Shown here in pieces: positions 1 through 64,000 of a stretch of DNA of 64,000 nt. Numbering within the stretch: the first letter of the stretch is position 1; the number at the start of each line of letters is the position of its first letter. A model generated the notes under the pieces. The model did not search any database and was not told where the DNA came from. It saw nothing but the letters and a program-made list of their open reading frames with translations. The position numbers were made by a program, and so were the translations under genes. This stretch comes from Streptomyces sp. NBC_00224 (GTDB lineage: Bacteria > Actinomycetota > Actinomycetes > Streptomycetales > Streptomycetaceae). The stretch lies in contig NZ_CP108107.1 in the NCBI RefSeq assembly GCF_041435195.1, positions 124,001-188,000 of the forward strand, written 5' to 3'.

Positions 1-677
1 CGGCGCTCGCGGATGCCGTTCCGGTCGAGGACGAGCAGCCCGCCGGGCTCGACCTCCCGTACGCCCGACCACACCGTGGGGCCGGTGTTGAAGAGCAGGC
101 TGTACGCCTCGCGCAGGCCGTCGGCGTCCACCCGGGGGTGTATCTCCGGGTGGGAGAAGAGCGCCTTGGGTTCGGAGGCGAAGGCCAGGCCGCCGTCGAC
201 GGCCGCCCAGAACAGCGGTTTGACGCCGAGTCGGTCGCGGACCAGGAGCAGGCGCTGCTCGCGGGCGTCCCAGACGGCGAAGGCGAACATGCCGTCGAGG
301 TGGTCGGCCAGCGACTCGCCCCACTGGGCGTAGGCGCGCAGCACCACCTCGGTGTCGCTGCGCGTGTGGAAGGTGTGCCCCAACTGCCGTAGTTCCGTAC
401 GCAGTTGGTGGTGGTTGTAGACCTCGCCGCTGTAGGAGAGGACGGCGGTGGGGGCGTCGGGCCGGTCGGGCATCGGCTGGACGCCGCCCGCCAGGTCGAT
501 GACGGACAGGCGCCGGTGGCCGATCGCGGCGTGCTCGTCGAGCCAGACACCGCCCGCGTCGGGGCCGCGCGGGGTGAGGGCGGCGGTCATGGCCTCGATG
601 ACGCGGGTCCGGTCGCGGGTGCCACGGGTGCCAGGGGTGTCGCGGTGGAAGGACACCCAGCCGGTGATTCCGCACAT
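1..677 (-). CDS. AsnB-like glutamine-dependent asparagine synthetase / amidotransferase, N-terminal part only
   Basis: The gene runs off the left edge, leaving about 225 residues. The protein begins MCGITGW, so Cys2 becomes the N-terminal nucleophile of a class II (Ntn) glutaminase. The visible part carries RGPDAGG, the RLSVIDLAGG segment and a YSGEVYNH segment typical of the AsnB glutaminase domain, which releases ammonia from glutamine. The C-terminal synthetase (ATP-PPi) domain is not in the window. It starts 35 bp after the MFS gene stop on the same strand, so it looks like the last visible gene of the transporter operon. That setting favours a natural-product amidotransferase over housekeeping asparagine synthesis, but this is inference. 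The glutaminase identity is firm. Confidence 0.88.
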   Translation of the reverse strand, partial: MCGITGWVSFHRDTPGTRGTRDRTRVIEAMTAALTPRGPDAGGVWLDEHAAIGHRRLSVIDLAGGVQPMPDRPDAPTAVLSYSGEVYNHHQLRTELRQLGHTFHTRSDTEVVLRAYAQWGESLADHLDGMFAFAVWDAREQRLLLVRDRLGVKPLFWAAVDGGLAFASEPKALFSHPEIHPRVDADGLREAYSLLFNTGPTVWSGVREVEPGGLLVLDRNGIRER

Positions 678-712
678 GGGGCAACTCCAGGGTCAGGGTT
701 AGGGATGGGCGG

Positions 713-2095
713 TCAGGGCCGGGCGGCGGGCACCGGGTCGGTGCTCTGCGCCTTCAGGGGGAGCCGGACCGGCACGGCCAGCAACGGCACGGCCAGGCAG
801 GCGGCGACGGCGGCGAGCGCGAGCCCGGCCCGTACGCCGTCCCCGTCCCCGGCAAGCCCCCACGCGGCGGTGGCCAGGGCCGGGCCGAGGGTGAAGCCGA
901 GGCTGCGGGCGAGCTGCACGGCCGAGCCGACGGTGGCGGCCAGCTCGGGCACGGCGGCGCCCATGACCAGCGCCTGCGTGGGACCGCCGTTCAGGCCCAT
1001 GCCGAGGCCCGCGAGCGCCAGGCGCCAGGCCACGTCCGGCACGGACCAGTCGTCGCCCAGCGGGACGAGCAGCAGCAGCCCGGCGGCGGTGATCACGGCG
1101 CCTGCGGCGGCCACTTGGCGGGCGCCGTACTTGTCGGCGAGGCGTCCGCCGAGCGGTCCGGCGAGGCCCATGCCGAGCGGGAACGCGAGCACGGTGAGCC
1201 CGGTGGAGGTGGCGCTGAAGCCGTCGTCGCGCTGGAGGTGCAGGGCGACCACGTAGTGCATGGCGGCGAATCCGGCCGCGAGGGCCAGGACCGCGCCGTG
1301 CGCCCGGTACAGCCCCGAGGCGCGCAGCGCGCCGGTCACCGGCCGCCCGCCGGGCCCGCGCAGCCACCACCACAGCGGCGGTACGGCGGCGAGCGCGGCG
1401 GCCAGCCACCACGAGCCGTGCGAGGAGGCCAGGGTCAGCGTCAGCAGCAGGACGGTGACCCCCGTACCGACGAGCAGCGCGTCGGCCGCCGAGCGCCGGT
1501 CGGGCCGGTGCAGACGCCCGTCCTTCGGCATCGCCTTGTACGCGACGGCCAGCGCCAGTACGCAGACGGGGATCTTGACGAGGAACACGGCTCGCCAGCC
1601 GAGGTGGTCCAGGAGGAGCCCGCCGAGGGCGGGCCCGGTCACCGCGCCGAGCGGGCCCAGCGTCGCGGGCACGCTCATCGCCCGCGCGCGCAACTCGGGC
1701 CGTACCGACCGCATCGCGAGGACGGGCATCAGCACGAACAGCACCGCCCCGAACGCGCCCTGCCCGACCCGGGCGGCGATCAGCCAGGCCGCCCACGGCG
1801 AGAGCGCGGCCAGCGCGCTGCACACCGCGAACCCGGAGGTCGCGGTCAGCAGGGCCGGGCGCGGGCCGACCCCGTCCAGCCAGCGCCCGACGGGCAACAG
1901 CAGGGCGACGACGGGGAGTTGGTAGCCGAGGACCGCCCACTGGGCGGTGGCGGCGGACACGTCGAGGCCGCTGGATATGTCGGCCAGGGCCACGTTGACG
2001 ATGTTCATGTCGAGCATCGCGACGAACGAGAGCAGACCGGCGACGGCGACGAGGGACCACCGGTCGACCGGAGGTGCGTCAGGTGTGCGGCTCAT
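713..2095 (-). CDS. MFS efflux transporter
   Basis: This 460-residue integral membrane protein has many hydrophobic segments spread over its whole length. It shows the MFS motif A loop GRWLDGVGPRP after the second helix, and an antiporter-type motif C (GPLGAVTGPALGG) in the fifth helix. Motif C is typical of exporters rather than importers. The ATG overlaps the stop of the upstream ATPase gene as ATGA, so translation is coupled to the ABC importer genes. An exporter fused into an ABC uptake operon is a common arrangement for siderophore or other metallophore secretion. The substrate cannot be read from sequence. Confidence 0.9.
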   Translation of the reverse strand: MSRTPDAPPVDRWSLVAVAGLLSFVAMLDMNIVNVALADISSGLDVSAATAQWAVLGYQLPVVALLLPVGRWLDGVGPRPALLTATSGFAVCSALAALSPWAAWLIAARVGQGAFGAVLFVLMPVLAMRSVRPELRARAMSVPATLGPLGAVTGPALGGLLLDHLGWRAVFLVKIPVCVLALAVAYKAMPKDGRLHRPDRRSAADALLVGTGVTVLLLTLTLASSHGSWWLAAALAAVPPLWWWLRGPGGRPVTGALRASGLYRAHGAVLALAAGFAAMHYVVALHLQRDDGFSATSTGLTVLAFPLGMGLAGPLGGRLADKYGARQVAAAGAVITAAGLLLLVPLGDDWSVPDVAWRLALAGLGMGLNGGPTQALVMGAAVPELAATVGSAVQLARSLGFTLGPALATAAWGLAGDGDGVRAGLALAAVAACLAVPLLAVPVRLPLKAQSTDPVPAARP

Positions 2096-2925
2096 ACCGT
2101 CACCTCCACGTCCGCGACCGTGTCCGCCGGGGCCCGGTGGTCGAAGGCGATCAGCGGGTCACCGGTCAGCGGATGGTCGACGACGGCCGCGCGCACCCCG
2201 AACACCTCGGCCATCAGCGCGGGCGTGAGCACCTCGCGGGGCGCGCCGGACGCGACGACGTGCCCCGCGTGCAGGACGTGCAGCCGGTCGCAGACGGAGG
2301 CAGCGGCGTTGAGGTCGTGGAGCGAGACGAGGGTGGTACGCCCCTGGGCCCGCAGCAGCGCGAGGAGCTCGACCTGGTGGCGTACGTCGAGGTGGTTGGT
2401 CGGCTCGTCCAGGACCAGGACGTCCGGCTGCTGGGCGAAGGCCCGGGCAAGCAGCACACGCTGACGCTCGCCACCGGACAGCTCGGTGAAGCGGCGCCCC
2501 GCGTGGCCGTCCATGCCGACGTCGGCGAGGGCGCGCGCCACGATGTCCGCGTCGGTGGAGTCCTCGGCGGCGAAGGCCCGCTTGTACGGGGTGCGGCCCA
2601 TCGCGACGACCTCGCGCACGCTCAACTCGAAGTCACCGCCGCGCTCCTGCGGCAGCGCGGCGATGTGCCGGGCCGCCTGTACGGGGCTCAGCTCGCGCAG
2701 ATCGGTGCCGGAGAGCAGCACCCGCCCGGCGGACGGCTTCAGATGCCGGTAAACGGTCCGCAGCAGTGTCGATTTGCCGCTGCCGTTGGGCCCGACCAGG
2801 CCGGTGATCTCGCCCTCGGCGGCGAGCAGATGCGCGCCGGAGACGACGGTACGACCGCCGTAGGCGACGTGCAGATCCTCGACGTCGATCCTCAACTGCC
2901 GATGTTCAGTGCTCTCGGTGCTCAA
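2092..2925 (-). CDS. ABC transporter ATP-binding protein, FecE/FhuC type
   Basis: This cytoplasmic ATPase of 277 residues would power an iron-siderophore or cobalamin-type importer. Walker A is GPNGSGKS at residues 45-52; the signature is LSGGERQR; Walker B is VLVLDEPTNHLD, followed by the H-loop in TLVSLHDL. I chose a TTG start at 2925-2923 because it overlaps the permease stop as TTGA and directly precedes the conserved N-terminus. A longer frame exists upstream but lies wholly inside the permease gene. The gene is the third of the operon: binding protein, permease, ATPase, MFS exporter, AsnB-like protein. Confidence 0.93.
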   Translation of the reverse strand: MSTESTEHRQLRIDVEDLHVAYGGRTVVSGAHLLAAEGEITGLVGPNGSGKSTLLRTVYRHLKPSAGRVLLSGTDLRELSPVQAARHIAALPQERGGDFELSVREVVAMGRTPYKRAFAAEDSTDADIVARALADVGMDGHAGRRFTELSGGERQRVLLARAFAQQPDVLVLDEPTNHLDVRHQVELLALLRAQGRTTLVSLHDLNAAASVCDRLHVLHAGHVVASGAPREVLTPALMAEVFGVRAAVVDHPLTGDPLIAFDHRAPADTVADVEVTV

Positions 2926-3995
2926 CTCTCGCTCCCCAGCCGCCGGTCCAGCAGATACAGCAGCGCCGGAGCGCCGATCAGTGAGGTGACGACGCCGACG
3001 GGCAGCTCCTGCGCGTCCATGGCCGTACGGCACACGGTGTCGACGACCACGAGCAGCAGTGCGCCCATGAGCGCCGACAGCGGCAGCAGCCGCCGATGGT
3101 CACCGCCGATGAGCAGACGGCACACATGCGGAACCATCAACCCGACGAAGGCGATGGCCCCCGAGACGGCCACCAGGACGCCGGTGAGCACGCTGGTGAC
3201 CAGGAACAGTTCGCGTCGCAGCCGTACGACGTCGATGCCGAGCCCGGCCGCCGTCTCGTCGCCCATCAGCAGCGCGTTCAGGCCCCGGGCGCGGGCCTGG
3301 AGGATCAACAGCGCGAGCGGAACGGCGATGGCGGGAACGGCGAGCAGCGTCCACGTGGCCCCACTCAGACTCCCCATCAGCCAGAACAGCACGCTGTGGG
3401 TCTGCTGCTCGTCCCCGGCCTGGAGGACGAGGTAGCTGGTGAAGCCGGACAGGAACTGCCCGATGGCCACCCCGGCCAGGACGAGCCGCAGCGGCGCGAA
3501 CCCGCCGCCGCGCCGGGCCACGGCCCACACCAGCGCGAACGTCGCGAGCGCGCCCGCGAACGCCGCGCCCGACAGCCCGAGCCCGAGCGCCCCGCCCGCC
3601 CCGGCCCCGAGCACGATGGCGGCGACCGCGCCGAGCGAGGCGCCGTTGGAGATGCCGAGGAGGTACGGGTCGGCGAGCGGATTGCGTACGAGGGCTTGGA
3701 CCGCCGTACCGACGACGCCGAGCCCGGCGCCGACGAACGCGGCGAGCAGCGCGCGCGGCACCCGCAGCTGCCACACGATCAGGTCGTCGGTGCCCGGCCG
3801 GGGCGCGTCCCCGGACAGTCTGCGCCACACCACGCCCCACACCTCGCCGGGCGGGATGGAGGTCGAGCCCCAGGACACGGCGGCGGTGAGGGCGGCGAGG
3901 AGGGCGAGGGAGAGGACGACGGCGAGGGTGGGGGCGCTGACGCCCTTGCGGGAGTCCGGGGAGGCGCTCTTGCGCGCGGCCAGCAGGGACACCAC
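2922..3995 (-). CDS. FecCD-family ABC transporter permease
   Basis: This 357-residue BtuC/FecCD-type permease is predicted to have about ten membrane helices. Hallmarks are RNPLADPYLLGISNGASLG, FVGLMVPHVCRLLIG and the C-terminal GVVTSLIGAPALLYLL. It is unusual in being the only permease, so it would act as a homodimer as BtuC does. It begins with GTG six bases after the stop of the lipoprotein gene and overlaps the ATPase start. The class covers siderophores, haem and cobalamin. No conserved iron box or cobalamin riboswitch was recognised upstream, so the ligand remains open. Confidence 0.94.
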   Translation of the reverse strand: MVSLLAARKSASPDSRKGVSAPTLAVVLSLALLAALTAAVSWGSTSIPPGEVWGVVWRRLSGDAPRPGTDDLIVWQLRVPRALLAAFVGAGLGVVGTAVQALVRNPLADPYLLGISNGASLGAVAAIVLGAGAGGALGLGLSGAAFAGALATFALVWAVARRGGGFAPLRLVLAGVAIGQFLSGFTSYLVLQAGDEQQTHSVLFWLMGSLSGATWTLLAVPAIAVPLALLILQARARGLNALLMGDETAAGLGIDVVRLRRELFLVTSVLTGVLVAVSGAIAFVGLMVPHVCRLLIGGDHRRLLPLSALMGALLLVVVDTVCRTAMDAQELPVGVVTSLIGAPALLYLLDRRLGSES

Positions 3996-4001
3996 GGCGG
4001 C

Positions 4002-5087
4002 TCAGCCGACCTTTTTGCCGGGATAGATCGTCTTGGCGATCTCCCGGACGGTGTCGGCGTTGCCGACGCCCGCGATGGTGGTCCGCTCGGAGCCGATGCG
4101 TACGAAGTGGCCTTCCTTGACGGCCTTCAGGCCCTTGGTGGCTGCGTTGTCCTGGAGCCACTTCTGCGCCTCGTCGAACGCCGCCTTGTTGGCGGCCTCG
4201 CTGCCCCGGTCGCGTACGCCGAGCTGGATCCAGTCCGGGTTCTTGGCGATGACGTCTTCCCAGCCGACCTGCTTGAAGTCGCCGTCGCAGTCGCCGAAGG
4301 CGTTGCGGGCGCCCGCGAGGGTGATCACCGCGTGGGCGACCTGGCGGTTGCAGACGACGGAGGGCTGCTTGGTGCCGGCGTCGTAGTCGAAGAAGAAGTA
4401 GGTGGGCCGGGAGGCCTCGGGGGTTGATTGGACGGCGGCCTGGACACCGTCGACGGTCTTCTTCATGCCATCGACGAGTTCCTTGGCCTTGGCGGAGGTG
4501 CCGGTGACGGCGCCGAGGGAGGTGATGTCGTCCTGGACGGCGGAGAGATCGGTAACGGGGCTCTTACGGTTGGCCGCGCAAGCGGTGGACTTCAGAAAGA
4601 CGTGCTTGATCCCGGCGGCCTTGTACTCGGCGTCGGTGGGGGTGTCGCCCATGCCGCCACCCATGCCGCCCATGGAGGCGAAGGTGTCGATGTACAGATC
4701 GGCGCCGGACCCGAGCAGCTTCTCCTTCGGGATGACCATCTTGCCGAGGACCTTGACCTGCTGCGCCTGCGCGTCGAGCTCGGCGGGCAGGGTGCCCTTG
4801 CCGGGCGGGAAGCCGGTACCGATGACCTTGTCCCCGGCGCCGAGCCGGAGCAGCAGCTCAAGTCCCGCCGCGTTACTGGTGACGATCTTCTTCGGGGCGG
4901 CGGCGAAGGTGGTCTTGGCGCCCATGCAGTCGGTGACGCCGACGGGGTACCCGGCCCCGGAGACGGAGGCCCCGGCGGCGGCCGCCTTGTCCTTGTCGGC
5001 GCCCTTGTCCTTGTCGCCATCGCCACACCCCGCCGCGAGGAGGCCGAGCACCACGGCCGTCGTAGGCCACCACACGCGAGAACGCAT
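4002..5087 (-). CDS. ABC transporter substrate-binding lipoprotein, metallophore/B12 class
   Basis: This is a 361-residue extracytoplasmic binding protein. The signal peptide ends in a lipobox (LLAAGC, Cys21), followed by a flexible Asp/Lys/Ala-rich linker. The mature part has the type III binding-protein pattern (PKKIVTSNAAGLELLLRLG, then the KVIGTG segment). The ATG at 5087-5085 has GGAG upstream (GGAGTGTTTCG). A much longer open frame continues upstream but has no signal peptide, so I rejected it. A GGMGGGMG Gly/Met run in the first lobe is unusual and could touch ligand or metal. It is the first gene of the five-gene operon. Confidence 0.9.
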   Translation of the reverse strand: MRSRVWWPTTAVVLGLLAAGCGDGDKDKGADKDKAAAAGASVSGAGYPVGVTDCMGAKTTFAAAPKKIVTSNAAGLELLLRLGAGDKVIGTGFPPGKGTLPAELDAQAQQVKVLGKMVIPKEKLLGSGADLYIDTFASMGGMGGGMGDTPTDAEYKAAGIKHVFLKSTACAANRKSPVTDLSAVQDDITSLGAVTGTSAKAKELVDGMKKTVDGVQAAVQSTPEASRPTYFFFDYDAGTKQPSVVCNRQVAHAVITLAGARNAFGDCDGDFKQVGWEDVIAKNPDWIQLGVRDRGSEAANKAAFDEAQKWLQDNAATKGLKAVKEGHFVRIGSERTTIAGVGNADTVREIAKTIYPGKKVG

Positions 5088-5238
5088 CGAAACACTCCAG
5101 GTCCACTTGGTACGAGGGCGGCCACTGCCGCGCCCGTTCCCAGTAGTCGACGCGGGGCGCGGTTGAGTTCCTGGCGGATGTGATCTTTGGTGGGGAGTGC
5201 GGGAAAGGGGGCGACCGTGCGATGGCGGGTTACGGCCG

Positions 5239-6477
5239 TCAGGCGGCGACACCGAGTTCCTTGCGGGTCCGCTGGACGAACTCGCGCACGGCCGGCTCCC
5301 GCCGCCAGGGGGCGAGGGCCGCGTTGAACTCACGCACGTAATCCTTGGCCCGCGAGGACTGGACGCGCGCGAGGATGTCGACGGACCGGTTGCCGAACTC
5401 AAGACCGTGGTCGAGGTGGCGGGCCTGAAGGTGGGCGGTTCCGACGATGGCGAGTCGCATGCCGACAGAGCGGGTGAACACTCCGGGCGGCATGGCGGCG
5501 GCCTGCTGGTTCCAGCCGAGGGCGGCCTTGGGGTTCTTCAGGTCGCGGAAGACTTCGGCGGCGTCTGCGGAGAGGCGGGCGTGGTGATAGAAGTCGATCC
5601 AGGCGGGCTCGTCGCCGCTGTCGTCCTTCGCCCGGCTCAGGAGGTCCTCGGAGCCTTTCAGGGCCCGCGAGGCGGCCCTGGCGTCGTTCTCCCGGGCATG
5701 GGCTCGGGCCTCGATGAGCTTGGTGAACGCCAGCACCCTGGGGACGGCCTGGCCCTTGGCCCGTTCGAAGGCGCCCTGGGCCATGTCCACCGCCTCGGAT
5801 GCGAAGCCCCGCATCAGGCTCTGCATGGCCATGGTGGTCAGCACATAGCAGCCCAGCTGCACGTCGCCGCCGGCGCGGGCCAGACGGAGGGCCTGGATGA
5901 AGTGACGCTGGGCGGCGTCATGCTGACCGACGTCGAAGGCCGTCCAGCCCGCGAGGCGGGACAACTCGGCGGTCACAGAGAAGAGTTCGCGGCCGATCCC
6001 GTCCGAGAAGCTGCCTTGCAGCAGTGGGCCGGCGCGGTGGTCGAGGCAGCCGGTTACGGAGTTGGCCTTCCAGTTCCCGCCGCCGTATTTGGAGTCCCAG
6101 TGGCGGGCGTCGTCGGCGGCCGCGCGCAGTTCGTCGAGGTCGGCCCGGCCGACCTGTCGGCCGCCCTTGTGGTCGGCGGTCTCGTCGGCGGGGGTGACGA
6201 GCCATCTGGTGACGGGGGTCGTGAAGGCGGAGGCGGCGAAGCCGGATCCGGCCAGAAAGTCGCGGCGGTTCACGGAGCTCCAGAACGAAGTGGCGACGCG
6301 GACGGCGTCGGCGGGGTCTCGCGGGAAATCCAACCCCACATCCGCGTCGATTGTCTCCGCCTCGCCCATACCGATCTCGCCCAGGTTGACGGGCCGGCCG
6401 TACACCGCTTCCAGGAGCTCGCGTACGGCCAGGAGCTCCGGGTGCGCCGTCTGGGGCGGGTTGCCGTTGCCGTACAC
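5239..6477 (-). CDS. TPR-type regulator-like protein lacking the N-terminal HTH
   Basis: The protein belongs to the Streptomyces HTH-TPR regulator family. It has a short LLEAVYGRPVNLGEIGMG segment, the family's RRDFLAGSGFAASAF hydrophobic stretch near residue 75, and helical TPR-like repeats to the end. The related gene at 8719-10068 has about 50 extra N-terminal residues forming the HTH; here that part is missing. The likely start is GTG at 6477; an in-frame ATG at 6543 adds 22 residues of no visible domain and would overlap the divergent gene at 6511. It may be a truncated relic or a non-DNA-binding partner. Confidence in the frame is high; confidence in function is low. Confidence 0.75.
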   Translation of the reverse strand: MYGNGNPPQTAHPELLAVRELLEAVYGRPVNLGEIGMGEAETIDADVGLDFPRDPADAVRVATSFWSSVNRRDFLAGSGFAASAFTTPVTRWLVTPADETADHKGGRQVGRADLDELRAAADDARHWDSKYGGGNWKANSVTGCLDHRAGPLLQGSFSDGIGRELFSVTAELSRLAGWTAFDVGQHDAAQRHFIQALRLARAGGDVQLGCYVLTTMAMQSLMRGFASEAVDMAQGAFERAKGQAVPRVLAFTKLIEARAHARENDARAASRALKGSEDLLSRAKDDSGDEPAWIDFYHHARLSADAAEVFRDLKNPKAALGWNQQAAAMPPGVFTRSVGMRLAIVGTAHLQARHLDHGLEFGNRSVDILARVQSSRAKDYVREFNAALAPWRREPAVREFVQRTRKELGVAA

Positions 6478-6510
6478 ACTGCATGCGGGGAGGACGCTAC
6501 GCTGCCGCGC

Positions 6511-6912
6511 ATGGCTGACGCTTTCGTCACCGGTGGCGAGCACCCGTCATGTGGCATCTGCCCTTCACGCCGATTCCCGCTCGGTGAGTTCGACGTGTTC
6601 GAGCGACCGTGTGCGGAGGCTCCGTTCGATCCCGTCGATGGCCACCGGTACACGGCGGCCGGTGTGCCGGTCTGCGTGCACCCGCACAAGGTGGGGCTGC
6701 CGGCGGGCAGGTACAAGACCGACGGCATCCCGTTCACGGTGGAGCTGAAGCTGCCGGACAGCCCGGCCCGGCTCGATGCGTATCTGTACGAGGTGATGCA
6801 CAGCGCAGCGCCCGGCGTGCTGGAACTACTCATCGAGCAAGCCGCCGAGGAGATTCCCCGGGTGTTCCCGCAGGTGGACGTGCTCCAGGCGCTGCGCCGT
6901 GCGCTCAACTAA
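6511..6912 (+). CDS. Conserved hypothetical protein (133 aa)
   Basis: This small soluble protein has no recognised domain. It has an N-terminal Cys-rich stretch (HPSCGICPSRR) followed by VDGHRYTAAGVPVCVHPHKVG, and a helical C-terminus. The His/Cys pattern might bind a metal, but no known zinc-finger class is evident. The ATG at 6511 is chosen because the conserved-looking sequence begins there, although the frame is open upstream. It is divergent from the HTH-less TPR protein and overlaps the convergent gene at 6909 by four bases. Such small genes beside TPR regulators are common in Streptomyces; the function is unknown. Confidence 0.6.
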   Translation: MADAFVTGGEHPSCGICPSRRFPLGEFDVFERPCAEAPFDPVDGHRYTAAGVPVCVHPHKVGLPAGRYKTDGIPFTVELKLPDSPARLDAYLYEVMHSAAPGVLELLIEQAAEEIPRVFPQVDVLQALRRALN

Positions 6913-7493
6913 CTGGCGGTGGCGAAACCGGGAGCGAAGCGCCGGCCCCCGTCGAGGATGCCGACGGGTTCGTACTTCGCGATGACCGCCGCCCTGCGCT
7001 TGGCGGTCTCGTCCTTGCCGAACCAGTACCGCTCATTCATCGGCCCCCACGCGGCCCGGTAGACCTGGTGGGTGTAATCGCCGTGGTCCCACTCGCCGAT
7101 GGCCTCGCGGTCGGTGGCGTGGACGAACTTGATCCCGGTCCGCTCCTGGATGCGGGACAGGACGGTGAACTGCGCGGCGAGCGCGTGGATCATCTCGTCC
7201 ACCGGGATGGCCACCGGGACTTCCGCGGCCTCCTCGTCGCCCTCGGTCATCTCGTAGACAGCGGACTTGATCGCCATGGCGCGCATGGCCTCGGGGAACA
7301 GGGGCTCGGTGTCGCGCGCGATGTCGAACCCGTCGACGAGCGCGCAGCCCATGAAGCTGGTCCAGTCCTCGTCGTACTTCGCGCACGCGGTGCGCAGCCG
7401 GTCGTACTCCGGGTCGGCCTCGACGGTGCTCAGGATCTGTCGTGCTCGCTCCGCGACCCGTTCTGGGGCCGGTCGTACTAGCGTTACGGACAC
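6909..7493 (-). CDS. Hypothetical protein (194 aa)
   Basis: This acidic soluble protein starts with GTG (MSVTLVRPAPERV). It is largely alpha-helical with no signal peptide or membrane segment, and I do not recognise a family. Codon usage is strongly GC3-biased throughout, so it is coding. The stop overlaps the end of the convergent gene at 6511-6912. The gene upstream on the same strand ends at 7576, about 80 bp away, so it may be transcribed with the three small genes at 7576-8583. Confidence 0.65.
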   Translation of the reverse strand: MSVTLVRPAPERVAERARQILSTVEADPEYDRLRTACAKYDEDWTSFMGCALVDGFDIARDTEPLFPEAMRAMAIKSAVYEMTEGDEEAAEVPVAIPVDEMIHALAAQFTVLSRIQERTGIKFVHATDREAIGEWDHGDYTHQVYRAAWGPMNERYWFGKDETAKRRAAVIAKYEPVGILDGGRRFAPGFATAS

Positions 7494-7575
7494 TGCTGCA
7501 CTCTCCTTCGGTTGGGTGCATCGGTGGACCCGCCCGGCTGCCGACCGCCGTCATACGGGGCAGGCGGGCGGGGGC

Positions 7576-7992
7576 TCATGGGGTGTGTGCCGCGCGGCCC
7601 GCCGGGGCCATGTGGTGCCGTCTGGGGCTGCGTAATACGGCGAGGGAGACGGCGGACAGGGCGTATCGGGCCGTGTCGTCGTGGCAGCCGAGGGTGTAGA
7701 TCCTGCCGTCGCTCAACAGGCCGACGGCGGCTTCGTGTTCGTCTGTGTCACTGCACCATCGCCGCAGGATGCTCGGCGCGTCGGGGACATTCGGCGATAC
7801 GGGGCGTAGTGCCTCGGCGGGGCACCATTCGATGATCGGGTGCGGGTCCATGAGGTCCGCGAGATGCGCGGCGTGGCCGCATAACCAGCGGACAACCAGC
7901 CTCGGTGTAATCACGTGGTCCAGGGCGAGCCCCCACGCGCGGGAGCAGTCCAGGGTGTAGGCGGTGACCTCGCACCGGTAGGTGTCACGCAC
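7576..7992 (-). CDS. Hypothetical protein (138 aa), third gene of a small coupled operon
   Basis: The start is GTG at 7992 (MRDTYRCEVTAYTLDC). It overlaps the preceding stop by eight bases, which decides the start over a longer frame reaching 8034. The protein carries several Cys and His residues (WLCGHAAHLADL, CHDDTARYALSAVSLAVLRS) and no signal peptide. I do not recognise the family. Together with the genes at 7985 and 8176 it forms a tight three-gene unit, probably driven from the region shared with the divergent TPR regulator at 8719. Confidence 0.6.
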   Translation of the reverse strand: MRDTYRCEVTAYTLDCSRAWGLALDHVITPRLVVRWLCGHAAHLADLMDPHPIIEWCPAEALRPVSPNVPDAPSILRRWCSDTDEHEAAVGLLSDGRIYTLGCHDDTARYALSAVSLAVLRSPRRHHMAPAGRAAHTP

Positions 7993-8179
7993 GGCCGTCG
8001 TCCTCCGCCTGGGCCTGGGCCTGGTCCGGCTCACAGGCCGCCGCGAGTTCCTGGGCGAGCACGGAGGCTGTTGCCTGGATCTTCGGGACCACCGCCTCCA
8101 GCCACTCGCACTCCGCCGCGCACCGCTGCTCGTGTGCCGCGATGCGTCTGCGCAGCTCTCCCCATTGGGTTTCGCTCAT
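7985..8179 (-). CDS. Small hypothetical protein (64 aa)
   Basis: This very short gene encodes a 64-residue helical protein (MSETQWGELRRR...) with two Cys in EQRCAAECEWLEAV and a Gln/Ala/Asp-rich tail. The ATG overlaps the stop of the upstream gene as ATGA, and its own stop overlaps the next start, so all three genes are translationally coupled. A longer frame upstream is only a shadow of the 8176-8583 gene. The function is unknown; the predicted helix and size would suit a coiled-coil adaptor. Confidence 0.55.
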   Translation of the reverse strand: MSETQWGELRRRIAAHEQRCAAECEWLEAVVPKIQATASVLAQELAAACEPDQAQAQAEDDGRA

Positions 8180-8583
8180 CGGTCCGTGCCCTTCGCGATG
8201 GTCTGCGCGAGCTGCCGGACAACGGCCGGGTGGGCGTTGCCCAATTCGACCAGGACCGTCTGGTTGGCCCCGCAGGGCCCATCGATCCCCAGGGAAGGGA
8301 GGGTGATGTTCGCGGCGCACAGTGCCCGCCGTAGATCCTTCAACGCCTCCTCCGCGACTGCCCACGGGTCATCGGAGTCCGGCATGGTGAGCGAGGGCGG
8401 GCCGAGAACTTCGATCAACCGGTGCGCCACGTCATCCCGTACCGGCTCCACGTCCACGTACGCCCGTCCCCCTATCGGGGCGGCCGCACCCATCGGGATG
8501 TAGAAGCCACGAGCCAGCAAGGCCAAGTGCAGCTCCTCGGCGAGTTGCGCCCCGATGCGTCGCGCTTCGCTGTGCGTGTCCAC
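8176..8583 (-). CDS. Hypothetical protein (135 aa), first gene of a small coupled operon
   Basis: The GTG start gives MDTHSEARRIGAQLAEELHLALLARGFYIP, then a conserved-looking GGRAYVDVEPV strand and a helical C-terminal half (ALKDLRRALCAANITLP). No catalytic motif is evident. It lies 135 bp from the divergent TPR regulator at 8719, and the two probably share a control region. Small proteins of this kind commonly sit beside TPR-HTH regulators in Streptomyces, as with DUF397-type partners, but this is not a recognisable DUF397 protein. Confidence 0.6.
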   Translation of the reverse strand: MDTHSEARRIGAQLAEELHLALLARGFYIPMGAAAPIGGRAYVDVEPVRDDVAHRLIEVLGPPSLTMPDSDDPWAVAEEALKDLRRALCAANITLPSLGIDGPCGANQTVLVELGNAHPAVVRQLAQTIAKGTDR

Positions 8584-8718
8584 GGTGCCCCAGCTCCGTT
8601 TCCGTTGCGATCTCTGCTTCCTCTACGCAACCGCGTGACCACACACGGCGGTACCGTTGGCGCAACGGCGGGACTTGAAAGCCTTGAAAGTCCGTGAGGG
8701 CGCGGGGAGTTGATGGCC

Positions 8719-10068
8719 ATGGCGACACGGGCGCCGAACGTGGCTCTGGCTCGGCTGCTCGCCGAGACCCACTGGACGTATCGCCAGTTCGCGCGGGCCG
8801 TGAACCGCGTCGGCACGGAGACCGGCTCTCCGCTGCGCTACGACGAATCCGCGGTGAGCCACTGGCTCGACGGCACCATGCCGCGAACAGCGGTTCGGTC
8901 GTGCCTCCTCGAAGCCTTGTCACGGCGGCTCCGGCGCCCGGTCACTCACGCTGAAGCGGGCCTGCCGCTCCCCTCCGGTCACTCCCCCACCACCACGGAT
9001 ACCGTGGAAGGGATGATCGACCTGGGGAGGCTCGACATGGACCCGTCACGCAGGAGCGTCCTGGGCGCAGGCCTCTTCTCCGTCGCGCTCACCATCCCCG
9101 GCTGGCCCGACGTCATCGGCCGCGCCGAAGCCGTCCAGAGCGGCCGTGCTTCGCGGATCGGCATGAACGAGGTGGACATGGTGGTCTCCATGACCGAACG
9201 GGTCTCGGAGCTGGACGACCAGTTCGGCGGCCGCCACGCACGGCCCATGGCGGCCTCGTTCATGGTCAACACGGTCGCCGCGTACCTGCGGGCCGACGCC
9301 CCGGAGAACGTCCGGCAAGCCATGCTGTCGGCGGCTTCGGACCTGCTGTACCTCACCGGCTACATGGCCGTGGACGAAGGCCTGCACGGGCTCGCCCAGC
9401 GCTACTACGTCAAGGCCCTGGAGCTGGCGGGCGCTGCCGAGGATCACCTGACGTACTGCACAACATTGCGGGGCATGAGCGTGCAGGCCGTAGACCTTGG
9501 GCACGGGGCCAAGGCAATGGAGCTGGCCGACGCCGCTGCCGCAGCCTCCCCCAAAGCGGGCCCCCGAATGCGGGCCTTCCTCGCCGGACAACAGGCACAC
9601 GCCTCCGCCCAGACCGGCGACCGCACCAGGGCCCTCCGGTACATGCGTGAGGCAGAAGCCGCCATGGACCAGGCTGAATCACGAGGCAGGGCGTTCGGCT
9701 CCTACGACCCCTCATCCCTCAACTACCACATCAGCCAGGTGCGTTACGAGCTCGGCGATACCCAGGGTGCTGTTGAAGCCCTGCAACAGTCCGACCGGCT
9801 CCTGTACGGCATCTACCGCCGCACCCGGGTACGTCAACGTACATACCTCGCCGAACGGCAATTCGAGGTCGGCCATCTGGAGGCCGCCTGCGCGACGTGG
9901 CACCAGGCGCTCGACGACTACCCCATGGTTCAGTCCGGCCGCGCCGACGACCGCATCAAGACCATGTTCAGCCTGATCCGCCCCCACCAGAAGAACACCG
10001 CCGCCCGCGACCTCTACGAACGGGCCCGCACGATCGCCCCGCCCGCACTCGTTGGCCAGCCCAGGTGA
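8719..10068 (+). CDS. HTH-TPR family transcriptional regulator
   Basis: This protein of about 449 residues has a divergent N-terminal helix-turn-helix (LARLLAETHWTYRQFARAVNR, then YDESAVSHWLDGTMPR). A linker with SRRSVLGAGLFSVAL and C-terminal TPR-like helices follow. The family regulates development and antibiotic synthesis in Streptomyces. Candidate starts are TTG 8710, ATG 8713 and ATG 8719. GGGGAG at 8704-8709 gives the best spacing to 8719. It is divergent from the three small hypothetical genes. A C-terminal fragment of a related protein lies at 10616, and an HTH-less relative at 5239. Confidence 0.82.
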   Translation: MATRAPNVALARLLAETHWTYRQFARAVNRVGTETGSPLRYDESAVSHWLDGTMPRTAVRSCLLEALSRRLRRPVTHAEAGLPLPSGHSPTTTDTVEGMIDLGRLDMDPSRRSVLGAGLFSVALTIPGWPDVIGRAEAVQSGRASRIGMNEVDMVVSMTERVSELDDQFGGRHARPMAASFMVNTVAAYLRADAPENVRQAMLSAASDLLYLTGYMAVDEGLHGLAQRYYVKALELAGAAEDHLTYCTTLRGMSVQAVDLGHGAKAMELADAAAAASPKAGPRMRAFLAGQQAHASAQTGDRTRALRYMREAEAAMDQAESRGRAFGSYDPSSLNYHISQVRYELGDTQGAVEALQQSDRLLYGIYRRTRVRQRTYLAERQFEVGHLEAACATWHQALDDYPMVQSGRADDRIKTMFSLIRPHQKNTAARDLYERARTIAPPALVGQPR

Positions 10069-10170
10069 CGCGGCACCGACCCACGCGGGCGGCCGGAGTG
10101 CCTTTGGCCGGTGTCCTGTTCGGGTTGGGGTCGGGCATGGTCAGGGAGCCGTACGCTGGCCCGGCAACTC

Positions 10171-10190
10171 GGGCAGGCTTGCTCCTGCCC
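10171..10190. terminator. Short hairpin, possible terminator of the TPR regulator gene
   Basis: Arms GGGCAGG and CCTGCCC enclose a six-base loop about 100 bases after the regulator stop. There is no T-run, which is usual for Streptomyces terminators. The strength is modest, so this is tentative. Confidence 0.3.
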
Positions 10191-10282
10191 GCAATTGGAC
10201 CGAGTGGCCCCAGGGAGCGTGCTGCTGGTCACCTCTTCGCAGAACCCATCCCGTCGGTGCCGTCGGCGGATAGCTTGCGGCC

Positions 10283-10612
10283 ATGGATGAGGATCTGAGC
10301 AGCTATGTGCTGGTGATGACGACCGTGGACACGAAGGACGGGGCGGACAAGCTGTCCCGGTCCGTCGTGGATGCCCGGCTTGCCGCGTCGGGGCAGGTGT
10401 CGGGGCCGATCGAGACGACGTACCGGCATCTCGGTGAGGTCGCCCAGGGCACGGAGTGGCAGGTCCTGTTCCGCACCACGGGCGACCGGCTGCCGGAGCT
10501 GGCAGCCCTGGTGGGCGCGGAGCATCCGTACGACTCCCCGGAGATCATCTCCTTGCCCATACTGTCCGGGCCGCCGGCCTACCTGGAGTGGATCACCCGC
10601 GCCACCCGCTGA
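10283..10612 (+). CDS. cutA: CutA1-family divalent-ion tolerance protein
   Basis: This 109-residue protein has the CutA1 fold signature: a beta strand VLVMTTVDTKDGADKLSRSVVDARLAA, the central VSGPIETTYRHLGEV strand, EWQVLFRTT, and the C-terminal HPYDSPEIISLPI segment. CutA proteins are small trimers linked to copper and divalent-cation tolerance, though the biochemical role is still debated. The ATG at 10283 is close to the first conserved strand. It stands alone between the TPR regulator and the remnant at 10616. Confidence 0.88.
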   Translation: MDEDLSSYVLVMTTVDTKDGADKLSRSVVDARLAASGQVSGPIETTYRHLGEVAQGTEWQVLFRTTGDRLPELAALVGAEHPYDSPEIISLPILSGPPAYLEWITRATR

Positions 10613-10615
10613 GCC

Positions 10616-10812
10616 TTACTGCCCGGCGCGTTCGAGCAGTTGCCCCACCGGAGCGATGGCCCGGTGGGGCCGCAGCCGCTGAATCATCAGCTTGGCCCGG
10701 TCGGCGGGACGGGTGGAGGCCAGTCCGGTGGACAGGTCGAGTACGCGGCCGGTGATCGCGGCGGCGTGCTCGACCTCGCCAGAATGCTGTTGCTCGCCGA
10801 CATCGTCCCGCC
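10616..10812 (-). pseudogene. C-terminal fragment of an HTH-TPR regulator
   Basis: The minus strand reads through a short frame ending in TAA at 10618-10616. It resembles the last TPR helix and tail of Streptomyces TPR regulators: GEVEHAAAITGRVLDLSTG, then RLRPHRAIAPVGQLLERAGQ. It has no start codon context, no HTH and no room upstream, because the Nudix gene begins at 10834 on the other strand. It is read as a gene remnant left after deletion or rearrangement. Confidence 0.55.
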
Positions 10813-10833
10813 GCCCAGGGAAGGCACCGCACG

Positions 10834-11349
10834 ATGAGGCCCACGCCCGCCGACCCCGACGCCTGGAACGCGTACCTCGCCGAAGGCAACGCCGCCCAGG
10901 CCCGCAAACGCGTCGCCGCCGATGTCATCCTCCGCGACCCCGACGGCAACGTCCTCCTGGTCAAGCCCACCTACAAACCCGGGTGGGACTTCCCCGGCGG
11001 CATGGCCGAAGACAACGAAGCCCCCGACGACGCGGCCCGCCGCGAACTCAAGGAGGAACTCGGCCTCGACCTTCCCCTCCAGGGGCTGCTGGTCGTGGAC
11101 TGGGTCCCGCCGCACGGCCCCTGGGACGACCAGATCGCGTTCATCTTCGACGGCGGAACCCTCGACCACGACCAGGCCGCCGCCGTGAGCCCCCAGGACG
11201 AGGAACTGTCCGAGCTGGCCTTCGTACACCCGTGCAGGGCCGGCGCTTGGCTACGGGACAGGCTGAGCCGCAGGTTCGATGCCGCCATTGCCGCCATCAC
11301 CACAGGACGACCGCAGTTTCTGCGGGATGGCCAGTCGACGATGCCTTGA
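10834..11349 (+). CDS. Nudix hydrolase
   Basis: This 171-residue pyrophosphohydrolase has the Nudix box from GGMAEDNE to RRELKEELGL (pattern GX5EX7REUXEEXGU), preceded by the usual strand VLLVKPTYKPGWDFPGG. These enzymes hydrolyse nucleoside diphosphates linked to another group with Mg2+; the substrate cannot be assigned. The ATG lies just downstream of a GGGAAGG Shine-Dalgarno-like stretch at about 10818. No operon partner follows on the same strand before the lectin gene. Confidence 0.92.
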   Translation: MRPTPADPDAWNAYLAEGNAAQARKRVAADVILRDPDGNVLLVKPTYKPGWDFPGGMAEDNEAPDDAARRELKEELGLDLPLQGLLVVDWVPPHGPWDDQIAFIFDGGTLDHDQAAAVSPQDEELSELAFVHPCRAGAWLRDRLSRRFDAAIAAITTGRPQFLRDGQSTMP

Positions 11350-11460
11350 GTTCCGCAGGGAAGCGCCGACTTCGCCGCAGGGCCGAAACCAACGGCATGC
11401 CCGCGACCGCGTTGGCGCCCTGTTAGTGGGCTGTTGGAGAGAGCTGTGACGATTCCCGAC

Positions 11461-11478
11461 GGGTCGGTGACGACCCGC
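11461..11478. promoter_or_regulatory. Inverted repeat upstream of the lectin gene
   Basis: CGGGTCG and CGACCCG are separated by GTGA, about 30 bases before the lectin start. It could be an operator or a leader hairpin. Confidence 0.3.
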
Positions 11479-11509
11479 AATGTCACCACCACTCGACCAC
11501 GGGGGACAC

Positions 11510-12049
11510 ATGAAAATTCTCAAGACCGCACTGATGACGGCATCGGCCCTCGCCATGGCCGCCGGGATGACGCTGTCGTCCTCGGCGACGGCCTCGGCCT
11601 CGTCGACGAACGAGTTCGTGAACCAGAACAACAACCACTGCCTGGCCATCGACATGGCCAAGGAGTACCAGAACATCGCGATCATGTGGCACTGCAACCA
11701 CAACCCCGACCAGCAGTGGCACCGCGCGGAGTACAAGGGCAGCGACGGCGGCGGCGCCTACTACGAGATCAAGAACGGCTACGGCCAGTGTCTTGGTACG
11801 TGGCAGGGCGCGACCGGCAACGGCACGACCGTCGTCGGCTGGGACTGCAACGGGAACCCCGACCAGCTGTGGTACTTCGACACCGTCTCCAGCGACCCGC
11901 GGTACAGGGCGATCCGCAGCCACGCGGCCTGGGCCAACGACGACGGCAACAAGTGCCTCGCCCAGTACAAGGGCAGCGGCGACGGCGCGCCGGTCGTCAT
12001 CTGGGACTGCAACGGCCACAGCGACCAGCACTGGATGACGGTCGGCTGA
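11510..12049 (+). CDS. Secreted ricin B-type lectin (RICIN domain) protein
   Basis: This 179-residue exported protein has an N-terminal signal peptide (MKILKTALMTASALAMAAG, cleavage near ATASAS) and one beta-trefoil lectin domain. The QxW repeats are visible as DQQWHRAEY, DQLWYFDT and DQHWMTVG, each after a C-L-A or C-L-G strand. Such domains bind galactose or other sugars; with no catalytic domain attached it is probably a free carbohydrate-binding protein. The ATG at 11510 follows a GGGGGA Shine-Dalgarno; an earlier in-frame GTG or ATG would spoil the signal peptide. Confidence 0.9.
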   Translation: MKILKTALMTASALAMAAGMTLSSSATASASSTNEFVNQNNNHCLAIDMAKEYQNIAIMWHCNHNPDQQWHRAEYKGSDGGGAYYEIKNGYGQCLGTWQGATGNGTTVVGWDCNGNPDQLWYFDTVSSDPRYRAIRSHAAWANDDGNKCLAQYKGSGDGAPVVIWDCNGHSDQHWMTVG

Positions 12050-12060
12050 CATCGGCACGG

Positions 12061-12118
12061 GTGAGCGGCTGACCGGGTGAGCGGCTAAGCCGGTGACCGG
12101 GTGACCGGGTGAGCGGGC
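12061..12118. repeat. Short imperfect tandem repeats between convergent genes
   Basis: GTGAGCGGCT occurs at 12061 and 12077, and a GTGAGCGGG variant at 12109, interleaved with TGACCGG copies. Complementary CCCGCTCAC/CCCGCTCGC copies follow up to the end of the hydrolase gene at 12175. The whole can fold into hairpins and may act as the shared terminator of the lectin and hydrolase genes. Confidence 0.5.
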
Positions 12119-12174
12119 GGGCCGACGGCGCGCCGCCCGTTCACCCGCCGAGCCCGCTCGCCCGCCGAGCCCGC

Positions 12175-13011
12175 TCACCCACCGCCCGGCAGCTCCGGCA
12201 ACCCCGCCAGCGCCCCCCGCAGCAACCCCGCGAACTCCTCCGGCCACTTCGCGTACCCGACATGCCCCCCGGGGAACTCCAGGAGCCGCCGCCCGAGCCG
12301 CTCGGCCAGTGCCTCGACCGGGCGGTGCACCGCCTGCGTACGGGAGTCGCGGCCCCCGGCCACCAAGATGCGGTCCGCCAGCGAGGCCAGGGCGGCGAGA
12401 TCAGGCAAGAAGTGGGTCGAGGGGCGCAGCATGTGGGCCAGGAAGAACGCCGTGTTGTCGTGCGCCTCCGGCAGTTCCGGGGCCGCGCGGCCGCCGAAGA
12501 GCACGCTGAACTCGGCCATGGCCGCCCCGACCCCCTCCCGGCAGAACGTCCCGTACACCCCGTCGATGAACGCGAGCCGCTGCGCCGCGTCCGGCAGCAG
12601 CCCGAACGCGGGCGGCTCGTGCACCACCAGTGCGGCGATCCGCTCCGGGTGGCGCCGGGCGAGTTCGAGCGCGGTCAGCCCGCCCGAGCAGCTGCCGAAC
12701 ACCCGCACCGGGCCGCCGCCCGGCGACAACCGCTCAAGCAGGCGGTACGCGTCGTCCGCATGCACCTCGATGCGTTGGTCGACGGGCGGGCCCTCCAACG
12801 TGCTGCGGGAGTTGCCCCGCGGGTCGACCGTGACCACGCGGTGGTCCACCGCCAGCACGGCGGCGAGCCGGTCGAAGACGGCGGCGTCGGAGTTGCCGCC
12901 GCAGAGAAGGAGCAGCAGGGGGCCGGTGCCGCGCACTTCGTAGTGCAGGGTCGCCCCCGGGACGGCGAGCGCGCCGACGGCGACCGGGGTGTCCGTCTCC
13001 AGCGGGTCCAT
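12175..13011 (-). CDS. Alpha/beta-fold hydrolase
   Basis: This 278-residue cytoplasmic hydrolase has oxyanion-region strand LLLLLCGGNSDAAVFDRL, a DPRGNSRST loop after strand 5, nucleophile elbow VFGSCSGGLTAL, and the C-terminal His in FPGGHVGY. The substrate is unknown; haloperoxidase/esterase-type relatives are common in Streptomyces. ATG at 13011 is preferred, because the longer frame to 13164 adds a low-complexity N-terminus inside the divergent promoter region. It is divergent from the glycosyltransferase-like gene at 13200. Confidence 0.88.
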   Translation of the reverse strand: MDPLETDTPVAVGALAVPGATLHYEVRGTGPLLLLLCGGNSDAAVFDRLAAVLAVDHRVVTVDPRGNSRSTLEGPPVDQRIEVHADDAYRLLERLSPGGGPVRVFGSCSGGLTALELARRHPERIAALVVHEPPAFGLLPDAAQRLAFIDGVYGTFCREGVGAAMAEFSVLFGGRAAPELPEAHDNTAFFLAHMLRPSTHFLPDLAALASLADRILVAGGRDSRTQAVHRPVEALAERLGRRLLEFPGGHVGYAKWPEEFAGLLRGALAGLPELPGGG

Positions 13012-13199
13012 GGTGCTCCCATCAGTGTCTCCGCCAGCGTCTCCGCCAGTGCCTCCGCGCCTCTGCGTCACGGAAAATGACTCATCGTAGCGATTCCGGG
13101 GTATGGTCCGCCAGGATGCCAGGTGGCCCCAGGATGCCAGGCGACCAAGGGGCCGCCGGCCCACCGGCCCAGCCCCAACTCCCCTCCGGAGCAGCCGAC

Positions 13200-14330
13200 A
13201 TGGCCGACCGTCTCCCCGCCCCCGGCCCCCGTCTGCTGATCAACGCACAGGCCTTCGGCTTCGGACCGGCCGCGGCGGCCGCCGTACTCGCCGAGGAGCT
13301 GGCCCTCCTCGGCTGCGTGATCGACTACGTCGGCGAGGGGCACACCCTCGACCTCCAGCGCACCCCGCCCTACCGCGCGATCCACGACTGGACGGACCTG
13401 CCCGAGGACCAACGGCTGGCCCAACTACGCCGACGGGCGCCCCACTACGACCTGTTCGTCACCGCCATGGACTTCCCCGCCGCCGCCCTCGCCCGCCGCG
13501 CCGGACTGGACGTGGCCGTCTACGACGCGCTCACCTGGTTCTGGCCCGAGATCCCCGCCGTCGCCCGCGACACCGTGGTCTACCTCGCCCAGGACTTCTT
13601 CGGCGTACGTGAGCGCATCGCGGCGGATCCCGCGCTGCGCTCGCGTGCCCTCGTTGTCCCCCCGCTCATCCCGCCCCGCCGCGCCTGGCGCCCCGGGCGG
13701 CACGTCCTGGTCAACCTCGGGGGACTGCACAACCCGTACTGGCGGACGTCCGACGCCGTCGCGTACGCACGCCTGATGCTGGAGGCCGTCCGGGCCGCGC
13801 AACCGGTCGCGCGGCCCGTCGTCGCCACCGCGAGCCGCCGCGTCGCCGCGGAGCTGGCCGACCCGGCCGTGGGCACGTACGGCCACGCCGACGTGCTCGA
13901 CCTCATGGGCGGCGCCGCGTACGCCTGTATGACCCCGGGCCTCGGCCACATCTACGACGCCGCGGCCACCGGCGTCCCCACCCTCTGGCTGCCCTCCGTC
14001 AACGAGACCCACCCCGCCCAGGCCCGCCGACTCGCCGCCCACGGCTACTGCGACGCCCACCTCGACTGGGCCGACCTCGGCCAGGCCATCGACGACGCCG
14101 CACCCACCCCGGACTTCCTGGCCGCCGTCGGCGCGGCCGTCCGCCGGACCTCGGACACCCCCGCCCTGCGCGACCTGCTCACCGCCCGCATCGCCAAGTC
14201 CACCGCCGGCCTCGGCCCCGCCCCGAGCCGGGCGCGGGCGCTCACCGACCGCTTCGGCCACGGCGGCACCCAGCGGGCGGCGGCCGCCCTCGTACGCCGG
14301 GCGACCGGTCAAGGGGAGACGGACGATTGA
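13200..14330 (+). CDS. GT-B-like putative glycosyltransferase
   Basis: The protein is about 376 residues and looks like a GT-B fold. The N-terminal half contains RLLINAQAFGFGPAAAAAVLAEEL. The C-terminal half holds a nucleotide-sugar-type segment, GGAAYACMTPGLGHIYDAAATG, followed by VPTLWLPSVNETHPAQARRL. The pattern resembles the donor-binding region of MurG/GT1 enzymes but lacks a convincing HCGxxS. The ATG at 13200 has GGAG eight bases before it; the frame is open further upstream. It is followed after 54 bp by the DUF5937/ArsR regulator, perhaps cotranscribed. Donor and acceptor are unknown. Confidence 0.65.
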   Translation: MADRLPAPGPRLLINAQAFGFGPAAAAAVLAEELALLGCVIDYVGEGHTLDLQRTPPYRAIHDWTDLPEDQRLAQLRRRAPHYDLFVTAMDFPAAALARRAGLDVAVYDALTWFWPEIPAVARDTVVYLAQDFFGVRERIAADPALRSRALVVPPLIPPRRAWRPGRHVLVNLGGLHNPYWRTSDAVAYARLMLEAVRAAQPVARPVVATASRRVAAELADPAVGTYGHADVLDLMGGAAYACMTPGLGHIYDAAATGVPTLWLPSVNETHPAQARRLAAHGYCDAHLDWADLGQAIDDAAPTPDFLAAVGAAVRRTSDTPALRDLLTARIAKSTAGLGPAPSRARALTDRFGHGGTQRAAAALVRRATGQGETDD

Positions 14331-14384
14331 CGAGAACCGTCAAATTACGCTCCCCACCTGCGCAAAGTCCGGCACCATAACCCC

Positions 14385-15503
14385 ATGAGCGTGATCATCG
14401 ACATCGCCGGACTGCCGCCCGAGCGTCTTCTGTTCAGCCCGGCGCCGCTGGCCGAGCTGTGCGCCGCGCTGCACGCCCTGGCCGAGCCGGGGCACCACCC
14501 CGGCCTGCACGGGTGGACCACCGCCACGAACGCCGCCCTCAAGCCCGATCTCGCGGACCGGCTGTGCGAGGCGGAGTTCCTGTGGACCTCCTCCTTCTCC
14601 GACATCTCGCTGCCGTTCGCCGCGCTGCCCGACACGCACGGCCGCCCGGGCGCCACCCTCGCCGAGGAGCTGGACATGCTCGACCGGCTCGACGACGACG
14701 TGTTCGTCGACGCCGCCCTGGAGATCTCCTGCACCAGCCACTACGGCCGCGGCGGCCCCTCCCCGCTCAGCAACGCCAAGGCCCGCGCCCAGGCCCTGGA
14801 GCGCGCCGCAGCCCGGGGACCTCGGCAACTCGACTTCGCCACCCGCCTCCTGGAGGACCCGCCCGCCCTGCGGGCCTGGACCCGGCGCCTCTTCGAGGAC
14901 TGCGCCGAGGCGTTCTTCGACGACGTCTGGCAGCGCGTACGCGTCGAGCTCGCCGCCGACGCCCGGCACAAGACGCAGGTGCTGCGCCACAAGGGCCTGG
15001 CCGAGGCGCTGGCCGAGGTCTCGCCCGCCGTTGCGCTCGCCGAGGACGGGTCCCGTATCAGCGTGGACAAGCTGAGCAGCGGCCGTACGCAGGCGCTCGA
15101 CCCGGCCGTCGGCCCCGGCGTCACCTTCGTCCCCTCCTCCTTCGGCTGGCCGCACCTGTGGGTGCTGCACGCACCCCGCTGGCGACCGGTGATCCACTAC
15201 CCGGCCGCCGCCCCCACGCTGGCCGGCCCCGGCTCCCTGGACCTGCTGGAGCTGCGCATGGAGGCCCTGGCCCACCCGATGCGCATCCGGATGTGCCGCT
15301 ACCTGGCCCGCTCCGCGTACACCACGACCGAGCTCGCGGCCGCCCACGACATCAGCGCGCCCGAGGTCTCCCGGCACATCGCGGCCCTGAAGAAGGCCGG
15401 TCTGATCACCACCCGCCGGCGCGGTCGTTACGTACACCACCAGCTGGACCTCACCGTCGTCGCCCGCCTGGGCAGCGACTTCCTGGAGGGTGTGCTGCGC
15501 TGA
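14385..15503 (+). CDS. DUF5937/ArsR-type transcriptional regulator
   Basis: This 372-residue protein has an N-terminal ligand-domain-like region common in Streptomyces (MSVIIDIAGLPPERLLFSPAP). A C-terminal winged helix of the ArsR type follows: LEALAHPMRIRMCRYLARS-like sequence at about residue 290, recognition helix SAPEVSRHIAALKKAGLITTRR, then a wing with GRYVHHQLD. Members are one-component regulators with unknown effectors. No metal-binding Cys pair is visible in the HTH, so it is unlikely to be a metal sensor. It is 54 bp downstream of the glycosyltransferase-like gene. Confidence 0.85.
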   Translation: MSVIIDIAGLPPERLLFSPAPLAELCAALHALAEPGHHPGLHGWTTATNAALKPDLADRLCEAEFLWTSSFSDISLPFAALPDTHGRPGATLAEELDMLDRLDDDVFVDAALEISCTSHYGRGGPSPLSNAKARAQALERAAARGPRQLDFATRLLEDPPALRAWTRRLFEDCAEAFFDDVWQRVRVELAADARHKTQVLRHKGLAEALAEVSPAVALAEDGSRISVDKLSSGRTQALDPAVGPGVTFVPSSFGWPHLWVLHAPRWRPVIHYPAAAPTLAGPGSLDLLELRMEALAHPMRIRMCRYLARSAYTTTELAAAHDISAPEVSRHIAALKKAGLITTRRRGRYVHHQLDLTVVARLGSDFLEGVLR

Positions 15504-15850
15504 CGCACGGGGGCGGGGCGGGGCTGTGGGCGGCGAGACCTCCTTCGGCGAGTGAATAAAAATCTGTTCCCGCCATAGAAGAATTTGGCTCGAAGCGCGC
15601 TCATAATTTCTTGTGCGACGGGCGGAAGCGAATTATTGAGCAGTGCGGTTTCCGCTATGCCGTGCTACTGTCGATCTCAGTTGCAGTTGTGGTTCCCAAA
15701 AACTTCAAGTGCCCTCGCCTTCGTCCTGCACTCCAGGGCAGGGTGGGAGCACTTTTGTATGTCCCGGTCTTTCTCCGGGCGGGGTAATCATCGCAGTGAC
15801 GCGGAGTCCGCACGGTGCGGGTTCCGGGAAATGCCCCGAAGGAGATTGAC
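15504..15850 (+). promoter_or_regulatory. Long leader/promoter region of the cold-shock gene
   Basis: This 347-bp stretch has no gene and is noticeably less GC-rich than its surroundings. It contains a TTGCAGTTGTGG segment near 15680 and an A-rich CCCAAAAACTTC run. An AAGTGC (15708) to GCACTT (15749) pairing encloses CCTGC/GCAGG. A second small hairpin is CCCGG-TCTTTCT-CCGGG at 15763-15779. GAAGGAGA at 15838-15845 is the Shine-Dalgarno of the cold-shock gene. Long structured leaders are known for cspA-type genes; a temperature-sensing function here is inference. Confidence 0.5.
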
Positions 15851-16054
15851 ATGGCTGCTGGTACCGTGAAGTGGTTCAACGCGGAAAAGGGCTTCGGCTT
15901 CATCGAGCAGGAGGGTGGCGGCCCGGACGTGTTCGCCCACTACTCGAACATCGCCGCCCAGGGCTTCCGCGAGCTCCAGGAAGGTCAGAAGGTGACCTTC
16001 GACATCGCGCAGGGCCAGAAGGGCCCGACGGCCGAGAACATCGTTCCCGCCTGA
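15851..16054 (+). CDS. Cold-shock protein, CspA family
   Basis: This 67-residue single cold-shock domain protein has RNP1 (KGFGFI) and RNP2 (VFAHYS) after the invariant start [16 protein letters not shown]. It binds single-stranded RNA and DNA and acts as an RNA chaperone. The length is exactly typical. A strong Shine-Dalgarno (GAAGGAGA) lies six bases before the ATG. It is followed by a strong intrinsic terminator and then by a DEAD-box helicase gene, a conserved functional pairing in RNA remodelling. Confidence 0.97.
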
Positions 16055-16096
16055 TCTTGACGCAGACGAAGACGTAGACGCACACGCGTCCGTCGT

Positions 16097-16141
16097 AGCT
16101 GGGGCCCGCACCTTGGGGTGCGGGCCCCAGCTCGTTTTTTT
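16097..16141 (+). terminator. Rho-independent terminator of the cold-shock gene
   Basis: A perfect 16-bp stem (AGCTGGGGCCCGCACC at 16097-16112, complement at 16117-16132) with a TTGG loop is followed by seven T residues at 16135-16141. It is one of the few canonical T-tailed terminators in the window. Confidence 0.95.
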
Positions 16142-16280
16142 CCGGGCCACGGCCCGGCCCGTATTCCAGCGACGCGCCGCGAGAAACGCCCCCCGGCCGA
16201 TCCGCTCCCGCGCATCACGCATCTCGCATCTGATTGGCTCGTTCTTGCGATTCCCCGTGCCACCCGTGTTCCCCGGGAAT

Positions 16281-16318
16281 TCCTTGATACGTGCCGCAGC
16301 AAGCAGCATCAAGGAAGG
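16281..16318 (+). promoter_or_regulatory. Leader hairpin that can mask the helicase Shine-Dalgarno
   Basis: TCCTTGAT at 16281-16288 is perfectly complementary to ATCAAGGA at 16308-16315, with a 19-base loop. The right arm contains most of the AAGGAAGG Shine-Dalgarno (16311-16318) of the DEAD-box helicase, whose TTG start is at 16325. The pairing would block ribosome access until melted. Whether temperature or a protein opens it is not known. Confidence 0.55.
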
Positions 16319-16324
16319 TTCCTC

Positions 16325-17788
16325 TTGAACCGCACACGCACGAACGACCGTTTTCCCCGCGCACGCACCGGTACGCACTCCCCGACGCGCAGCGGCCCGC
16401 GCTCCGGCTACGGCCGCCGCCCCTCCGCCCCGCAGGGCGAGTTCGCGCCGCCCCAGACGCTCACCCCCGCACTCCCGGCCGTCGAGGCCTTCGCCGACCT
16501 GGCGCTGCCGCGCCCGCTCCTGGCGGCGCTGAGCACGCAGGGCGTCACCGTGCCGTTCCCGATCCAGGCGGCCACCCTGCCGAACTCCCTCGCGGGCCGT
16601 GACGTACTGGGCCGGGGCCGCACCGGCTCGGGCAAGACCCTCGCCTTCGGCCTCGCACTCCTGGCCCGTACGGCAGGACAGCGCGCCGAGCCCCGTCAGC
16701 CGCTGGCACTCGTCCTCGTCCCGACGCGCGAGCTCGCGCAGCAGGTCACCGACGCGCTCACGCCGTACGCCCGGTCGCTGAAGCTGCGCCTCGCCACCGT
16801 CGTCGGCGGGATGTCGATCGGCAGGCAGGCGGGCGCGCTGCGCTCGGGCGCCGAGGTCGTCGTGGCGACGCCCGGCCGCCTCAAGGACCTCATCGAGCGC
16901 GGCGACTGCCGGCTGAACCAGGTCGGCATCACCGTCCTGGACGAGGCCGACCAGATGGCCGACATGGGCTTCATGCCCCAGGTGACCGCGCTCCTGGACC
17001 AGGTGCGCCCCGAGGGCCAGCGGATGCTGTTCTCGGCCACCCTGGACCGCAACGTGGACCTGCTGGTCCGCCGCTACCTCACGGACCCGGTGGTCCACTC
17101 CGTCGACCCCTCGGCGGGCGCGGTCACCACGATGGAGCACCACGTGCTCCACGTCCACGGCGCCGACAAGCACCAAGCGACCACCGAGATCGCGGCCCGC
17201 GACGGCCGGGTGCTGATGTTCCTGGACACCAAGCACGCCGTCGACCGGCTGACCGAGCACCTGCTCAGCAGCGGCGTACGGGCGGCCGCGCTGCACGGCG
17301 GCAAGTCCCAGCCGCAGCGCACCCGGACCCTGGCCCGGTTCAAGACCGGCCATGTGACGGTACTGGTGGCCACCAACGTCGCGGCCCGCGGCATCCACGT
17401 CGACGACCTCGACCTGGTCGTCAACGTCGATCCGCCCGCCGACCACAAGGACTACCTGCACCGCGGCGGCCGCACCGCCCGCGCGGGTGCCTCCGGCAGC
17501 GTCGTCACCCTGGTGACGCCCAACCAGCGCCGCGACATGAGCCGCCTGATGGCCACGGCCGGGATCGTCCCCCAGACCACCCAAGTACGCTCCGGCGACG
17601 CGGAGTTGACCCGCATCACCGGCGCCCAGGCCCCCTCGGGCATCCCGGTCACGATCACCGCCCCGGTGGCGGAGCGCCCCCGCGCCGCCGCTTCTTCGCG
17701 CGGGCGCCGCAGCCGTACGGGCCAGGACCGGCGCGTACGCGGTACGGGGGCGGGGCAGCGCAGGCCCGGCGCGGAGGCGGCGGCGTAA
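16325..17788 (+). CDS. DEAD-box ATP-dependent RNA helicase
   Basis: This 487-residue helicase has a Q-motif region (VPFPIQAATLP), Walker A GRTGSGKT, PTRELAQQ, TPGRLKDL, VLDEADQM, SATLDRN, and the C-terminal motifs ATNVAARGIHVDDL and HRGGRTARAG. It unwinds RNA, probably in ribosome biogenesis or cold adaptation. N- and C-terminal Arg/Gly/Ser-rich tails are typical of cold-linked actinobacterial members. TTG at 16325 is chosen because AAGGAAGG precedes it by six bases; the frame is open upstream into the terminator region. The gene lies directly after the cold-shock gene. Confidence 0.95.
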   Translation: MNRTRTNDRFPRARTGTHSPTRSGPRSGYGRRPSAPQGEFAPPQTLTPALPAVEAFADLALPRPLLAALSTQGVTVPFPIQAATLPNSLAGRDVLGRGRTGSGKTLAFGLALLARTAGQRAEPRQPLALVLVPTRELAQQVTDALTPYARSLKLRLATVVGGMSIGRQAGALRSGAEVVVATPGRLKDLIERGDCRLNQVGITVLDEADQMADMGFMPQVTALLDQVRPEGQRMLFSATLDRNVDLLVRRYLTDPVVHSVDPSAGAVTTMEHHVLHVHGADKHQATTEIAARDGRVLMFLDTKHAVDRLTEHLLSSGVRAAALHGGKSQPQRTRTLARFKTGHVTVLVATNVAARGIHVDDLDLVVNVDPPADHKDYLHRGGRTARAGASGSVVTLVTPNQRRDMSRLMATAGIVPQTTQVRSGDAELTRITGAQAPSGIPVTITAPVAERPRAAASSRGRRSRTGQDRRVRGTGAGQRRPGAEAAA

Positions 17789-17870
17789 ACGGAGGCGAGG
17801 GCGGGGCCGGAGACGGCCCCGCCCCCCGAACGAGCTCCCACTCCCCACTCCTCTCCCCTTTGGAGGCACC

Positions 17871-18179
17871 ATGCGTTGCGTCATCGCCCGTTTCCCGTTC
17901 GACCTCACCAAGAGCGGGGTGGAGGCCTCGATGAAGGGCGTCAAGCCCCAGCCCGTCGAAGGCGAGTCCGTGCTCATCGGCCGCCGCCGCTACCCCGTCA
18001 AGCAGGTCGGCGAGGTCATCACGCGCCAGGACCGCCGCGACTTCAGCGCCTGGGAGGTCATCCGCGCGATGACCCTCCTCGGCTTCACGTGCCGCGTCGC
18101 CCCCGAGGAGATGCCCGCCCGCGAGCTGACGCCGCTCCAGACGGCGTCGGCACTGCTGGGCGCGTCCACGCCCGCGTAA
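17871..18179 (+). CDS. Conserved hypothetical protein downstream of the helicase (102 aa)
   Basis: This small soluble protein (MRCVIARFPFDLTKSGVEASMKG, then GRRRYPVKQVGEVITRQDRRDFSAWEVIRAM) has no recognised enzyme motif. A good Shine-Dalgarno, TTTGGAGGCACC, precedes the ATG. Its position 82 bp behind the helicase and ahead of a strong palindromic terminator suggests it is the end of a helicase transcription unit. A basic N-terminal half could contact RNA, but this is only a guess from context and charge. Confidence 0.8.
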   Translation: MRCVIARFPFDLTKSGVEASMKGVKPQPVEGESVLIGRRRYPVKQVGEVITRQDRRDFSAWEVIRAMTLLGFTCRVAPEEMPARELTPLQTASALLGASTPA

Positions 18180-18194
18180 CGCACCAAGACACAC

Positions 18195-18232
18195 ATGAGG
18201 GCCCTGCCGACGCGCGTCGGCAGGGCCCTCAT
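18195..18232. terminator. Perfect 38-bp palindrome, probable terminator
   Basis: The 19-base arms starting ATGAGGGCCCTGCCGACG are fully complementary, with essentially no loop. It follows the 17871 gene by 15 bases and lies about 80 bases before the MerR-like gene. There is no T-run. Confidence 0.8.
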
Positions 18233-18314
18233 CCGTGTCCCGGTGTGACGGCGGACCCGGCCGATGCTGTTGAATTCACCGAGCCCGCAGCTACATCCGC
18301 ACGACGAGGTGACA

Positions 18315-18662
18315 GTGACAGCAGAGAATCCGCTCGGCGACCGTCTGGACGACGACGACTACCCGGCCTACACCATGGGCCGGGCCGCCGAAATGCTCGG
18401 CACCACCCCCGCCTTCCTGCGGGCCCTGGGCGAGGCACGCCTGATCACCCCCCTGCGCTCGGAGGGCGGCCACCGCCGCTACTCCCGCTACCAGCTCCGC
18501 ATCGCCGCCCGCGCCCGCGAACTCGTCGACCAGGGCACCCCCGTCGAGGCCGCCTGCCGCATCGTCATCCTCGAAGACCAGCTGGAGGAAGCGCAGCGGA
18601 TCAACGAGGGATACCGCCGCGCGGCGGCCGAGAAGAACGACGGGCCGAGCGACTCACCCTGA
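18315..18662 (+). CDS. MerR-like HTH regulator, paralogue of the gene at 46543
   Basis: This 115-residue protein has a winged HTH of the MerR type: DYPAYTMGRAAEMLGTT, then FLRALGEARLITPLR, then SEGGHRRYSRYQ as wing. A dimerisation-like helix with EAACRIVILEDQLEEAQRIN follows. No effector domain is present, so it is a compact regulator like BldC-type proteins. GTG at 18315 is chosen because GAGG at 18306-18309 sits five bases before it; GTG 18309 is the alternative. A second copy at 46543-46881 differs at about 11 of 93 core residues. Both are preceded by strong hairpins. Confidence 0.88.
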   Translation: MTAENPLGDRLDDDDYPAYTMGRAAEMLGTTPAFLRALGEARLITPLRSEGGHRRYSRYQLRIAARARELVDQGTPVEAACRIVILEDQLEEAQRINEGYRRAAAEKNDGPSDSP

Positions 18663-18910
18663 CTGGAGCACCAGCCCCTGCGCCTTCTCCGGCGCGGTCT
18701 CCGTCGGGTGGGCGGCGGCCTCGACCCGCCCAGGGCCCGTTGCGCGTCCACCACATCGAGCAGACGCTTGGCGAGGGTCCGCGAGGGCGCGGCGGGCGAT
18801 GCAGCCAGTGCGGTCGGCCGAGCCGCCGCACCGCTCCCTCGGGTGTCTCTGAACAGCGACGGTAGGGGCAATCTCTGTGCTGGACCACCATCTGCCGAGC
18901 AAGGCACCCC

Positions 18911-19489
18911 CTACGCACCCCCGACGCGGGTCAGCCCGTCCATCGTGAGGTCGAGAAGGCGCTCTGCCTGGCCTCGTTGGTCCGGGGCCGCCGAGGTGAG
19001 GGCGATCCCGGCGAGGGCGGCGAACATGTCGGTGGGCCGGATGTCGGAGCGGAAGGCGCCGGTGTCCGTACCCGCTTCCATGAGCGTGGTGAGGGCGTCC
19101 TGGATCATGTCGCGGCTGCGCCCGTACGGATCGCCGCCCGAGGCGACGACGGAGCGCAGGGCGTCGGCCATGCCGAGTTTGGCGGTGGCGTAGTCGACGA
19201 AGCGGCCCATCCACGTACGCAGAGCCTCGTGCGGGGGCGCCGCCGCGAGCAGTTCGGGGACGGCGTCGCACAGACGGGCCACCTCGTTGCGGTACGCCGC
19301 CTCGATCAGGGCTTCCCGGGTCGGGAAGTTGCGGTAGAGCGTGCCGGTGCCCACGCCCGCCTCTTTCGCGATGCGCTCGAAGTGGGCGTTCAGCCCCTCC
19401 TCGGTGAACACGCGCACCGCTGCGGCCAGGATCTTGTCCCGGTTGCGCTGCGCGTCGGCGCGCAGGGGGCGTTCCGTATCCCGTGCCAT
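18911..19489 (-). CDS. TetR-family transcriptional repressor
   Basis: This 192-residue repressor has the N-terminal TetR HTH: RDKILAAAVRVFTEEGLNAHFERIAKEAGVGTGTLYRNFPTREAL in adjoining segments. The C-terminal helical ligand domain is poorly conserved, as usual. ATG at 19489 (MARDTERP) has GAGGAG upstream; an extension to 19537 would cross the operator. It is divergent from the SDR gene at 19626. The perfect palindrome at 19519 and an extra half-site at 19566 lie between them, so it should repress both genes until an inducer binds. Confidence 0.93.
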   Translation of the reverse strand: MARDTERPLRADAQRNRDKILAAAVRVFTEEGLNAHFERIAKEAGVGTGTLYRNFPTREALIEAAYRNEVARLCDAVPELLAAAPPHEALRTWMGRFVDYATAKLGMADALRSVVASGGDPYGRSRDMIQDALTTLMEAGTDTGAFRSDIRPTDMFAALAGIALTSAAPDQRGQAERLLDLTMDGLTRVGGA

Positions 19490-19518
19490 GGGTGGCTGGT
19501 TCTCCTCGTCTCCATTGC

Positions 19519-19574
19519 TAAGTGGAGGGTCCTCCACTTACGGTGGTGGCGACTAACCGGCGGCGCCTCCACTT
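19519..19574. promoter_or_regulatory. TetR operator: perfect palindrome plus extra half-site
   Basis: TAAGTGGAGG (19519-19528) and CCTCCACTTA (19531-19540) form a perfect 10-bp inverted repeat with a GT spacer. A third copy of the half-site, CCTCCACTT, lies at 19566-19574. The array sits between the divergent TetR and SDR starts. Confidence 0.8.
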
Positions 19575-19625
19575 CTACGGTAGGTTACGCGCCGCCCTCC
19601 CCTCTGCTCCCCGGAAGGATCAACC

Positions 19626-20387
19626 GTGCCGCAAATCGAGGGCGTCGAAGACATCGAGGGCATCGCGGGCAAGGTCGTCGCGATCACCGGTGCCAGCAGC
19701 GGGATCGGCGAGGCCACCGCGCTGCTGCTGGCCGAGCGCGGCGCGAAAGTCGTCCTCGGCGCCCGCCGCCCGGACCGCCTGGAGGCGCTGGCCGCCCGTA
19801 TCGAGAAGGCCGGCGGCCAGGCCGTCTGGGCCCGTATGGACGTGAAGCACCGTGCCGACCTGACCGCCCTGGTCGACCTGGCCCGTACCCGCTACGGCAG
19901 GCTCGACGTCCTCGTCAGCAACGCCGGGGTCGGCCTGATCTCGCCCATCGACGACCTGCGCGTCGAGGACTGGGAGGAGATGATCGACGTCAACTTCAAA
20001 GGCGTCCTGTACGGGATCGCCGCCGCCCTGCCCGTCTTCCGCCAACAGGGCTTCGGACACTTCGTCAACACCGTCTCCACGGCGGGACTTCGCGTCGTGC
20101 CGCTGCAAGGTGTGTACGCCGCCACCAAGAACGCCGTACGCACCCTCTCCGAAGGCCTGCGCCAGGAGGCCGGTGCCGACCTGCGGGTGACCGTGGTCTC
20201 CCCGGGCGTGACGCGTACGGAGTTCACGGACCCCATGGCGCCGGAGATGAAGGCGCGGATCCTCGACAGCATGGGCGACATCGCGATCCCGCCGGAGGCC
20301 ATCGCGCGCGCGATCGCGTTCGCGGTCGAGCAGCCGGCGAGTGTCGACGTGGGGGACATCGTCGTACGCCCCACGGCGCAGAACTAG
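19626..20387 (+). CDS. Short-chain dehydrogenase/reductase (SDR)
   Basis: This 253-residue classical SDR has the Rossmann motif TGASSGIG near residue 20, SNAG, the catalytic Ser in VSTAG, the YAATK pair (Tyr/Lys), and SPGVTRTEF after the active site. The GTG start has AAGGATCAACC before it (Shine-Dalgarno AAGGA). The R-R pair following strand 2 (ARRPDR) suggests NADP(H) preference. Substrate unknown. Control by the adjacent TetR is strongly suggested by the shared operator. Confidence 0.93.
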   Translation: MPQIEGVEDIEGIAGKVVAITGASSGIGEATALLLAERGAKVVLGARRPDRLEALAARIEKAGGQAVWARMDVKHRADLTALVDLARTRYGRLDVLVSNAGVGLISPIDDLRVEDWEEMIDVNFKGVLYGIAAALPVFRQQGFGHFVNTVSTAGLRVVPLQGVYAATKNAVRTLSEGLRQEAGADLRVTVVSPGVTRTEFTDPMAPEMKARILDSMGDIAIPPEAIARAIAFAVEQPASVDVGDIVVRPTAQN

Positions 20388-20477
20388 CAACGCTCGTGGA
20401 CCGCTTCGTAGGGCGCCGGACCTCCATTGAGGACATGATCTGACCTAGATACTGCGTAACTTGGACGTTGTCGGAAG

Positions 20478-20502
20478 GCGGGGAGGCGCAGGGCCTCCCC
20501 GC
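20478..20502. terminator. Hairpin before the DinB-like gene
   Basis: GCGGGGAGGC and GCCTCCCCGC form a perfect 10-bp stem with a five-base loop. It follows the SDR gene by 90 bases and precedes the DinB-like gene, so it may terminate the first or act as a leader element of the second. Confidence 0.6.
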
Positions 20503-20535
20503 TGGTATTTCCCCAGGCAGAAGAGGGCGGACATC

Positions 20536-21072
20536 ATGGTCACTCACGTACCCGCAGAGGCACGCGGCGACGAGCGCGGCGCGCTCCTGGCGTTCATCGA
20601 GGCCCAGCGCGGCGGGCTGCGGCGCACGGTGCTCGGTCTCACCGAGGAGCAGGCCGCGAGCCGTCCCAGCGCCAGTGAGCTCTCGTTGTCCGGGCTGCTC
20701 AAGCACGTGGCGGAGTGCGAGCTGAGCTGGCTGCGCATGGCACAGGAGCGGCCGAACGAGAAGCAGCGCGAGGAGTCGACCTGGCACGAGAGCTTCAAGC
20801 TGGTCGGCGACGAGACGGTGCCGCAGATGCTGGCGTTCTGGGACGCGATCGCCAAGCAGACCGAGGAGTTCATCCACTCCGTGCCGTCCCTGGATGACAC
20901 CTTCCCGCTGCCCCAGGCGCCGTGGTTCCCGAAGGACGGCCGGGTCTCGATGCGCTGGATGCTGCTGCACCTGATCGAGGAGATCGGCCGGCACGCCGGG
21001 CACGCGGACATCGTCCGCGAGTCCCTCGACGGCAAGACGGCCTTCGAACTGGTGGCACTCGCGAACGCGTGA
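20536..21072 (+). CDS. DinB/DUF664-family protein
   Basis: This 178-residue four-helix-bundle protein has the metal-binding His pattern of the DinB superfamily: His in SLSGLLKHVAECELSWL, and paired His in WMLLHLIEEIGRHAGHADIVRE. These proteins include thiol-dependent S-transferases such as mycothiol- or bacillithiol-dependent enzymes, but most are uncharacterised. In an actinomycete mycothiol is the natural thiol. ATG at 20536 is preferred. The previous stop is 148 bp upstream, so it is probably transcribed alone. Confidence 0.9.
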   Translation: MVTHVPAEARGDERGALLAFIEAQRGGLRRTVLGLTEEQAASRPSASELSLSGLLKHVAECELSWLRMAQERPNEKQREESTWHESFKLVGDETVPQMLAFWDAIAKQTEEFIHSVPSLDDTFPLPQAPWFPKDGRVSMRWMLLHLIEEIGRHAGHADIVRESLDGKTAFELVALANA

Positions 21073-21336
21073 GCCGGGCGCGCCGGGCGCGCATCCTCTG
21101 GCCGCGTTCTCGTCGAGCGTGCGGTTCGCGATGCGGAGGGTGGACGTGCCCGTCGGTCCCCGTCCACCCCCCCCCGCCGGCGTCGGACTTTGTGAAGGGC
21201 GTGAGCAAGGTGAGCGCGCCGCGAGGCCGGGGGAGTCGGGGTTTGCTCCTGCTGTTACAAGATCCGCCATCCAACCTTCGTGCGTCTGTACGGTCTGCCT
21301 GCGTGGGCGGTACGGAGTGCGGACGGAGGCGCGGGC

Positions 21337-23499
21337 GTGACCCAGGCAGGGCAGAGGGGGCATGGTCAGGGTGGCGACGAGGTGTCCCTGGAGCCGGACG
21401 CCACCACGCAGTTGGCGGTCCCGTCGTCGCGTGCGGGCGAGGGCGGGACCGGGCAACCGCGCTTACCCGGGGGCGGCACACCCGCCGGGTCGGACACACC
21501 CGCCGCCTCCGACGTGTCCTCCCCCCGCCGCGAAGCCCCCCGCCCCTCCCTCGGTGCCCGCCTCGGCCGCCGGCTGCGCCCGCGGTACCCCCGGCCGGGC
21601 CGTACCGGGTGGCGCCGCTGGATCCCCTCCTGGCGCCAGACCCTCGGCGGCTTCCTCGCCTCCCTCGGCCTGAGTGCCCTCTTACTGACCGTCGCCTACG
21701 CCGCCACCGACATCCCGGACGACCTCAACACGTACGCCACCCAGCAGGACAACGTGTACTTCTGGGCCGACGGCACCCCGATGGCCCGTACCGGCTGGGT
21801 GCAGCGGCAGGCGATGCCGCTGGACGAGATCCCCGAGCACGTCCGCTCGGCGGTGCTCGCCGCCGAGAACGAGGGCTTCTACCGCGACCCCGGCATCTCC
21901 TTCACGGGCGTCGCCCGCGCCCTGTTCTCCACCCTCGGCCGGGGCGACACCCAGGGCGGCTCGACCATCACCCAGCAGTACGTCAAGAACGTCTACCTCG
22001 CACAGGACCGGACGGTCGGGCGCAAGTTCACCGAGGCGATGATCGCCCTCAAGCTCGACCGCAGGATGAGCAAGAACCAGATCCTGGAGAGCTACCTCAA
22101 CACCAGCTGGTTCGGCCGCGGTACCTACGGCGTCCAGCGTGCCGCCCAGGCCTACTACGGCAAGGACGTCAGCCGGCTCGACGTCAGCGAGGCCGCCTTC
22201 CTCGCCTGCCTGCTCAAGGGCGCCGGCCTGTTCGACCCCGCGCTCGGCAGGGCCAACCACGAGCGGGCCGTGGAGCGCTGGTCGTGGATCCTCGACCGGA
22301 TGGTGGCGATCGGCAAGCTGTCGCCGCGGGAGCGCGCCACGTACAAGACGTTCCCCGAGCCGCACCGGCGCAGCCCGCTGTCCGCCGCCGGCGGGCAGAG
22401 CGAGTACCTGGTGGAGCTGGCCGCCCAGTACGCCAAGAAGGCCGCGCACCTCTCCGACAAGGACTTCGACCTCGGTGGCCACCAGGTCTACACGACCTTC
22501 GAGAAGAACCGTGAGGACCGGCTCACCGACGCCGTCACCAAGGCTCACCAGCAGGCCCGCAAAGACCATCCGAAGACCGCCGGGACCGCCCGCTACGGCG
22601 CCGCCTCCATAGCCACCGACGGCCGGATCCTCGCCGTCTACGGCGGCCCCGACCACCGCAGCCAGGGCTACAACGAGTCCAACGCGGCCACCGTGCCCGC
22701 CGGTTCGACGTTCCTGCCGTTCGTCTACGCCGCCGCACTGGAAAACGGCATACGCAAGACCCGCGACGGCGACCTCACGCCGGTGACCGCGAAGACCCTC
22801 TACAACGGCGACGACAGGGTGCCCGTCCGCACGCCCGAGGGCCCGTACTGGGACCGCAACGGCCGCAAGGTCGCCGCACACAACGACGGCGGCACGTCCT
22901 ACGGGCGAATCTCCCTGCACCGGGCGCTCGCCCTGTCGGCCAATACGCCGTTCATGCAGCTCGGCATGGACACCGGCCTGGAGAAGGTGCGTGCCACCGC
23001 CGAGGCCGCCGGGCTGCTGTCCTCCAGCATCGGCGCCCAGGTGCCCACACTGTCCACCGGCAGCTCCACGCCCAGCGCCATCCGCATGGCCGACGGCTAC
23101 GCCACCTTCGCCGCCGACGGCGTGCACACCGAGCCCTACTCGGTACGTCAGATCACCCGCAACGGCCATCCGGTCGCCCTCGACGCGCCGCCCACCCGCC
23201 GCGCGATGGGCGCCGGCACCGCCCGCGAGGTCACCTCCGCCCTCACCGACGCCTTCCGCGCCGCCCACCCGGACGCCGCGCCCGCCTCCGCCGCTCTCGC
23301 GGGGAAAGCGGGCACGACCGAGGACGACACCGCCGCCTGGTACGTCGGCACCGCCAAGAAGGTGTCCACCGCGGTCGTCGCCTACAGCCTCGACTTGAGC
23401 AGGAGCCTCGAACCCCTGCCGCTTCAGGGCCTGGGCGGCACGGCCGCCGACAGTGTCCCGTACGGCATCTGGTCGCGTGCCATGAGCCCGCTCGGCTGA
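21337..23499 (+). CDS. Class A penicillin-binding protein with degenerate transpeptidase motifs
   Basis: This 720-residue bifunctional-type PBP has a cytoplasmic basic Pro-rich N-terminus, one membrane anchor (about residues 107-130), a GT51 glycosyltransferase domain (AAENEGFYRDPG with Glu177, and QGGSTITQQYVKN) and a transpeptidase-like domain. In the latter, SxxK reads STFL (Leu460 in place of Lys), SxN is intact (SAN) and KTG reads KAG (657-659). Peptide cross-linking is therefore probably lost while glycan polymerisation remains. An in-frame TTA codon at 21682-21684 predicts bldA-dependent translation. GTG at 21337 has GGAGG before it. Two exported envelope proteins follow. Confidence 0.9.
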   Translation: MTQAGQRGHGQGGDEVSLEPDATTQLAVPSSRAGEGGTGQPRLPGGGTPAGSDTPAASDVSSPRREAPRPSLGARLGRRLRPRYPRPGRTGWRRWIPSWRQTLGGFLASLGLSALLLTVAYAATDIPDDLNTYATQQDNVYFWADGTPMARTGWVQRQAMPLDEIPEHVRSAVLAAENEGFYRDPGISFTGVARALFSTLGRGDTQGGSTITQQYVKNVYLAQDRTVGRKFTEAMIALKLDRRMSKNQILESYLNTSWFGRGTYGVQRAAQAYYGKDVSRLDVSEAAFLACLLKGAGLFDPALGRANHERAVERWSWILDRMVAIGKLSPRERATYKTFPEPHRRSPLSAAGGQSEYLVELAAQYAKKAAHLSDKDFDLGGHQVYTTFEKNREDRLTDAVTKAHQQARKDHPKTAGTARYGAASIATDGRILAVYGGPDHRSQGYNESNAATVPAGSTFLPFVYAAALENGIRKTRDGDLTPVTAKTLYNGDDRVPVRTPEGPYWDRNGRKVAAHNDGGTSYGRISLHRALALSANTPFMQLGMDTGLEKVRATAEAAGLLSSSIGAQVPTLSTGSSTPSAIRMADGYATFAADGVHTEPYSVRQITRNGHPVALDAPPTRRAMGAGTAREVTSALTDAFRAAHPDAAPASAALAGKAGTTEDDTAAWYVGTAKKVSTAVVAYSLDLSRSLEPLPLQGLGGTAADSVPYGIWSRAMSPLG

Positions 23500-23587
23500 T
23501 CCCCGGCGAGAGCGCGCGCCGCCCCGGCCCTCACCGACAGCCTCCTGTCTCCGCACCTTTCCATGTCCCCGAGAGATTGAGCCACAG

Positions 23588-24916
23588 ATGAAGCAGCCGT
23601 CGGGCCGCTGCCCCAAAGCCCGTAGACCCCGCCGTCCCGCCGCCCGGCGGGTGTTCCTCACCCTGGCGGCGTTCGTCGCCGTCACCTCCCTCGCCGCCGG
23701 CTACCCGATGCTTTCCGGCACTGGCACTGGCACTGGCACTGGCACCGGCACCACCGCCCCGACCGGGTCCACGAAGGCGGAGGCAGGCGTACGGCAGCAG
23801 CCGACCCCGCGGGCCTCCGAGGAGCCGGAGCCGGAGCCTGAGTGGGACGGCAGGACGCAGGTGCTCGGCGACGGCTCGACCTCGTACACCGGTCCGCAGA
23901 AGGGCCAGTTGAAGCCGGAGCCGCTGGGGCCCGGTGAGAAACCGCCCCAGTTCGTGGTGTTCTCCTGGGACGGCGGCCTCCAGGGTGACGAGCGGCTGTT
24001 CTCCCACTACCGGGAGGCGGCCAAGGCGTACAACGCCCATATGACCTTCTTCCTCACGGGCATCTACCTGGTGCCCAAGGGCAAGAAGGGCCTCTACGCC
24101 CCGCCGCAGCACCCCCGGGGCAGCGCGGCGATCGACTTCCCCACCGACGAGCACATCCGCGACACCCTGGCGCAGCTCACCGGCGCCTGGGAGGACGGCA
24201 ACGAGATCGGCACCCACTTCAACGGCCACTTCTGCGGTGCGAAGGGCGGCGGCGACTGGAGCGTCGAGGAGTGGAAGAGCGAGATCAACCAGTTCTACCG
24301 ATTTGTGGGGCACTGGAAGACCAACACGGGCTACACCGACCTCGCCCCCCTGCCCTTCGACCTGACGAAGGAGATCACCGGCGGCCGGGCCCCCTGCCTG
24401 GAGGGACAGGCCAACCTGCTCAAGGCGGCCAAGAACTACGGCTGGCGCTACGACGCCAGCTCCGCCGGTGACTTCCAGATCTGGCCGACGAGGAAGAACG
24501 GCATCTGGGACTTCCCGCTCCAGATGCTCCCGTACGAGGGCGGCGAGTACCAGGGCCTGTCCATGGACTTCAACCTCCTCTACAGCCAGTCCAAGGGTGA
24601 GACCAAGGGTGACCCGGCGAAATACCCCACGTGGCGGCGGGCGAGCGTCGACGCCTACATGGCCGGGTTCAACCGCGTCTACTACGGCAGCCGCGCCCCG
24701 CTGTTCATCGGCAACCACTTCGAGGAGTGGAACGGCGGCATCTACATGAAGGCCGTCGACGACGTCATCAAGAACGTGTGCACCAAGAAGGACGTCAAGT
24801 GCGTGTCCTTCAAGGAGCTCGCCGCCTGGTTGGACGTCCAGAAGCCGGCCACGCTCACGCGGCTGCGCTCCCTGGACCCGGCGCAGTCCCCGGACTGGTC
24901 CACGACCGTGCAGTGA
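23588..24916 (+). CDS. Exported polysaccharide-deacetylase-like (NodB-fold) protein
   Basis: This 442-residue exported protein has a basic N-terminus and one hydrophobic helix (RRVFLTLAAFVAVTSLAAG). A Gly-Thr repeat linker, an acidic EPEPEPEW stretch and a NodB-like domain follow. The first metal motif is altered (FSWDGG where FDDG-type is usual), while the H-x3-H motif is kept in HFNGHF. It may be a divergent carbohydrate deacetylase or a catalytically weak relative. It starts 88 bp after the PBP and precedes the amidase-domain protein, so a shared role in the wall is likely. Confidence 0.78.
   Translation: MKQPSGRCPKARRPRRPAARRVFLTLAAFVAVTSLAAGYPMLSGTGTGTGTGTGTTAPTGSTKAEAGVRQQPTPRASEEPEPEPEWDGRTQVLGDGSTSYTGPQKGQLKPEPLGPGEKPPQFVVFSWDGGLQGDERLFSHYREAAKAYNAHMTFFLTGIYLVPKGKKGLYAPPQHPRGSAAIDFPTDEHIRDTLAQLTGAWEDGNEIGTHFNGHFCGAKGGGDWSVEEWKSEINQFYRFVGHWKTNTGYTDLAPLPFDLTKEITGGRAPCLEGQANLLKAAKNYGWRYDASSAGDFQIWPTRKNGIWDFPLQMLPYEGGEYQGLSMDFNLLYSQSKGETKGDPAKYPTWRRASVDAYMAGFNRVYYGSRAPLFIGNHFEEWNGGIYMKAVDDVIKNVCTKKDVKCVSFKELAAWLDVQKPATLTRLRSLDPAQSPDWSTTVQ
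23717..23752 (+). repeat. In-frame GGCACY hexanucleotide repeat encoding (Gly-Thr)n
   Basis: Six tandem units, four GGCACT then two GGCACC, lie in the linker of the deacetylase-like gene. Unit number changes would keep frame and alter only linker length. Confidence 0.95.
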
Positions 24917-24993
24917 CCACGGCCTGCACAAGAACCCGTATACCTGCCCCGGCATCCGTCGCCGGGGAAAGAAACAGAGGGGCAGATCCAGTG

Positions 24994-26163
24994 ATGTCGA
25001 CGAAATCCAGCCGTACGCATCGTCGCGCGGCGATACGTACGGCGGCCGCCGCCTCGGTGGTCGCGGGCGCGGTGCTGCTGCCCAGTTGGAGCGCGAGCGC
25101 GGCCACCCCGGCCGGGCAACAGATGGACGCCAAGACGAAGGCCACGTTCCAGCGACTGGCCGGCGCGGTCTTCACCGACCGCACCCACGCCCTGGTCGAC
25201 CGGCCGGGCAAGGAGACGAAGCCGCTGACCGACGGCTTCGTCGGCAAGGTCGCGCTCTCCTCCGAACTCGCCCGCGCCGAGGACAGTGCCCTGCACCAGC
25301 TCGGCGACCGCAGGGACCGGCTCGCGCGGCTCGGCGAGAAGTACAGCGCGTCCAGCACCTCCGTCGCCCTGGACCGCACCCGTGTCAGCGGCCGCCAGGC
25401 CGTCGTCGCGGTCACCGAGACCACGACGCTGACGTACGAGAAGGTCCGCGGCGACGAGCCGAGGACGACCGGGTTCCAGGCGCACCACGAGCTGACGTTC
25501 CAGGCCGACGGGGGCGGCGACTGGCGGCTGACCGGTATCCGCGAATCCGACGACGGCTATCGCGCGGTCAACCAGCCGACGGCCGCCACCACCACGACCG
25601 TCACCACCGACGACACCATGCCGTCGGCTCGGCGCGCGGCCACCACCCGGCCCGCGCCGCCCAACCCGAAGAACTTCACCGCCCGGGGCTACGACTACAA
25701 GGCGATGGCCGCGTATGCGGAGAAGTACTGGAGCACCTACAACCCGGCCTACCCGAACTTCAACGCGCACGGTGCGGGCGGCGACTGCACCAACTTCGTC
25801 AGCCAGTCCCTGAAGGCGGGCGGCTGGAAGCACGCGCCCGGTTATGTGAACGACTACACCAAGTGGTTCGGCACCGCCGACATTCAGTCGGAGTCGTTCG
25901 TCGGCGTCAACGAGTGGTCCTGGTTCGCGCAGAACTCCAAGCGCGCCACCAGCCTCGCCAACGTCTACCAGCTGGACGTCGGCGATGTGCTCCAGATCGA
26001 CTTCGACAAGAACGGGTCCAAGGACCACACGATGATCGTCACGTACCGCAGCCCGCAGGGCGTGCCGTACCTGACGTACCACTCCAACAACACCCGCCAG
26101 CGGTCGGTGGCGAGCATCATCGCGTCCTACCCCAACGCCGCGTACTACGCCTACCGCACCTGA
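24994..26163 (+). CDS. Exported amidase-domain (Amidase_6-type) protein
   Basis: This 389-residue secreted protein has a Tat/Sec-like signal (RRAAIRTAAAASVVAG...SWSASA), a helical N-terminal domain and a C-terminal papain-like putative amidase domain. The catalytic Cys is in GAGGDCTNFVSQSLKAGGW, and a His in KDHTMIVTY fits the second active residue. Such domains are linked to peptidoglycan or peptide amide hydrolysis. ATG at 24994 (GTG 24991 immediately before) follows AGAGGGG. Third gene of the envelope set behind the PBP; a very strong terminator follows. Confidence 0.85.
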   Translation: MSTKSSRTHRRAAIRTAAAASVVAGAVLLPSWSASAATPAGQQMDAKTKATFQRLAGAVFTDRTHALVDRPGKETKPLTDGFVGKVALSSELARAEDSALHQLGDRRDRLARLGEKYSASSTSVALDRTRVSGRQAVVAVTETTTLTYEKVRGDEPRTTGFQAHHELTFQADGGGDWRLTGIRESDDGYRAVNQPTAATTTTVTTDDTMPSARRAATTRPAPPNPKNFTARGYDYKAMAAYAEKYWSTYNPAYPNFNAHGAGGDCTNFVSQSLKAGGWKHAPGYVNDYTKWFGTADIQSESFVGVNEWSWFAQNSKRATSLANVYQLDVGDVLQIDFDKNGSKDHTMIVTYRSPQGVPYLTYHSNNTRQRSVASIIASYPNAAYYAYRT

Positions 26164-26176
26164 CCGGCGCCGACAG

Positions 26177-26230
26177 GAGACGGCGGCTTCACAAGGACGC
26201 GTACTCGCGTCCTTGTGAAGCCGCCGTCTC
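26177..26230. terminator. 25-bp perfect-stem bidirectional terminator
   Basis: The arms begin GAGACGGCGGCTTCACAAGG and are perfectly complementary over 25 bp around a TACT loop. It lies between the convergent amidase and MFS genes. Confidence 0.95.
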
Positions 26231-26259
26231 GGTGGACCGGTGGGTGGGGCCGGGGGTGT

Positions 26260-27717
26260 TCAGCGGGTGCGGCGGGAGGCGCGCAGCAGGGTCGCGGCCA
26301 CGACGAGGGCGGCCAGCAGGAGGGCGGCGCCGACGCCGAAGGCGAGGTGGAGGCCGCCGGTGAGGGCTTGGGCCGGGGAGTCGCCGTCCGTGGTGCGGGC
26401 CTCGGTCCGGGAGGCGGCGAGGGTGGACAGGACGGCCACCCCGAGGGCCGCGCCGATCTGCTGGGTGGTGTTGAACAGGCCCGAGGCGAGCCCGGCGTCC
26501 CGCTCGTCGGCGCCCGACATCGCGAGGGTGGTCAGTGCGGGCAGGGCCAGGCCGAAGCCGGAGGCGAGCAGCATGACCGGGAGCAGGTCGGTGACGTAGT
26601 CGGCGTGTACGGGCAGCCGGGCCAGCAGGCCGAGCCCCACCAGCAGCAGGCCGAGGCCCGCGAGCAGCACGTTCCGCTCCCCGAAGCGGGAGTTGAGCCG
26701 CGCCGCGAGGCCGAGCGAGACCGCGCCGATGGCGAGGGCGGCGGGCAGCATGGCGAGTCCGGTGGCGGCGGCCGAGTAGCCGAGGACCCGCTGCATGTAG
26801 AGAGCGACGAGGACCTGGAAGGAGAACAGCGCGGCGACCATCAGCATTTGCACCAGGTTGGCCCCGGCCACGGCACGCGAGCGCAGGATCCGCAGCGGTA
26901 CGAGCGGGGTGCGGGCCTTGGTCTGGCGTATGGCGAACGCGCCCAGGAGAGCGAGGGACAGCGCGCCGAGTCCGAGGGTGTGAGCGGCGGTCCAGCCGTA
27001 CTCCTCGACCCGTACGACCGCGTAGATGCCCGTCATCAGACCGGCCGTGACCAGTACCGCGCCCGCCGTGTCGGCGCCGGCGCGCAGGCCGAGCCCCCGG
27101 TCGGCGGGAAGCGCGGGCAGGGCGACCAGGAGTGCGGCGAGGCCGATGGGCAGGTTGATGAAGAAGACCCAGTGCCAGTCGAGCGCGTCGGTGAGGACCC
27201 CGCCCAGCACTTGGCCCAGCGAGGCCCCGGCGGCTCCGGTGAAGGAGAAGACGGCGATGGCGCGGGTGCGTTCGCGGGGCTCGGTGAAGAGGGTGACGAG
27301 GATGCCGAGGCCCACGGCGGAGGCCATGGCGCTTCCCACGCCCTGGAGGAAGCGGGCGGCGATCAGCAGGCCGGGGGAGGCGGCGAAGCCCGCGAGGAGG
27401 GAGGCCGCGGTGAAGACGGCGGTGCCCGCGAGGAACATCCGCTTGCGGCCGATGAGGTCGCCCAGGCGCCCGGCGAGCAGCAGCAGGCTGCCGAAGGCGA
27501 TCAGGTAGGCGTTGACCACCCAGCTGAGGCCGGCGGGGGAGAAGCCGAGGTCGTTCTGGATGGCCGGCATGGCCACGGTGACGATGCTGCCGTCGAGCAC
27601 CGTCATCAGCATTCCGGTGGACAGCACGCCGAGGGCGGCCCAGCGGGAACGGAGTGCGCGGGCCGGGGCGGCATCGATGGCGGGGGCGGGGGCGGATGTA
27701 CCGGTGTACGTGGACAT
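26260..27717 (-). CDS. DHA2-type MFS drug exporter
   Basis: This 485-residue transporter has about 14 membrane segments. Motif D1 is present (VLDGSIVTVAMPAIQ), with motif A (GRLGDLIGRKR) and a motif C variant (GAAGASLGQVLGG). It is probably a proton antiporter exporting hydrophobic drugs or metabolites. It is divergent from the MarR regulator at 27863, the classic repressor/efflux arrangement. Confidence 0.93.
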   Translation of the reverse strand: MSTYTGTSAPAPAIDAAPARALRSRWAALGVLSTGMLMTVLDGSIVTVAMPAIQNDLGFSPAGLSWVVNAYLIAFGSLLLLAGRLGDLIGRKRMFLAGTAVFTAASLLAGFAASPGLLIAARFLQGVGSAMASAVGLGILVTLFTEPRERTRAIAVFSFTGAAGASLGQVLGGVLTDALDWHWVFFINLPIGLAALLVALPALPADRGLGLRAGADTAGAVLVTAGLMTGIYAVVRVEEYGWTAAHTLGLGALSLALLGAFAIRQTKARTPLVPLRILRSRAVAGANLVQMLMVAALFSFQVLVALYMQRVLGYSAAATGLAMLPAALAIGAVSLGLAARLNSRFGERNVLLAGLGLLLVGLGLLARLPVHADYVTDLLPVMLLASGFGLALPALTTLAMSGADERDAGLASGLFNTTQQIGAALGVAVLSTLAASRTEARTTDGDSPAQALTGGLHLAFGVGAALLLAALVVAATLLRASRRTR

Positions 27718-27807
27718 GGTCTCTCCGGTCGGCAGGCAGGCAGGAGGCGGGTGACGTCGGATCGGTCGGATCGGAGCGGATCGGATCCGGCGACTGGTGA
27801 GACCGTA

Positions 27808-27837
27808 GCAGATAGTTTCGTTGCAGACGATTTTCTT
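27808..27837. promoter_or_regulatory. AT-rich direct repeat, candidate MarR operator
   Basis: Two adjacent 15-bp units starting GCAGATAGTTTCGTT and GCAGACGATTTTCTT lie between the divergent MFS and MarR genes, within an unusually AT-rich stretch. An internal TCGT/ACGA pair adds dyad symmetry. Confidence 0.45.
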
Positions 27838-27862
27838 CGGATCGAATTGCTAGGCTGGGTCC

Positions 27863-28342
27863 ATGACCGCGATGGCGCCTTCCCGTACCGAGCCCGACCT
27901 CTCCTATCTCCTGGACCACACCGGCCACGTCCTGCGCACCCGGATGGCCGCGGCCCTGGACGAGATCGGGCTGACCGCCCGTATGCACTGCGTCCTCGTC
28001 CACGCCCTGGAGGAGGAGCGCACCCAGGCCCAGCTCGCCGAGCTCGGCGACATGGACAAGACGACGATGGTGGTCACCGTCGACGCCCTGGAGAAGGCGG
28101 GCCTGGCCGAGCGGCGCCCGTCGAGTACGGACCGCCGCGCCCGGATCATCGCGGTCACCGACAAGGGCGCCGCCCTCGCCGTCGAGAGCACCCGCATCGT
28201 CGACGAGGTCCACGCCGCGGCCCTCGCATCCCTGCCGCCCGCCGACCGCGAGGCCCTGCTGCGCACCCTGCGCCTGCTCGCCGGGGACGCGCTGGCGGTC
28301 CCGTCGGAAAGCCCCCGCCCGGCGCGGCGGGCGCGGCAGTAG
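27863..28342 (+). CDS. MarR-family regulator
   Basis: This 159-residue winged-helix regulator has helix 1 LSYLLDHTGHVLRTRM, recognition region TQAQLAELGDMDKTTMVVTVDALEKAGL, and the wing ERRPSSTDRRARIIAVT. It is typical of repressors of adjacent efflux genes with phenolic or drug ligands. The ATG lies downstream of the AT-rich intergenic region. It is expected to control the divergent MFS exporter and itself. Confidence 0.92.
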   Translation: MTAMAPSRTEPDLSYLLDHTGHVLRTRMAAALDEIGLTARMHCVLVHALEEERTQAQLAELGDMDKTTMVVTVDALEKAGLAERRPSSTDRRARIIAVTDKGAALAVESTRIVDEVHAAALASLPPADREALLRTLRLLAGDALAVPSESPRPARRARQ

Positions 28343-28451
28343 GGGGCGGGACGGGGGACGGGCCCCGTGCCGGAGTACGGGTTTCCGTCGACCGGGGACG
28401 AAGGGTGAGTCGCCTTCGAGGCGAAGGGACCTGACGCGAACCCGGCGTCTG

Positions 28452-28527
28452 CTTCGTCCGTACGGGGTTCCGTCGGGCCGTCCCGGCTACTTCGTCCGTA
28501 TGGGGTTCGGTCGGTCCGTCCCGGCGA
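28452..28527. repeat. Two tandem copies of a 38-bp unit
   Basis: Units beginning CTTCGTCCGTACGGGG and CTTCGTCCGTATGGGG run head to tail with about five differences, 40-120 bases before the toxin-antitoxin-like pair. It may be an autoregulatory operator. Confidence 0.7.
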
Positions 28528-28569
28528 TACCGTGAAGGGGCACGCCGAACGACTGCCCAGGAGGCCTCG

Positions 28570-28800
28570 ATGAGCGAAGGGCCGGCCCCCGCCGCCGCGC
28601 GGCAGCAGTTGGAGCCCGCGGCCGCCGACGCGGTCCGCGCCTACGCTGCCAGGACCCGTGAGAACGCCGACCGGCTCGCCGCCGTCCTGGAGGACATCGC
28701 CACCCACGGCCTGCCGTCGGTGGAGGAGTGCACGCCCTGGGAGGAACTGCGCGAGCAGCACCTCGCCCGCCTCGTCGCCCAGCGCCCGGCCGTCGCCTGA
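28570..28800 (+). CDS. Antitoxin-like small protein (76 aa)
   Basis: This short acidic protein is helical in the middle (AVRAYAARTRENADRLAAVLEDIATHG) and ends near WEELREQHLARLVAQ. Its size, acidity and one-base overlap (TGATG) with a small basic gene behind it fit a type II antitoxin. The DNA-binding fold is not recognisable. AGGAGG lies seven bases before the ATG. The 38-bp tandem repeats upstream could be its operator. Confidence 0.65.
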   Translation: MSEGPAPAAARQQLEPAAADAVRAYAARTRENADRLAAVLEDIATHGLPSVEECTPWEELREQHLARLVAQRPAVA

Positions 28801-29072
28801 TGGCGTCCGGCCACGCCCCCCGGCGCGCCCGGGTCGCGTTCAGCGACTCCGCGGCCAAGCAGCTCGAAGACCTCACCACCGAGCGCGAGATCCACGCCCT
28901 GGACCGCGCCCTGGTCGCCCTCTCGGTCACCCCCGAGAGCGGCACCCCGATCCCCGGCAACGCCTCCCGTCCCGAACTGCGCCAGTACGCGGACGAGATC
29001 GAAGCCGTCCGGATCCTGTACTACCTGACCGCGCTGCGCACCGTGGTGGTCGTCGCGTACATCGAGGTGTAG
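28800..29072 (+). CDS. RelE/ParE-like toxin candidate (90 aa)
   Basis: The ATG overlaps the antitoxin stop. The protein begins with a basic strand and helix (ARVAFSDSAAKQLEDLT) and ends with beta strands (AVRILYYLTALRTVVVVAYIEV). This is the helix-then-sheet order of the RelE/ParE fold. The usual catalytic residues of mRNA-cleaving RelE are not obvious, so a ParE-like or inactive member is possible. Assignment rests on gene order, size and fold pattern. Confidence 0.6.
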   Translation: MASGHAPRRARVAFSDSAAKQLEDLTTEREIHALDRALVALSVTPESGTPIPGNASRPELRQYADEIEAVRILYYLTALRTVVVVAYIEV

Positions 29073-29388
29073 CCGCGAGCAGTGCTTGCGCAGCCCCCGG
29101 ACGCGCCACGCGATGGTTCACGATGCTCGGTCGCTGCCGGTCGCTGCCGGTCGCTCCAACGGGGGCCTCGCTCGGGGCGTTTCGTATCGGGGCGCGATGC
29201 GGACGGGCCGACGGGGCGAACGCCGCCGGACCTATCACGCCGTGATAACCCGCCTGTTGAACGAGGGAGCGTTTCGACGTGGCGCTGGACCGACTGGAGG
29301 CGGGCCGGTCTGACGACGCCCCGGAGAGCCAAGCATGTTGCTGGGCAAAGATCTTGCATATGGTGAACGCACGAACGGCAGGAGCACC
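29073..29388. other. Intergenic region with repeats and a palindrome
   Basis: This 316-bp gene-free region contains a tandem GGTCGCTGCC repeat near 29130-29156 and a perfect palindrome TATCACG-C-CGTGATA at 29233-29247, an operator candidate for the synthase gene. No protein remnant could be supported. Confidence 0.5.
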
Positions 29389-30312
29389 ATGACGACCAGG
29401 TGGTCACGCGCCCTCGACCGGGCGGGGATCAGTGATCCCGCACTGCGCCGCGCCTACAGCGGCCAGCGGCAGCTCGTGGCACGGTTCGCCCGCGCCGAGT
29501 ACACGGCCGTACGCCTGCTCCTCCCGCCGCCGCTGATCCCCCACATCGTCGCCGCCACCGCCTTCATGCACCACACGGACACCCTCATCGACCAAGGGCC
29601 CATGAAGGAACGCCTTGAGGCGGCCGACAGCTGGCGACGGCAGGTCACCACGGCCCTGGACCGCGGCTCCAGCGAACACCCACTGCTCGGGGCACTGACC
29701 CACACCATCTCCCGGCACCCGCAACTCCAGGGGTACGTGCAGCAGTTCCTCAGCGGCGCCGACGTGGAAGTGGAGTGGGAAAGCTTCAGCGGCGAGGCGG
29801 ACTTCCAGCACTACGTCACCGCCTACTCGCTGCCCGCGTTCATGCTCGTGGCCTGCCTGCTCGCTCCGGCGACGCCCAGCCGGGAGTACGTCACGGGCTG
29901 CCGCGCCTTCATCGAGGCCGGCCAGCGGCTCGACTTCCTGGACGACATCGCCGAAGACCTCGAACAGGGACGGACCGGGATCACGCACGAGGCCCTCGGC
30001 CGACACGGCCTCACACCCCAGGACCTGCGACACCGGCCGGCTCAGGGCTTCGAGGGCCTCCTGCACGAACAGGCGGTGCTCGTCCGGGCGGGGCTGGAGG
30101 AATCCCGCGGCATCGAGCAACACGTACACATCTCCAGCCGCCCCATGGTCCGCGCCCTCATCGACCTCCAAACGCTCCGGTTGGGCGCGGTGAAGAAAGC
30201 AGGGACCGCGCTCCTCAACGGATCCGCCCGCCCCCCGCTCGCGGAGGCGCTCCGCGTCCTGGGCCGGGAGTATCGGGCCGCACAGCGACAGGGGCGAACT
30301 CCGGGCCGGTAA
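29389..30312 (+). CDS. Squalene/phytoene synthase-family protein
   Basis: This 307-residue head-to-head prenyl synthase-like protein starts at ATG 29389 (MTTRWSRALDRAG) with GGAG before it. Two acid-rich metal sites are visible: HHTDTLID near residue 60 and FLDDIAEDLEQGR near residue 185. The latter matches the second conserved region. The first site is weaker than the canonical DDxxD-type motif. Substrate is probably FPP or GGPP. It stands alone, without carotenoid or hopanoid partners in the window, so its product is unknown. Confidence 0.85.
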   Translation: MTTRWSRALDRAGISDPALRRAYSGQRQLVARFARAEYTAVRLLLPPPLIPHIVAATAFMHHTDTLIDQGPMKERLEAADSWRRQVTTALDRGSSEHPLLGALTHTISRHPQLQGYVQQFLSGADVEVEWESFSGEADFQHYVTAYSLPAFMLVACLLAPATPSREYVTGCRAFIEAGQRLDFLDDIAEDLEQGRTGITHEALGRHGLTPQDLRHRPAQGFEGLLHEQAVLVRAGLEESRGIEQHVHISSRPMVRALIDLQTLRLGAVKKAGTALLNGSARPPLAEALRVLGREYRAAQRQGRTPGR

Positions 30313-30454
30313 AGCCCACTGTGGTCCGAGGGGTGCCGCTGATCGGAATGATGACGCCGACGCCCAAGATCAGCGAGTTGCGGGTCGATGGGGAGGGCGG
30401 CAGGGCCGTCCTGTGGAATAGGGCTGTTCGTATCCGCAGGTGAAGAAGGTCGAG

Positions 30455-30964
30455 ATGACTCCGGACGAGGCTCTTCAGCAGTTCAGACGTATCGCGCTGG
30501 GAAGAGCGCTCGGCCGGCATGTCGGCTCCGACCGTCTCATCCAGTTGGGTCTGGACGCCTTGCTGGCGGGGGTGGAGAGCCCGTCGCTGGCCATGCTGGC
30601 CGGCCTGGTGCGAGGCGAGGAGCCGGAGGCACCCGGGCTCTTCGACCAAGTGTTGTGGGAACTGGACCTGTCCGTCGAGGTGCCGGACGACCCCCGCGCG
30701 GCCCAGTGGGCCCTGGCCTACTGGGCCGCCGAGCAGATAGTGGACGGCACCCTCGACCCCACTGCCGGAGCATGGCTGATCTGGTACGACGTCGCTTACG
30801 CCCTCGGCTATCCCAAGGCCCTCGAACCCCTCGGGCACTGCGCTCTGCTGCTGGACTCCTGGGACGAGGGCTGGAGCACCGCATTCGAGTCCCTGGAACG
30901 CGACACGATCCAGGCCGCCCGTGAGTTCCTGGGCACGCGCCCGCCGGGCGACCGCAGAGACTGA
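30455..30964 (+). CDS. Hypothetical protein (about 169 aa)
   Basis: This soluble acidic protein begins MTPDEALQQFRRIALG. It has Leu/Trp-rich helices (RAAQWALAYWAAEQIVDG, GAWLIWYDVAYALGYPKAL) and no signal peptide. I do not recognise the family. The ATG at 30455 has AAGG with acceptable spacing, while GTG 30440 lacks a Shine-Dalgarno. It is convergent with the lipoprotein gene ending at 31089. Confidence 0.65.
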   Translation: MTPDEALQQFRRIALGRALGRHVGSDRLIQLGLDALLAGVESPSLAMLAGLVRGEEPEAPGLFDQVLWELDLSVEVPDDPRAAQWALAYWAAEQIVDGTLDPTAGAWLIWYDVAYALGYPKALEPLGHCALLLDSWDEGWSTAFESLERDTIQAAREFLGTRPPGDRRD

Positions 30965-31088
30965 AGCATCGCACCCTCCGACCGGAGGCGGACGTGCCGT
31001 ACGGGACGGCTTCGGCGGCGGCCGGGGCGGTTGGCGCCCCGGCCCGGCGCGTAGCCCGTGGCGCCGCCGGGCCCTCGGGAAGCCGCCG

Positions 31089-31646
31089 CTAGGAGTGGTG
31101 GATCGTGTGGCCGTCGGGGGCTTGGTAGCAGCCGGAGATGACGTTGATGCCGATGCTGGGGCGGTCGTTCTTGCCGTACTCGACGATCGAGACGCTCATC
31201 TTCTTGGCGTCGTTGTCGGCGACGAGATTGAGGTTCTTGTTCGGGCTGTTGTCGACGTACTCGTCCTTGAGCACCCAACCGCCCGTGTTGAGCTTCTCCT
31301 TGAGGTGCTTCATGGCGACGGCGGTGTCCGCGCCGGAGTTCGGCTCGAAGTTCCACGGGTGGTAGACCTGGAAGTACTTCTCCGGATCCTTGTCCCCGCA
31401 TGCCGAGACACCGGGCCCGGCCTCCGAGGCTTTGGCGGGCACCCCGGCGAAGTCGAAGATCTGGCTGGAGACCGCCTTCACGGCGGCGACCGCGTCATCG
31501 GTGCGGGCGGTGCCCGCGAAGGGAATCTTCGGCGTGTCGTCGTCGCTCATGCCACATCCAGTGAGAAGAAGGCCGGTCAGTACGAGGGGGATCAGGGCGC
31601 TGCCCGGGCGGCGCCGACGAGGAGCGGGGAGCGGTGCGCGGAGCAT
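31089..31646 (-). CDS. Small secreted lipoprotein of the DUF1023 operon
   Basis: This 185-residue lipoprotein has an Arg-rich N-region, then IPLVLTGLLLTGCG with a clear lipobox. The mature part is a single domain with two Cys (VSACGDKDPEKYF and ISGCYQAPDG), probably disulphide-linked. ATG at 31646 has AAGGA nine bases upstream. A GTG at 31736 overlaps the preceding stop and would add 30 residues before the signal peptide. It is the last gene of the WXG-like/DUF1023 operon and may be its immunity or anchoring partner; this is inference. Confidence 0.8.
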   Translation of the reverse strand: MLRAPLPAPRRRRPGSALIPLVLTGLLLTGCGMSDDDTPKIPFAGTARTDDAVAAVKAVSSQIFDFAGVPAKASEAGPGVSACGDKDPEKYFQVYHPWNFEPNSGADTAVAMKHLKEKLNTGGWVLKDEYVDNSPNKNLNLVADNDAKKMSVSIVEYGKNDRPSIGINVISGCYQAPDGHTIHHS

Positions 31647-31732
31647 TCGGGTCCTTGGCGGTGGTGTCGGGAGGGGGTGATGACGGTCGGGTCGGGTCGG
31701 CGCGAGTGCCGAGGCGGCCCGGACGGGATGCG

Positions 31733-33556
31733 TCACTGGGGAGCGGTGACGTTGCCGTACTGACCGAGCACGACCAGCGCCTGGTTCTTCAGGGCCGTCG
31801 TGTCCCTGTTCCAGTACTCACTGTGCCCGTTCGCTCCCTTCGTCGCCGAGGGGCCGCTGCCCTCGGGGTGCGTGTTCATCTGGTTCGCCCCGAAGGCCTC
31901 GTCGCTGGGGATGAGGAACACGCCCCCGCCCATCTTCCACTGGCTGCCGCCATGGCCCCAGCGGCCGATGTCCGGGACCTTGTCGCCGTCCGCTTCCTCG
32001 TTCCACACATGCCCCTTCGGAACGTCCATCTCGCCGGCCGAGCCCACCTTGACCCCCGGGCTCCCCGCGAAGATCACGTCATCCGCGTTGAGGTCGCCCT
32101 TCTCGGCCGCAGCACCGATGAGGGTGGTGCCGTAGGAGTGCCCGATGGCTGTGCGGTGCGGCTCGCCGGTACCACCGTACGAAGCGTCGAGACCGTCCAT
32201 GAACTTCCGGTAGGCGGGCGCCCCGTCATAGGCGTAGTGCTCGAACGGAGAGTCCTTGACGATGTCCTGCGGGGCGTCGTAGCCGAGCCAGGCGATGGTC
32301 GACACGGACGCGTTGTGATCCGCGTGCTGGGTCTGGCGCCACAGCTCGGTCGTCCGGTCGATACTGCCGCCGAACCCTTCGAGGTTCGACGTCGTACCGG
32401 GTACGTACACGGCCTGGTGCTTGGCGGTGTCCGGGTTGCCGTTGGCCAGGATGGCCCGGCCGTGGCCCTCGGGGCTGAAGCCGAGCAGATACGCCTCGGG
32501 GAGCCCGTCCTTGCTGGTCTGGTCGAACCGATTCTGGATGGCGCCCATGCCCTTGAGGGACGACTCCAGGTGCCGGTACCGGTCTCCGTACTTCTTGTCC
32601 CAGTCCATCCACTCGTCGGTGTGCACCTTGGAGGGGAACATACCGGCGGTGATCCACGTCCACTCGTTGGCGGGCGGCTTCGGGATGCCGTTCAGCTCCG
32701 TCTGGTACTGGCCCCGCCGCTCGTCGAGGACCATACGGTTGGCCTCGTCCCGGACCGTGGCCGGCAGGCCGTCGAGGCTGCCGACCGTATCGGGATGCAG
32801 CGCGGTCCAGGCGGCCTGCTGGTCGGGGTCCAGGCCCTTCCACCAGTCCGCGTTGGCCTTCGGGCTGCCGTCCTTCGGGGGCTGCGGCAGGGAGTCCAGA
32901 TAGTGCTGACCCGCCCCGCGCACGCCCTCCGTGTCCTTCGCGACGTCCGCCCAGTCCCCGTCGGAGACGACCAGGTCGTCGTCCGCCTTGAGCTTGCGCA
33001 GTTGCGGCGCCCACTTGTGATCCGTGTCGGTGGCCTCCTTGAGAGCCTCGGCTATGCGGTTGGCGATGCCCTGGGCGATGGCGTGGTTGGGGTTCGGGTC
33101 CTGGTTGACCGCCTGCTGCTCGATCAACCCGGCTGTCCCGGTGTACTTCGACGCGCCCGCCGAACCGGCCTTCGGCGGTGACCCGCCCGGGTTCTCCCCC
33201 GCCGCCGGATAACTCACCGCGCCGTCCGCACCCACCGTGAACTTGTGCTCGGCCGCCTCCGACAGCGCCCGCGTCAGCTTGTCCTGCGCCGGGCGCATGT
33301 CCGCCGCGAACGCCTTCAGGGCCGTCGCGATCAGGCCGCACTCGACCTGGACGTAGTGGAAGTCCTTGGTCACTTCCCGCAGTTGGCCGACGGCGGCGTC
33401 GGCCGTCTCTCCCTTGAGTACCTTCTGCATCTGAACGGTGATCCGCTGCTCCACAGCGTCCTTCGCCGAGCTCGCCATGTCGCTGGACGAGCGGTATCCG
33501 GCCGCGGCTTCCTCGAACTCGTTCAGCTTGAGCGTCTTGAGCGCCTCGATGTCCAT
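31733..33556 (-). CDS. DUF1023 alpha/beta hydrolase with helical N-terminal domain
   Basis: This 607-residue protein has an N-terminal helical region of about 110 residues (LKLNEFEEAAAGYRSSSDMASSAKDAV) resembling WXG/ESX-associated helices. A Pro/Gly-rich linker and a DUF1023 hydrolase domain at the C-terminus follow, with nucleophile elbow AIGHSYGTT near residue 474. The His at the end (NTHPEG) may complete the triad. There is no signal peptide, so export, if any, would depend on the helical partner. It begins eight bases after the WXG-like gene. Large proteins of this design are frequent in Streptomyces and may be secreted enzymes or toxins. Confidence 0.88.
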   Translation of the reverse strand: MDIEALKTLKLNEFEEAAAGYRSSSDMASSAKDAVEQRITVQMQKVLKGETADAAVGQLREVTKDFHYVQVECGLIATALKAFAADMRPAQDKLTRALSEAAEHKFTVGADGAVSYPAAGENPGGSPPKAGSAGASKYTGTAGLIEQQAVNQDPNPNHAIAQGIANRIAEALKEATDTDHKWAPQLRKLKADDDLVVSDGDWADVAKDTEGVRGAGQHYLDSLPQPPKDGSPKANADWWKGLDPDQQAAWTALHPDTVGSLDGLPATVRDEANRMVLDERRGQYQTELNGIPKPPANEWTWITAGMFPSKVHTDEWMDWDKKYGDRYRHLESSLKGMGAIQNRFDQTSKDGLPEAYLLGFSPEGHGRAILANGNPDTAKHQAVYVPGTTSNLEGFGGSIDRTTELWRQTQHADHNASVSTIAWLGYDAPQDIVKDSPFEHYAYDGAPAYRKFMDGLDASYGGTGEPHRTAIGHSYGTTLIGAAAEKGDLNADDVIFAGSPGVKVGSAGEMDVPKGHVWNEEADGDKVPDIGRWGHGGSQWKMGGGVFLIPSDEAFGANQMNTHPEGSGPSATKGANGHSEYWNRDTTALKNQALVVLGQYGNVTAPQ

Positions 33557-33564
33557 GGCTCAGA

Positions 33565-34002
33565 TCACTTTCCCTCGCCACCGACGGCCGGGGTGTCCTG
33601 GTACTGCTTCCCCAGTTCCACGAAGAGGCCCTTGATGTTGTCGTCGGTCAGGAGCAGGTCGTTGCCCGCCCGCTCCAACTTGCCCTGGAGGGCGGTGCAC
33701 CGCCCGGACAGCTTGTCCAGGTACGTCTTCCAGCTCTGGTAGACCTCGGACTGCGCGGCCGCGCTCTCCACTCCGCCGCCGGCGCCCAGCCCCTGCTGAC
33801 CGGTTTCGAGGGCGGTCAGCGCCTTCTTGACGTCGCTGCCCAGTCCGCCGACGGCACTGCCGGCCGCCGTCCAGGCGGCTTTGCTGGACTGAACGTCTCC
33901 CTTGCCGCTGCCACCGCTGTCGCCGGCACCGGCCAGCCGCATCCCGCCGCCGCCCGCAGGGCCACTCTTGAGCTGAGCCCACTCCTCAGCGAACGAACCC
34001 AC
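33565..34002 (-). CDS. WXG100-like/ESX-associated small helical protein
   Basis: This 145-residue protein has two helical parts. The first is SFAEEWAQLKSG; the second spans QSSKAAWTAAGSAVGGLGSDVKKALTALE to EVYQSWKTYLDKLSGRCTALQGKL. The W-T/W-K helices and Gly-rich linkers resemble type VII substrates or chaperones, but no strict WxG motif is present. GTG at 34002 is chosen because GAGGGGG precedes it. It is the first gene of the operon with the DUF1023 hydrolase and lipoprotein; the palindrome at 34087 lies upstream. Confidence 0.75.
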   Translation of the reverse strand: MGSFAEEWAQLKSGPAGGGGMRLAGAGDSGGSGKGDVQSSKAAWTAAGSAVGGLGSDVKKALTALETGQQGLGAGGGVESAAAQSEVYQSWKTYLDKLSGRCTALQGKLERAGNDLLLTDDNIKGLFVELGKQYQDTPAVGGEGK

Positions 34003-34086
34003 GCGTTCCCCCTCTGGTCCCACCTGTCCCGCACGTCACCTTGGCCTCCACCGCCGCCAGGCTACAAGGAGGGGAACGGGGGCTTG

Positions 34087-34102
34087 TGAGTACGCGTACT
34101 CA
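34087..34102. promoter_or_regulatory. Perfect 16-bp palindrome upstream of the WXG-like operon
   Basis: TGAGTACGCGTACTCA is a perfect palindrome 85 bases before the GTG of the operon and about 80 bases before the tRNA-like gene. It is a strong candidate operator for either transcription unit. Confidence 0.6.
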
Positions 34103-34181
34103 GATCACGCGTTCCACGGGCCGCGCGGGTGCGGTATATTGGATCTTGAGCTTGCGGCCGCGATGAGCGGTTGCGGGACAT

Positions 34182-34251
34182 GCGTTGGTGGTCCAAGGAA
34201 AGGCGCCCCACTTCCTGTGGGGAGATGTAGGTGCAAGGCCTGCCCAGCGCT
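34182..34251 (+). tRNA. tRNA-Gly(UCC)-like gene with non-canonical T-loop
   Basis: The 70 bases fold as a full cloverleaf. The 7-bp acceptor is GCGTTGG with CCAGCGC, with one G-U pair. The D-arm is 34191-34204 with GG in the loop. The 5-bp anticodon stem is CCCCA/TGGGG around CTTCCTG, so the anticodon is TCC at 34213-34215. A four-base variable loop and a 5-bp T-stem (GTAGG/CCTGC) follow. Glycine identity elements are all present: G1-C72, C2-G71, G3-C70, U73, C35 and C36. Departures are T-loop TGCAAGG (G at position 55), U at position 37 and no encoded CCA. A terminator follows after seven bases. It may be a specialised or a decaying tRNA. Confidence 0.55.
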
Positions 34252-34258
34252 CGATGAA

Positions 34259-34296
34259 CAAGGGCCCCGGCCTCCGTATGGAGGCCGGGGCCCTTG
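34259..34296 (+). terminator. Intrinsic-type terminator of the tRNA-like gene
   Basis: A perfect 17-bp stem (CAAGGGCCCCGGCCTCC and its complement) with a GTAT loop starts seven bases after the tRNA-like element. It shows that a short RNA is probably made here. Confidence 0.9.
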
Positions 34297-34646
34297 TCTG
34301 TGCCGGCCGTTGGGACTTTGAGCGACAACGCCGAGCCTCCACCGCGTCGACCCGCGATACGGCCTGACCGACGGCGACTTCGCCGTACTCGGCCGGTGGC
34401 TGCGGCAGTTCACGCCCGTGTAGCCGGGGCGAGGGACACGTCGGCACCTCCGGACCCCGCCGTCGGACTTTCGTCCGGGCGGAGATCGGCACGCCGGGCG
34501 GTGCGCGGCGACTTTCGTGTGTGGTCAGGTCGTCCTGTCCCTGAAGCGGGTCGTGCCGGCTCCGGCGGTCCGGTGCCTCCTCTGCGAGGGATGCTGCTGC
34601 GCCGTACCACGGGGTACGGGTGAGCGCCCTGACGAGAGGAGAGCGT
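34297..34646. other. Intergenic region with a possible gene fragment
   Basis: This 350-bp region lies between the tRNA-like terminator and the protease gene. One plus-strand frame ends at 34421-34423 (TAG) with a protein-like tail reading VDPRYGLTDGDFAVLGRWLRQF, probably a remnant of a lost gene. The remainder holds the protease promoter; no clear -10/-35 pair stands out. Confidence 0.35.
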
Positions 34647-35675
34647 ATGAGGCTGGGAGGCAAGCCGGTTGTACGGCTGGTGGCCGCACTGGCGGTGGCA
34701 TCGGCCGGTGTCTTCGTGGCTACGGGCGAGAGGGCCCAGGCGATTGTGGGGGGAGCGAACGCGGAGCAGAGCTACTCGTTCATGGGCTCGCTGCAGGATG
34801 CCGGCGGCAACGAGGCGAAGCATCTGTGCGGTGTCGTACTCGTCAGGCCGGGTTGGGCGGTCACGGCCAATCACTGCACCTTCACGGGGCCCACCCCGAA
34901 CGAAGCACGGTTTCTGAAGGTCAGGTTCGGCTCCGACCGGTGGAACAGCGGAGGCAAGGAGGTGGGCGTCGCACGGATCGTCCGCTACACCGAAGCGCCC
35001 GACTGGAGCGGCAAGGACATCGCCCTGCTGAAACTGTCCGAAGACGTCCCGCGAGCCCCCGCCGTGATCGGCTCGACGCGCCCTGAAGCCGGGGCAGCGG
35101 TCCGTCTCCTGGGCTGGGGCAGGACCTGCGGCAAGGAACGCGGGTGCGAGAAGACGACTCCCGAGGTGCTCAGGCAGTTGGACACCGCCGTGGCAGCGGA
35201 TAAGGGCTGTGACGGCGGCAATTACGAGCCCACGCGCGAGATGTGTGTGAACGCCACGCCGAAGGACACCGTCTGCAAGGGCGACTCCGGAGGCCCCGCG
35301 CTGGTGCGAGCGAACGACGGATGGGCGCTCGCCGGAATCGCCAGCCGCAGGATCCGGCTCGGTGACTGCGGTACGTCCAACTTCTCGTACACCGACGCCA
35401 GTTCATTCCGGCAGTGGATCGACGAGACGGTGAGCGCCGATCAGGAGAAGCCTGTGGAGCAGCCTGCCGGTGGGCCGAGGAAGCCGGCAGAACAACCTGC
35501 CGGCGGGCCGAAGGAGCCGGGTAAGCAGCCGGACGGTGGGCCGAGCGCTCCCGGGGCCGCGCAGGAAGACCGGCGAAGCCCGGGGAGCGGCGATGACGAC
35601 GGGCGAGGCGGCGAGGGTGGCGGGGACGGGGATCCCGGCAGCGCTGCGCTTCCGCCCTGGATCGAGATCCACTAA
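34647..35675 (+). CDS. Secreted trypsin-like serine protease with Pro-rich tail
   Basis: This 342-residue chymotrypsin-fold protease has a signal peptide in residues 1-32, and the mature N-terminus is IVGG at 33-36. This suggests it is released active or needs only signal cleavage. The triad is His76 (TANHCT), Asp124 (KDIALLKL) and Ser214 (GDSGGP). Several Cys pairs are as expected. The C-terminal tail has three repeats around EQPAGGPRKP and EQPAGGPKEP, then an Asp/Gly-rich end, possibly a wall-spanning or exposed stalk. The ATG follows GAGGAGAG. No anchor motif is seen. Confidence 0.93.
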   Translation: MRLGGKPVVRLVAALAVASAGVFVATGERAQAIVGGANAEQSYSFMGSLQDAGGNEAKHLCGVVLVRPGWAVTANHCTFTGPTPNEARFLKVRFGSDRWNSGGKEVGVARIVRYTEAPDWSGKDIALLKLSEDVPRAPAVIGSTRPEAGAAVRLLGWGRTCGKERGCEKTTPEVLRQLDTAVAADKGCDGGNYEPTREMCVNATPKDTVCKGDSGGPALVRANDGWALAGIASRRIRLGDCGTSNFSYTDASSFRQWIDETVSADQEKPVEQPAGGPRKPAEQPAGGPKEPGKQPDGGPSAPGAAQEDRRSPGSGDDDGRGGEGGGDGDPGSAALPPWIEIH

Positions 35676-36175
35676 AGGAGTAGGTAGAAGGAGCACAAGG
35701 GGCCTCACGTCGATCCTGTGCTCAGCGGTCTGCACATGCCCTCACCCGTACGCGGGCGGGGGCGGTGGGGAACATTCGGGGTGTATTGACCGTTTACCTG
35801 TACGTGGGGGCGGCAAGGGGACAATGTCCCCCGAGCGGCGACCGCCCTTTCCGCACCCACTTCTGGACGGCCCCGGCCGTATCCCCCGATCGACCCGGGC
35901 CCGCCCCGGCCAGCCATCCCCCCCGGCTGGCCGGGGCTCAACGGCCTCAACGTGACCGTGCGGTAAATCGCCTGCGCGGCGGCAGCCGCCTCGGTAAGCG
36001 ATCCTCGCGTCGTGTTATCGCCTTGTTAAGCCCCTCGGTCACGATTGCTTCATCGGGTCTGGACCGGGACCGAGTCGGGCGCATCGCATGTGGGTGTCTC
36101 CCGTCGGGAGGCCGTCCCGGGCTCCGGCATGAAGATCAAGAGCGGCCGTAAGTCGCTGACCTGTGGGGGTTTTCC
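35676..36175. other. Intergenic region with two inverted repeats
   Basis: This 500-bp region has no supportable gene. It holds a 15-bp palindrome GGGGACA-A-TGTCCCC at 35817-35831 (operator candidate). It also holds a hairpin CCCCGGCCAGCC/GGCTGGCCGGGG at 35904-35936, probably a terminator. A TTGACC hexamer at about 35785 could be a -35 element. The last 150 bases probably carry the promoter of the next secreted-protein gene. Confidence 0.5.
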
Positions 36176-36532
36176 TTGCTTCGCTTCAAGAGCATCACTG
36201 TGGCCGCCGTGGGCGTGGGCCTGTCCGCTGCCGGCCTGCTGGCCGGCGCCGGAACGGCCGCCGCCGGCACCAGCGGTCAGCAGGTGAGTGTGTCGACCCG
36301 CTGGTCGGACCAGATCAGGATCTGTGGCCGCAACCAGGCCGACCAAGAGGCCTGCACCGGCTGGATCGCCTCCCCCAACGACTGGACGGCGCTGCCTGGT
36401 TGGTGGTGGAAGGGCGAGCTGACCATCCAGGGCTACCAGCAGGAGAACGGGGAATACCGCGTCGGTTACTGCGACGTACCTCCCTCGCAGTCCGAGGACT
36501 GGACGAAGTGCAACCTCTTCGGCACGCTCTGA
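36176..36532 (+). CDS. Small secreted hypothetical protein
   Basis: This 118-residue precursor has a signal peptide (TVAAVGVGLSAAGLLAGAGTAAA) and a mature domain of about 85 residues rich in Trp (NDWTALPGWWWKGELTIQGY). The domain has four Cys, suggesting two disulphides. The start is TTG at 36176 with GTGGGGG upstream. I do not recognise the family; similar small Trp-rich exported proteins are common in Streptomyces. It lies upstream of the mannose-lectin-like gene, in the same direction. Confidence 0.75.
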   Translation: MLRFKSITVAAVGVGLSAAGLLAGAGTAAAGTSGQQVSVSTRWSDQIRICGRNQADQEACTGWIASPNDWTALPGWWWKGELTIQGYQQENGEYRVGYCDVPPSQSEDWTKCNLFGTL

Positions 36533-36681
36533 CGGCTCCGCGAGGGGACCGCGCCGGTCGCGGGCGGGGCTCAACCGCCTGTCCGTGACCAGTGCGCTCT
36601 CTGTCCTGGCCGCGCCATGTCGGGGCCCGGGGCGTCGCCCCGTACACCTGATTCATCTAACTCATCTACAGGGGGACACTC

Positions 36682-37125
36682 ATGCGCAGGATTACTAAAG
36701 TGCTCATCGCGGGCGTCGCAGCGGCGACATCCATCGTCGGTGTGGCCGGGACCGCTTCGGCGAACACCACAAGTGCCTTGTACCGAGGCCAGACCATCAA
36801 CGTCGGGGACTCGATCATGGGCACCACCGGCACGAGCACGTGGTACGAGCTGATGATGCAGTCGGACGGCAACCTTGTCGAGTACCGCTGGGACGGCGAC
36901 CCGACCCAGGGCTCCCAGAGCCGTCGGGTGTGCTGGTCATCGAACACCTATGGGTCGGGCGCCAACCACGCGACGTATCAGCAGGACGGCAACTTCGTGG
37001 TCTACACCCCGGGCGGTTACGCGGCGTGGTCGTCGAACTCCGCGGGTGGAGGGGGCTCGACCGTCGACATCAGCTCGCGCGGCGCCCTGTACGTCGGCAC
37101 CAAGCAGATCTCCGGGGCGTGCTGA
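36682..37125 (+). CDS. Secreted bulb-type (D-mannose) lectin domain protein
   Basis: This 147-residue exported protein has a signal peptide ending near TASANT. The mature B-lectin domain has sugar-site motifs LMMQSDGNLVEY and YQQDGNFVVY (QxDxNxVxY pattern), each followed by a Trp-Ser-Ser strand. Such domains bind mannose-type glycans. The ATG follows GGGGGA. It is an isolated lectin without an attached enzyme, comparable to the ricin-type lectin at 11510. Confidence 0.9.
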   Translation: MRRITKVLIAGVAAATSIVGVAGTASANTTSALYRGQTINVGDSIMGTTGTSTWYELMMQSDGNLVEYRWDGDPTQGSQSRRVCWSSNTYGSGANHATYQQDGNFVVYTPGGYAAWSSNSAGGGGSTVDISSRGALYVGTKQISGAC

Positions 37126-37426
37126 CCCGTCTCCCCAGCTGACCGACGACTTGGTGCCGTCTCGCGAGCCGCGAGGCGGCACCGGCGTTTCAGCTTGACG
37201 TTCGAGGGCGGCGGCGCGTTCGCGTACCGGGGTTGCCTTGCCGTGTCAGCGGTCCATCCCCGGAAGACGTGGTGGGTCGGTCGGGGTTGGTGAGCCCCCT
37301 GTTAAAGTCACTTCACTCGCATGGGGGGCACGGCCGGGGGGCCTTTTCACTTCGTACGACCGCATCGTGTGGCGACACGTGATGCGGCGGTCTCTCATGC
37401 CTTGGCAAGGCTTCCGGAGGACCATC
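37126..37426. other. Intergenic region before the FG-GAP gene
   Basis: This 301-bp region has no gene. It includes CGAGCCGCGAGGCGG direct/inverted segments near 37165 and a TGTTAAAGTCACTTCACTC AT-rich patch near 37300, the likely promoter. GGAGG at 37416-37420 is the Shine-Dalgarno of the next gene. Confidence 0.4.
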
Positions 37427-40400
37427 TTGAGACGTCACATGCTCGTACGGAGCGCTATCGCCGCGGTGCTGGCGACCGCTGCCGGGATCATGCCGCTGAG
37501 CGGTTCGCCCGCGGGGGCGGCGGAGCTGCCCGGTGAGGTCGTCGTCCCGGCCGAGCAGCGGGCGGATCCCGATGCGGACATGCTGGTGGATGCCGGGGAG
37601 ACCGGCTATCTGTGGGGCAGGCCGGGCAACGGGTACAACTGGACTTCGTACGCCGACGGCTCCACCCGACGGCTTCCCCTGCCCAAGGGGAAGCGAGTGG
37701 AGGCCTACGCCACGGGCACCGACACGGTCGGGTTCGTCGACTCCGGCGAGCGTTTCGTGGTTCTGCGCGACATGAAGGACGGCTCGGAGCGGACCTTCCG
37801 GCTGCCCGATGGGCAGGCTCTGGAAGGCCTGTTCGGCGACGTGGTGGTGACCAGCGAGGTCCTCGCGGACCGGACGTACCGTGCCCACCTGCTGTCGTGG
37901 GAGAACGGCCGTGTCGCGGACCGCGTGGTTGCGGGGCTTCCCGAGGACGCACAGCTGATCCACGGACACTCCCAAAGCGGCGGGGACGGCGTGCTCGTCT
38001 TCTACGGGCAGGGCAGTGACCAGCTGCATGCGGCGTGGATCGACCGGTCGGGCCAGGCCCGGCTCTCGGACATACGCCCGACCGCACGCAGCGCCTTCAG
38101 CGGGGGCCGCTATGTCCAGTGGTGGCAGAGCGGGCGCGTCCGGGTGTGGAAGACCCCGGACTTCTCCACGCCTGTCCACGACTTCACCGTCCCCTACGAA
38201 GCGTCTTCGGCTGTGGTCGGCGTGCTGGGCAACGATCTCCTGATCACCCGCACCACCTCTGCGGACATCTCTTCGGGCACCGCCGCCAAGCGCCGTATCG
38301 TCGCGATCCCCCTCGGTGGCGGGCCTGAGCGGCCGGTGTTCGACGGCGTGTCCGGAAGCCCGGTCTTCCAGCCCGACGGAACGCTGCTGGTCGCACGGGC
38401 CACAGAAGGCCGTGAAGGACCGGAGCGGTCCGTGTACGCGGTGCGGCCGGCCGCCGACGGCGCCTTCACGGCCGACAAGATCGCGGACGCCCCCCGGGTC
38501 CGGACCGCGATCCGCGGCCTGACAATGGCCCAGGGGCGGCTGGACACGCTGGATCAGCTGCCGTGGAACCTCTCCAGGCTCCGCCGCACCGACATCTCCG
38601 TCTCCGGCCTGCTCACGCCGGGGCCGCGCCTGGACCGGGGCACCGACGGCTACGAGTTCCCTGACGCCAATTGCGGCGCGGCCTGGTGCAAGACGTTCCA
38701 GGCCACGGGCGACGGCAGGCTGGTGTACCGCTCGTCCGAGCGCAACAGCCTGCGCGTACTGGCCGACGGCGCGTCGCTGCCCGCCGCCGAGGTGCCCGTC
38801 GCGCGGGAGATGTACCAGGCCCACAAGTCCCATGCCTCCGGACGCTACGACGCGGTGCCCGTCGCCGGATCGGCCGACGACGGATACATGACGCATATCC
38901 AGGTGATCGACCTGGACACCGGCAAGCCCGTCTACACCAGCGCCGGCCATCGATCCGTGCCCGCGTACGCCTTGACCGGATCCACCCTGTGGCTGGAGGA
39001 CGAGGACGGCGGCCCCGGTGCCGTCCTCTCCGTCGACGTCCGTACCGGCGCGGCCACCCCCCGGTTCCGCGCCGCGAACTGCGACATCACGGAACTGCTC
39101 GCCAACACGGGCTTCCTCTACTGGGCATGCGGCCAGACGGATTCGGGTCCCGTGGCCGCGGGCGGGTACGACCTCGCCGCCAAGCGGGCGGTACGGCTGC
39201 CCGAGCATCGTGAAGCCCTGCTGGGCGACGGCTACCTGGCCTGGGAGAAGGACGGCGTCCTCGCCGCCACCGACCTGCGCGGTACCACTGGCACCCGCAC
39301 GCTCGGACGCCCCGCGCTGCGGGACGCGGGCATGGGCTGGACCGTGGACCGCTTCGGCGGCCCGCTCGCCTACACCGACCAGGACGGCGACCTCCACCTC
39401 GTCCCCTCGGGCGTACGGACCTCCGACCTCGCCGCCATCGACACGGACGCTCCGGCCGCGGCGCGGAACGGGGCCGACGGGTGGACGGCCCGCTGGTGGC
39501 TGTCGAAGCCCGCCGCCTCCTGGCAGTTGACGCTGAAGAGCACATCCACCGGCGCGGTCGTTCGCACGTTCGGAGGCGGTGAGGCGCGCGGCATCGTCAA
39601 GGCGGCCTGGGACGGCAAGGACGCTGCTGGACGGGCCCTCGCCAACGGCTCCTACACCTGGACCCTGACCGCTCGCCCCGCCGACGGACTCGGCACGGCC
39701 CTGAGCCGCAGCGGCACGCTCGTGCTCACCGGTGGACTCCCGGTCGCCCGCGACCACATCGGCCCGGGCGGCCCCGACGGCGTCGGCGACCTGCTTGGCT
39801 TCACCCCTGCCGGAACCGCCGACTTCCGAGGCGGTACCGGCCGCGGCGGTGTGGACGCGAAGGTGTCGGGCTCCGGCTGGACGGGGGCGAGCACCGTGAC
39901 GGCCGCGGTCCCCTTCGGGGACGCGGACGGCGACGGCTGCAACGACGTCCTGATCCGCCTGAGCAGTGGTGAACTGCGCAGGTACAAGCCGGCCTGCGGT
40001 GCGGCGCTGACGCCCTCGGCGCCGTACACGAAGGTCGGCGGCGGCTGGCACATCTTCGACTCGCTCACATCGCCGGGCGACCTCACCGGCGACGGCCGCC
40101 CGGACGTGATTGCCCGTCAGGCGGCGACTGGCGAACTCTACTTGTACGCGGACGACGGCAGAGGCAACTTCAGCGCCCGCCTACGGATCGGCACGGGCTG
40201 GAAGGGGTATGTCCTGGTCGGCGTGGGCGACCTCACCGGCGACGGCAAGGCCGACCTGCTGGCCCGTGACGCCTCCGGCGTGCTGTGGCTCTACCCGGGC
40301 ACCGGCAAGGGGACACTCGGCAACCGGATCAAGGTCGGCGGTGGCTGGCAGGTCTACAACGCCCTTGTCGGCGCGGGCGACCTGAACAACGACGGCAAGC

Positions 40401-40522
40401 CGGACCTGCTCGCCCTCGGCACGGACGGCGTGCTCTGGTCGTACGCCGGTGACGGCCACGGCAACTTCGGCGGCCGCATGAGGATCGGCGGCGGCTGGCA
40501 GATGTACAAGTACCTGTTCTGA
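37427..40522 (+). CDS. Large secreted FG-GAP/VCBS beta-propeller protein
   Basis: This 1031-residue exported protein starts at TTG 37427, chosen because GGAGG lies six bases before it. It has a signal peptide (VRSAIAAVLATAAGIMPL...AGAAE), a long beta-rich propeller-like region and a FlgD-like Ig segment (AAWDGKDAAGRALANGSYTWTL). At the C-terminus are at least three FG-GAP/VCBS calcium repeats (DLTGDGRPDVIAR, DLTGDGKADLLAR, DLNNDGKPDLLAL). The GDGxxD loops suggest Ca2+ binding. It is probably an extracellular adhesin or scaffold, with no catalytic motif found. Confidence 0.88.
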   Translation: MRRHMLVRSAIAAVLATAAGIMPLSGSPAGAAELPGEVVVPAEQRADPDADMLVDAGETGYLWGRPGNGYNWTSYADGSTRRLPLPKGKRVEAYATGTDTVGFVDSGERFVVLRDMKDGSERTFRLPDGQALEGLFGDVVVTSEVLADRTYRAHLLSWENGRVADRVVAGLPEDAQLIHGHSQSGGDGVLVFYGQGSDQLHAAWIDRSGQARLSDIRPTARSAFSGGRYVQWWQSGRVRVWKTPDFSTPVHDFTVPYEASSAVVGVLGNDLLITRTTSADISSGTAAKRRIVAIPLGGGPERPVFDGVSGSPVFQPDGTLLVARATEGREGPERSVYAVRPAADGAFTADKIADAPRVRTAIRGLTMAQGRLDTLDQLPWNLSRLRRTDISVSGLLTPGPRLDRGTDGYEFPDANCGAAWCKTFQATGDGRLVYRSSERNSLRVLADGASLPAAEVPVAREMYQAHKSHASGRYDAVPVAGSADDGYMTHIQVIDLDTGKPVYTSAGHRSVPAYALTGSTLWLEDEDGGPGAVLSVDVRTGAATPRFRAANCDITELLANTGFLYWACGQTDSGPVAAGGYDLAAKRAVRLPEHREALLGDGYLAWEKDGVLAATDLRGTTGTRTLGRPALRDAGMGWTVDRFGGPLAYTDQDGDLHLVPSGVRTSDLAAIDTDAPAAARNGADGWTARWWLSKPAASWQLTLKSTSTGAVVRTFGGGEARGIVKAAWDGKDAAGRALANGSYTWTLTARPADGLGTALSRSGTLVLTGGLPVARDHIGPGGPDGVGDLLGFTPAGTADFRGGTGRGGVDAKVSGSGWTGASTVTAAVPFGDADGDGCNDVLIRLSSGELRRYKPACGAALTPSAPYTKVGGGWHIFDSLTSPGDLTGDGRPDVIARQAATGELYLYADDGRGNFSARLRIGTGWKGYVLVGVGDLTGDGKADLLARDASGVLWLYPGTGKGTLGNRIKVGGGWQVYNALVGAGDLNNDGKPDLLALGTDGVLWSYAGDGHGNFGGRMRIGGGWQMYKYLF

Positions 40523-40533
40523 CCGTGAAGGCC

Positions 40534-40557
40534 GGTCCGCCCGTGCTGGGGCGGGCC
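40534..40557 (+). terminator. Hairpin after the FG-GAP gene
   Basis: GGTCCGCCC and GGGCGGGCC pair, with one G-T, around a six-base loop starting 12 bases after the stop. There is no T-run. Confidence 0.7.
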
Positions 40558-40935
40558 AGGCCTACGGTACGGTCTGCCGCGGATGCCCGGGGACCGGGCT
40601 GATCGTCCTTTCAAGGGATGCGCACTCAAGGTTGGATGGTGCCCTCAGCCGGGGTTGCACGAGGGTCACTGCGGCGGGGCTCGGAGTGCAGGCCGGGTCG
40701 GTGAGGAGCCGGTTGTGTCGCCGACGCGGTTCCATGAGCCGGCTCCGCCGAACGAGGACTGCCCGCGGAGCCCTGGTGTGCTGCGGGTCCGGCCACCCTG
40801 ACGGCCCGGCGTGACACGGCGCCACCGGGTGCCGGTCACTCGGCTGCGAGCGGTCAGATGCCTGGCGAGGTAGCACAGTTGGGTGTGGACAGATCGATCG
40901 CTGATGGATAGACAAGCACTCGAAACCGCGCCCGC
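40558..40935. other. Intergenic region between convergent genes
   Basis: This stretch of nearly 380 bp holds no supportable gene. Frames on the minus strand are open but with poor codon bias. A degraded gene or insertion-sequence end is possible; nothing diagnostic is seen. Confidence 0.35.
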
Positions 40936-41331
40936 CTATACGCACCCGCAGTTGCTGCCGTAAAAGACGAACCACACGGCCACAGCGCCGACGATGGTCA
41001 GCACCGCTGCCCCCAGCAGCCATGGCGATCGACGGTCCGGGTGGCTTCGGGCTTTGACGGCGGCGACGGTGACGACCGCGCCGGTCAGCAGGACGACCAC
41101 GGTGCCCAGCGTGAGAGCGGGACTTCGGCCCCATCCCCAAAACAACCCGATGAGCACCCCTACGAGCAGCGCGCAACTCACCGCCTGCATGACGATTTCG
41201 GCGAGAAAGTCCCCGAGCAACTCGGTGAGGAACTCCAAGGCTTCGCGAAGGAGTCCGTGCTTGCGGCCGGGGCCGGTTGCCGGGGTGGTGTGATCGTGAT
41301 CGGGTAACCCGTCCTCGGACGGCGAAGTCAT
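40936..41331 (-). CDS. Small membrane protein with a TTA codon
   Basis: This 131-residue protein has a polar His/Asp-rich N-terminus (EDGLPDHDHTTPATG). It has three hydrophobic helices (ALLVGVLIGLFWGWG, LTLGTVVVLLTGAVVTVAA, WLLGAAVLTIVGAVAVWFVF) and a short exit tail GSNCGCV with two Cys. The ninth codon is TTA (41307-41305), so translation should need bldA. No family is recognised. It stands alone between unrelated genes. Confidence 0.75.
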   Translation of the reverse strand: MTSPSEDGLPDHDHTTPATGPGRKHGLLREALEFLTELLGDFLAEIVMQAVSCALLVGVLIGLFWGWGRSPALTLGTVVVLLTGAVVTVAAVKARSHPDRRSPWLLGAAVLTIVGAVAVWFVFYGSNCGCV

Positions 41332-41513
41332 GGCAGCCCCCGCTGGATGAGTACCGGCCCTGTAGGCCGTTTTCGCCGCGAGCCTATCGCCGAGTGAGCG
41401 GTCACTTGAGCCACTTCGTAGTGATCACCAGCATGGCCGGCGCCGGATCGCGCGGAGAGCCGCGGACGGCGCCCCCCCCCGGCATCAATCCTCTGGCCCT
41501 GTTGCCCTTGGTG

Positions 41514-42635
41514 TCACCGGGGTATCGGATGCGCCGCGGTCGGTCCGCCGTCGGTCTGCCGTCGGTCGTCTCTGTCCTGGGCCCGGCTCTCCAGCGGGGA
41601 GGGGAACGGCTCGGGCGTCGTCCGGGGGAAGGCTCGGCGGTAGGTGCCCGGGGACACGCCGATCTGTTTGAGGAAGTGGTGGCGGAGGTTGTTCGCCGTG
41701 CCGAGGCCGCTCAGCTCCCCGATCTTCTCGATGGGCAAGTCTGTTGATTCCAGCAGGCTCTGGGCCCGTCCCAGACGCTGGTTGAGGAGCCACTGGAGTG
41801 GAGTCGTCCCGGTGGCCGCCTGGAGTCGCCGGTGCAGGGTCCGCGGGCTCATCGCCGCGCGCCGGGCCAGATCCTCGACTGTGAGGGGTTGGTCCAGGTG
41901 GGTACGGGCCCAGTCCAGGACGGGCCCCAGGCTCGCGTCGTCGGTGGTGGGTACGGACAGGTCGATGAACTGCGCCTGGCCGCCGGGCCGGTGGGCGGGC
42001 ACCACCATCCGGCGGGCCAGCTGGTTGGCGACGTGTGCGCCCAGGTCACGGCGCACCAGATGGAGGCAGAGGTCGAGTCCGGCGGTCAGCCCGGCGCTGG
42101 TGAGTACGTCGCCGTCGTCCACGTACAGCACCGAGTCGTCGACTTGTACCTTCGGGTAGCGCTCGGCCAGTTGAGCGGTGTGCATCCAGTGGGCGGTGGC
42201 GCGGCGTCCGTCGAGCAGCCCCGCCTCGGCGAGTGCGAAGGCGCCGGTGCACAGGGAGACCATGCGGGCGCCCGCGTCGTAGGCATCGCGCAGGGCCGTG
42301 ATCAGCGCCGGTGGCAGCGGCATGCCCTCGTCTACGCAGGCATCGGGCACCGAGGGCACGATGACCGTGTCGGTGCCGACCAGGTCAGCGAGCCCGTAGC
42401 GGGTCCGCAGTGACAGCCCGGACCCGGTCGCGGAGCCGTCCTGCTGAGGCTCGCCCGTACTGCACAGTCGCAGGTCGTACCAGGGGTCGGCCAGGTCCGG
42501 CTGCGGCTTCCCGAAGACGGTGCAGGGGATGCTCAACTCGTACAGATCCCATGAGGGGACTCCGATGTCCTCGGCCACGACCACGGCGACGGAACCGGGA
42601 CCGGGACCAGGACCAGGACCAGGACCAGGATTCAT
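41514..42635 (-). CDS. GlxA-type regulator (DJ-1/PfpI plus AraC HTH)
   Basis: This 373-residue regulator has an N-terminal class I glutamine-amidotransferase-like (PfpI) domain, with the nucleophile-elbow Cys in MVSLCTGAFALAEAGLLDGRRATAHW. The C-terminal AraC HTH pair is LTVEDLARRAAMSPRTLHRRLQ and LPIEKIGELSGLGTANNLRHHF. Such proteins sense unknown small molecules. The extreme N-terminus is a Gly-Pro repeat (NPGPGPGPGPGPG) encoded by a hexanucleotide tract. It is divergent from the reductase at 42762, its probable target. Confidence 0.93.
   Translation of the reverse strand: MNPGPGPGPGPGPGSVAVVVAEDIGVPSWDLYELSIPCTVFGKPQPDLADPWYDLRLCSTGEPQQDGSATGSGLSLRTRYGLADLVGTDTVIVPSVPDACVDEGMPLPPALITALRDAYDAGARMVSLCTGAFALAEAGLLDGRRATAHWMHTAQLAERYPKVQVDDSVLYVDDGDVLTSAGLTAGLDLCLHLVRRDLGAHVANQLARRMVVPAHRPGGQAQFIDLSVPTTDDASLGPVLDWARTHLDQPLTVEDLARRAAMSPRTLHRRLQAATGTTPLQWLLNQRLGRAQSLLESTDLPIEKIGELSGLGTANNLRHHFLKQIGVSPGTYRRAFPRTTPEPFPSPLESRAQDRDDRRQTDGGPTAAHPIPR
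42595..42630 (-). repeat. Hexanucleotide repeat encoding the (Gly-Pro)n N-terminus
   Basis: Six units (two CCGGGA, four CCAGGA) immediately follow the start codon of the GlxA-type regulator. Changes in unit number stay in frame. Confidence 0.95.
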
Positions 42636-42761
42636 ACCTTGAAGGGTATGGCAGGAATTTGGTGGTTGCCGTCACCAGCGTCACTGTTTCCGGCCGCCGC
42701 GCGCTGCGATCTTGGTCTTACGTGACCGACCGCCGCAGGCGGACGTAAAGGGAGTTGGGGC

Positions 42762-43646
42762 ATGCATTCCGACCAACCGGCAGTAACCGTCATCGGCTTG
42801 GGCTCCATGGGTTCGGCGCTGGCCGCCGTACTGCTGGAGCGGGGCCACCGCACCACCGTGTGGAACCGCTCGGCGCACAGGGCCCGGTCGCTGGTCGACC
42901 GGGGCGCCCACCTGGCCGCGACACCCGAGGAGGCGATCGCGGCGAGCCCGCTGACCATCGTCTGCGTACTGGACTACGAGGTGCTGCACACCGTCCTCGA
43001 CCCCGTCGCCGGCTCCCTCGCGGGCAAGGTCCTGGTCAACCTCACCTCCGGTTCCCCGGAGCAGGCCAACGAGGCCGCCGCATGGGCCCGGTCACACGCC
43101 GCCGACTACCTCGACGGCGCGATCATGACCACCCCGCCGGGGGTCGGCAGCCCCGAGATGATGTTCCTCTACAGCGGTTCGCACGCCGTCTTCGAAGCCC
43201 ACCGTCCGACCCTGGCGTCCCTGGGGGATCCTCTGCACCTGGGCACCGACCCGGGCCTGGCCTCCCTCTACGACGCCGCCCTGCTCGGCCTGATGTGGTC
43301 CACCATGACCGGCTGGCTGCACGGCACCGCGCTGGTCGGCACGGAGAGGACACCGGCCACGGCCTTCACCCCGGTCGCGACCCGCTGGCTGACCGCCGTG
43401 GCCGGCTTCCTGACGACCTACGCGCCCCAGGTGGACGCCGGACGCTACCCGGGCGACGACGCCACCGTCGACGTGCAGATCGCGGCCATCGACCATCTCA
43501 TCCACGCCGCGGCGGCCCGCGGCATCGACAACGCCCTGCCCGAACTCCTGAAGTCCGCCATGGAACGGACCAGGGCTGCGGGCCACGGCTCCGACAGCTA
43601 CGCGAGCGTGATCGAGGTCCTGAAGAACCCGGCGGACCACACATGA
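42762..43646 (+). CDS. NAD(P)-dependent beta-hydroxyacid dehydrogenase / imine-reductase-like
   Basis: This 294-residue enzyme has an N-terminal Rossmann domain (VTVIGLGSMGSALAAVLLERGH, then WNRSAHRARSL; the Arg after WN favours NADPH). Its helical C-terminal dimer domain contains LYDAALLGLMWSTMTG. The Asp there, where beta-hydroxyacid dehydrogenases have Lys, matches the imine-reductase clan. The ATG at 42762 has GGAG before it. It is divergent from the GlxA-type regulator. The substrate is unknown. Confidence 0.88.
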   Translation: MHSDQPAVTVIGLGSMGSALAAVLLERGHRTTVWNRSAHRARSLVDRGAHLAATPEEAIAASPLTIVCVLDYEVLHTVLDPVAGSLAGKVLVNLTSGSPEQANEAAAWARSHAADYLDGAIMTTPPGVGSPEMMFLYSGSHAVFEAHRPTLASLGDPLHLGTDPGLASLYDAALLGLMWSTMTGWLHGTALVGTERTPATAFTPVATRWLTAVAGFLTTYAPQVDAGRYPGDDATVDVQIAAIDHLIHAAAARGIDNALPELLKSAMERTRAAGHGSDSYASVIEVLKNPADHT

Positions 43647-43794
43647 CCTGACACCGACAGCCGCCGCTCATCCCGCGCCGGACCCGACGGGAACGGAGTC
43701 ACCGGCATCCTGGTGCCGGTTTCGAACCCGACTCCGTGGAGGTCCAACCTGCCCACGGTCCGGGCTGCTGAAGCACCTGCATTCAGGCGGCGTC

Positions 43795-44661
43795 CTATCG
43801 GCGGAAGTGGGCGCGGTGTTCGTGCAGGAAGGCGTCGACGGTACGGGGCGGGCGGCCGAGGATGTCGGTGACAGTGGTGGTGGGGGTTTCGGGTCTGGTA
43901 ACGGCGAGTTGCTGGATCTCCGTCACGTGGTCGGCGAGCCAGGTGGGCATGTGGGCGCTGTGGATGAGGTTGTCGCGCAGTTCGTCCGGGGCGAGGTTGA
44001 CGTAGCGGACCTGATTGCCCGTCAGGGTGGTCAGTCGTGACGCGAGTTCGGGGTGGGAGACGGCTTCGGGTCCGGTCAGGGAGTAGGTGCCGCCGACGAT
44101 GTCGGGTCTGGTGAGGGCGGCGGCGGCGACGTCGCCGATGTCGCGGCAGTCGATGTAGTTGCAGGGTGCGTCGCCCATCGTGCCGAGGATGACGCCCTGG
44201 GCGACGGTGGGGGCCAGGCGTAGGAGGTTTTGCGTGAACGCGTAGGGGCGCAAGATGGTGTGGGGGAGGCCGCTGGCGCGCAGGTGTTCCTCGACGGCGT
44301 GGTGTCCGCGGGAGATGGCGACCGGGGAGTCGGGTTCGGCGGCGGGTGCGGAGATCTTGACGATGTGTCCGATGCCGGTGTGGGCGGCGATGTTGATGAC
44401 GCGGGTTTCGAGTTCGACCTGTGCGGGGCTGTTGGCCATGGCGAGGAAGAGCTGGCTGGCGCCCTTGAAGGCGGTGCGCAGGGAGTGGGGGTCGGTGGCG
44501 TCGGCGTACTGGATCTCGACGGGCGGTTGGTGTGCGCCGGTTATGCCGGGGATCGGCCTGTGCGGGGTGCGGGTCAGTGCGCGGACGGGTGTGCCGAGTG
44601 TCAGGAGGCTGTGGAGCAGGGCATTTCCGGTTGCACCGGTCGCTCCCATGACAACGATCAT
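43795..44661 (-). CDS. NmrA-like NAD(P)-binding protein
   Basis: This 288-residue atypical SDR has the nucleotide-binding loop MGATGATGNALL, then VRALTRTP, with ILRPYAFTQNLL and the strand GGTYSLTGPEAVSHPELA. There is no YxxxK pair, so it may be a redox sensor or quinone-reductase-like protein of the NmrA/QorB class. It lies 117 bp behind the small membrane protein and downstream of the MarR gene on the same strand; the shared GGCRGCTAA element suggests common control. Confidence 0.88.
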   Translation of the reverse strand: MIVVMGATGATGNALLHSLLTLGTPVRALTRTPHRPIPGITGAHQPPVEIQYADATDPHSLRTAFKGASQLFLAMANSPAQVELETRVINIAAHTGIGHIVKISAPAAEPDSPVAISRGHHAVEEHLRASGLPHTILRPYAFTQNLLRLAPTVAQGVILGTMGDAPCNYIDCRDIGDVAAAALTRPDIVGGTYSLTGPEAVSHPELASRLTTLTGNQVRYVNLAPDELRDNLIHSAHMPTWLADHVTEIQQLAVTRPETPTTTVTDILGRPPRTVDAFLHEHRAHFRR

Positions 44662-44778
44662 CGTGTGCTCATTCCTTGGTGACTTCCCGGCGGCGGGTGC
44701 TGCCGGGGTGGGCTCGGTCGGGCTTGGGCTCGGTTGGGCTTGGGCACGTGGGGTGGGCGGGCCCGATGCAGGGGTGGG

Positions 44779-45243
44779 CTATACCGGGGATGCTGTGGCG
44801 GTGCTGCGCCAGCGCAGGGTGACGATGGCGGTGGCGAGGGCTGCGGAGACGGGCAGGTCGATGCGCAGGCGCTCCAGCCACGGGGTGGCGGGGACCGGGG
44901 TGTGGGCGGGTAGCCATTGGGCGGTGAACCATCCCAGCAGGGCCGCCGCGCCGGCGGCGATGATGACGAGTGCGGCGGTCAGGGCGACGCGCGGCGTGGT
45001 GGTGGTCCACCGTCGGGGCTGCCCTCCGTGCCGCAGCCAGGTGCCGGCCAGGAACGCCACCACGGCGGAGGTGCCGGCGATGGAGGTGCAGGCGGCCACG
45101 GCCAGGTCCTGCTGCCCGGTGACGACTCCGGCGGTACCGGCCATCAGCGCGGGGGCGGCATAGGCGGTCAGCACCTCGCGCCACAAGGTGAACGGCCGGG
45201 AGGCTGCCCGGTTTCGGCTGGTTCTGTCCTTCGTTGCGGGCAT
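44779..45243 (-). CDS. Small four-helix membrane protein
   Basis: This 154-residue protein has about four hydrophobic helices (AYAAPALMAGTAGVVTG, VAACTSIAGTSAVVAFLAG, ALTAALVIIAAGAAALLGW, PVSAALATAIVTLRW) and a basic N-terminus. I do not recognise a precise family. It lies between the MarR regulator and the NmrA-like gene, all on the minus strand. Its promoter region carries a copy of the element also found upstream of marR. Confidence 0.75.
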   Translation of the reverse strand: MPATKDRTSRNRAASRPFTLWREVLTAYAAPALMAGTAGVVTGQQDLAVAACTSIAGTSAVVAFLAGTWLRHGGQPRRWTTTTPRVALTAALVIIAAGAAALLGWFTAQWLPAHTPVPATPWLERLRIDLPVSAALATAIVTLRWRSTATASPV

Positions 45244-45318
45244 GCTTGGCCTCTTTCTCGTTCGTGTGAGGGAAGCGAAGAGTTGGGGTGGGGAGCGGCA
45301 GGCCTACTCCGCCAATAT

Positions 45319-45332
45319 AATTAGGCAGCTAA
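45319..45332. promoter_or_regulatory. Candidate MarR operator upstream of the membrane-protein gene
   Basis: AATTAGGCAGCTAA lies in an AT-rich patch 76-89 bases before the ATG at 45243. It matches 11 of 14 bases of the element upstream of marR. Confidence 0.5.
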
Positions 45333-45393
45333 CTATTGCCTCGTAGAAAGGGCCCTGCCCGGTGGGCGGGGCCAAACCGGCCGAGAGTAAGAG

Positions 45394-45912
45394 TCAGTCG
45401 GCGGCCAGGGCCGCGCTGCCGCGCACCACACGGGCGAGCAGATCCAGGAACACCGCACGCTCCTCGACGGAAAGCCCGCCCACCATCGCCTCCAGCCGCC
45501 CGAAATGCTCGGACGCCATGTCACGCAGGCGCTGCGCGCCGCGCGCGGTCAGGACGGCCACCGTGCCCCGGCCGTCCTCCGTGGACGGGCGGCGGGCGAT
45601 CAGGCCCTCGCGCTCAAGGCCGTCCAGCAGGCCGGTGACCGTGGCCCTGGAGACATCGAGGTCGAGCGCGAGGCGCGAGGGGGATTTCTCCCCGCCGTGG
45701 TCTTCGAGGTCGGCGAGCAGGCGGTAGCGCCCCGTCGACAGGCCGAACTTGGCGAAGTGCGCCTCGGCCGCCCGGCCGACCCTCGCGCCCGCCGAGATCA
45801 GCCGTACCGCGACCAGCACCGCCTGCGGATCGACCTCCAGGCCGTAGTGCTCGACCTGTCGTCGGGCCTGGTCCAGCGTGGGGGCCTCGCCATCGATGTC
45901 TGCCCTCGTCAT
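45394..45912 (-). CDS. MarR-family regulator
   Basis: This 172-residue winged-helix protein has helices with LLADLEDHGGEKSPSRLALDLDVSRATVTGLLDGLEREGLIAR in adjoining parts, and wing RRPSTEDGRGTVAVLT. ATG at 45912 is chosen; a much longer frame upstream runs into a transposon remnant and is not credible. It is upstream of, and probably controls, the membrane protein and NmrA-like genes. A matching element lies just upstream of its start. Confidence 0.9.
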   Translation of the reverse strand: MTRADIDGEAPTLDQARRQVEHYGLEVDPQAVLVAVRLISAGARVGRAAEAHFAKFGLSTGRYRLLADLEDHGGEKSPSRLALDLDVSRATVTGLLDGLEREGLIARRPSTEDGRGTVAVLTARGAQRLRDMASEHFGRLEAMVGGLSVEERAVFLDLLARVVRGSAALAAD

Positions 45913-45918
45913 GCAAGT

Positions 45919-45932
45919 AATATGGCGGCTAA
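45919..45932. promoter_or_regulatory. Candidate autoregulatory MarR operator
   Basis: AATATGGCGGCTAA is 7 bases upstream of the marR ATG, within AT-rich DNA. It shares the core GGCRGCTAA with the element at 45319. Confidence 0.5.
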
Positions 45933-46107
45933 TCACTCTGACTGTCAAGGGCGATCTGCTACGGCAAGCGCGACCGCATCCAGCAGTCCTTTCGCCAGGG
46001 TCAGGAGGACCAGTGACGCCAGGGGGTGGGTGAGTGGCTTCGTGTGGTGTGGTGGTGGACGGCCGCAGGCCAACGGCCTTGTGGGCCGGGGCCTTCCGGC
46101 CGGCCGA

Positions 46108-46381
46108 ATGCGCGACCAGACAGCAGTGAAGGCCGAGGGAATCTGCGACCTGTTCGAGCAGTATCCCCAGGTCAGGGCCAAGGTCGACGCGGGCTAGCGC
46201 GGACTTGCCAAGCAGTTCCCCGACCAGGTCCAAGCCCCGCCGCTCAAAACGAAGAAGGGCGCCCCACCCGAAGACATCACAGCCTGGGACTCGGCCCGCC
46301 ATCAGCAGTCCTCGGAGCGCATCTGCGTCGAGCACGCCAACGCTGAACACAAGCAGTGGCCAACCCTCCAGCGCTACGGCA
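46108..46381 (+). pseudogene. Transposase remnant (IS5/DDE_Tnp_4-like) with internal stop
   Basis: The plus-strand frame reads TAVKAEGICDLFEQYPQVRAKVDAG, then an in-frame TAG at 46195, then RGLAKQFPDQVQAPPLKTKKGAPPEDITAW and SSERICVEHANAEHKQW. This is the C-terminal region of a DDE transposase; the stop sits where a Tyr codon (TAC) is expected. The N-terminal part is missing, and beyond 46381 the sequence no longer fits. It is a dead insertion-sequence fragment. Confidence 0.75.
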
Positions 46382-46542
46382 CGACGAACCTCGACGAACT
46401 GAGCGAGTCCTTCCACGACTGCTTCACCAGCGGAGACCCCGGGTGCGTGGGCGACATGCTGTTCGGCGGTACCACCCGCGACCACCGCTGACCAGCGGGT
46501 TCCGAGAAAGCGGCGATCTCGGAGTTGCGGGCCCCAGCCGTT

Positions 46543-46881
46543 TCAGGCCGCGTTGGTGGGGTTGGTCGTCTGGGTGGTGCGGCGGTGTTCGGCGTTGATG
46601 CGTTGGGCTTCTTGGAGTTGGTCTTCGAGGATGATGATGCGGCAGGCGGCTTCGATGGGGGTGCCCTGGTCGACGAGTTCGCGGGCGCGGGCGGCGATGC
46701 GCAGTTGGTAGCGGGAGTAGCGGCGGTGTCCGCCTTCGGAGCGCAGTGGGGTGATGAGGCGGGCGTCTCCGATGGCGCGGAGGAAGCCCTGGGTGGTGCC
46801 GAGTATTTCGGCGGCCCGGCCCATGGTGTAGGCGGGGTAGTCGTCGTCGTCGAGACGGCCGTAGGAGTCGTCTGCTGTCAT
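46543..46881 (-). CDS. MerR-like HTH regulator, paralogue of the gene at 18315
   Basis: This 112-residue protein is nearly identical to the regulator at 18315 over about 93 residues. It shares DDDDYPAYTMGRAAEILGTT, FLRAIGDARLITPLR, EGGHRRYSRYQLRIAARARE and the EDQLQEAQRIN tail. The unique ends differ completely (C-terminus TTQTTNPTNAA). ATG at 46881 has GAGAGG before it. It is preceded by a strong hairpin and lies near a transposase remnant, which suggests duplication or acquisition. The target is unknown. Confidence 0.88.
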   Translation of the reverse strand: MTADDSYGRLDDDDYPAYTMGRAAEILGTTQGFLRAIGDARLITPLRSEGGHRRYSRYQLRIAARARELVDQGTPIEAACRIIILEDQLQEAQRINAEHRRTTQTTNPTNAA

Positions 46882-46934
46882 CTGCACCTCTCTGGGGTTC
46901 CTGTGGTGTCTGTGGTGTCCGTGGAACGCGTTGA

Positions 46935-46966
46935 GGGGCCCTGGTGCCATTTGGCACCAGGGCCCC
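46935..46966. terminator. 15-bp perfect hairpin upstream of the MerR paralogue
   Basis: GGGGCCCTGGTGCCA and its complement enclose TT. It lies 54 bases before the ATG, so it may be a leader attenuator of this gene rather than a terminator of an upstream gene, none of which is visible. Confidence 0.65.
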
Positions 46967-47572
46967 GAAGGAACTACTACACCATCTGCCGGCCCTAGTG
47001 CCGCACCGGCCTTCTGTGTCCGCAGAGCCGGCCGACATGCTGCCGGGGCTGCGGGGATCGCGGTTGCTTGACCGGAGACCACCTCACTATCGATGTCCTG
47101 CGGTACCCGGGCTCAAGGCTTCCGCCCGGGCGATCCTGATGGCGCTCGGCTCCTCCGTTCTTCCCTCTGAACCAATCACTTACCAAACGGGGTACTGCGA
47201 ACTGCTTGCACTGCTGATACCGCGTACTGCACTAACTGGTACTGCCACTGCGTCAACTGCCGTACTGCTCACGGCGGCCCCTGATCACTGCGGGCCACCC
47301 GGTCCGGTCGTCAGCCCCGTCGCCGTCCTGCGACAACCTGGCTTCGCGACTCCACCACCGCACCGTCCTGCCAACTACACCTACAAGTACTGCTCCCCGG
47401 CAGTTCGTCTCTGCCGGGCCCTGCTTGTCTCTCTGGGCTACGAGAGAAACCATAACCACACCACCGACGAATGTCTACTCCGGCGAAGATAGATTTCCGC
47501 ATGTTCGAAAACGAGGTAATCGCCCTCGAACAGAGACGCAGGCAGGGCGCAGGGGCGGCCGACGACGGGGTG
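46967..47572. other. 606-bp gene-poor region with ACTGC clusters
   Basis: No convincing gene is present. Open frames exist, but codon bias is poor and there is no Shine-Dalgarno. The region is relatively AT-rich for the window and carries ten ACTGC pentamers, eight between 47194 and 47268. It ends with ATGTTCGAAAACGAGG near 47503. It is probably a regulatory region or mobile-element debris. Confidence 0.5.
47194..47291. repeat. Cluster of ACTGC pentamers
   Basis: ACTGC starts at 47194, 47201, 47210, 47226, 47241, 47247, 47256, 47264 and 47287, often as TACTGC. Irregular spacing (6-23 bases) argues for clustered protein sites rather than a simple tandem repeat. Confidence 0.6.
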
Positions 47573-48080
47573 TCAGCCGAAGATCGCGGTGGGTTCGCCG
47601 GTGAACCAGGTGTTGTCGATGCGGAGCCGGCGGATGACCCAGCGCTCCCCGTCGCGGACCAGGTCGACGTCGTACGGGTTCTTCAGCAGTGCGTGCGTGG
47701 TGGGGTCGGCGGTGAGCAGGTGCTGGGCTTCCACCAGGGCGGTGAGCCGGGCGGTGTCACCGTCGACGGTGATCCGCACGTTGGTGATCTGGTGGGTGGT
47801 GTCCACCCGGCCGGTGAACATGGCCAGGATGGTGGTGACGATCGTGTCGCGCCCCGACATCAGCGGCGGCTCGGCACCCCACCTGGCGGCGGCCGGACGG
47901 AAGTCCAGCTCGGCGTCGGCGGCGAAGGCCGAGGCGAAGAGCTCCTTGTCCTTGAGGTCCTGGCCGAGACCGAAGCGGTAGAGCGCGTCGGTGATCTCCG
48001 TACGGTCCCGGAGCTCCGCGACCACTGCGGCGTCGTCGTGGGCCGGGGTGGTGAGGGCGCGGTCGTGGGTGACGTACATG
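47573..48080 (-). CDS. SnoaL-like (NTF2-fold) protein
   Basis: This 168-residue cone-fold protein contains VAELRDRTEITDALYRFGLGQDLKD, then ELFASAFAADAELDF and the strand order of SnoaL_4-type polyketide cyclases/dehydratases. It ends WVIRRLRIDNTWFTGEPTAIFG. Such proteins can be cyclases, dehydratases or ligand carriers. ATG at 48080 has AGGAGAAC before it. It is divergent from the LysR regulator at 48235, its probable controller. Confidence 0.9.
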
Positions 48081-48149
48081 ATGTTCTCCTGTGCGGGTCG
48101 GGCGGTGTTCCAACGCCTTTGATCCTGCTGCGGGCCGGAGGGGGCATCA

Positions 48150-48163
48150 ATGCGCACCTGCGC
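48150..48163. promoter_or_regulatory. LysR-box-like dyad between divergent genes
   Basis: TGCGCA-CC-TGCGCA is a 14-bp symmetric element (T-N12-A) in the shared region of the LysR and SnoaL-like genes. It is a reasonable but unproven LysR site. Confidence 0.4.
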
Positions 48164-48184
48164 AACGATCGTTAAGCCCCAGTT

Positions 48185-48223
48185 GACGAGGGATGACGAG
48201 GGATGACGAGGGATGACGAGGGA
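48185..48223 (+). repeat. Four tandem 10-bp repeats just before the LysR start
   Basis: GACGAGGGAT is repeated 3.9 times, ending 11 bases before the ATG. Each unit holds a Shine-Dalgarno-like GAGGG followed by ATG, so it creates short overlapping starts and stops. Confidence 0.95.
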
Positions 48224-48234
48224 AGGGCGCGGCG

Positions 48235-49140
48235 ATGCTGGAGCGACACGAGCTGGAGGCGTTCCTGACACTCGCCGAGGAACTGCACTTCGGTCGCACC
48301 GCCGAGCGGCTGCACCTGTCCACGGCCCGGGTCAGCCAGACCATCGCCAAGCTGGAGCGCCGCATCGGCGTGCCGCTGTTCCACCGCACCAGTCGCCGGG
48401 TGGAACTGTCCGCGGTGGGGCGACAGTTGTACGAGGAGGTGCGGCCCGCCTGGGGCCTGATCACCGACGCGTTCGCGCGGGCCGTCGACGCCGGGCGCGG
48501 TCTGACCGGGCTGCTGCGGGTCGCCTTCAACGGACCGGCGGCGGGCCAGCTGCTGGTCGGCGCCACGCAGGTGTTCCGTGGCCGGCACCCCGACTGCGAG
48601 GTCCAGATCCGTGAGGTGCACCTGCCGGACGTCCTGCCGTGGCTGCACAGTGGCGAGGCGGACATCGCGCTGACCTGTCATCCGATGCGCGAGGAGGGAA
48701 TCGCCATGGGGCCGGTCCTGGTACGGGAGGCACGCATGCTCGCCGTACCGATGGGGCATCCGTTCGCCCGCCGCACGACCGTCTCCGTCGAGGAGCTGGC
48801 TCGCGTGACCGTGCTGCAGATGCCCGAGACGCTGCCGCAGTCCCTGCGCGACGATCGCTCACCGCGCCGGACACCCTCCACAAGGCCCGTCGGACTCGGC
48901 CCGTCGGCCACGACGTTCAACGAAATGCTGACGCAAGTCGGCGCGGGGGAGGGCGTCTTCGCCGTCAGCGCCCACGCGAGGCGCTACTTCGCCCGCCCCG
49001 ACATCGTCTATGTGCCCTTCGCGGATGCCGCACCAGTGGAATGGGGCCTGGTATGGCTCGCTGACGGCGCCACCGCCCGTATCCGCGCTTTCAGCGAGGC
49101 CGCACTCGACGTGGTCCAGGGGGCCGAGCTGTCCCCCTGA
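48235..49140 (+). CDS. LysR-family transcriptional regulator
   Basis: This 301-residue regulator has an N-terminal winged HTH (ERHELEAFLTLAEELHFGRTAERLHLSTARVSQTIAKLERRIG in pieces) and the substrate-binding-like domain, with LRVAFNGPAAGQLLVG opening and CHPMREEGIAMGPVLV in the middle. Recognition helix STARVSQTIAKLE is typical. It is divergent from the SnoaL-like gene. The start sits 11 bases behind a four-unit GACGAGGGAT array. Confidence 0.94.
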   Translation: MLERHELEAFLTLAEELHFGRTAERLHLSTARVSQTIAKLERRIGVPLFHRTSRRVELSAVGRQLYEEVRPAWGLITDAFARAVDAGRGLTGLLRVAFNGPAAGQLLVGATQVFRGRHPDCEVQIREVHLPDVLPWLHSGEADIALTCHPMREEGIAMGPVLVREARMLAVPMGHPFARRTTVSVEELARVTVLQMPETLPQSLRDDRSPRRTPSTRPVGLGPSATTFNEMLTQVGAGEGVFAVSAHARRYFARPDIVYVPFADAAPVEWGLVWLADGATARIRAFSEAALDVVQGAELSP

Positions 49141-49179
49141 CCGTGCCGAACATCCGCTCCGCGGAGTCCGCCACGGCGG

Positions 49180-49959
49180 TCAGCCGCGTACGTGCAGCCC
49201 GAAACCCGTGCGGCCCGCGGGCTCCAGTCCCTCTTTCAGGTGCAGCGAGGGGATCTCGTAGTCGCCGAAGTTCTGCCGCCGGAACGCGATCGGCTCGGTC
49301 GACTCCAGGGTGAGCAGGCGCTGCTCCCAGGCCTTGGCGACGTCCGGGTACTCCTCGTTGGTCATCCGGTCGCTGCCGTGCAGCACGAACGGCGGCAGCA
49401 CATCGATGCCGGGGTAGTAGAGGATGCCGTGGTGGATCGGGAACAGCAGGTCCTCGATGGGGCCGTTGATCCCGCGGGCGGCGTAGTGCGACTCCGGGCC
49501 GCCGACGGTCACCGACAGCAGCGCCCTCTTGCCCGCGAGGGTGCCCTCGCCGAAGCGCTCGCCGTACTTGGTGGCGCTGTGCTCGCCGACGCCGTACGCG
49601 AAGCGGTAGGTGAACACCCGGTCCACCCAGCCCTTGAGGATCGCGGGCATCGAGTACCACCACAGCGGGAACTGGAAGATGATCGTGTCGGCCCACAGCA
49701 GCTTCTCCTGCTCGGCGAGGACGTCCGGGGTGAGTGTCCCGGCCTCGAAGGCGCGGCCCGAGTCCCGGGCGACCCGCAGCGGACTCGATGCGTCGGGGCC
49801 GTAGTCCGCGGCGTCCACGGCCGCCTTCCAGTTCATCGCGTACAGATCACTCACCCGTACCTCGTGCCCGGCGGCCTCCAATGTGGACACCGCGAGGTCC
49901 TTCAGCGAGCTGTTGAGCGACTTCGGCTCCGGGTGGGCGTGGACGATCAGCGTCTTCAT
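49180..49959 (-). CDS. Flavodoxin-fold NAD(P)H quinone oxidoreductase
   Basis: This 259-residue enzyme of the NQO/MdaB class has the FMN/FAD region MKTLIVHAHPEPKSLNSSLKD, then FQFPLWWYSMPAILKGWVDRVF and SVTVGGPESHYAARG. It probably performs two-electron quinone reduction. ATG at 49959 has AAGGAG-like sequence upstream; the longer frame is rejected. It is divergent from the XRE regulator at 50120, with 10-bp tandem repeats between them, suggesting inducible control. Confidence 0.93.
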   Translation of the reverse strand: MKTLIVHAHPEPKSLNSSLKDLAVSTLEAAGHEVRVSDLYAMNWKAAVDAADYGPDASSPLRVARDSGRAFEAGTLTPDVLAEQEKLLWADTIIFQFPLWWYSMPAILKGWVDRVFTYRFAYGVGEHSATKYGERFGEGTLAGKRALLSVTVGGPESHYAARGINGPIEDLLFPIHHGILYYPGIDVLPPFVLHGSDRMTNEEYPDVAKAWEQRLLTLESTEPIAFRRQNFGDYEIPSLHLKEGLEPAGRTGFGLHVRG

Positions 49960-49980
49960 GGGAACTCCTTGGGATCGGAT

Positions 49981-50010
49981 GCCTTCGATTGCCTTCGACT
50001 GCTTTCGATC
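49981..50010. repeat. Three tandem 10-bp repeats, candidate operator
   Basis: GCCTTCGATT, GCCTTCGACT and GCTTTCGATC are adjacent, between the quinone reductase and the XRE regulator. Ten-base spacing puts all copies on one face of the helix. Confidence 0.8.
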
Positions 50011-50119
50011 CTGGGCGCTGCGGCGCCCGGCGTTCAGGGGCGCCGCTTCCATCGGACGGGACTTCCTGGTATTGGCAGGGCCACCCTTCACAGGCAGCGG
50101 CGCGGCCATACTGGGGGGC

Positions 50120-50968
50120 ATGGACGATCTTGCGGGTTTCCTGCGGACCCGGCGTTCCCGGGTCGACCCGGCGGCCGTCGGCATACCCACCGACAGCCGC
50201 CGCCGAGTCGAAGGGCTGCGCCGAGAAGAGGTCGCGCACCTGTCCGGAGTCAGCGTCGACTACTACGTACGCCTGGAGCAGGGCCGCGCGACCCAGCCCT
50301 CCGAGCAGGTCCTCGACGCGCTCGCCGGCGTCCTCGGCCTCGACGAGACCGAACGCGGGCACCTCTACCGGCTCGCCCGGCAGCGCCGCCGCCGCGCGAA
50401 GGCGCCGGGCGGGCGGGTCCGGCCGGAGGTGCTGCGCGTCCTCGACCTGGTCGCCGGCGCACCCGCGCTGATCATGGACCACCGCCTGGACGTGCTCGCC
50501 GGGAACCGCCTCGCCGGGCTCCTCTTCGGCCGGCCGATGCCGGGCCTGAACACCGCCCGGCACCTCTTCCTTGAGGAGGCCGAGCGCGGCCTCTACGCGG
50601 ACTGGGAGACATGCACCCTCGACGTGGTCGGGCACCTGCGCCTGGCCGCCGGCCAATACCCCGACGACCCCCGCCTGGCCTCGCTCATCGGCGAACTGGC
50701 GATGGGCAGCGAGCGCTTCCGCCGCCTGTGGGCCCGCGCGGACGTGCGCGCCCGCACCCATGGACGCAAGGCGTACCGGCACCCGCTGGTCGGCCTCCTC
50801 GAACTGCACCAGGAGAACTTCGCGCTACCGGAGGAATCCGGCATGGAGCTGGTGGTGCTGTCCGCGGCCCCCGCCAGCCCCGCCGAGGACGGGCTGCGCC
50901 TGCTCGCGGGCCTGGGCGCGGACAGCGGTGCCGCGCATCCCGCGGTGAACGCTCGGGTCCGCGAGTGA
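50120..50968 (+). CDS. XRE/MmyB-type HTH regulator
   Basis: This 282-residue regulator has an N-terminal XRE HTH (RRVEGLRREEVAHLSGVSVDYYVRLEQGRATQPSEQVLDALA in segments). A C-terminal MmyB-like ligand domain opens with VRPEVLRVLDLVAGAPALIMDHRLDVLAGN. ATG at 50120 (GGGGGG before it) is the family start; the upstream frame is open but unrelated. It is divergent from the quinone reductase gene, its probable target. Confidence 0.93.
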   Translation: MDDLAGFLRTRRSRVDPAAVGIPTDSRRRVEGLRREEVAHLSGVSVDYYVRLEQGRATQPSEQVLDALAGVLGLDETERGHLYRLARQRRRRAKAPGGRVRPEVLRVLDLVAGAPALIMDHRLDVLAGNRLAGLLFGRPMPGLNTARHLFLEEAERGLYADWETCTLDVVGHLRLAAGQYPDDPRLASLIGELAMGSERFRRLWARADVRARTHGRKAYRHPLVGLLELHQENFALPEESGMELVVLSAAPASPAEDGLRLLAGLGADSGAAHPAVNARVRE

Positions 50969-51076
50969 CTTCAGCGGGTGCGGATATGGCTGACCTGCGG
51001 CGATGGGCTACTCGGCAGGTTGCGCGGCCCCGGGGAGTCCTGGTGAGCCCATGGCCTCGGCGAGCGTGATTCGTCG

Positions 51077-51240
51077 CCCTCGTTGGTGCCCTGAACGATG
51101 AGTTCGCGGATGAACTCGGCGAGGGCGACGAAGACGTGGAAGACGAGTCGGCCGCCGGGGGTGGTGGTGTCGAGTGCCTCGTGGAGCGAGGTGAAACCGA
51201 TGCCGCGCTTGCGCAGGCCGGAGCCGTTGGCTTTCGAGCC
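51077..51240 (-). pseudogene. Serine recombinase (resolvase) remnant
   Basis: The minus strand encodes LRKRGIGFTSLHEALDTTTPGGRLVFHVFVALAEFIRELIVQGTNEG in pieces. This is the central helical part of a resolvase/invertase catalytic domain with its conserved region before the long E-helix. The N-terminal catalytic Ser part and C-terminal HTH are absent. It directly abuts the stop of the GpsA-like gene, so it marks an old mobile-element junction. Confidence 0.8.
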
Positions 51241-51241
51241 G

Positions 51242-52246
51242 TCAGAGCCCGTAGCGCTCGGGTTTCGGGGTGCGGGACATCAGCAACTCAGCGGCTTGCG
51301 CGGCGGTGAGCTGCCCGTTGATGACGCCAACGACGACCTCAGTGATGGGCATCTCCACGCCGTGCCTTTGGGCCAAGGAGAGAAGCGCTGTGGACGACTT
51401 GACGCCCTCGGCGGTCTGGGTGGTGGCCGCGGTTGCCTGTGCGAGACTCAGGCCTTCGCCCAGATACCGACCGAAGGTCCGGTTGCGGGAGAGCGGCGAA
51501 GAGCAGGTCGCGATCAGGTCGCCCACCCCAGCCAGTCCGGAGAACGAGATCGGGTCGGCGCCGAGTACCGCGCCGAGCCGGGCGGTCTCCGCAAGTCCCC
51601 GGGTCATCAGCACGGCGGTCGCGTTGTCGCCGAGGCCCAGCCCACCTGCCAGGCCGACGGCCAGGGCAATGACGTTCTTGACCGCGCCGCCGAGCTCGCA
51701 GCCCACGATGTCCGTGTTGGTGTACGGGCGGAAGTACGAGGTGAGGAACGCGCCTTGTAGCCGCTCGGCCACCATGTGGTCGGGGCAGGCGATGACGGAG
51801 GCGGCAGGCCGACGGGCGGCGACCTCCCGGGCCAGGTTCGGTCCGGAGAGCACCGCGACGCGTTCGGCGGGTAGGCCTGCCACCTGGCGGATCACCTGCG
51901 ACATGCGCAGGCCGCTGTCGGTCTCGATGCCCTTCATCAGGCTGACCACGATGGTGGACGGGCCGATCAGGGGCGCCCATGCGGCGAGGTTGGCGCGAAG
52001 GGTCTGCGCGGGAATCGACACCACCGCGATGTCGGCTCCGGCGAGCGCCTGGGCGGGGTCCGTGGTCGCGCGCAGCGAGGCGGGCAGGTCGATGTCGGGC
52101 AGGTAGTCGGGGTTCACGTGGCGGGTGTTGATCGCGTCGGCGATCTCGCTGCGGCGGGCATGGACGGTGACGTCGGTGCTGGCGTCGGCGAGTACGGCCG
52201 CGACCGTTGTGCCCCACGAACCGGCTGAAAGGACCGCCGCCTTCAT
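51242..52246 (-). CDS. GpsA-like NAD(P)-dependent glycerol-3-phosphate dehydrogenase family
   Basis: This 334-residue enzyme has Rossmann motif VLSAGSWGTTVAAVLA, HARR after strand 2, the VVSLMKGIE segment, VLSGPNLAREVA and the catalytic Lys region GGAVKNVIALAVGLAGGLGLGDN. It matches GpsA throughout, although the first motif has Ser where Gly is usual (SAGSWGT). It starts 36 bp behind the methyltransferase gene in the RiPP operon and may be co-opted for tailoring, or be a plain second gpsA. Housekeeping gpsA in Streptomyces lies in a different, conserved setting. Confidence 0.9.
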   Translation of the reverse strand: MKAAVLSAGSWGTTVAAVLADASTDVTVHARRSEIADAINTRHVNPDYLPDIDLPASLRATTDPAQALAGADIAVVSIPAQTLRANLAAWAPLIGPSTIVVSLMKGIETDSGLRMSQVIRQVAGLPAERVAVLSGPNLAREVAARRPAASVIACPDHMVAERLQGAFLTSYFRPYTNTDIVGCELGGAVKNVIALAVGLAGGLGLGDNATAVLMTRGLAETARLGAVLGADPISFSGLAGVGDLIATCSSPLSRNRTFGRYLGEGLSLAQATAATTQTAEGVKSSTALLSLAQRHGVEMPITEVVVGVINGQLTAAQAAELLMSRTPKPERYGL

Positions 52247-52282
52247 CGTCTTCGTCTTCCTCTCGTCGGTGACGTACGGAGC

Positions 52283-53065
52283 CTATAGACCCGCGGGTCC
52301 CTGAGGCTGCGGGCGGCGCAGGGTCAGCGTCAGAGCCCGGCGGCCTGCGAGGCGGTCAAGCATGCGGTGCGCCTCGCCGAGCATGTTCTGGGCTTGCGTG
52401 TCGCCCAGCTCGCGGCGCAGCTCGTCTGCGTGCGCGATCCACAGCCGGTACAGGCGGGCCCACATGGCAGGCTCGCCGGGCCTCTCGTCCACGTACTCGA
52501 CGGTGAAGCCCGCGGCCTGCTCCTGCTCGGTGACGGTGGTGGTGTCGCGGCGTACGGCGCGGGTGAGGACGGCGCGGCCGCCGGGCTTGAGGATCCGGTG
52601 CATCTCCCGCAGAGCCGCCGCGCGGTCCGCGGCGCAGCTGAGGGCGTCCACGCAGATCACCCCGTCCGCCTGGGCGTCGGGCAAGCCGGACGCCTCCAGC
52701 GTTCCCACGGCGAAGGCCGCCTGGCCCGGGGGGACGAAGGTGCATCTGCGGGTGGTGGCGAGCTGGATGGCGACCGGGGAGAGGTCGATGCCGATCAACC
52801 GCACGGCCAGGGCGCGAGCGAGCCACAGGCCTACCCCGCCGCTCCCGCACCCCATGTCCACGAGGAGTTGGCCGGGCCCCAGACGCAGGCGGCCCACGAG
52901 CGTGGCGAGCAGCCGCCAGTCGCACGAGCTGTCCGCGGCGACTTCGGTGGCGTAGGCGTCTCCCATGGCCTCGGCGTACAGCGCGGCCACCAGGCAGGTG
53001 CGGGACCGTGCGCGGTGGAAAGCGTCGAAGCCCGCCCGGAGGTGGTGCTCGGTGGTGCTGTTCAC
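52283..53065 (-). CDS. Class I SAM-dependent methyltransferase in the RiPP operon
   Basis: This 260-residue methyltransferase has motif I LLVDMGCGSGGVGLWLARAL, acidic loop IGIDLSPVAI and VDALSCAADRAAALREMHRILKPGGRAVLTR. GTG at 53065 overlaps the YcaO stop as GTGA, so it is translationally coupled. A longer frame lies inside the YcaO gene. The target may be the modified precursor peptide (N-, O- or S-methylation) or a small intermediate. Fold and SAM binding are secure; substrate is inferred from operon context. Confidence 0.92.
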   Translation of the reverse strand: MNSTTEHHLRAGFDAFHRARSRTCLVAALYAEAMGDAYATEVAADSSCDWRLLATLVGRLRLGPGQLLVDMGCGSGGVGLWLARALAVRLIGIDLSPVAIQLATTRRCTFVPPGQAAFAVGTLEASGLPDAQADGVICVDALSCAADRAAALREMHRILKPGGRAVLTRAVRRDTTTVTEQEQAAGFTVEYVDERPGEPAMWARLYRLWIAHADELRRELGDTQAQNMLGEAHRMLDRLAGRRALTLTLRRPQPQGPAGL

Positions 53066-54216
53066 CGGGGCACCGCCTTGCGGATTCTGGAGCGTGCGCC
53101 GGGACAGATGACCTTGACGGCGGCTACCCGGTCGTCGGCAGCGGACAAGATCAGGCGGATGGGTTCGTGCCCGGTGACCTGGTGGATGCGGCGGGCGACG
53201 CGGGCGCTCTGCTTGGGGAAGGAGGCGGCGAACCGCAGAGGCGCGGCGTCGGCCGCCCACGCTGGCCACGGCATGTGCGGCCCTGGGGAGGAGGTGAAGC
53301 GGGGCGGGCCGGTGGTGGCGTCGTGGTGGGAGGGCAGGTCGTCGCGGGTCCCGGCGATGGAGGTGAGGCGGGACTGCACGGCCTCGGTGATGGCACGGGA
53401 GAGCGCGATGTGCGGAGTCCCGTGGCATCCGCTCCCGGCGAAGACAGCCGCCGGGTAGTCCTCGCACCACACGAACGCCAGGCACACCGGGACGGCGTAA
53501 GCGTTGTCCACGGCCGCGATTTCGACCGCCACGCCTGCTTGCCGGAGTCGGTCGAGGAGCGTGCGACAGTACGGATCGTCGACCGAAGCGGGGTCGATCA
53601 GCTGACGGTGGGTGCCGCCTTTGATCTCATCGGCGAACAGGGCGTCGCGCTCGACGACTTCGTACAGGGCGTGCAGCAGTGCTTCGGGGCGGGTGGTGCC
53701 GCAGGCCAGGCCGGTGCTGGTGGCGCGGAACAGGTCCGGCTCCCACAGCGGCCGGCACCCGTGGCGGCGCACCAAACCCAGGGGCACCGGCACCTGGCGC
53801 CCGCTGATCAGTCCGGTGCCGTACATCCACTCCAGCTGCACCTTCTCCGCGCCAGTCAGGGCCTCGCCGCTCACCTTCACCGGCAGGGCCGCCAGCGGGT
53901 AGGGCAGGTCGATGTCGGCGGCGGCCGCCCGCAACTCGACTGTCCGGGGCTGCTCGACGTGCCATAGCTCGATGGCTTCCATCACGGCGGAGGTCTTCGC
54001 CAGCAGGTCGGTGGCGCCCTTGCCCTGGGTGGCGACCAGGGTTTTGGCGGCGGGGCGGATCGCCGTCCACACCGGCAGACCCAGATGGTCGAGGCCGGTC
54101 AGCCGGGCGACGCGGGTGATCCCGTAGCGTCGCAGCAGGGGCTTTAAGACCGCCCACGTCTCCTCCGGGCTTCGCGCCCGTACCGTCCCGTCCAGCGTCA
54201 GCACGTCATCGGGCAT
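53062..54216 (-). CDS. YcaO-domain cyclodehydratase/thioamidation enzyme
   Basis: This 384-residue YcaO protein has ATP-binding glutamates in KTSAVMEAIELWHVE, ATSTGLACG, then EALLHALYEVVERDALF and SRAITEAVQSRLTSI. YcaO enzymes phosphorylate backbone amides; with a TfuA partner they install thioamides. The C-terminus (RIRKAVPR) lacks the Pro-rich tail of azoline-forming members, consistent with a thioamide type. Codon 24 is TTA (54147-54145), a rare bldA-dependent codon. It overlaps the TfuA gene by 11 bases and the methyltransferase by four. Confidence 0.95.
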   Translation of the reverse strand: MPDDVLTLDGTVRARSPEETWAVLKPLLRRYGITRVARLTGLDHLGLPVWTAIRPAAKTLVATQGKGATDLLAKTSAVMEAIELWHVEQPRTVELRAAAADIDLPYPLAALPVKVSGEALTGAEKVQLEWMYGTGLISGRQVPVPLGLVRRHGCRPLWEPDLFRATSTGLACGTTRPEALLHALYEVVERDALFADEIKGGTHRQLIDPASVDDPYCRTLLDRLRQAGVAVEIAAVDNAYAVPVCLAFVWCEDYPAAVFAGSGCHGTPHIALSRAITEAVQSRLTSIAGTRDDLPSHHDATTGPPRFTSSPGPHMPWPAWAADAAPLRFAASFPKQSARVARRIHQVTGHEPIRLILSAADDRVAAVKVICPGARSRIRKAVPR

Positions 54217-55456
54217 CGGTCAGCTTCCTTGTCTGCTCCTGGTCGTGGACGAGCCCGGCCATGAAGACCTTCAGCTCCTCGGTCGCATGCGCGCTGCTCC
54301 GGAATCCCCGAGAGGCCGCCGCCTCCTCCAGACGGGCGGGCGCTATGTCCCACAGGCGCAGCAGCACCCGGCGCGTCGTGTCCTCGTCCACGGCCTGCGG
54401 ACAGAACCCGGCTTGGGCACGGCGGGCGGTGTCGTTGCACGCCGTATACCGGGTGATGGCTGCCCGGTCGGCGGCCGTCTCCCGCTCCAGCAGGCGCGCC
54501 ACCGTCCCGCTGTCACGCAGGTCCGGCTGAGGGCGGAAGAGGACATGCGCGGGCGGGGCGCCCTCAGGTGCCACGCTCCGGATCCGCTCCGCCAGTGGCA
54601 TCCCCCGCGTCCCGTCACCGGGGTGGCGGGAGAGGTGGTCCAAGAAGCCGGACCACACCTGTGGGAAGACGGGATCGAACAGCTGCTGGTAGGCCACGCG
54701 CTGAGCGGTGTGAAGGAGCACGCCGTCGACGTTCTGCGTGGCGAATGCGTTGCCCCACCGCCGGAAGTAGCCGCTCTCCCCCGCCCCCGTCGTCGAGCGC
54801 CAGAGCGGCAGCGGGCCGGCCAGCGCCACCTGGACGGCTTCGAGCGCGTCGTCGCGCTTGACGTCGGCGAAGAACGGATCCGCGGCCTTGTGTTCTTCGA
54901 GCCAGGCCGCCAGCGTTCGCGCGCCGCGTCTGCGGCAGACGGCCAGGACCGCGGCGACCGTGCGCTGCGGGTAGTAGACCGCCCGCGCAGCCTCCAACAG
55001 CGCGGCTGCGGCCTCGCGCGTCACCACCCTCTCACCGACGGCGAGCCTGAAGGCCTGACGGACGTTCACCAGTGGCCAGGTCAGCGCCCGCAGATCACCG
55101 TCCGGTGCCTGGCCGACCGCCACCTCGTCGTCCCCGTCGATCTCTCCTCGCCGGTAGGCGCGGAAGACGCGGCCCACTCCGGTCATCCCGAACCGGTGGA
55201 GCTCGGCCGCGCGCAGCGCCCCCACGGACGCGGCCCCGATCACGCGGACGCCCCGGTCGAGCAGGCCCACGAGTTCCTTGTGGCGTACGGCGGGGGCCTG
55301 GTGCCAGGCCCCGTCGATGACCACCACCGTGTCTTCGCTGACGATCGCCGGGTCGAACAGGTCCCCGTGGCGCACCGGCTGCAACACCCGGATGCGGGGC
55401 GTGGCCAGGACCGGCTCCGCGCGGCCCAGGGTCGGGCCGACGTACACGTGGATCAC
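54206..55456 (-). CDS. TfuA-like protein, YcaO partner
   Basis: This 416-residue protein has the TfuA-like core: VYVGPTLG at the N-terminus, GVRVIGAASVGALRAAEL near residue 75 and GRVFRAYRRGEIDGDDEVAV. In thioamide pathways TfuA is proposed to deliver sulphur to YcaO. GTG at 55456 is chosen as it precedes the conserved IHVYVG strand; a longer frame crosses the precursor gene. The C-terminal 190 residues are more divergent and Arg-rich. It lies behind the precursor gene and a strong hairpin. Confidence 0.93.
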   Translation of the reverse strand: MIHVYVGPTLGRAEPVLATPRIRVLQPVRHGDLFDPAIVSEDTVVVIDGAWHQAPAVRHKELVGLLDRGVRVIGAASVGALRAAELHRFGMTGVGRVFRAYRRGEIDGDDEVAVGQAPDGDLRALTWPLVNVRQAFRLAVGERVVTREAAAALLEAARAVYYPQRTVAAVLAVCRRRGARTLAAWLEEHKAADPFFADVKRDDALEAVQVALAGPLPLWRSTTGAGESGYFRRWGNAFATQNVDGVLLHTAQRVAYQQLFDPVFPQVWSGFLDHLSRHPGDGTRGMPLAERIRSVAPEGAPPAHVLFRPQPDLRDSGTVARLLERETAADRAAITRYTACNDTARRAQAGFCPQAVDEDTTRRVLLRLWDIAPARLEEAAASRGFRSSAHATEELKVFMAGLVHDQEQTRKLTDAR

Positions 55457-55481
55457 CGTGCAGCACCACCTTCGAAACGGG

Positions 55482-55520
55482 CCTGCGGTGCCGGAGGGAC
55501 CTCGTCTCCGGCACCGCAGG
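55482..55520 (-). terminator. Hairpin between precursor peptide gene and tfuA-like gene
   Basis: CCTGCGGTGCCGGAG and its perfect 15-bp complement enclose a nine-base loop, starting 14 bases after the precursor stop. It would act as a partial terminator and 3'-end stabiliser, giving more precursor than enzyme mRNA, as in many RiPP operons. Confidence 0.75.
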
Positions 55521-55533
55521 GCCGATGGGAGGG

Positions 55534-55662
55534 TCAGGGACCCTCGTCCTCCACGTCCTCGATGCGCACCACGCCCGACAGCGCAACGATCGAGATGACG
55601 CCGCCCGGCGCGTCCACCACGACGGGCCCCTGCAGGGCTTGTTCGGACTTGGACTGCTCCAT
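55534..55662 (-). CDS. Putative RiPP precursor peptide (42 aa)
   Basis: The peptide has a hydrophilic leader (MEQSKSEQALQG), then VVVDAPGG, a hydrophobic VISIVALSGVVRI stretch and an acidic C-terminus EDVEDEGP. It contains no Cys, Thr or Tyr and only four Ser, so azol(in)e or lanthionine formation is limited; backbone thioamidation needs no special side chain. AGGAGGAATCC precedes the ATG perfectly. It is the first gene upstream of TfuA-YcaO, with hairpins on both sides. The precursor role is inferred from position, size and sequence character. Confidence 0.75.
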   Translation of the reverse strand: MEQSKSEQALQGPVVVDAPGGVISIVALSGVVRIEDVEDEGP

Positions 55663-55677
55663 GGATTCCTCCTCTCG

Positions 55678-55706
55678 TAGGGCGCGGACCGGATGCCCGC
55701 GCCCTA
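55678..55706 (-). promoter_or_regulatory. Leader hairpin just upstream of the precursor Shine-Dalgarno
   Basis: TAGGGCGCGG and CCGCGCCCTA form a perfect 10-bp stem with a nine-base loop, ending about five bases from the AGGAGG. It may stabilise the 5' end of a highly abundant precursor mRNA. Confidence 0.6.
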
Positions 55707-55784
55707 TGGGTGATGGATGCCGCCCCCTCGGGGGAAGGGGCGGGAAGGGGGCCACCGGATCCGCAGCGGGCGGGCCCCTCCGGC

Positions 55785-55860
55785 GCCGCCCCGGCGAAAA
55801 AGGGTCGCCGGGGCGGCAACGCTCCGCGCCGGAGGGTGGAGAGCGGCGCCGGCGCGGAGC
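55785..55860 (-). terminator. Two tandem hairpins upstream of the precursor gene
   Basis: A 13-bp perfect stem (GCCGCCCCGGCGA, 55785-55797, with 55805-55817) is preceded in the minus-strand transcript by a 12-bp stem (55821-55832 with 55849-55860). They directly follow the possible small gene at 55865-56024 and could terminate it, isolating the precursor transcript. Confidence 0.65.
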
Positions 55861-55864
55861 CGTC

Positions 55865-56024
55865 TCAGGTCCGCGACACCGCGTATCGCAACAGCTGTTC
55901 CACCGCGCCAGCCCGCCGCAGTGCCGACCGGACGGGCACGCGCCAGGGTCCTGGCGAGCCGGATGTCGCGGGAGATGGTCGTGGGGGAAGGGGGCGTTCC
56001 CTGCTGTTCGGGTGTGGCGGTCAT
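55865..56024 (-). other. Possible small, frameshifted peptide gene
   Basis: ATG at 56024 has a strong Shine-Dalgarno (GGAAGGACC). It encodes MTATPEQQG and then TISRDIRLARTLARA. A +1 shift near 55930 would lead to VPVRSALRRAGAVEQLLRYAVSRT and a stop at 55865, five bases before the hairpin at 55860. Without the shift the frame reads on through both hairpins to 55704, which is less plausible. It could be a second small peptide of the RiPP locus, a decayed gene, or a sequence error. Confidence 0.35.
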
Positions 56025-56081
56025 CGGGGTCCTTCCGCAGGCTTCGGCGTGGCTCTCGGGCCCGCGCGCCGTACGCAGTAA

Positions 56082-56095
56082 GTAACCGCCGTTAC
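56082..56095. promoter_or_regulatory. Inverted repeat between RiPP operon and TPR regulator
   Basis: GTAAC-CGCC-GTTAC lies midway between the divergent starts at 56024 and 56203. It is an obvious candidate operator for the TPR regulator. Confidence 0.55.
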
Positions 56096-56202
56096 CGGTG
56101 GGCCGGCCATGACCAACCGTCGGTGGCCTGCTTGCACGCACCCTGTCGTATTGACCGCTTCTTTACCCGTTGAGGGTGGGTCTCCGGTTCTACGGTGGAG
56201 CC

Positions 56203-57471
56203 ATGGACCGCAAGCGCAACGCGGCGCTGATCCGCTGGATGGCCAAGTACACGATGACGACCCGCGAGTTCTCGGACGCCCTCAACGGCTACATCGGGGA
56301 ACTGACCGGCCGCCAGGGGATCGTCACCGAGCGCACCGTCCTCAAGTGGCGTGCGGGCGAGATCCGCTGGCCCCAGACCGTCCAGCGCGCCGCGATCCAG
56401 GCCGTCACCGGGCAGGCGCCCTCCGACTTAGGGTTCGTCGCCCCCACGCGCAGCACCCGACGGCAGAAGGAGGGCTCGGCCGTGCACCGTCGCCGTTTCG
56501 TCACTGTCACCACCGGAACGGCCCTCGGCGCCCTCATGCCCGTCCCCGTCAAGGGCCCAAGCCCGCGCGTCGGCGCCCCGGATGTGGAGCTGCTGACCGC
56601 CAAGCTCGCGGCGGTCGTGGCGTCCGACAACCGGCACGGCGGCACTACGAAAGTCGAAGTCCGCGCCGCCCAGCTCGCCCGCCAGACCCTTGCCCTTCAA
56701 CAGCACGGCACCGTCACTTCCCGGGTCCGCGGGCAGCTGTACTCGCTTGCCGCCGCGTTCACCTCCTCCGCCATGTGGGCCGCCATCGACGGCCACCGCC
56801 TGGACGCCGCGCAACAGCACATGCAACAAGCCGTCACCCTGGCCGGCCTGTCCGGCGATACCGCCATCGTCTTCCGCGTCTGGGGGCACGCCGGAGCGCT
56901 CTACCGCCACCTCGGCCGCTACACCGACGCCCTCGCCGCCGACGACGCCGCCCGCTCCACCAGCATCGTGCGCCGCGACCCGCTCTACGCCTCCCTCGCC
57001 CACGCCCGCACCGCCGTCCACCATGGCGACCTGCGCGACCACAACGCCGTCAAGCGCAGCATCGGCCACGCCCACGATGCCCTCACCCGCGCCGACACCA
57101 CGGCCCCGCGACCGCCCTGGATGCTGTTCTACGACCAGGCCGAACTGGAACTCCTCGGACTCATCGCGCACGTCTCCCTCCACCACTGGGCCGACGCCGA
57201 AGCCCACGCCCACCGCCACCTCGCCCTGCTGCGCCCCGACCTTGTACGCAACCGCTCCCTGGCCCTGGCCCACATGGCCCGCGCCCAGCTCGAACAAGGC
57301 GCCCTCGAAGCAGCCGTCTCCTCCGCACACGCCATCCCGCCCGACGCCTGGCACGGCCGGACTGGAAAGCTCGTCAAAGGCTTCACCGGCCGCCTGTCCG
57401 GCCTCACCTCCAACGACCCGGCGGCCCGGTCCTGGGCCGACTACACCCGAGAGAAAGGCATGTTCACGTGA
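56203..57471 (+). CDS. HTH-TPR regulator of the RiPP locus, with a TTA codon
   Basis: This 422-residue regulator has an N-terminal HTH-like domain (IRWMAKYTMTTREFSDALNGYIG, then TERTVLKWRAGEIRWP). A linker with HRRRFVTVTTGTALGAL and TPR helices such as LARQTLALQQHGT and LYRHLGRYTDALAADDAA follow. Codon 76 is TTA (56428-56430), so translation should need the bldA tRNA. GTGGAG lies before the ATG. It is divergent from the precursor operon with an inverted repeat between, and translationally coupled to the acetyltransferase behind it. It is the best candidate for pathway-specific control. Confidence 0.88.
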   Translation: MDRKRNAALIRWMAKYTMTTREFSDALNGYIGELTGRQGIVTERTVLKWRAGEIRWPQTVQRAAIQAVTGQAPSDLGFVAPTRSTRRQKEGSAVHRRRFVTVTTGTALGALMPVPVKGPSPRVGAPDVELLTAKLAAVVASDNRHGGTTKVEVRAAQLARQTLALQQHGTVTSRVRGQLYSLAAAFTSSAMWAAIDGHRLDAAQQHMQQAVTLAGLSGDTAIVFRVWGHAGALYRHLGRYTDALAADDAARSTSIVRRDPLYASLAHARTAVHHGDLRDHNAVKRSIGHAHDALTRADTTAPRPPWMLFYDQAELELLGLIAHVSLHHWADAEAHAHRHLALLRPDLVRNRSLALAHMARAQLEQGALEAAVSSAHAIPPDAWHGRTGKLVKGFTGRLSGLTSNDPAARSWADYTREKGMFT

Positions 57472-58010
57472 CCGTTGAGCTGCGCCACTACCGCGATGTC
57501 GAAGAAGTCCGGAACACGATCGTGGACATCCACGTCGAAGTACGGCAACGGGACTTCAAGCTCGTCGGCGACTTCTATAGCGCGGAGCGGTTCAACGACC
57601 GGCTGACCAACCACAGCTCGGCACCCGGCTGGGAGGCCGTCATCGCCTGCGACGACGGCACACCGGCCGGATTCGCCTACGCCACCCCCCTCGGCCCCAA
57701 AACCCGCTGGTGGTCCGCCATGACCACACCATTGCCCGACGGCTACACCGAGGAGAACGGCACCCGCACCCTCGCGCTCAACGAGATCGTCATACGCCGC
57801 ACCTGGCGCGGCACCGGCCTCGCCCACCGCATCCACGAGGACCTGCTGACCGGTCGCACCGAGGAACGAGCGACGCTGCTGGTCAACCCGAAGGCCGGCG
57901 ATGGGAAAGTCCAGGCCGTCTACGAGCGGTGGGGCTACGAGAGGATCGGCGACCAGCAGCCCTTCCCCGACTCTCCCGTCTTCGCCGCCATGATGCGATC
58001 CTTGCACTAA
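57468..58010 (+). CDS. GNAT-family N-acetyltransferase
   Basis: This 180-residue acetyltransferase starts with GTG overlapping the regulator stop as GTGA. The GNAT core is visible: LALNEIVIRRTWRGTGLAHRIHEDLL (motif A, with R-x-x-G-x-G/A variant RGTGLA), then ERATLLVNPKAGDGKVQAVYERWGYERIGD (motif B). It could acetylate the RiPP, give self-protection, or be unrelated cargo. Coupling to the TTA-containing regulator means it too is indirectly bldA-dependent. Confidence 0.9.
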   Translation: MTVELRHYRDVEEVRNTIVDIHVEVRQRDFKLVGDFYSAERFNDRLTNHSSAPGWEAVIACDDGTPAGFAYATPLGPKTRWWSAMTTPLPDGYTEENGTRTLALNEIVIRRTWRGTGLAHRIHEDLLTGRTEERATLLVNPKAGDGKVQAVYERWGYERIGDQQPFPDSPVFAAMMRSLH

Positions 58011-58060
58011 GGGTTCGAAACTGGCAGGAACCGTGCCACGAGCCACCCACGAGGGGATCG

Positions 58061-58723
58061 CTACTCCGGCACGACGCCTTGCACGGCGTCGGCTTCGCTG
58101 CGCAGGGTCCGCCATGCAGCGCGGACCCGCTGCTCAGGAGTTGCCTCGTTCAGGATGCGCTTCATCTCGGCGACCTGGAGCTGGACCTGGATGGAGCGGA
58201 ACGTCAGGTCACCGGCAGCGGTCTCATCCACGGTCGCGATTTCCTCTATGCGCCGTTGGTAGCCGTTGGCGAGAAGGAGGCCCAGACGGTCAACTGCCTG
58301 GGCGTCGGGCAGGACGCCCCACTCATCCGCTTGCGGCGCTGCGGCAGATGCTGGCCGCAGGACCTTGTTCGTGCTCCGGTCGATGACCTCGCCCCAGTAC
58401 TCTGCCGCGACCGTGCCGGGGCTGACATACCAGCTATCCGGCTCTCCCCACGGCTCCAGGGCTCCGGCGTTGGGTACCAGGTGTCTCCACATCCTCCAGT
58501 AGCGGATGCCCCCCTCCGGGGCCACGGTTATGCGGATCTGTGTGCGTCCCGGGTCGCTCAAAGCGGTGTCCGCCGGGTTCGTACTGTCTGTGAGCCACAG
58601 CAGCGGCATGGCGCAGTCGATGTGCTCGGCAGCCAGGGATGTCGGCCGTATTTGCCCGGCGGCGGCGATCTCCTTCCAGGAGGCGAGGCTGGTGTAGTGG
58701 AAGAGCACGTGGGGTTCCGTCAC
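58061..58723 (-). CDS. Hypothetical protein with ART-like N-terminus
   Basis: This protein of about 220 residues starts at GTG 58723: TEPHVLFHYTSLASWKEIAAAGQIRPT. The HYTS opening and following PLLWLTDS recall ADP-ribosyltransferase-like folds of the DarT/RES/2'-phosphotransferase group, but the similarity is short and no catalytic set is certain. The C-terminal third is helical (VQLQVAEMKRILNEATPEQRVRAAWRTL). The longer frame to 58864 includes a recombinase-like remnant. Neighbours suggest an accessory locus. Confidence 0.65.
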   Translation of the reverse strand: MTEPHVLFHYTSLASWKEIAAAGQIRPTSLAAEHIDCAMPLLWLTDSTNPADTALSDPGRTQIRITVAPEGGIRYWRMWRHLVPNAGALEPWGEPDSWYVSPGTVAAEYWGEVIDRSTNKVLRPASAAAPQADEWGVLPDAQAVDRLGLLLANGYQRRIEEIATVDETAAGDLTFRSIQVQLQVAEMKRILNEATPEQRVRAAWRTLRSEADAVQGVVPE

Positions 58724-58786
58724 GGGTGACAGTCTCCCGGACGCGCAATGCTCACCAGGACTTCGCCGTGGAAACCCGTCGGCCTC

Positions 58787-58864
58787 TCCGGCCTCGGCGG
58801 CAAGTTGGGCAGTGGTGTCGTTGTGGTAGCCGAGCATGCGGTCGATGACTGGAGCCAGGGCCAT
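58787..58864 (-). pseudogene. Possible recombinase/integrase C-terminal remnant
   Basis: The minus strand reads APVIDRMLGYHNDTTAQLAAEAG. This has the flavour of the DNA-binding-like tail found at the end of actinobacterial integrase-type proteins. It is short and fused in frame to unrelated sequence, so the assignment is weak. Confidence 0.25.
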
Positions 58865-58995
58865 GACGGAGCCTCAAGAGCCTTACCCGACCGACGTGGA
58901 CGAAGTCGAGCGCCCTGCCTGCAGGTGACGACCTCGTCCAACGACTCGCCATCGGACCCGGCGGCGGTACCGAAGGGGTCAACCCGGCCGACCCG

Positions 58996-59997
58996 TCAGT
59001 GGCCGGACCCGGCCCGGCCGGTGCCGGAGCCGGTGGCTGTCCGACGGATCGCGTCGAGCAGCGAGGCCTGGTCCAGCACCGGATCGTCGGACGGTGCGCC
59101 GCCCTCGCGCACCGCACGCGCGAAGGCGCTGACCGCCGCGGCCACCTGGTCCTCGGGCGCGAGGGCGATCTCCTCGGTGCGGGTGCCGCGCTCCAGACGC
59201 AGTACGGGCCGGTGGTCGGCGGGGGGTGTGAAGGCACGGTCCACCGTGATCCGGCCCTCGGAGCCGCGCAGTTCGTACCCCGAATGGTAGGCGTGCCCGA
59301 TCCCGAACGTCAGATGGGCGACGGCGCCCGCCTCACTCCGCAGGAGCGCGGCCCCCGAGGTATCGACCTCGCGGCCGGGGTCGGACATGAGGACCGCCCC
59401 GGCGACCGTGAGAGGGGAGCCGAGCAGGTACAGAGCCGCCCGCACCGGATAGACGCCGACGTCCCACAACGCGCCGCCGCCGAGCGCCGCCCGGTAGCGG
59501 ATGTCGTGCTCGGGCCGGGCCGGGACGGCGAACGAGGCTTGCAGCGAGCGTGTCTGACCGATCGCGCCGTCGCGGACCAGCGCGCGCACCGCGGCGTGCT
59601 GTCCGTGGTGCACGAACAGCACGTTCTCCACGAGGGCCAGACCGCGGGCCGACGCGAGCCGCAGGAGCTCGGCCGTACGCACCTGGCTGGTGGTCAGCGG
59701 CTTTTCCGCCAGTACGTGTTTACCGGCGCGCAGAGCCGCCTCCACCCAGACGTCGTGGAGCGCGGCGGGCAGCGGCACGTACACGGCGTCGACATCGTCG
59801 CGTGCCAGCAACGCGTCGTATCCGTGCACGGCCGCGCACCCGAAGCGCCGCGCCGTCTCGTTCGCCTTGTGGGCGTCCCGGCTGGCGACGGCGATCAGCT
59901 CCACGTCCGCCGAGGCGGCCATGGCGGGGAGCATCCGGCGCAGCGCGATGTCCGCGCAGCCGAGGACGGCGACCCGTACGCGGGACGTCACGGGCAT
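58996..59997 (-). CDS. Gfo/Idh/MocA oxidoreductase, putative NDP-sugar 3-ketoreductase
   Basis: This 333-residue enzyme has Rossmann motif VAVLGCADIALRRMLPAM, then VASRDAHKANETARRFG, AVYVPLPAALHDVWVEAALRAGKHVLAEKPLTTS with the catalytic Lys in the EKP motif, and GGGALWDVGVYPVRAALYLLG (Asp and Tyr in the C-domain). This matches the family that reduces 3-keto groups of dTDP-deoxysugars after 2,3-dehydration (UrdT/SpnN/KijD10 type). It begins 37 bp behind the E1-like dehydrase. Substrate specificity is inferred from neighbours. Confidence 0.9.
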   Translation of the reverse strand: MPVTSRVRVAVLGCADIALRRMLPAMAASADVELIAVASRDAHKANETARRFGCAAVHGYDALLARDDVDAVYVPLPAALHDVWVEAALRAGKHVLAEKPLTTSQVRTAELLRLASARGLALVENVLFVHHGQHAAVRALVRDGAIGQTRSLQASFAVPARPEHDIRYRAALGGGALWDVGVYPVRAALYLLGSPLTVAGAVLMSDPGREVDTSGAALLRSEAGAVAHLTFGIGHAYHSGYELRGSEGRITVDRAFTPPADHRPVLRLERGTRTEEIALAPEDQVAAAVSAFARAVREGGAPSDDPVLDQASLLDAIRRTATGSGTGRAGSGH

Positions 59998-60034
59998 GCG
60001 CGCCTGCCTTCGTGGAGCGGGGAACGGCCGGCCA

Positions 60035-61339
60035 TCAGCCGCGACTCGCGATGAACTCCTTCACCGTGGAGACGACGTAGTCGATCATCTCGTCGGTGAT
60101 GGCGGGGTAGACGCCGATCCAGAAGGTCTGGTCGGTGATGATGTCGCTGTTCGTCAGGTCACCGACGACGCGGTGCCGCTGGTCCTGGTAGGCCGGGTGG
60201 CGGGTCAGGTTGCCGGCGAACAGACGCCGCGTGCCGATCTTGCGCTCCTCCAGGTGGTCGACGAACTCGGCGCGGCTGAACGGCGCTTCGCGGTCGACGG
60301 TGATCGCGAAGCCGAACCAGCTCGGGTCGCTGCGGTCGGTGGCCTCGGGCAGCAGCAGGTGCGGGACGCCGTCGAGGCCCTCGCGCAGACGGCGCCAGTT
60401 GTGCCGGCGCGCGTCGCAGAAGTCGTCCAGCTTGGCCAGCTGCGTCAGGCCCAGCGCCGCCTGGATGTCGGTCGCCTTCAGGTTGTAACCGACGTGGGAG
60501 AAGATGTACTTGTGGTCGTAGCCCTCCGGCAGGCTGCCCATCTGGTACTTGAAGCGCTTGAGGCACTTGTCGTTCTCGCCCGGCTCGCACCAGCAGTCGC
60601 GGCCCCAGTCGCGCAGCGACTCCACGATCCGGGCCAGCGCCAGGTTCGAGGTGAGGACGCAGCCGCCCTCGCCCATCGTGAGGTGGTGCGCGGGATAGAA
60701 GCTGACCGTGGTCATGTCGCCGAAGGTGCCGGTCAGCTGGCCGTCGTACGTGGAGCCCACCGCGTCGCAGTTGTCCTCGATCAGGAACAGCCCCCGGTCG
60801 GCGGCCAGTTGGGCGATCTCGGCGACCTCGAAGGGGTTGCCGAGGGCGTGCGCGATGATGATGGCCCGGGTACGCGGGCCGATTGCCTGCTCCACCCGGG
60901 CGGCGGTGGTGTTGTACGTGCCGAGCTCGACGTCGACGAAGACGGGAGTGAGGCCGTTCTGCAGAATGGGGTTGACGGTGGTGGGAAACCCGGCGGCGAC
61001 CGTGATGATCTCGTCGCCCGGCCGCAGCCGCTCGTCCTCCAGCACGTGCGAGGTCAGTGCGGACACCGCCAGCAGGTTCGCGGAGGACCCGGAGTTCGTC
61101 AGATGCGCCTTACGGCGCTTCATCTTGCGGGCGAAGGACGACTCGAACTTGCGGGAGCTGACGCCCGCGGCGATCCGCATCTCCAGCGCCGCCTCGACCA
61201 GCGCGACCCGGTCCTCCTCCTCCAGGACCGCGCCGGACGGCCAGATCTCGGTCACGCCGGGAACGAAGCCGCCCTGCGGCTGGGTGTCCTGGTGGAACTT
61301 GCGGACCTCGTCGAGCACGAGGTTCTTGTGAGCGCTCAC
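60035..61339 (-). CDS. E1/SpnQ/UrdQ-type Fe-S PMP-dependent NDP-hexose 3-dehydrase
   Basis: This 434-residue DegT/DnrJ-fold enzyme has PMP chemistry: the PLP-lysine is replaced by His in SFYPAHHLTMGEGG. An exact C-X57-C-X1-C-X7-C set (from EDNC to DCWCEPGENDKC) matches the [2Fe-2S] site of AscC (E1). It would remove the C3 hydroxyl of a 4-keto-6-deoxy or 2,6-dideoxy sugar with electrons from a reductase not seen here. GTG at 61339 overlaps the preceding stop as GTGA. It points to a 3-deoxysugar such as rhodinose, amicetose or a forosamine precursor. Confidence 0.95.
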   Translation of the reverse strand: MSAHKNLVLDEVRKFHQDTQPQGGFVPGVTEIWPSGAVLEEEDRVALVEAALEMRIAAGVSSRKFESSFARKMKRRKAHLTNSGSSANLLAVSALTSHVLEDERLRPGDEIITVAAGFPTTVNPILQNGLTPVFVDVELGTYNTTAARVEQAIGPRTRAIIIAHALGNPFEVAEIAQLAADRGLFLIEDNCDAVGSTYDGQLTGTFGDMTTVSFYPAHHLTMGEGGCVLTSNLALARIVESLRDWGRDCWCEPGENDKCLKRFKYQMGSLPEGYDHKYIFSHVGYNLKATDIQAALGLTQLAKLDDFCDARRHNWRRLREGLDGVPHLLLPEATDRSDPSWFGFAITVDREAPFSRAEFVDHLEERKIGTRRLFAGNLTRHPAYQDQRHRVVGDLTNSDIITDQTFWIGVYPAITDEMIDYVVSTVKEFIASRG

Positions 61340-62346
61340 GTGCGCGTCCTTTCTTGCTCCGGCAGCCGGACGGCCGCGAGCAGATCTGTCAGTGATGTGT
61401 CCAGGTCCACGGCGGGCTGCCAGCCGAGAAGGCGCCGCGCCCGCGAGATGTCCAGCTGCTGCCATTCCAGGTCCGCGCGCAGTACGCGGGCGTCCTGGCC
61501 CGGCCCGGCCCGGCCGGGCACCGGCGGCGGCCGGTGCTCGGTCAGCCGCACGGGCCGGTCCGCCAGGGATATGAGCCGTTCGACCAGCCGGCGTACGGGT
61601 ACGGCCTCGCCCCGGGCGATGTTGATGACGCGGCCGGTGACCTCGCCGGCCGGGGCGGTCGCCGCGAGCACGGCGGCGGCCGCGACGTCCCGGACGTCCA
61701 CGAAGTCGCGCTGAGCGCGCAGCGGCGCGAGCCGCAGCTCCGCCCGCTCGGCGCCGTCGTGGGCGGGCTCCGGTGCGGCGAGGCGGTGCGCGACCGTTCC
61801 CAGGAGGCTGTTGGCCGGCACGCCCGGTCCCGTGGCGTTGGCGACCCGCAGCACCACGGCGGCGAGCCCCCGCTCGCGGACGGTGTCCAGCACCGCCTCG
61901 GTGGCGGCGAGCTTGGTGCGCCCGTACACCGAGACGGGCGCGCACACGGCGTCCTCGGCGGTGCTGGTGCCCGGCTCGCTCGGCCCGTACTCGTGGGAGC
62001 TGCCCAGCTGGACGAGGCGGGCCGGGGTCGCCAGCGCCGCCGTCGCACGGGCGAGCCGCTCGGCGAAGCGGGCGTTGAGGGACCACATGCGGTCCTCCTC
62101 GGCCTGCCACACCACACCGGCCGCGTTCACGATCACCTGGGGTGCCACGTCGGCCAGCAGCGCCGCCACGTCCTGTGTCGGCGCACCGAGTTCGTGGTGC
62201 AGATGCACCAGGCCGTCGTCGCCGGGCCGCGTCCGGGACCGGCCGCGCGAGACGCAGACGACACGGTGCCCCGCGGCGCGGAACGCGGCACACAGATGCC
62301 CGCCCATGAATCCGGTGCCGCCCAGCACCAGGGCCGTGGGGGCCAT
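61336..62346 (-). CDS. NDP-hexose 4-ketoreductase (extended SDR)
   Basis: This 336-residue NAD(P)-dependent epimerase/reductase has GGTGFMGGHLC at the N-terminus, Ser in QLGSSHEYG, the SVYGRTK Tyr-Lys pair and the RDFVDVRDVAAAAV segment typical of 4-ketoreductases. It should set the C4 stereocentre as a late step of the deoxysugar pathway. ATG at 62346 overlaps the stop of the dehydratase gene by one base. Stereochemistry (D or L) cannot be inferred. Confidence 0.9.
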   Translation of the reverse strand: MAPTALVLGGTGFMGGHLCAAFRAAGHRVVCVSRGRSRTRPGDDGLVHLHHELGAPTQDVAALLADVAPQVIVNAAGVVWQAEEDRMWSLNARFAERLARATAALATPARLVQLGSSHEYGPSEPGTSTAEDAVCAPVSVYGRTKLAATEAVLDTVRERGLAAVVLRVANATGPGVPANSLLGTVAHRLAAPEPAHDGAERAELRLAPLRAQRDFVDVRDVAAAAVLAATAPAGEVTGRVINIARGEAVPVRRLVERLISLADRPVRLTEHRPPPVPGRAGPGQDARVLRADLEWQQLDISRARRLLGWQPAVDLDTSLTDLLAAVRLPEQERTRT

Positions 62347-63320
62347 CAGGGTCTGTTCCCCTTCAGCGGCTTCCACCAGGCGGGGTTGTCGCGGTACCAG
62401 GCGAAGGTGTCGGCGAGCCCCTGCTCGAAGGAGACGCGGGGGGCGTACCCCAGCTCTTCCCTGATCTTCGTGTCGTCCAGGGCGTAGCGCAGATCGTGGC
62501 CCAGGCGGTCGGCGACGCGACGGATCACGGAGCTGTCGGCGCCGCCCAGTTCCACCAGGCGCTCCGCGATCTCGCGGTTCGTCCGCTCGTTGCCGCCGCC
62601 CACGTTGTAGACCTCGCCGGCCGCCCCGTTCAGGAGCACCAGGCAGATGGCCCGGCAGTGGTCGTCGACGTGCAGCCACTCCCGGATGTTCAGGCCGTCG
62701 CCGTACAGCGGGAGCGGGATGCCCTCGATGAGGTTGGTGACGAACAGCGGGATGAGCTTCTCGGGGTGCTGGTACGGGCCGTAGTTGTTGGAGCAGCGGG
62801 TGATCGACAGATTGAGGCCGTGGGTGCGCCAGTAGGCCCGGGCGATCAGGTCGGAGGCGGCCTTGGAGGCGGCGTACGGGGAGTTGGGCAGCAGCGGTTC
62901 CTGCTCCGTCCAGGAGCCGGAGTCGATGGAGCCGTACACCTCGTCGGTGGAGACGTGCACGACCCGCTCCACGCCGGTGCGCCGGCACGCCTCGAAGACG
63001 TTCTGGCTGCCCTCCGCGTTGGTGCGGACGAACACGTTCGCGTCGTCGATGGAGCGGTCCACGTGCGACTCGGCGGCGAAGTGCACCACCGCGTCGTGCC
63101 CGGGGAGCAGGTCAAGCAGCAGCGGAAGATCGAGGATGTCGCCCTGGACGAAGTCGAGGCGCGGGTCGGCGGCGGGCAGGTTGGCGCGGTTGCCGGCGTA
63201 GCTGAGCGAGTCGAGGACGGTGACCGCAGCGCCTTCGAGCCCGGGGTAGCCGTCTTCGAGCAGGGTGCGGACGAAGTGGGAACCGATGAAGCCGGCCCCA
63301 CCGGTGACGAGCACTCTCAC
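62346..63320 (-). CDS. dTDP-glucose 4,6-dehydratase (RmlB/GerE/DesIV type)
   Basis: This 324-residue extended SDR opens VRVLVTGGAGFIGSHFVRTLLEDG. It has VHVSTDEVYG, the active Thr-Asp-Glu (STDE) set, SPYAASKAASDLI (Tyr/Lys) and SNNYGPYQHPEKLIPLFVTN. It makes the 4-keto-6-deoxy intermediate from dTDP-glucose, the common entry step. GTG at 63320 has AAGGAGA and overlaps the stop of a 17-codon leader frame as GTGA. It heads the visible sugar operon, 147 bp behind the glycosyltransferase gene. Confidence 0.96.
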   Translation of the reverse strand: MRVLVTGGAGFIGSHFVRTLLEDGYPGLEGAAVTVLDSLSYAGNRANLPAADPRLDFVQGDILDLPLLLDLLPGHDAVVHFAAESHVDRSIDDANVFVRTNAEGSQNVFEACRRTGVERVVHVSTDEVYGSIDSGSWTEQEPLLPNSPYAASKAASDLIARAYWRTHGLNLSITRCSNNYGPYQHPEKLIPLFVTNLIEGIPLPLYGDGLNIREWLHVDDHCRAICLVLLNGAAGEVYNVGGGNERTNREIAERLVELGGADSSVIRRVADRLGHDLRYALDDTKIREELGYAPRVSFEQGLADTFAWYRDNPAWWKPLKGNRP

Positions 63321-63370
63321 CGCGTCTCCTTCTTCACGAGGGCACCTGTCCGGCACCGGGCTGCAGTCAT
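63317..63370 (-). CDS. 17-residue leader peptide coupled to the dehydratase gene
   Basis: ATG at 63370 has GAGGAGACC upstream and encodes MTAARCRTGALVKKETR, ending in TGA that overlaps the dehydratase GTG. The Shine-Dalgarno of the dehydratase lies in its last codons. It probably serves translational coupling; no attenuation signal (codon run plus hairpin) is evident. Confidence 0.45.
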   Translation of the reverse strand: MTAARCRTGALVKKETR

Positions 63371-63467
63371 CGTTGAGGTCTCCTCGTCGGGTTCGATCTG
63401 CGGAGGGACGAGCCGGGGGCTCACCGGGGCGCGGCGGCTGTGCCGTGGCGCGCCCCGGCCGCCGGGT

Positions 63468-64000
63468 TCAGCGGACGGCGAGCTTCTCCAGGACGCTCGC
63501 CACCTCGGCCGGTGCGGGAAGCACGGCCATCTCGTGTGCGAGGACGCCCGCACGCTGCGTGTAGCGCGCATCGGACAGGAGCTCCCGGCAGCCCGCCAGG
63601 ATCGCCTCGGTGGAGTCCTGTTCCGCGCTCGCAACGGTGAGGCCGGCGCCGAAGTCCGTCAGGGCCTTCGCGACGATCTCCATGTAGGAGGCCTCGGGGG
63701 TGATGAGCTGCGGCACCCCGGCGTTCATGGCGGTCATGGCCGTGACGCCGCCACCGTGGTGGACCAGCAGGTCGCACGTCGGCACCACGACGTCCAGCGG
63801 GAGCCAGCCAATGCGGGTGTCGCCCAGCTCCGGGGCGAACTTCTCGGTGACCTGCTCGGGCGCCGCGATCAGCACCTCGGCCCCGGTCCGGCCCAACTCC
63901 TCCACCAGACGCCGCATCTCCTCGGCGGACTGGAAGGCGAGGGCGCGGGTGCCCGTGGTGATCACCACGCGCTTGCGGTCCTGGGGACGGGTGTACATCC
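63468..64000 (-). CDS. GT1 macrolide/polyketide-type glycosyltransferase, C-terminal part
   Basis: The gene enters from the right edge, leaving the last 177 residues. The donor-binding half of a GT-B glycosyltransferase is clear: VVITTGTRALAFQS, then VVVPTCDLLVHHGGGVTAMTAMNAGVPQLITP with the HHGG motif that holds dTDP-sugar. This is typical of DesVII/EryCIII/UrdGT2-type enzymes attaching deoxysugars to polyketides. It precedes the dTDP-sugar genes in the same direction. Acceptor unknown. Confidence 0.92.
   Translation of the reverse strand, partial: MYTRPQDRKRVVITTGTRALAFQSAEEMRRLVEELGRTGAEVLIAAPEQVTEKFAPELGDTRIGWLPLDVVVPTCDLLVHHGGGVTAMTAMNAGVPQLITPEASYMEIVAKALTDFGAGLTVASAEQDSTEAILAGCRELLSDARYTQRAGVLAHEMAVLPAPAEVASVLEKLAVR

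What the first reader, a model, noticed from the sequence alone, without database searches (positions are those of the whole stretch)
51242..57471. Compact YcaO-TfuA RiPP cluster with a cysteine-free 42-residue precursor
Precursor-like peptide, TfuA, YcaO and methyltransferase lie in order on one strand with overlaps between TfuA, YcaO and the methyltransferase, and a GpsA-like enzyme 36 bp behind. YcaO-TfuA pairs are established thioamide-forming enzymes (thioviridamide and thiovarsolin pathways), and genome mining has shown many uncharacterised actinobacterial families. The precursor has no Cys and a hydrophobic, acid-tailed core unlike thioviridamide or the repeat-type thiovarsolin precursor. 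This may be an undescribed thioamidated peptide.
Basis: partly seen in the sequence, partly recalled or inferred. Interest (0 to 1): 0.95.

Follow-up and report, generated by a model that had tools for sequence, protein, structure and literature searches.

The report
Peptide operon carrying its predicted target
A plasmid of a soil bacterium carries a five-gene operon predicted to make a sulfur-modified (thioamidated) peptide, and its last gene is a second copy of a housekeeping lipid-precursor enzyme that related genomes often hold without the rest of the operon, which suggests that the copy protects the maker and that the enzyme is likely what the peptide attacks.

Summary
It is a conserved family: of 29 close TfuA-YcaO loci, 25 have a recognisable precursor, 28 the MT, and 25 of 26 assessable the GpsA. 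Precursors share an SKS start and a near-invariant tail (VVRIEDVEDEGP here, mostly VVVAVDVEDEE). Thioamidation is predicted, not shown.

It is an extra copy beside the chromosomal one, in its own clade. In 392 genus genomes operon-type GpsA with an undamaged frame occurs in at least 22; 14 have no close TfuA-YcaO, against 1 of 13 for YcaO (Fisher p 0.0015). In 8 loci MT is broken or shortened and GpsA whole; one locus shows the reverse. This fits self-protection, so the peptide may inhibit glycerol-3-phosphate dehydrogenase; tailoring remains possible. The precursor family may already sit unnamed in RiPPER's networks; the GpsA link was not found in print.

The parts
55534..55662 (-). precursor peptide, 42 aa, MEQSKSEQALQGPVVVDAPGGVISIVALSGVVRIEDVEDEGP
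   Evidence: homologues at the same place in other operons; annotated as a hypothetical protein on NZ_CP108254.1
54206..55456 (-). TfuA, 416 aa: N-terminal TfuA domain plus a helical C-terminal half with no match in the PDB fold search
   Evidence: PF07812; 6xp8 M. acetivorans TfuA; AF2 model mean pLDDT 83, pTM 0.56
53062..54216 (-). YcaO, 384 aa, of the TfuA-partnered kind
   Evidence: PF02624; nearest solved relative MJ1094, 6pe3/6peu; M79, H182, A279 at the places where TfuA-partnered YcaOs prefer Met, His, Ala
52283..53065 (-). class I SAM-dependent methyltransferase, 260 aa
   Evidence: PF08241; conserved next to YcaO
51242..52246 (-). GpsA-type NAD(P)H glycerol-3-phosphate dehydrogenase, second copy in the genome; proposed immunity gene
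   Evidence: NF000942; chromosomal copy 64% identical; own clade; orphan pattern
56194..57471 (+). divergent NsdA-family TPR regulator, likely regulator of the operon
   Evidence: NF053720, 236 bits, cut-off 75; NsdA plus GNAT also beside the operon in L201, L208, L209
57468..58010 (+). GNAT acetyltransferase, partner of the NsdA-type gene
   Evidence: PF00583

Best explanation
The operon encodes a 42-residue precursor, a YcaO-TfuA pair, a methyltransferase and a second GpsA; the first four are predicted to make a thioamidated, methylated peptide, and the GpsA copy is likely the maker's immunity, a tolerant duplicate of the housekeeping glycerol-3-phosphate dehydrogenase that the peptide would inhibit. 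Steps, with status: (1) the precursor is translated and recognised, probably through its conserved SKS start and acidic VVRIEDVEDEGP end (inferred from conservation); (2) YcaO activates a backbone amide with ATP and TfuA delivers sulfide, giving a thioamide, most likely in the Val-rich stretch before the acidic tail (inferred from the enzyme family); (3) the MT adds a methyl group at an unknown site (inferred); (4) unknown proteases trim and release the product (inferred; none is in the operon); (5) the product blocks GpsA, possibly at the cofactor pocket, where the main-type operon copies differ from housekeeping ones (inferred); (6) the operon copy keeps glycerol-3-phosphate supply running in the maker and in relatives that lack the pathway (inferred; the excess of lone GpsA copies is shown).
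For: Operon and precursor conservation. Nearest solved YcaO is MJ1094, recalled as the McrA-thioamidating enzyme. The genome has a chromosomal gpsA as well; 15 of 15 genomes have a housekeeping copy. The 17 operon GpsAs form one clade with 3 orphans (100/100), apart from 42 housekeeping copies. Main-type signature: S7 22 of 23, H29 23 of 23, A80 23 of 23, against G7 39, W29 41, S80 39 of 42 housekeeping copies. The eight recalled catalytic or substrate positions are kept in 26 of 26 operon or partial copies and 15 of 17 orphans. In 392 genus genomes the main-type GpsA has an undamaged frame in at least 22: 7 operon, 1 partial, 14 without close TfuA-YcaO; close YcaO stands without MT and GpsA in 1 of 13 genomes (Fisher p 0.0015). 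In 8 loci (L178, L206, L270, L275, L280-L283) GpsA is whole and MT broken or shortened. Orphans L271 and L275: dN/dS 0.16. A sister YcaO-TfuA locus with the same MT type lacks GpsA.
Against: No product, thioamide, target or resistance is shown. GpsA sits in the operon in 25 of 26 assessable loci, which also suits a biosynthetic role. One reverse case exists: in L204 (G474) the MT is whole and GpsA is frameshifted near its start; 8 to 1 gives p 0.039, 7 to 1 without the contig-edge locus L280 0.070, so this part is modest. The orphan L177 has lost its start codon, and broken GpsA remnants exist (L179-L182). G298 (L053) has TfuA, YcaO and MT up to a contig end and no second GpsA was found in its assembly. 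C-type operon GpsAs (L208, L209, L210) lack S7, H29 and R256, so those residues cannot be a general resistance signature; some housekeeping copies carry S7, H29 or A80 and R256 is ordinary in distant bacteria. Separate recruitment of the C-type copy is not significant (p-AU 0.28). 7 of 17 orphans have no remnant beside them, so there the direction of loss is not shown. f4, not only GpsA, is whole or nearly so beside three orphans.
Confidence: 0.42

Rival explanations
1. GpsA is a tailoring or supply enzyme: it reduces a carbonyl on the modified peptide, or makes glycerol-3-phosphate that is built into the product.
For: Present behind the MT in 25 of 26 assessable operons; close spacing (36 bp in the window); one operon with whole MT has a frameshifted GpsA (L204), so it is not indispensable to the carrier.
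Against: Whole copies occur in 14 of 392 genomes without the pathway and beside broken MT and evolve under constraint; residues of an ordinary G3P dehydrogenase are kept; no glycerol-phosphate transferase in the operon; sister loci L079/L081 use the same MT type without GpsA in reach (for L079 the contig ends 292 bp behind the MT, but genome G547, its counterpart, has a single GpsA match).
Confidence: 0.27
2. The operon GpsA is a generally useful isoenzyme (different cofactor preference or regulation) or an enzyme that destroys the peptide; it is kept for that reason and the peptide's target is something else.
For: Main-type signature residues S7, H29 and A80 lie, as recalled for this fold, around the cofactor site; the excess of lone copies is explained equally well.
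Against: Does not explain why the copy belongs to this operon; a generic isoenzyme should also occur widely outside the operon's own clade, which the tree did not show in its sample.
Confidence: 0.19
3. No secreted peptide: the YcaO-TfuA pair modifies a cellular protein, and the short ORF is a regulator or small subunit.
For: YcaO-TfuA pairs do modify proteins (McrA, PMC5589413, listing and start of abstract seen only); the operon has no transporter or protease.
Against: The short ORF is the first gene in 25 of 29 loci, with a variable middle and fixed ends, as expected of a precursor.
Confidence: 0.08

Closest known systems
Thioviridamide-like thioamitides (Streptomyces)
   Same: Precursor plus YcaO-TfuA pair, predicted backbone thioamides, actinobacterial
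   Different: Window precursor has no Cys; the operon lacks the further modifying enzymes of those pathways (recalled); adds GpsA
Thiovarsolins (S. varsoviensis; PMC6511847)
   Same: YcaO-TfuA RiPP found by genome mining in Streptomyces
   Different: No repeated core; none of the var accessory genes named in the passages seen (VarO, transporter, amidinotransferase) in the operon
std cluster of S. thermodiastaticus (PMC13174530, passages seen)
   Same: Conserved C-terminal motif as presumed core, YcaO-TfuA acting on it
   Different: Motif there is SNKEWQE, with MNIO, carbamoyltransferase and peptidase; none of these here
RiPPER Network 2: 25 Streptomyces peptides at the start of a conserved operon (PMC6511847, section 17)
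   Same: Genus, short mostly unannotated peptides, operon position; may be this very family
   Different: Not comparable: sequences are in a supplement that could not be opened; the main text has no occurrence of 'methyltransferase' or 'glycerol-3'
Clusters that encode a resistant copy of the target (resistance-gene-guided mining; PMC12616698, PMC8728217, starts of abstracts in the listing seen)
   Same: Extra copy of a housekeeping enzyme inside a biosynthetic operon, distinct from the chromosomal copy
   Different: No GpsA case found in the library; here the logic rests also on lone copies; resistance untested
Housekeeping GpsA (NAD(P)H-dependent glycerol-3-phosphate dehydrogenase)
   Same: Family score and recalled catalytic residues
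   Different: Separate clade and S7/H29/A80 signature in the main type; operon-borne, on a plasmid in the window

Membership tests
YcaO-TfuA thioamidated RiPP pathway | Adjacent YcaO and TfuA genes | tested here: met
   11-nt overlap, both above Pfam cut-offs
YcaO-TfuA thioamidated RiPP pathway | Residues preferred in TfuA-partnered YcaO (Met, His, Ala in ATP motifs, PMC8120280 section 15) | tested here: met
   M79, H182, A279; places matched by motif context, not by their alignment
YcaO-TfuA thioamidated RiPP pathway | Conserved precursor gene in the operon | tested here: met
   25 of 29 loci; none recognised in L054, L055, L056, L060 (L060 has only 205 bp upstream)
YcaO-TfuA thioamidated RiPP pathway | Thioamide in the product | not testable with these tools
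   needs mass spectrometry
Thioviridamide-like thioamitides | Cys-containing core that forms the C-terminal thioether ring (recalled) | tested here: not met
   no Cys in the window precursor
Thiovarsolins | Repeating core in the precursor | tested here: not met
   single non-repeated 42-aa sequence by inspection
std-type RiPP | SNKEWQE motif | tested here: not met
RiPPER Network 2 | Peptide within the 40% identity network of that set | not testable with these tools
   supplement look-ups were capped at 0
GpsA (glycerol-3-phosphate dehydrogenase) | Curated family score | tested here: met
   NF000942 438 bits, cut-off 257
GpsA (glycerol-3-phosphate dehydrogenase) | Catalytic and substrate residues (positions recalled from E. 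coli GpsA) | tested here: met
   K105, N137 (Thr in E. coli, as recalled), K190, D243, S253, R254, N255, E280
Self-resistance by target duplication | Second copy in the operon beside a housekeeping copy elsewhere | tested here: met
   housekeeping copy in 15 of 15, operon-type copy in 13 of 15 (not G064, G298)
Self-resistance by target duplication | Copy kept preferentially when the pathway is absent or decayed | tested here: met
   14 of 22 lone against 1 of 13 for YcaO, p 0.0015; remnant comparison 8 to 1 is weaker
Self-resistance by target duplication | Copy confers resistance to the product | not testable with these tools
   no product in hand

The most novel reading that the evidence does not exclude
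A family of plasmid-spread thioamidated peptides kills competitors by blocking GpsA, the entry point of glycerol-3-phosphate into membrane lipids; makers carry a tolerant GpsA as a gene of the operon, and many Streptomyces that make no peptide keep that GpsA alone as a shield. It would be the first ribosomal peptide aimed at GpsA, as far as the searches here show.
Probability: 0.33. Interest if true: 0.88.

Novelty: new variant of a known kind. Interest (0 to 1): 0.73.

Why it matters
Few YcaO-TfuA peptides are characterised (four classes before std, per PMC13174530 passages), while one survey counted 613 TfuA-related cluster families (PMC8120280). If the GpsA copy is immunity, the genes themselves name the target, turn an anonymous cluster family into a direct enzyme assay, and point to glycerol-3-phosphate supply as an antibacterial target; the listings showed no paper whose title reports a natural GpsA inhibitor. 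The lone copies would also show how a self-protection gene outlives its pathway.

Tried and rejected
TfuA C-terminal half as a recognition domain: an AF2 model (8 sequences) and Foldseek against PDB matched only 6xp8 over the N-terminal part; nothing else at E 0.001 or better, so this was dropped.

Residue signature as proof of resistance: S7/H29/A80/R256 looked diagnostic in 17 against 45 copies (3 of the 45 were orphans of the operon clade), but R256 is common in distant bacteria and the C-type operon copies keep G7, W29 and H256. Only A8, A80 and A194 are shared by both types, on 3 C-type sequences. I do not rest the case on residues. The odd letter at place 7 of L204 is an artefact of its frameshift.

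Second, independent recruitment of GpsA in C-type operons: favoured by the tree but not significant (p-AU 0.28); left open.

A 106-aa ORF upstream of the precursor (56024-55704): no counterpart was seen in the upstream short-ORF lists of relatives; dropped.

C-type search: found operon copies in G439 and G525 again, plus another copy in G221 and an extra one in G439; contexts of these two were not fetched, so they are not counted.

Rows dropped before counts: L105 (YcaO in pieces, no TfuA match) and L212 (truncated) from the 29 loci; duplicate loci from two collections counted once. Of the 29, TfuA looks damaged in L059 (frameshift) and its first 64 residues are unmatched in L055.

Mended on re-check: my first tally counted 24 whole main-type GpsAs (15 lone) and no reverse case. 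Searches showed that G474/L204 is frameshifted and G009/L177 has lost its start codon; the counts became 22 and 14, p 0.0015 (0.0033 without contig-edge L280, 0.0036 with L271/L275 also counted once), and the remnant comparison 8 to 1.
Full report
OBSERVATION. The window lies at 124,001-188,000 of a 220,250-base contig (C2) of a 9.18-Mb, 3-contig genome whose largest contig is 8.91 Mb. A linear plasmid of Streptomyces sp. NBC_00060 (NZ_CP108254.1, 220,216 bp) is 100% identical over the operon, and its annotation has the same five genes: hypothetical protein, TfuA-like, YcaO-like, class I SAM methyltransferase, NAD(P)H-dependent glycerol-3-phosphate dehydrogenase. The divergent regulator is of the NsdA family and is followed by a GNAT gene.

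THE OPERON IS A FAMILY. A YcaO search of 297 family genomes, one scan of named genome contigs (58 loci) and MT and YcaO searches of 392 genus genomes were used. Taking distinct loci with a TfuA-YcaO pair of this close type gives 29 (window included). A recognisable precursor lies just before TfuA in 25 of 29; not in L054, L055, L056, L060. MT follows in 28 of 29 (not L056; in L211 it runs off the contig). GpsA follows in 25 of the 26 whose contig reaches past it (not L056); L060 shows its first 20 codons at the contig's end, L053 and L211 end too early. One of the 25, L204, is frameshifted near its start, and TfuA is damaged in L059 and incomplete in L055. For L053 the genome (G298) showed no second GpsA at all, so it may truly lack it. 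L056 (same place as L032), without MT and GpsA, also has Gly in place of the Ser of the conserved GAAS-x-GALRA stretch of TfuA and may be dead. In the sampled genus the TfuA-YcaO-MT unit occurs in 12 of 392 genomes. In PLSDB, 27 plasmids encode a TfuA of this type at E 1e-60 or better, so plasmid carriage is common; only two of these records were opened, both with GpsA after the MT.

THE PRECURSOR. Twenty-six precursors (25 plus the partial locus L206) were aligned: V32 and D36 invariant, K5, S6, V37, E38, E40 in at least 90%. A profile search found 109 proteins at E 0.01 or better (only the 7,976 candidates sharing most words were scored). Tails: VVVAVDVEDEE 53, VVIAVDVEDEE 12, VVRSEDVEQEECYTF 11, VVRSEDVEQEECFTF 3, VVKSEDVEQEECFTF 3, VVRIEDVEDEGP (window type) 3, and rarer ones; 5 of 109 did not fit the pattern used; 23 of 109 hold Cys. 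I call the window type A, VVVAVDVEDEE type B and the ECYTF/ECFTF type C. The middle varies in sequence and length. A conserved C-terminal motif held the modified residues, with a removed follower, in the std pathway (PMC13174530, passages seen). A sister arrangement (L079, L081) pairs another YcaO-TfuA with the same MT type (55-56% identity) and a 46-47-residue peptide ending AYLAVTVTDDDEPAEEAFGF or a close variant, and no GpsA was matched there.

THE ENZYMES. The best solved match of YcaO is MJ1094 (6pe3/6peu, E 9e-40), which I recall to be the McrA-thioamidating YcaO. TfuA matches the solved M. acetivorans TfuA by sequence and by fold over its N-terminal part; its C-terminal half is predicted helical and had no significant PDB match. 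The mechanism of the pair (TfuA hydrolyses ThiS-COSH, sulfide attacks the YcaO-activated amide) is taken from passages of PMC13185837. The MT is a general class I enzyme; its best solved matches include sugar and small-molecule methyltransferases, and its site cannot be predicted.

GPSA. The genome's chromosome has its own gpsA, 64% identical to the operon copy. Housekeeping copies were found in 15 of 15 genomes searched; 13 of them have an operon-type copy too, G064 and G298 do not. In a tree, 17 operon copies plus 3 orphans form one clade (100/100) apart from 42 housekeeping copies. Main-type operon copies have S7 (22 of 23; the other is the frameshifted L204), H29 (23 of 23) and A80 (23 of 23), where 42 housekeeping copies have G (39), W (41) and S (39). 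From recalled knowledge of this fold these places are the first Gly of the cofactor loop, the end of the second strand and a loop near the cofactor; no structure was measured. The eight recalled catalytic and substrate positions are kept in 26 of 26 operon or partial copies and in 15 of 17 orphans (L177 has D for E280, L274 has A for S253). The C-type copies (L208, L209, L210) keep housekeeping letters at 7, 29 and 256 and fall with the housekeeping clade, but one clade for all operon copies is not rejected (p-AU 0.28).

LONE COPIES. In the same 392 genus genomes the main-type GpsA was found in at least 24 (the match list is cut below about 536 bits, so weaker copies may be missing). Two of these are damaged: G474 (operon, frameshift, L204) and G009 (lone, start codon lost, L177). 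Of the 22 with an undamaged frame, 7 have the operon, 1 is partial (G620, L206: precursor and whole GpsA, MT shortened, no TfuA or YcaO) and 14 have no close TfuA-YcaO (none of the 14 is among the 35 genomes matched at E 1e-60). Close YcaO without MT and GpsA: 1 of 13 genomes. Fisher exact p 0.0015; 0.0033 without L280, which lies at a contig start; 0.0036 if the syntenic L271 and L275 are also counted once. Whole MT of this type without its operon was not found among the 15 genomes: 12 operon, G620 and G514 shortened, G547 the sister arrangement.

DIRECTION OF LOSS. Seventeen lone-copy loci (the 14, G009, and L176 and L178 from other samples) were searched within about 8 kb, or to the contig end, for remnants. 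Pieces of MT lie directly upstream of GpsA in 8 (L177 and L280 weak; L178, L270, L275, L281, L282, L283). With L206 added and L177 taken out for its own damage, 8 loci have whole GpsA and broken or shortened MT; the reverse was seen once (L204). 8 to 1 gives p 0.039, 7 to 1 without L280 0.070, not corrected for kinship. Two further genes behind GpsA in B-type operons (f4, 117 aa; f5, 284 aa) or their pieces lie behind it in L178, L270, L274, L277 and L281; f5 is broken in all four loci where it is seen (L178, L270, L277, L281), while f4 is whole in L178 and nearly so in L270 and L281. Ten of 17 have some remnant; L176, L271, L272, L273, L276, L278 and L279 have none. Loci where GpsA itself is broken also exist (L179, L181) or where only a piece is left (L180, L182), so retention is not universal. 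Pairwise dN/dS (simple Nei-Gojobori count) is 0.16 between the syntenic lone copies L271 and L275, 0.22-0.27 from these to L177, and 0.11-0.33 over all 13 pairs tried. Lone copies are scattered over the operon clade: at least 9 changes of state are forced by well-supported branches (bootstrap not fully settled).

READING. A tailoring enzyme should decay with its pathway. A gene that protects from the product, or helps on its own, should not. An ordinary, by its residues catalytically complete copy of a housekeeping enzyme, separate from the chromosomal one, carried by the operon and found more often without it than with it, is what a tolerant target copy would look like; clusters that carry resistant versions of the inhibited protein are a known guide to targets (start of abstract of PMC12616698, listing). 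I therefore commit to immunity, with GpsA as the likely target, at 0.42, and keep tailoring (0.27) and an independent benefit or detoxification (0.19) as live rivals.

LITERATURE. No paper in the library holds YcaO, TfuA and glycerol-3-phosphate dehydrogenase together, nor glycerol-3-phosphate dehydrogenase with self-resistance and biosynthetic gene cluster. Papers used: PMC6511847 (sections 17 and 18 and find passages), PMC8120280 (section 9 part 1, sections 13 and 15), PMC13174530 and PMC13185837 (passages); others as listings with starts of abstracts only. Novelty is therefore claimed for the GpsA logic, not for the mere existence of the cluster.

Noticed in passing
L032 / L056 (Streptomyces sp. 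NBC_00249): TfuA-YcaO of this type without MT, GpsA or recognisable precursor; the otherwise conserved Ser in TfuA's GAAS-x-GALRA stretch is Gly, perhaps a dead remnant.
   Followed up: partly
L061:10102-11296, and 16-17 loci: B-type operons carry two more genes behind GpsA: a 117-aa protein with no Pfam match and a 284-aa membrane-like protein with a sub-threshold HTTM match; none was noted behind GpsA in the window.
   Followed up: partly
L079 (1297 +), L081 (6661 +): Sister YcaO-TfuA loci with the same MT type, no GpsA match, and 46-47-aa peptides with an AVTVTDDD motif: a possible related peptide family.
   Followed up: partly
L038 (11273 -), L041 (11558 -): Short peptides ending PLIIADTEIRN and PLVITDSEVVDC before TfuA in neighbouring TfuA clades, reminiscent of the hydrophobic-Asp-Glu tail.
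   Followed up: no
L277 (genome G524): Lone GpsA present twice, near both ends of an 11.5-Mb contig, as expected of terminal inverted repeats.
   Followed up: no
window 58996-63356 (-): Gfo/Idh/MocA oxidoreductase, RfbH-type dehydratase and an epimerase lie together on the same strand as the operon: deoxysugar-like genes, not seen beside the other operons.
   Followed up: no
window 34182-34252 (+): A tRNA-Gly (TCC) gene on a plasmid-like contig.
   Followed up: no
L208, L209, L210, L211: C-type precursors end in EECYTF, EECFTF or DECYTF, a Cys-containing tail after the shared acidic motif, so the product may differ in chemistry.
   Followed up: partly
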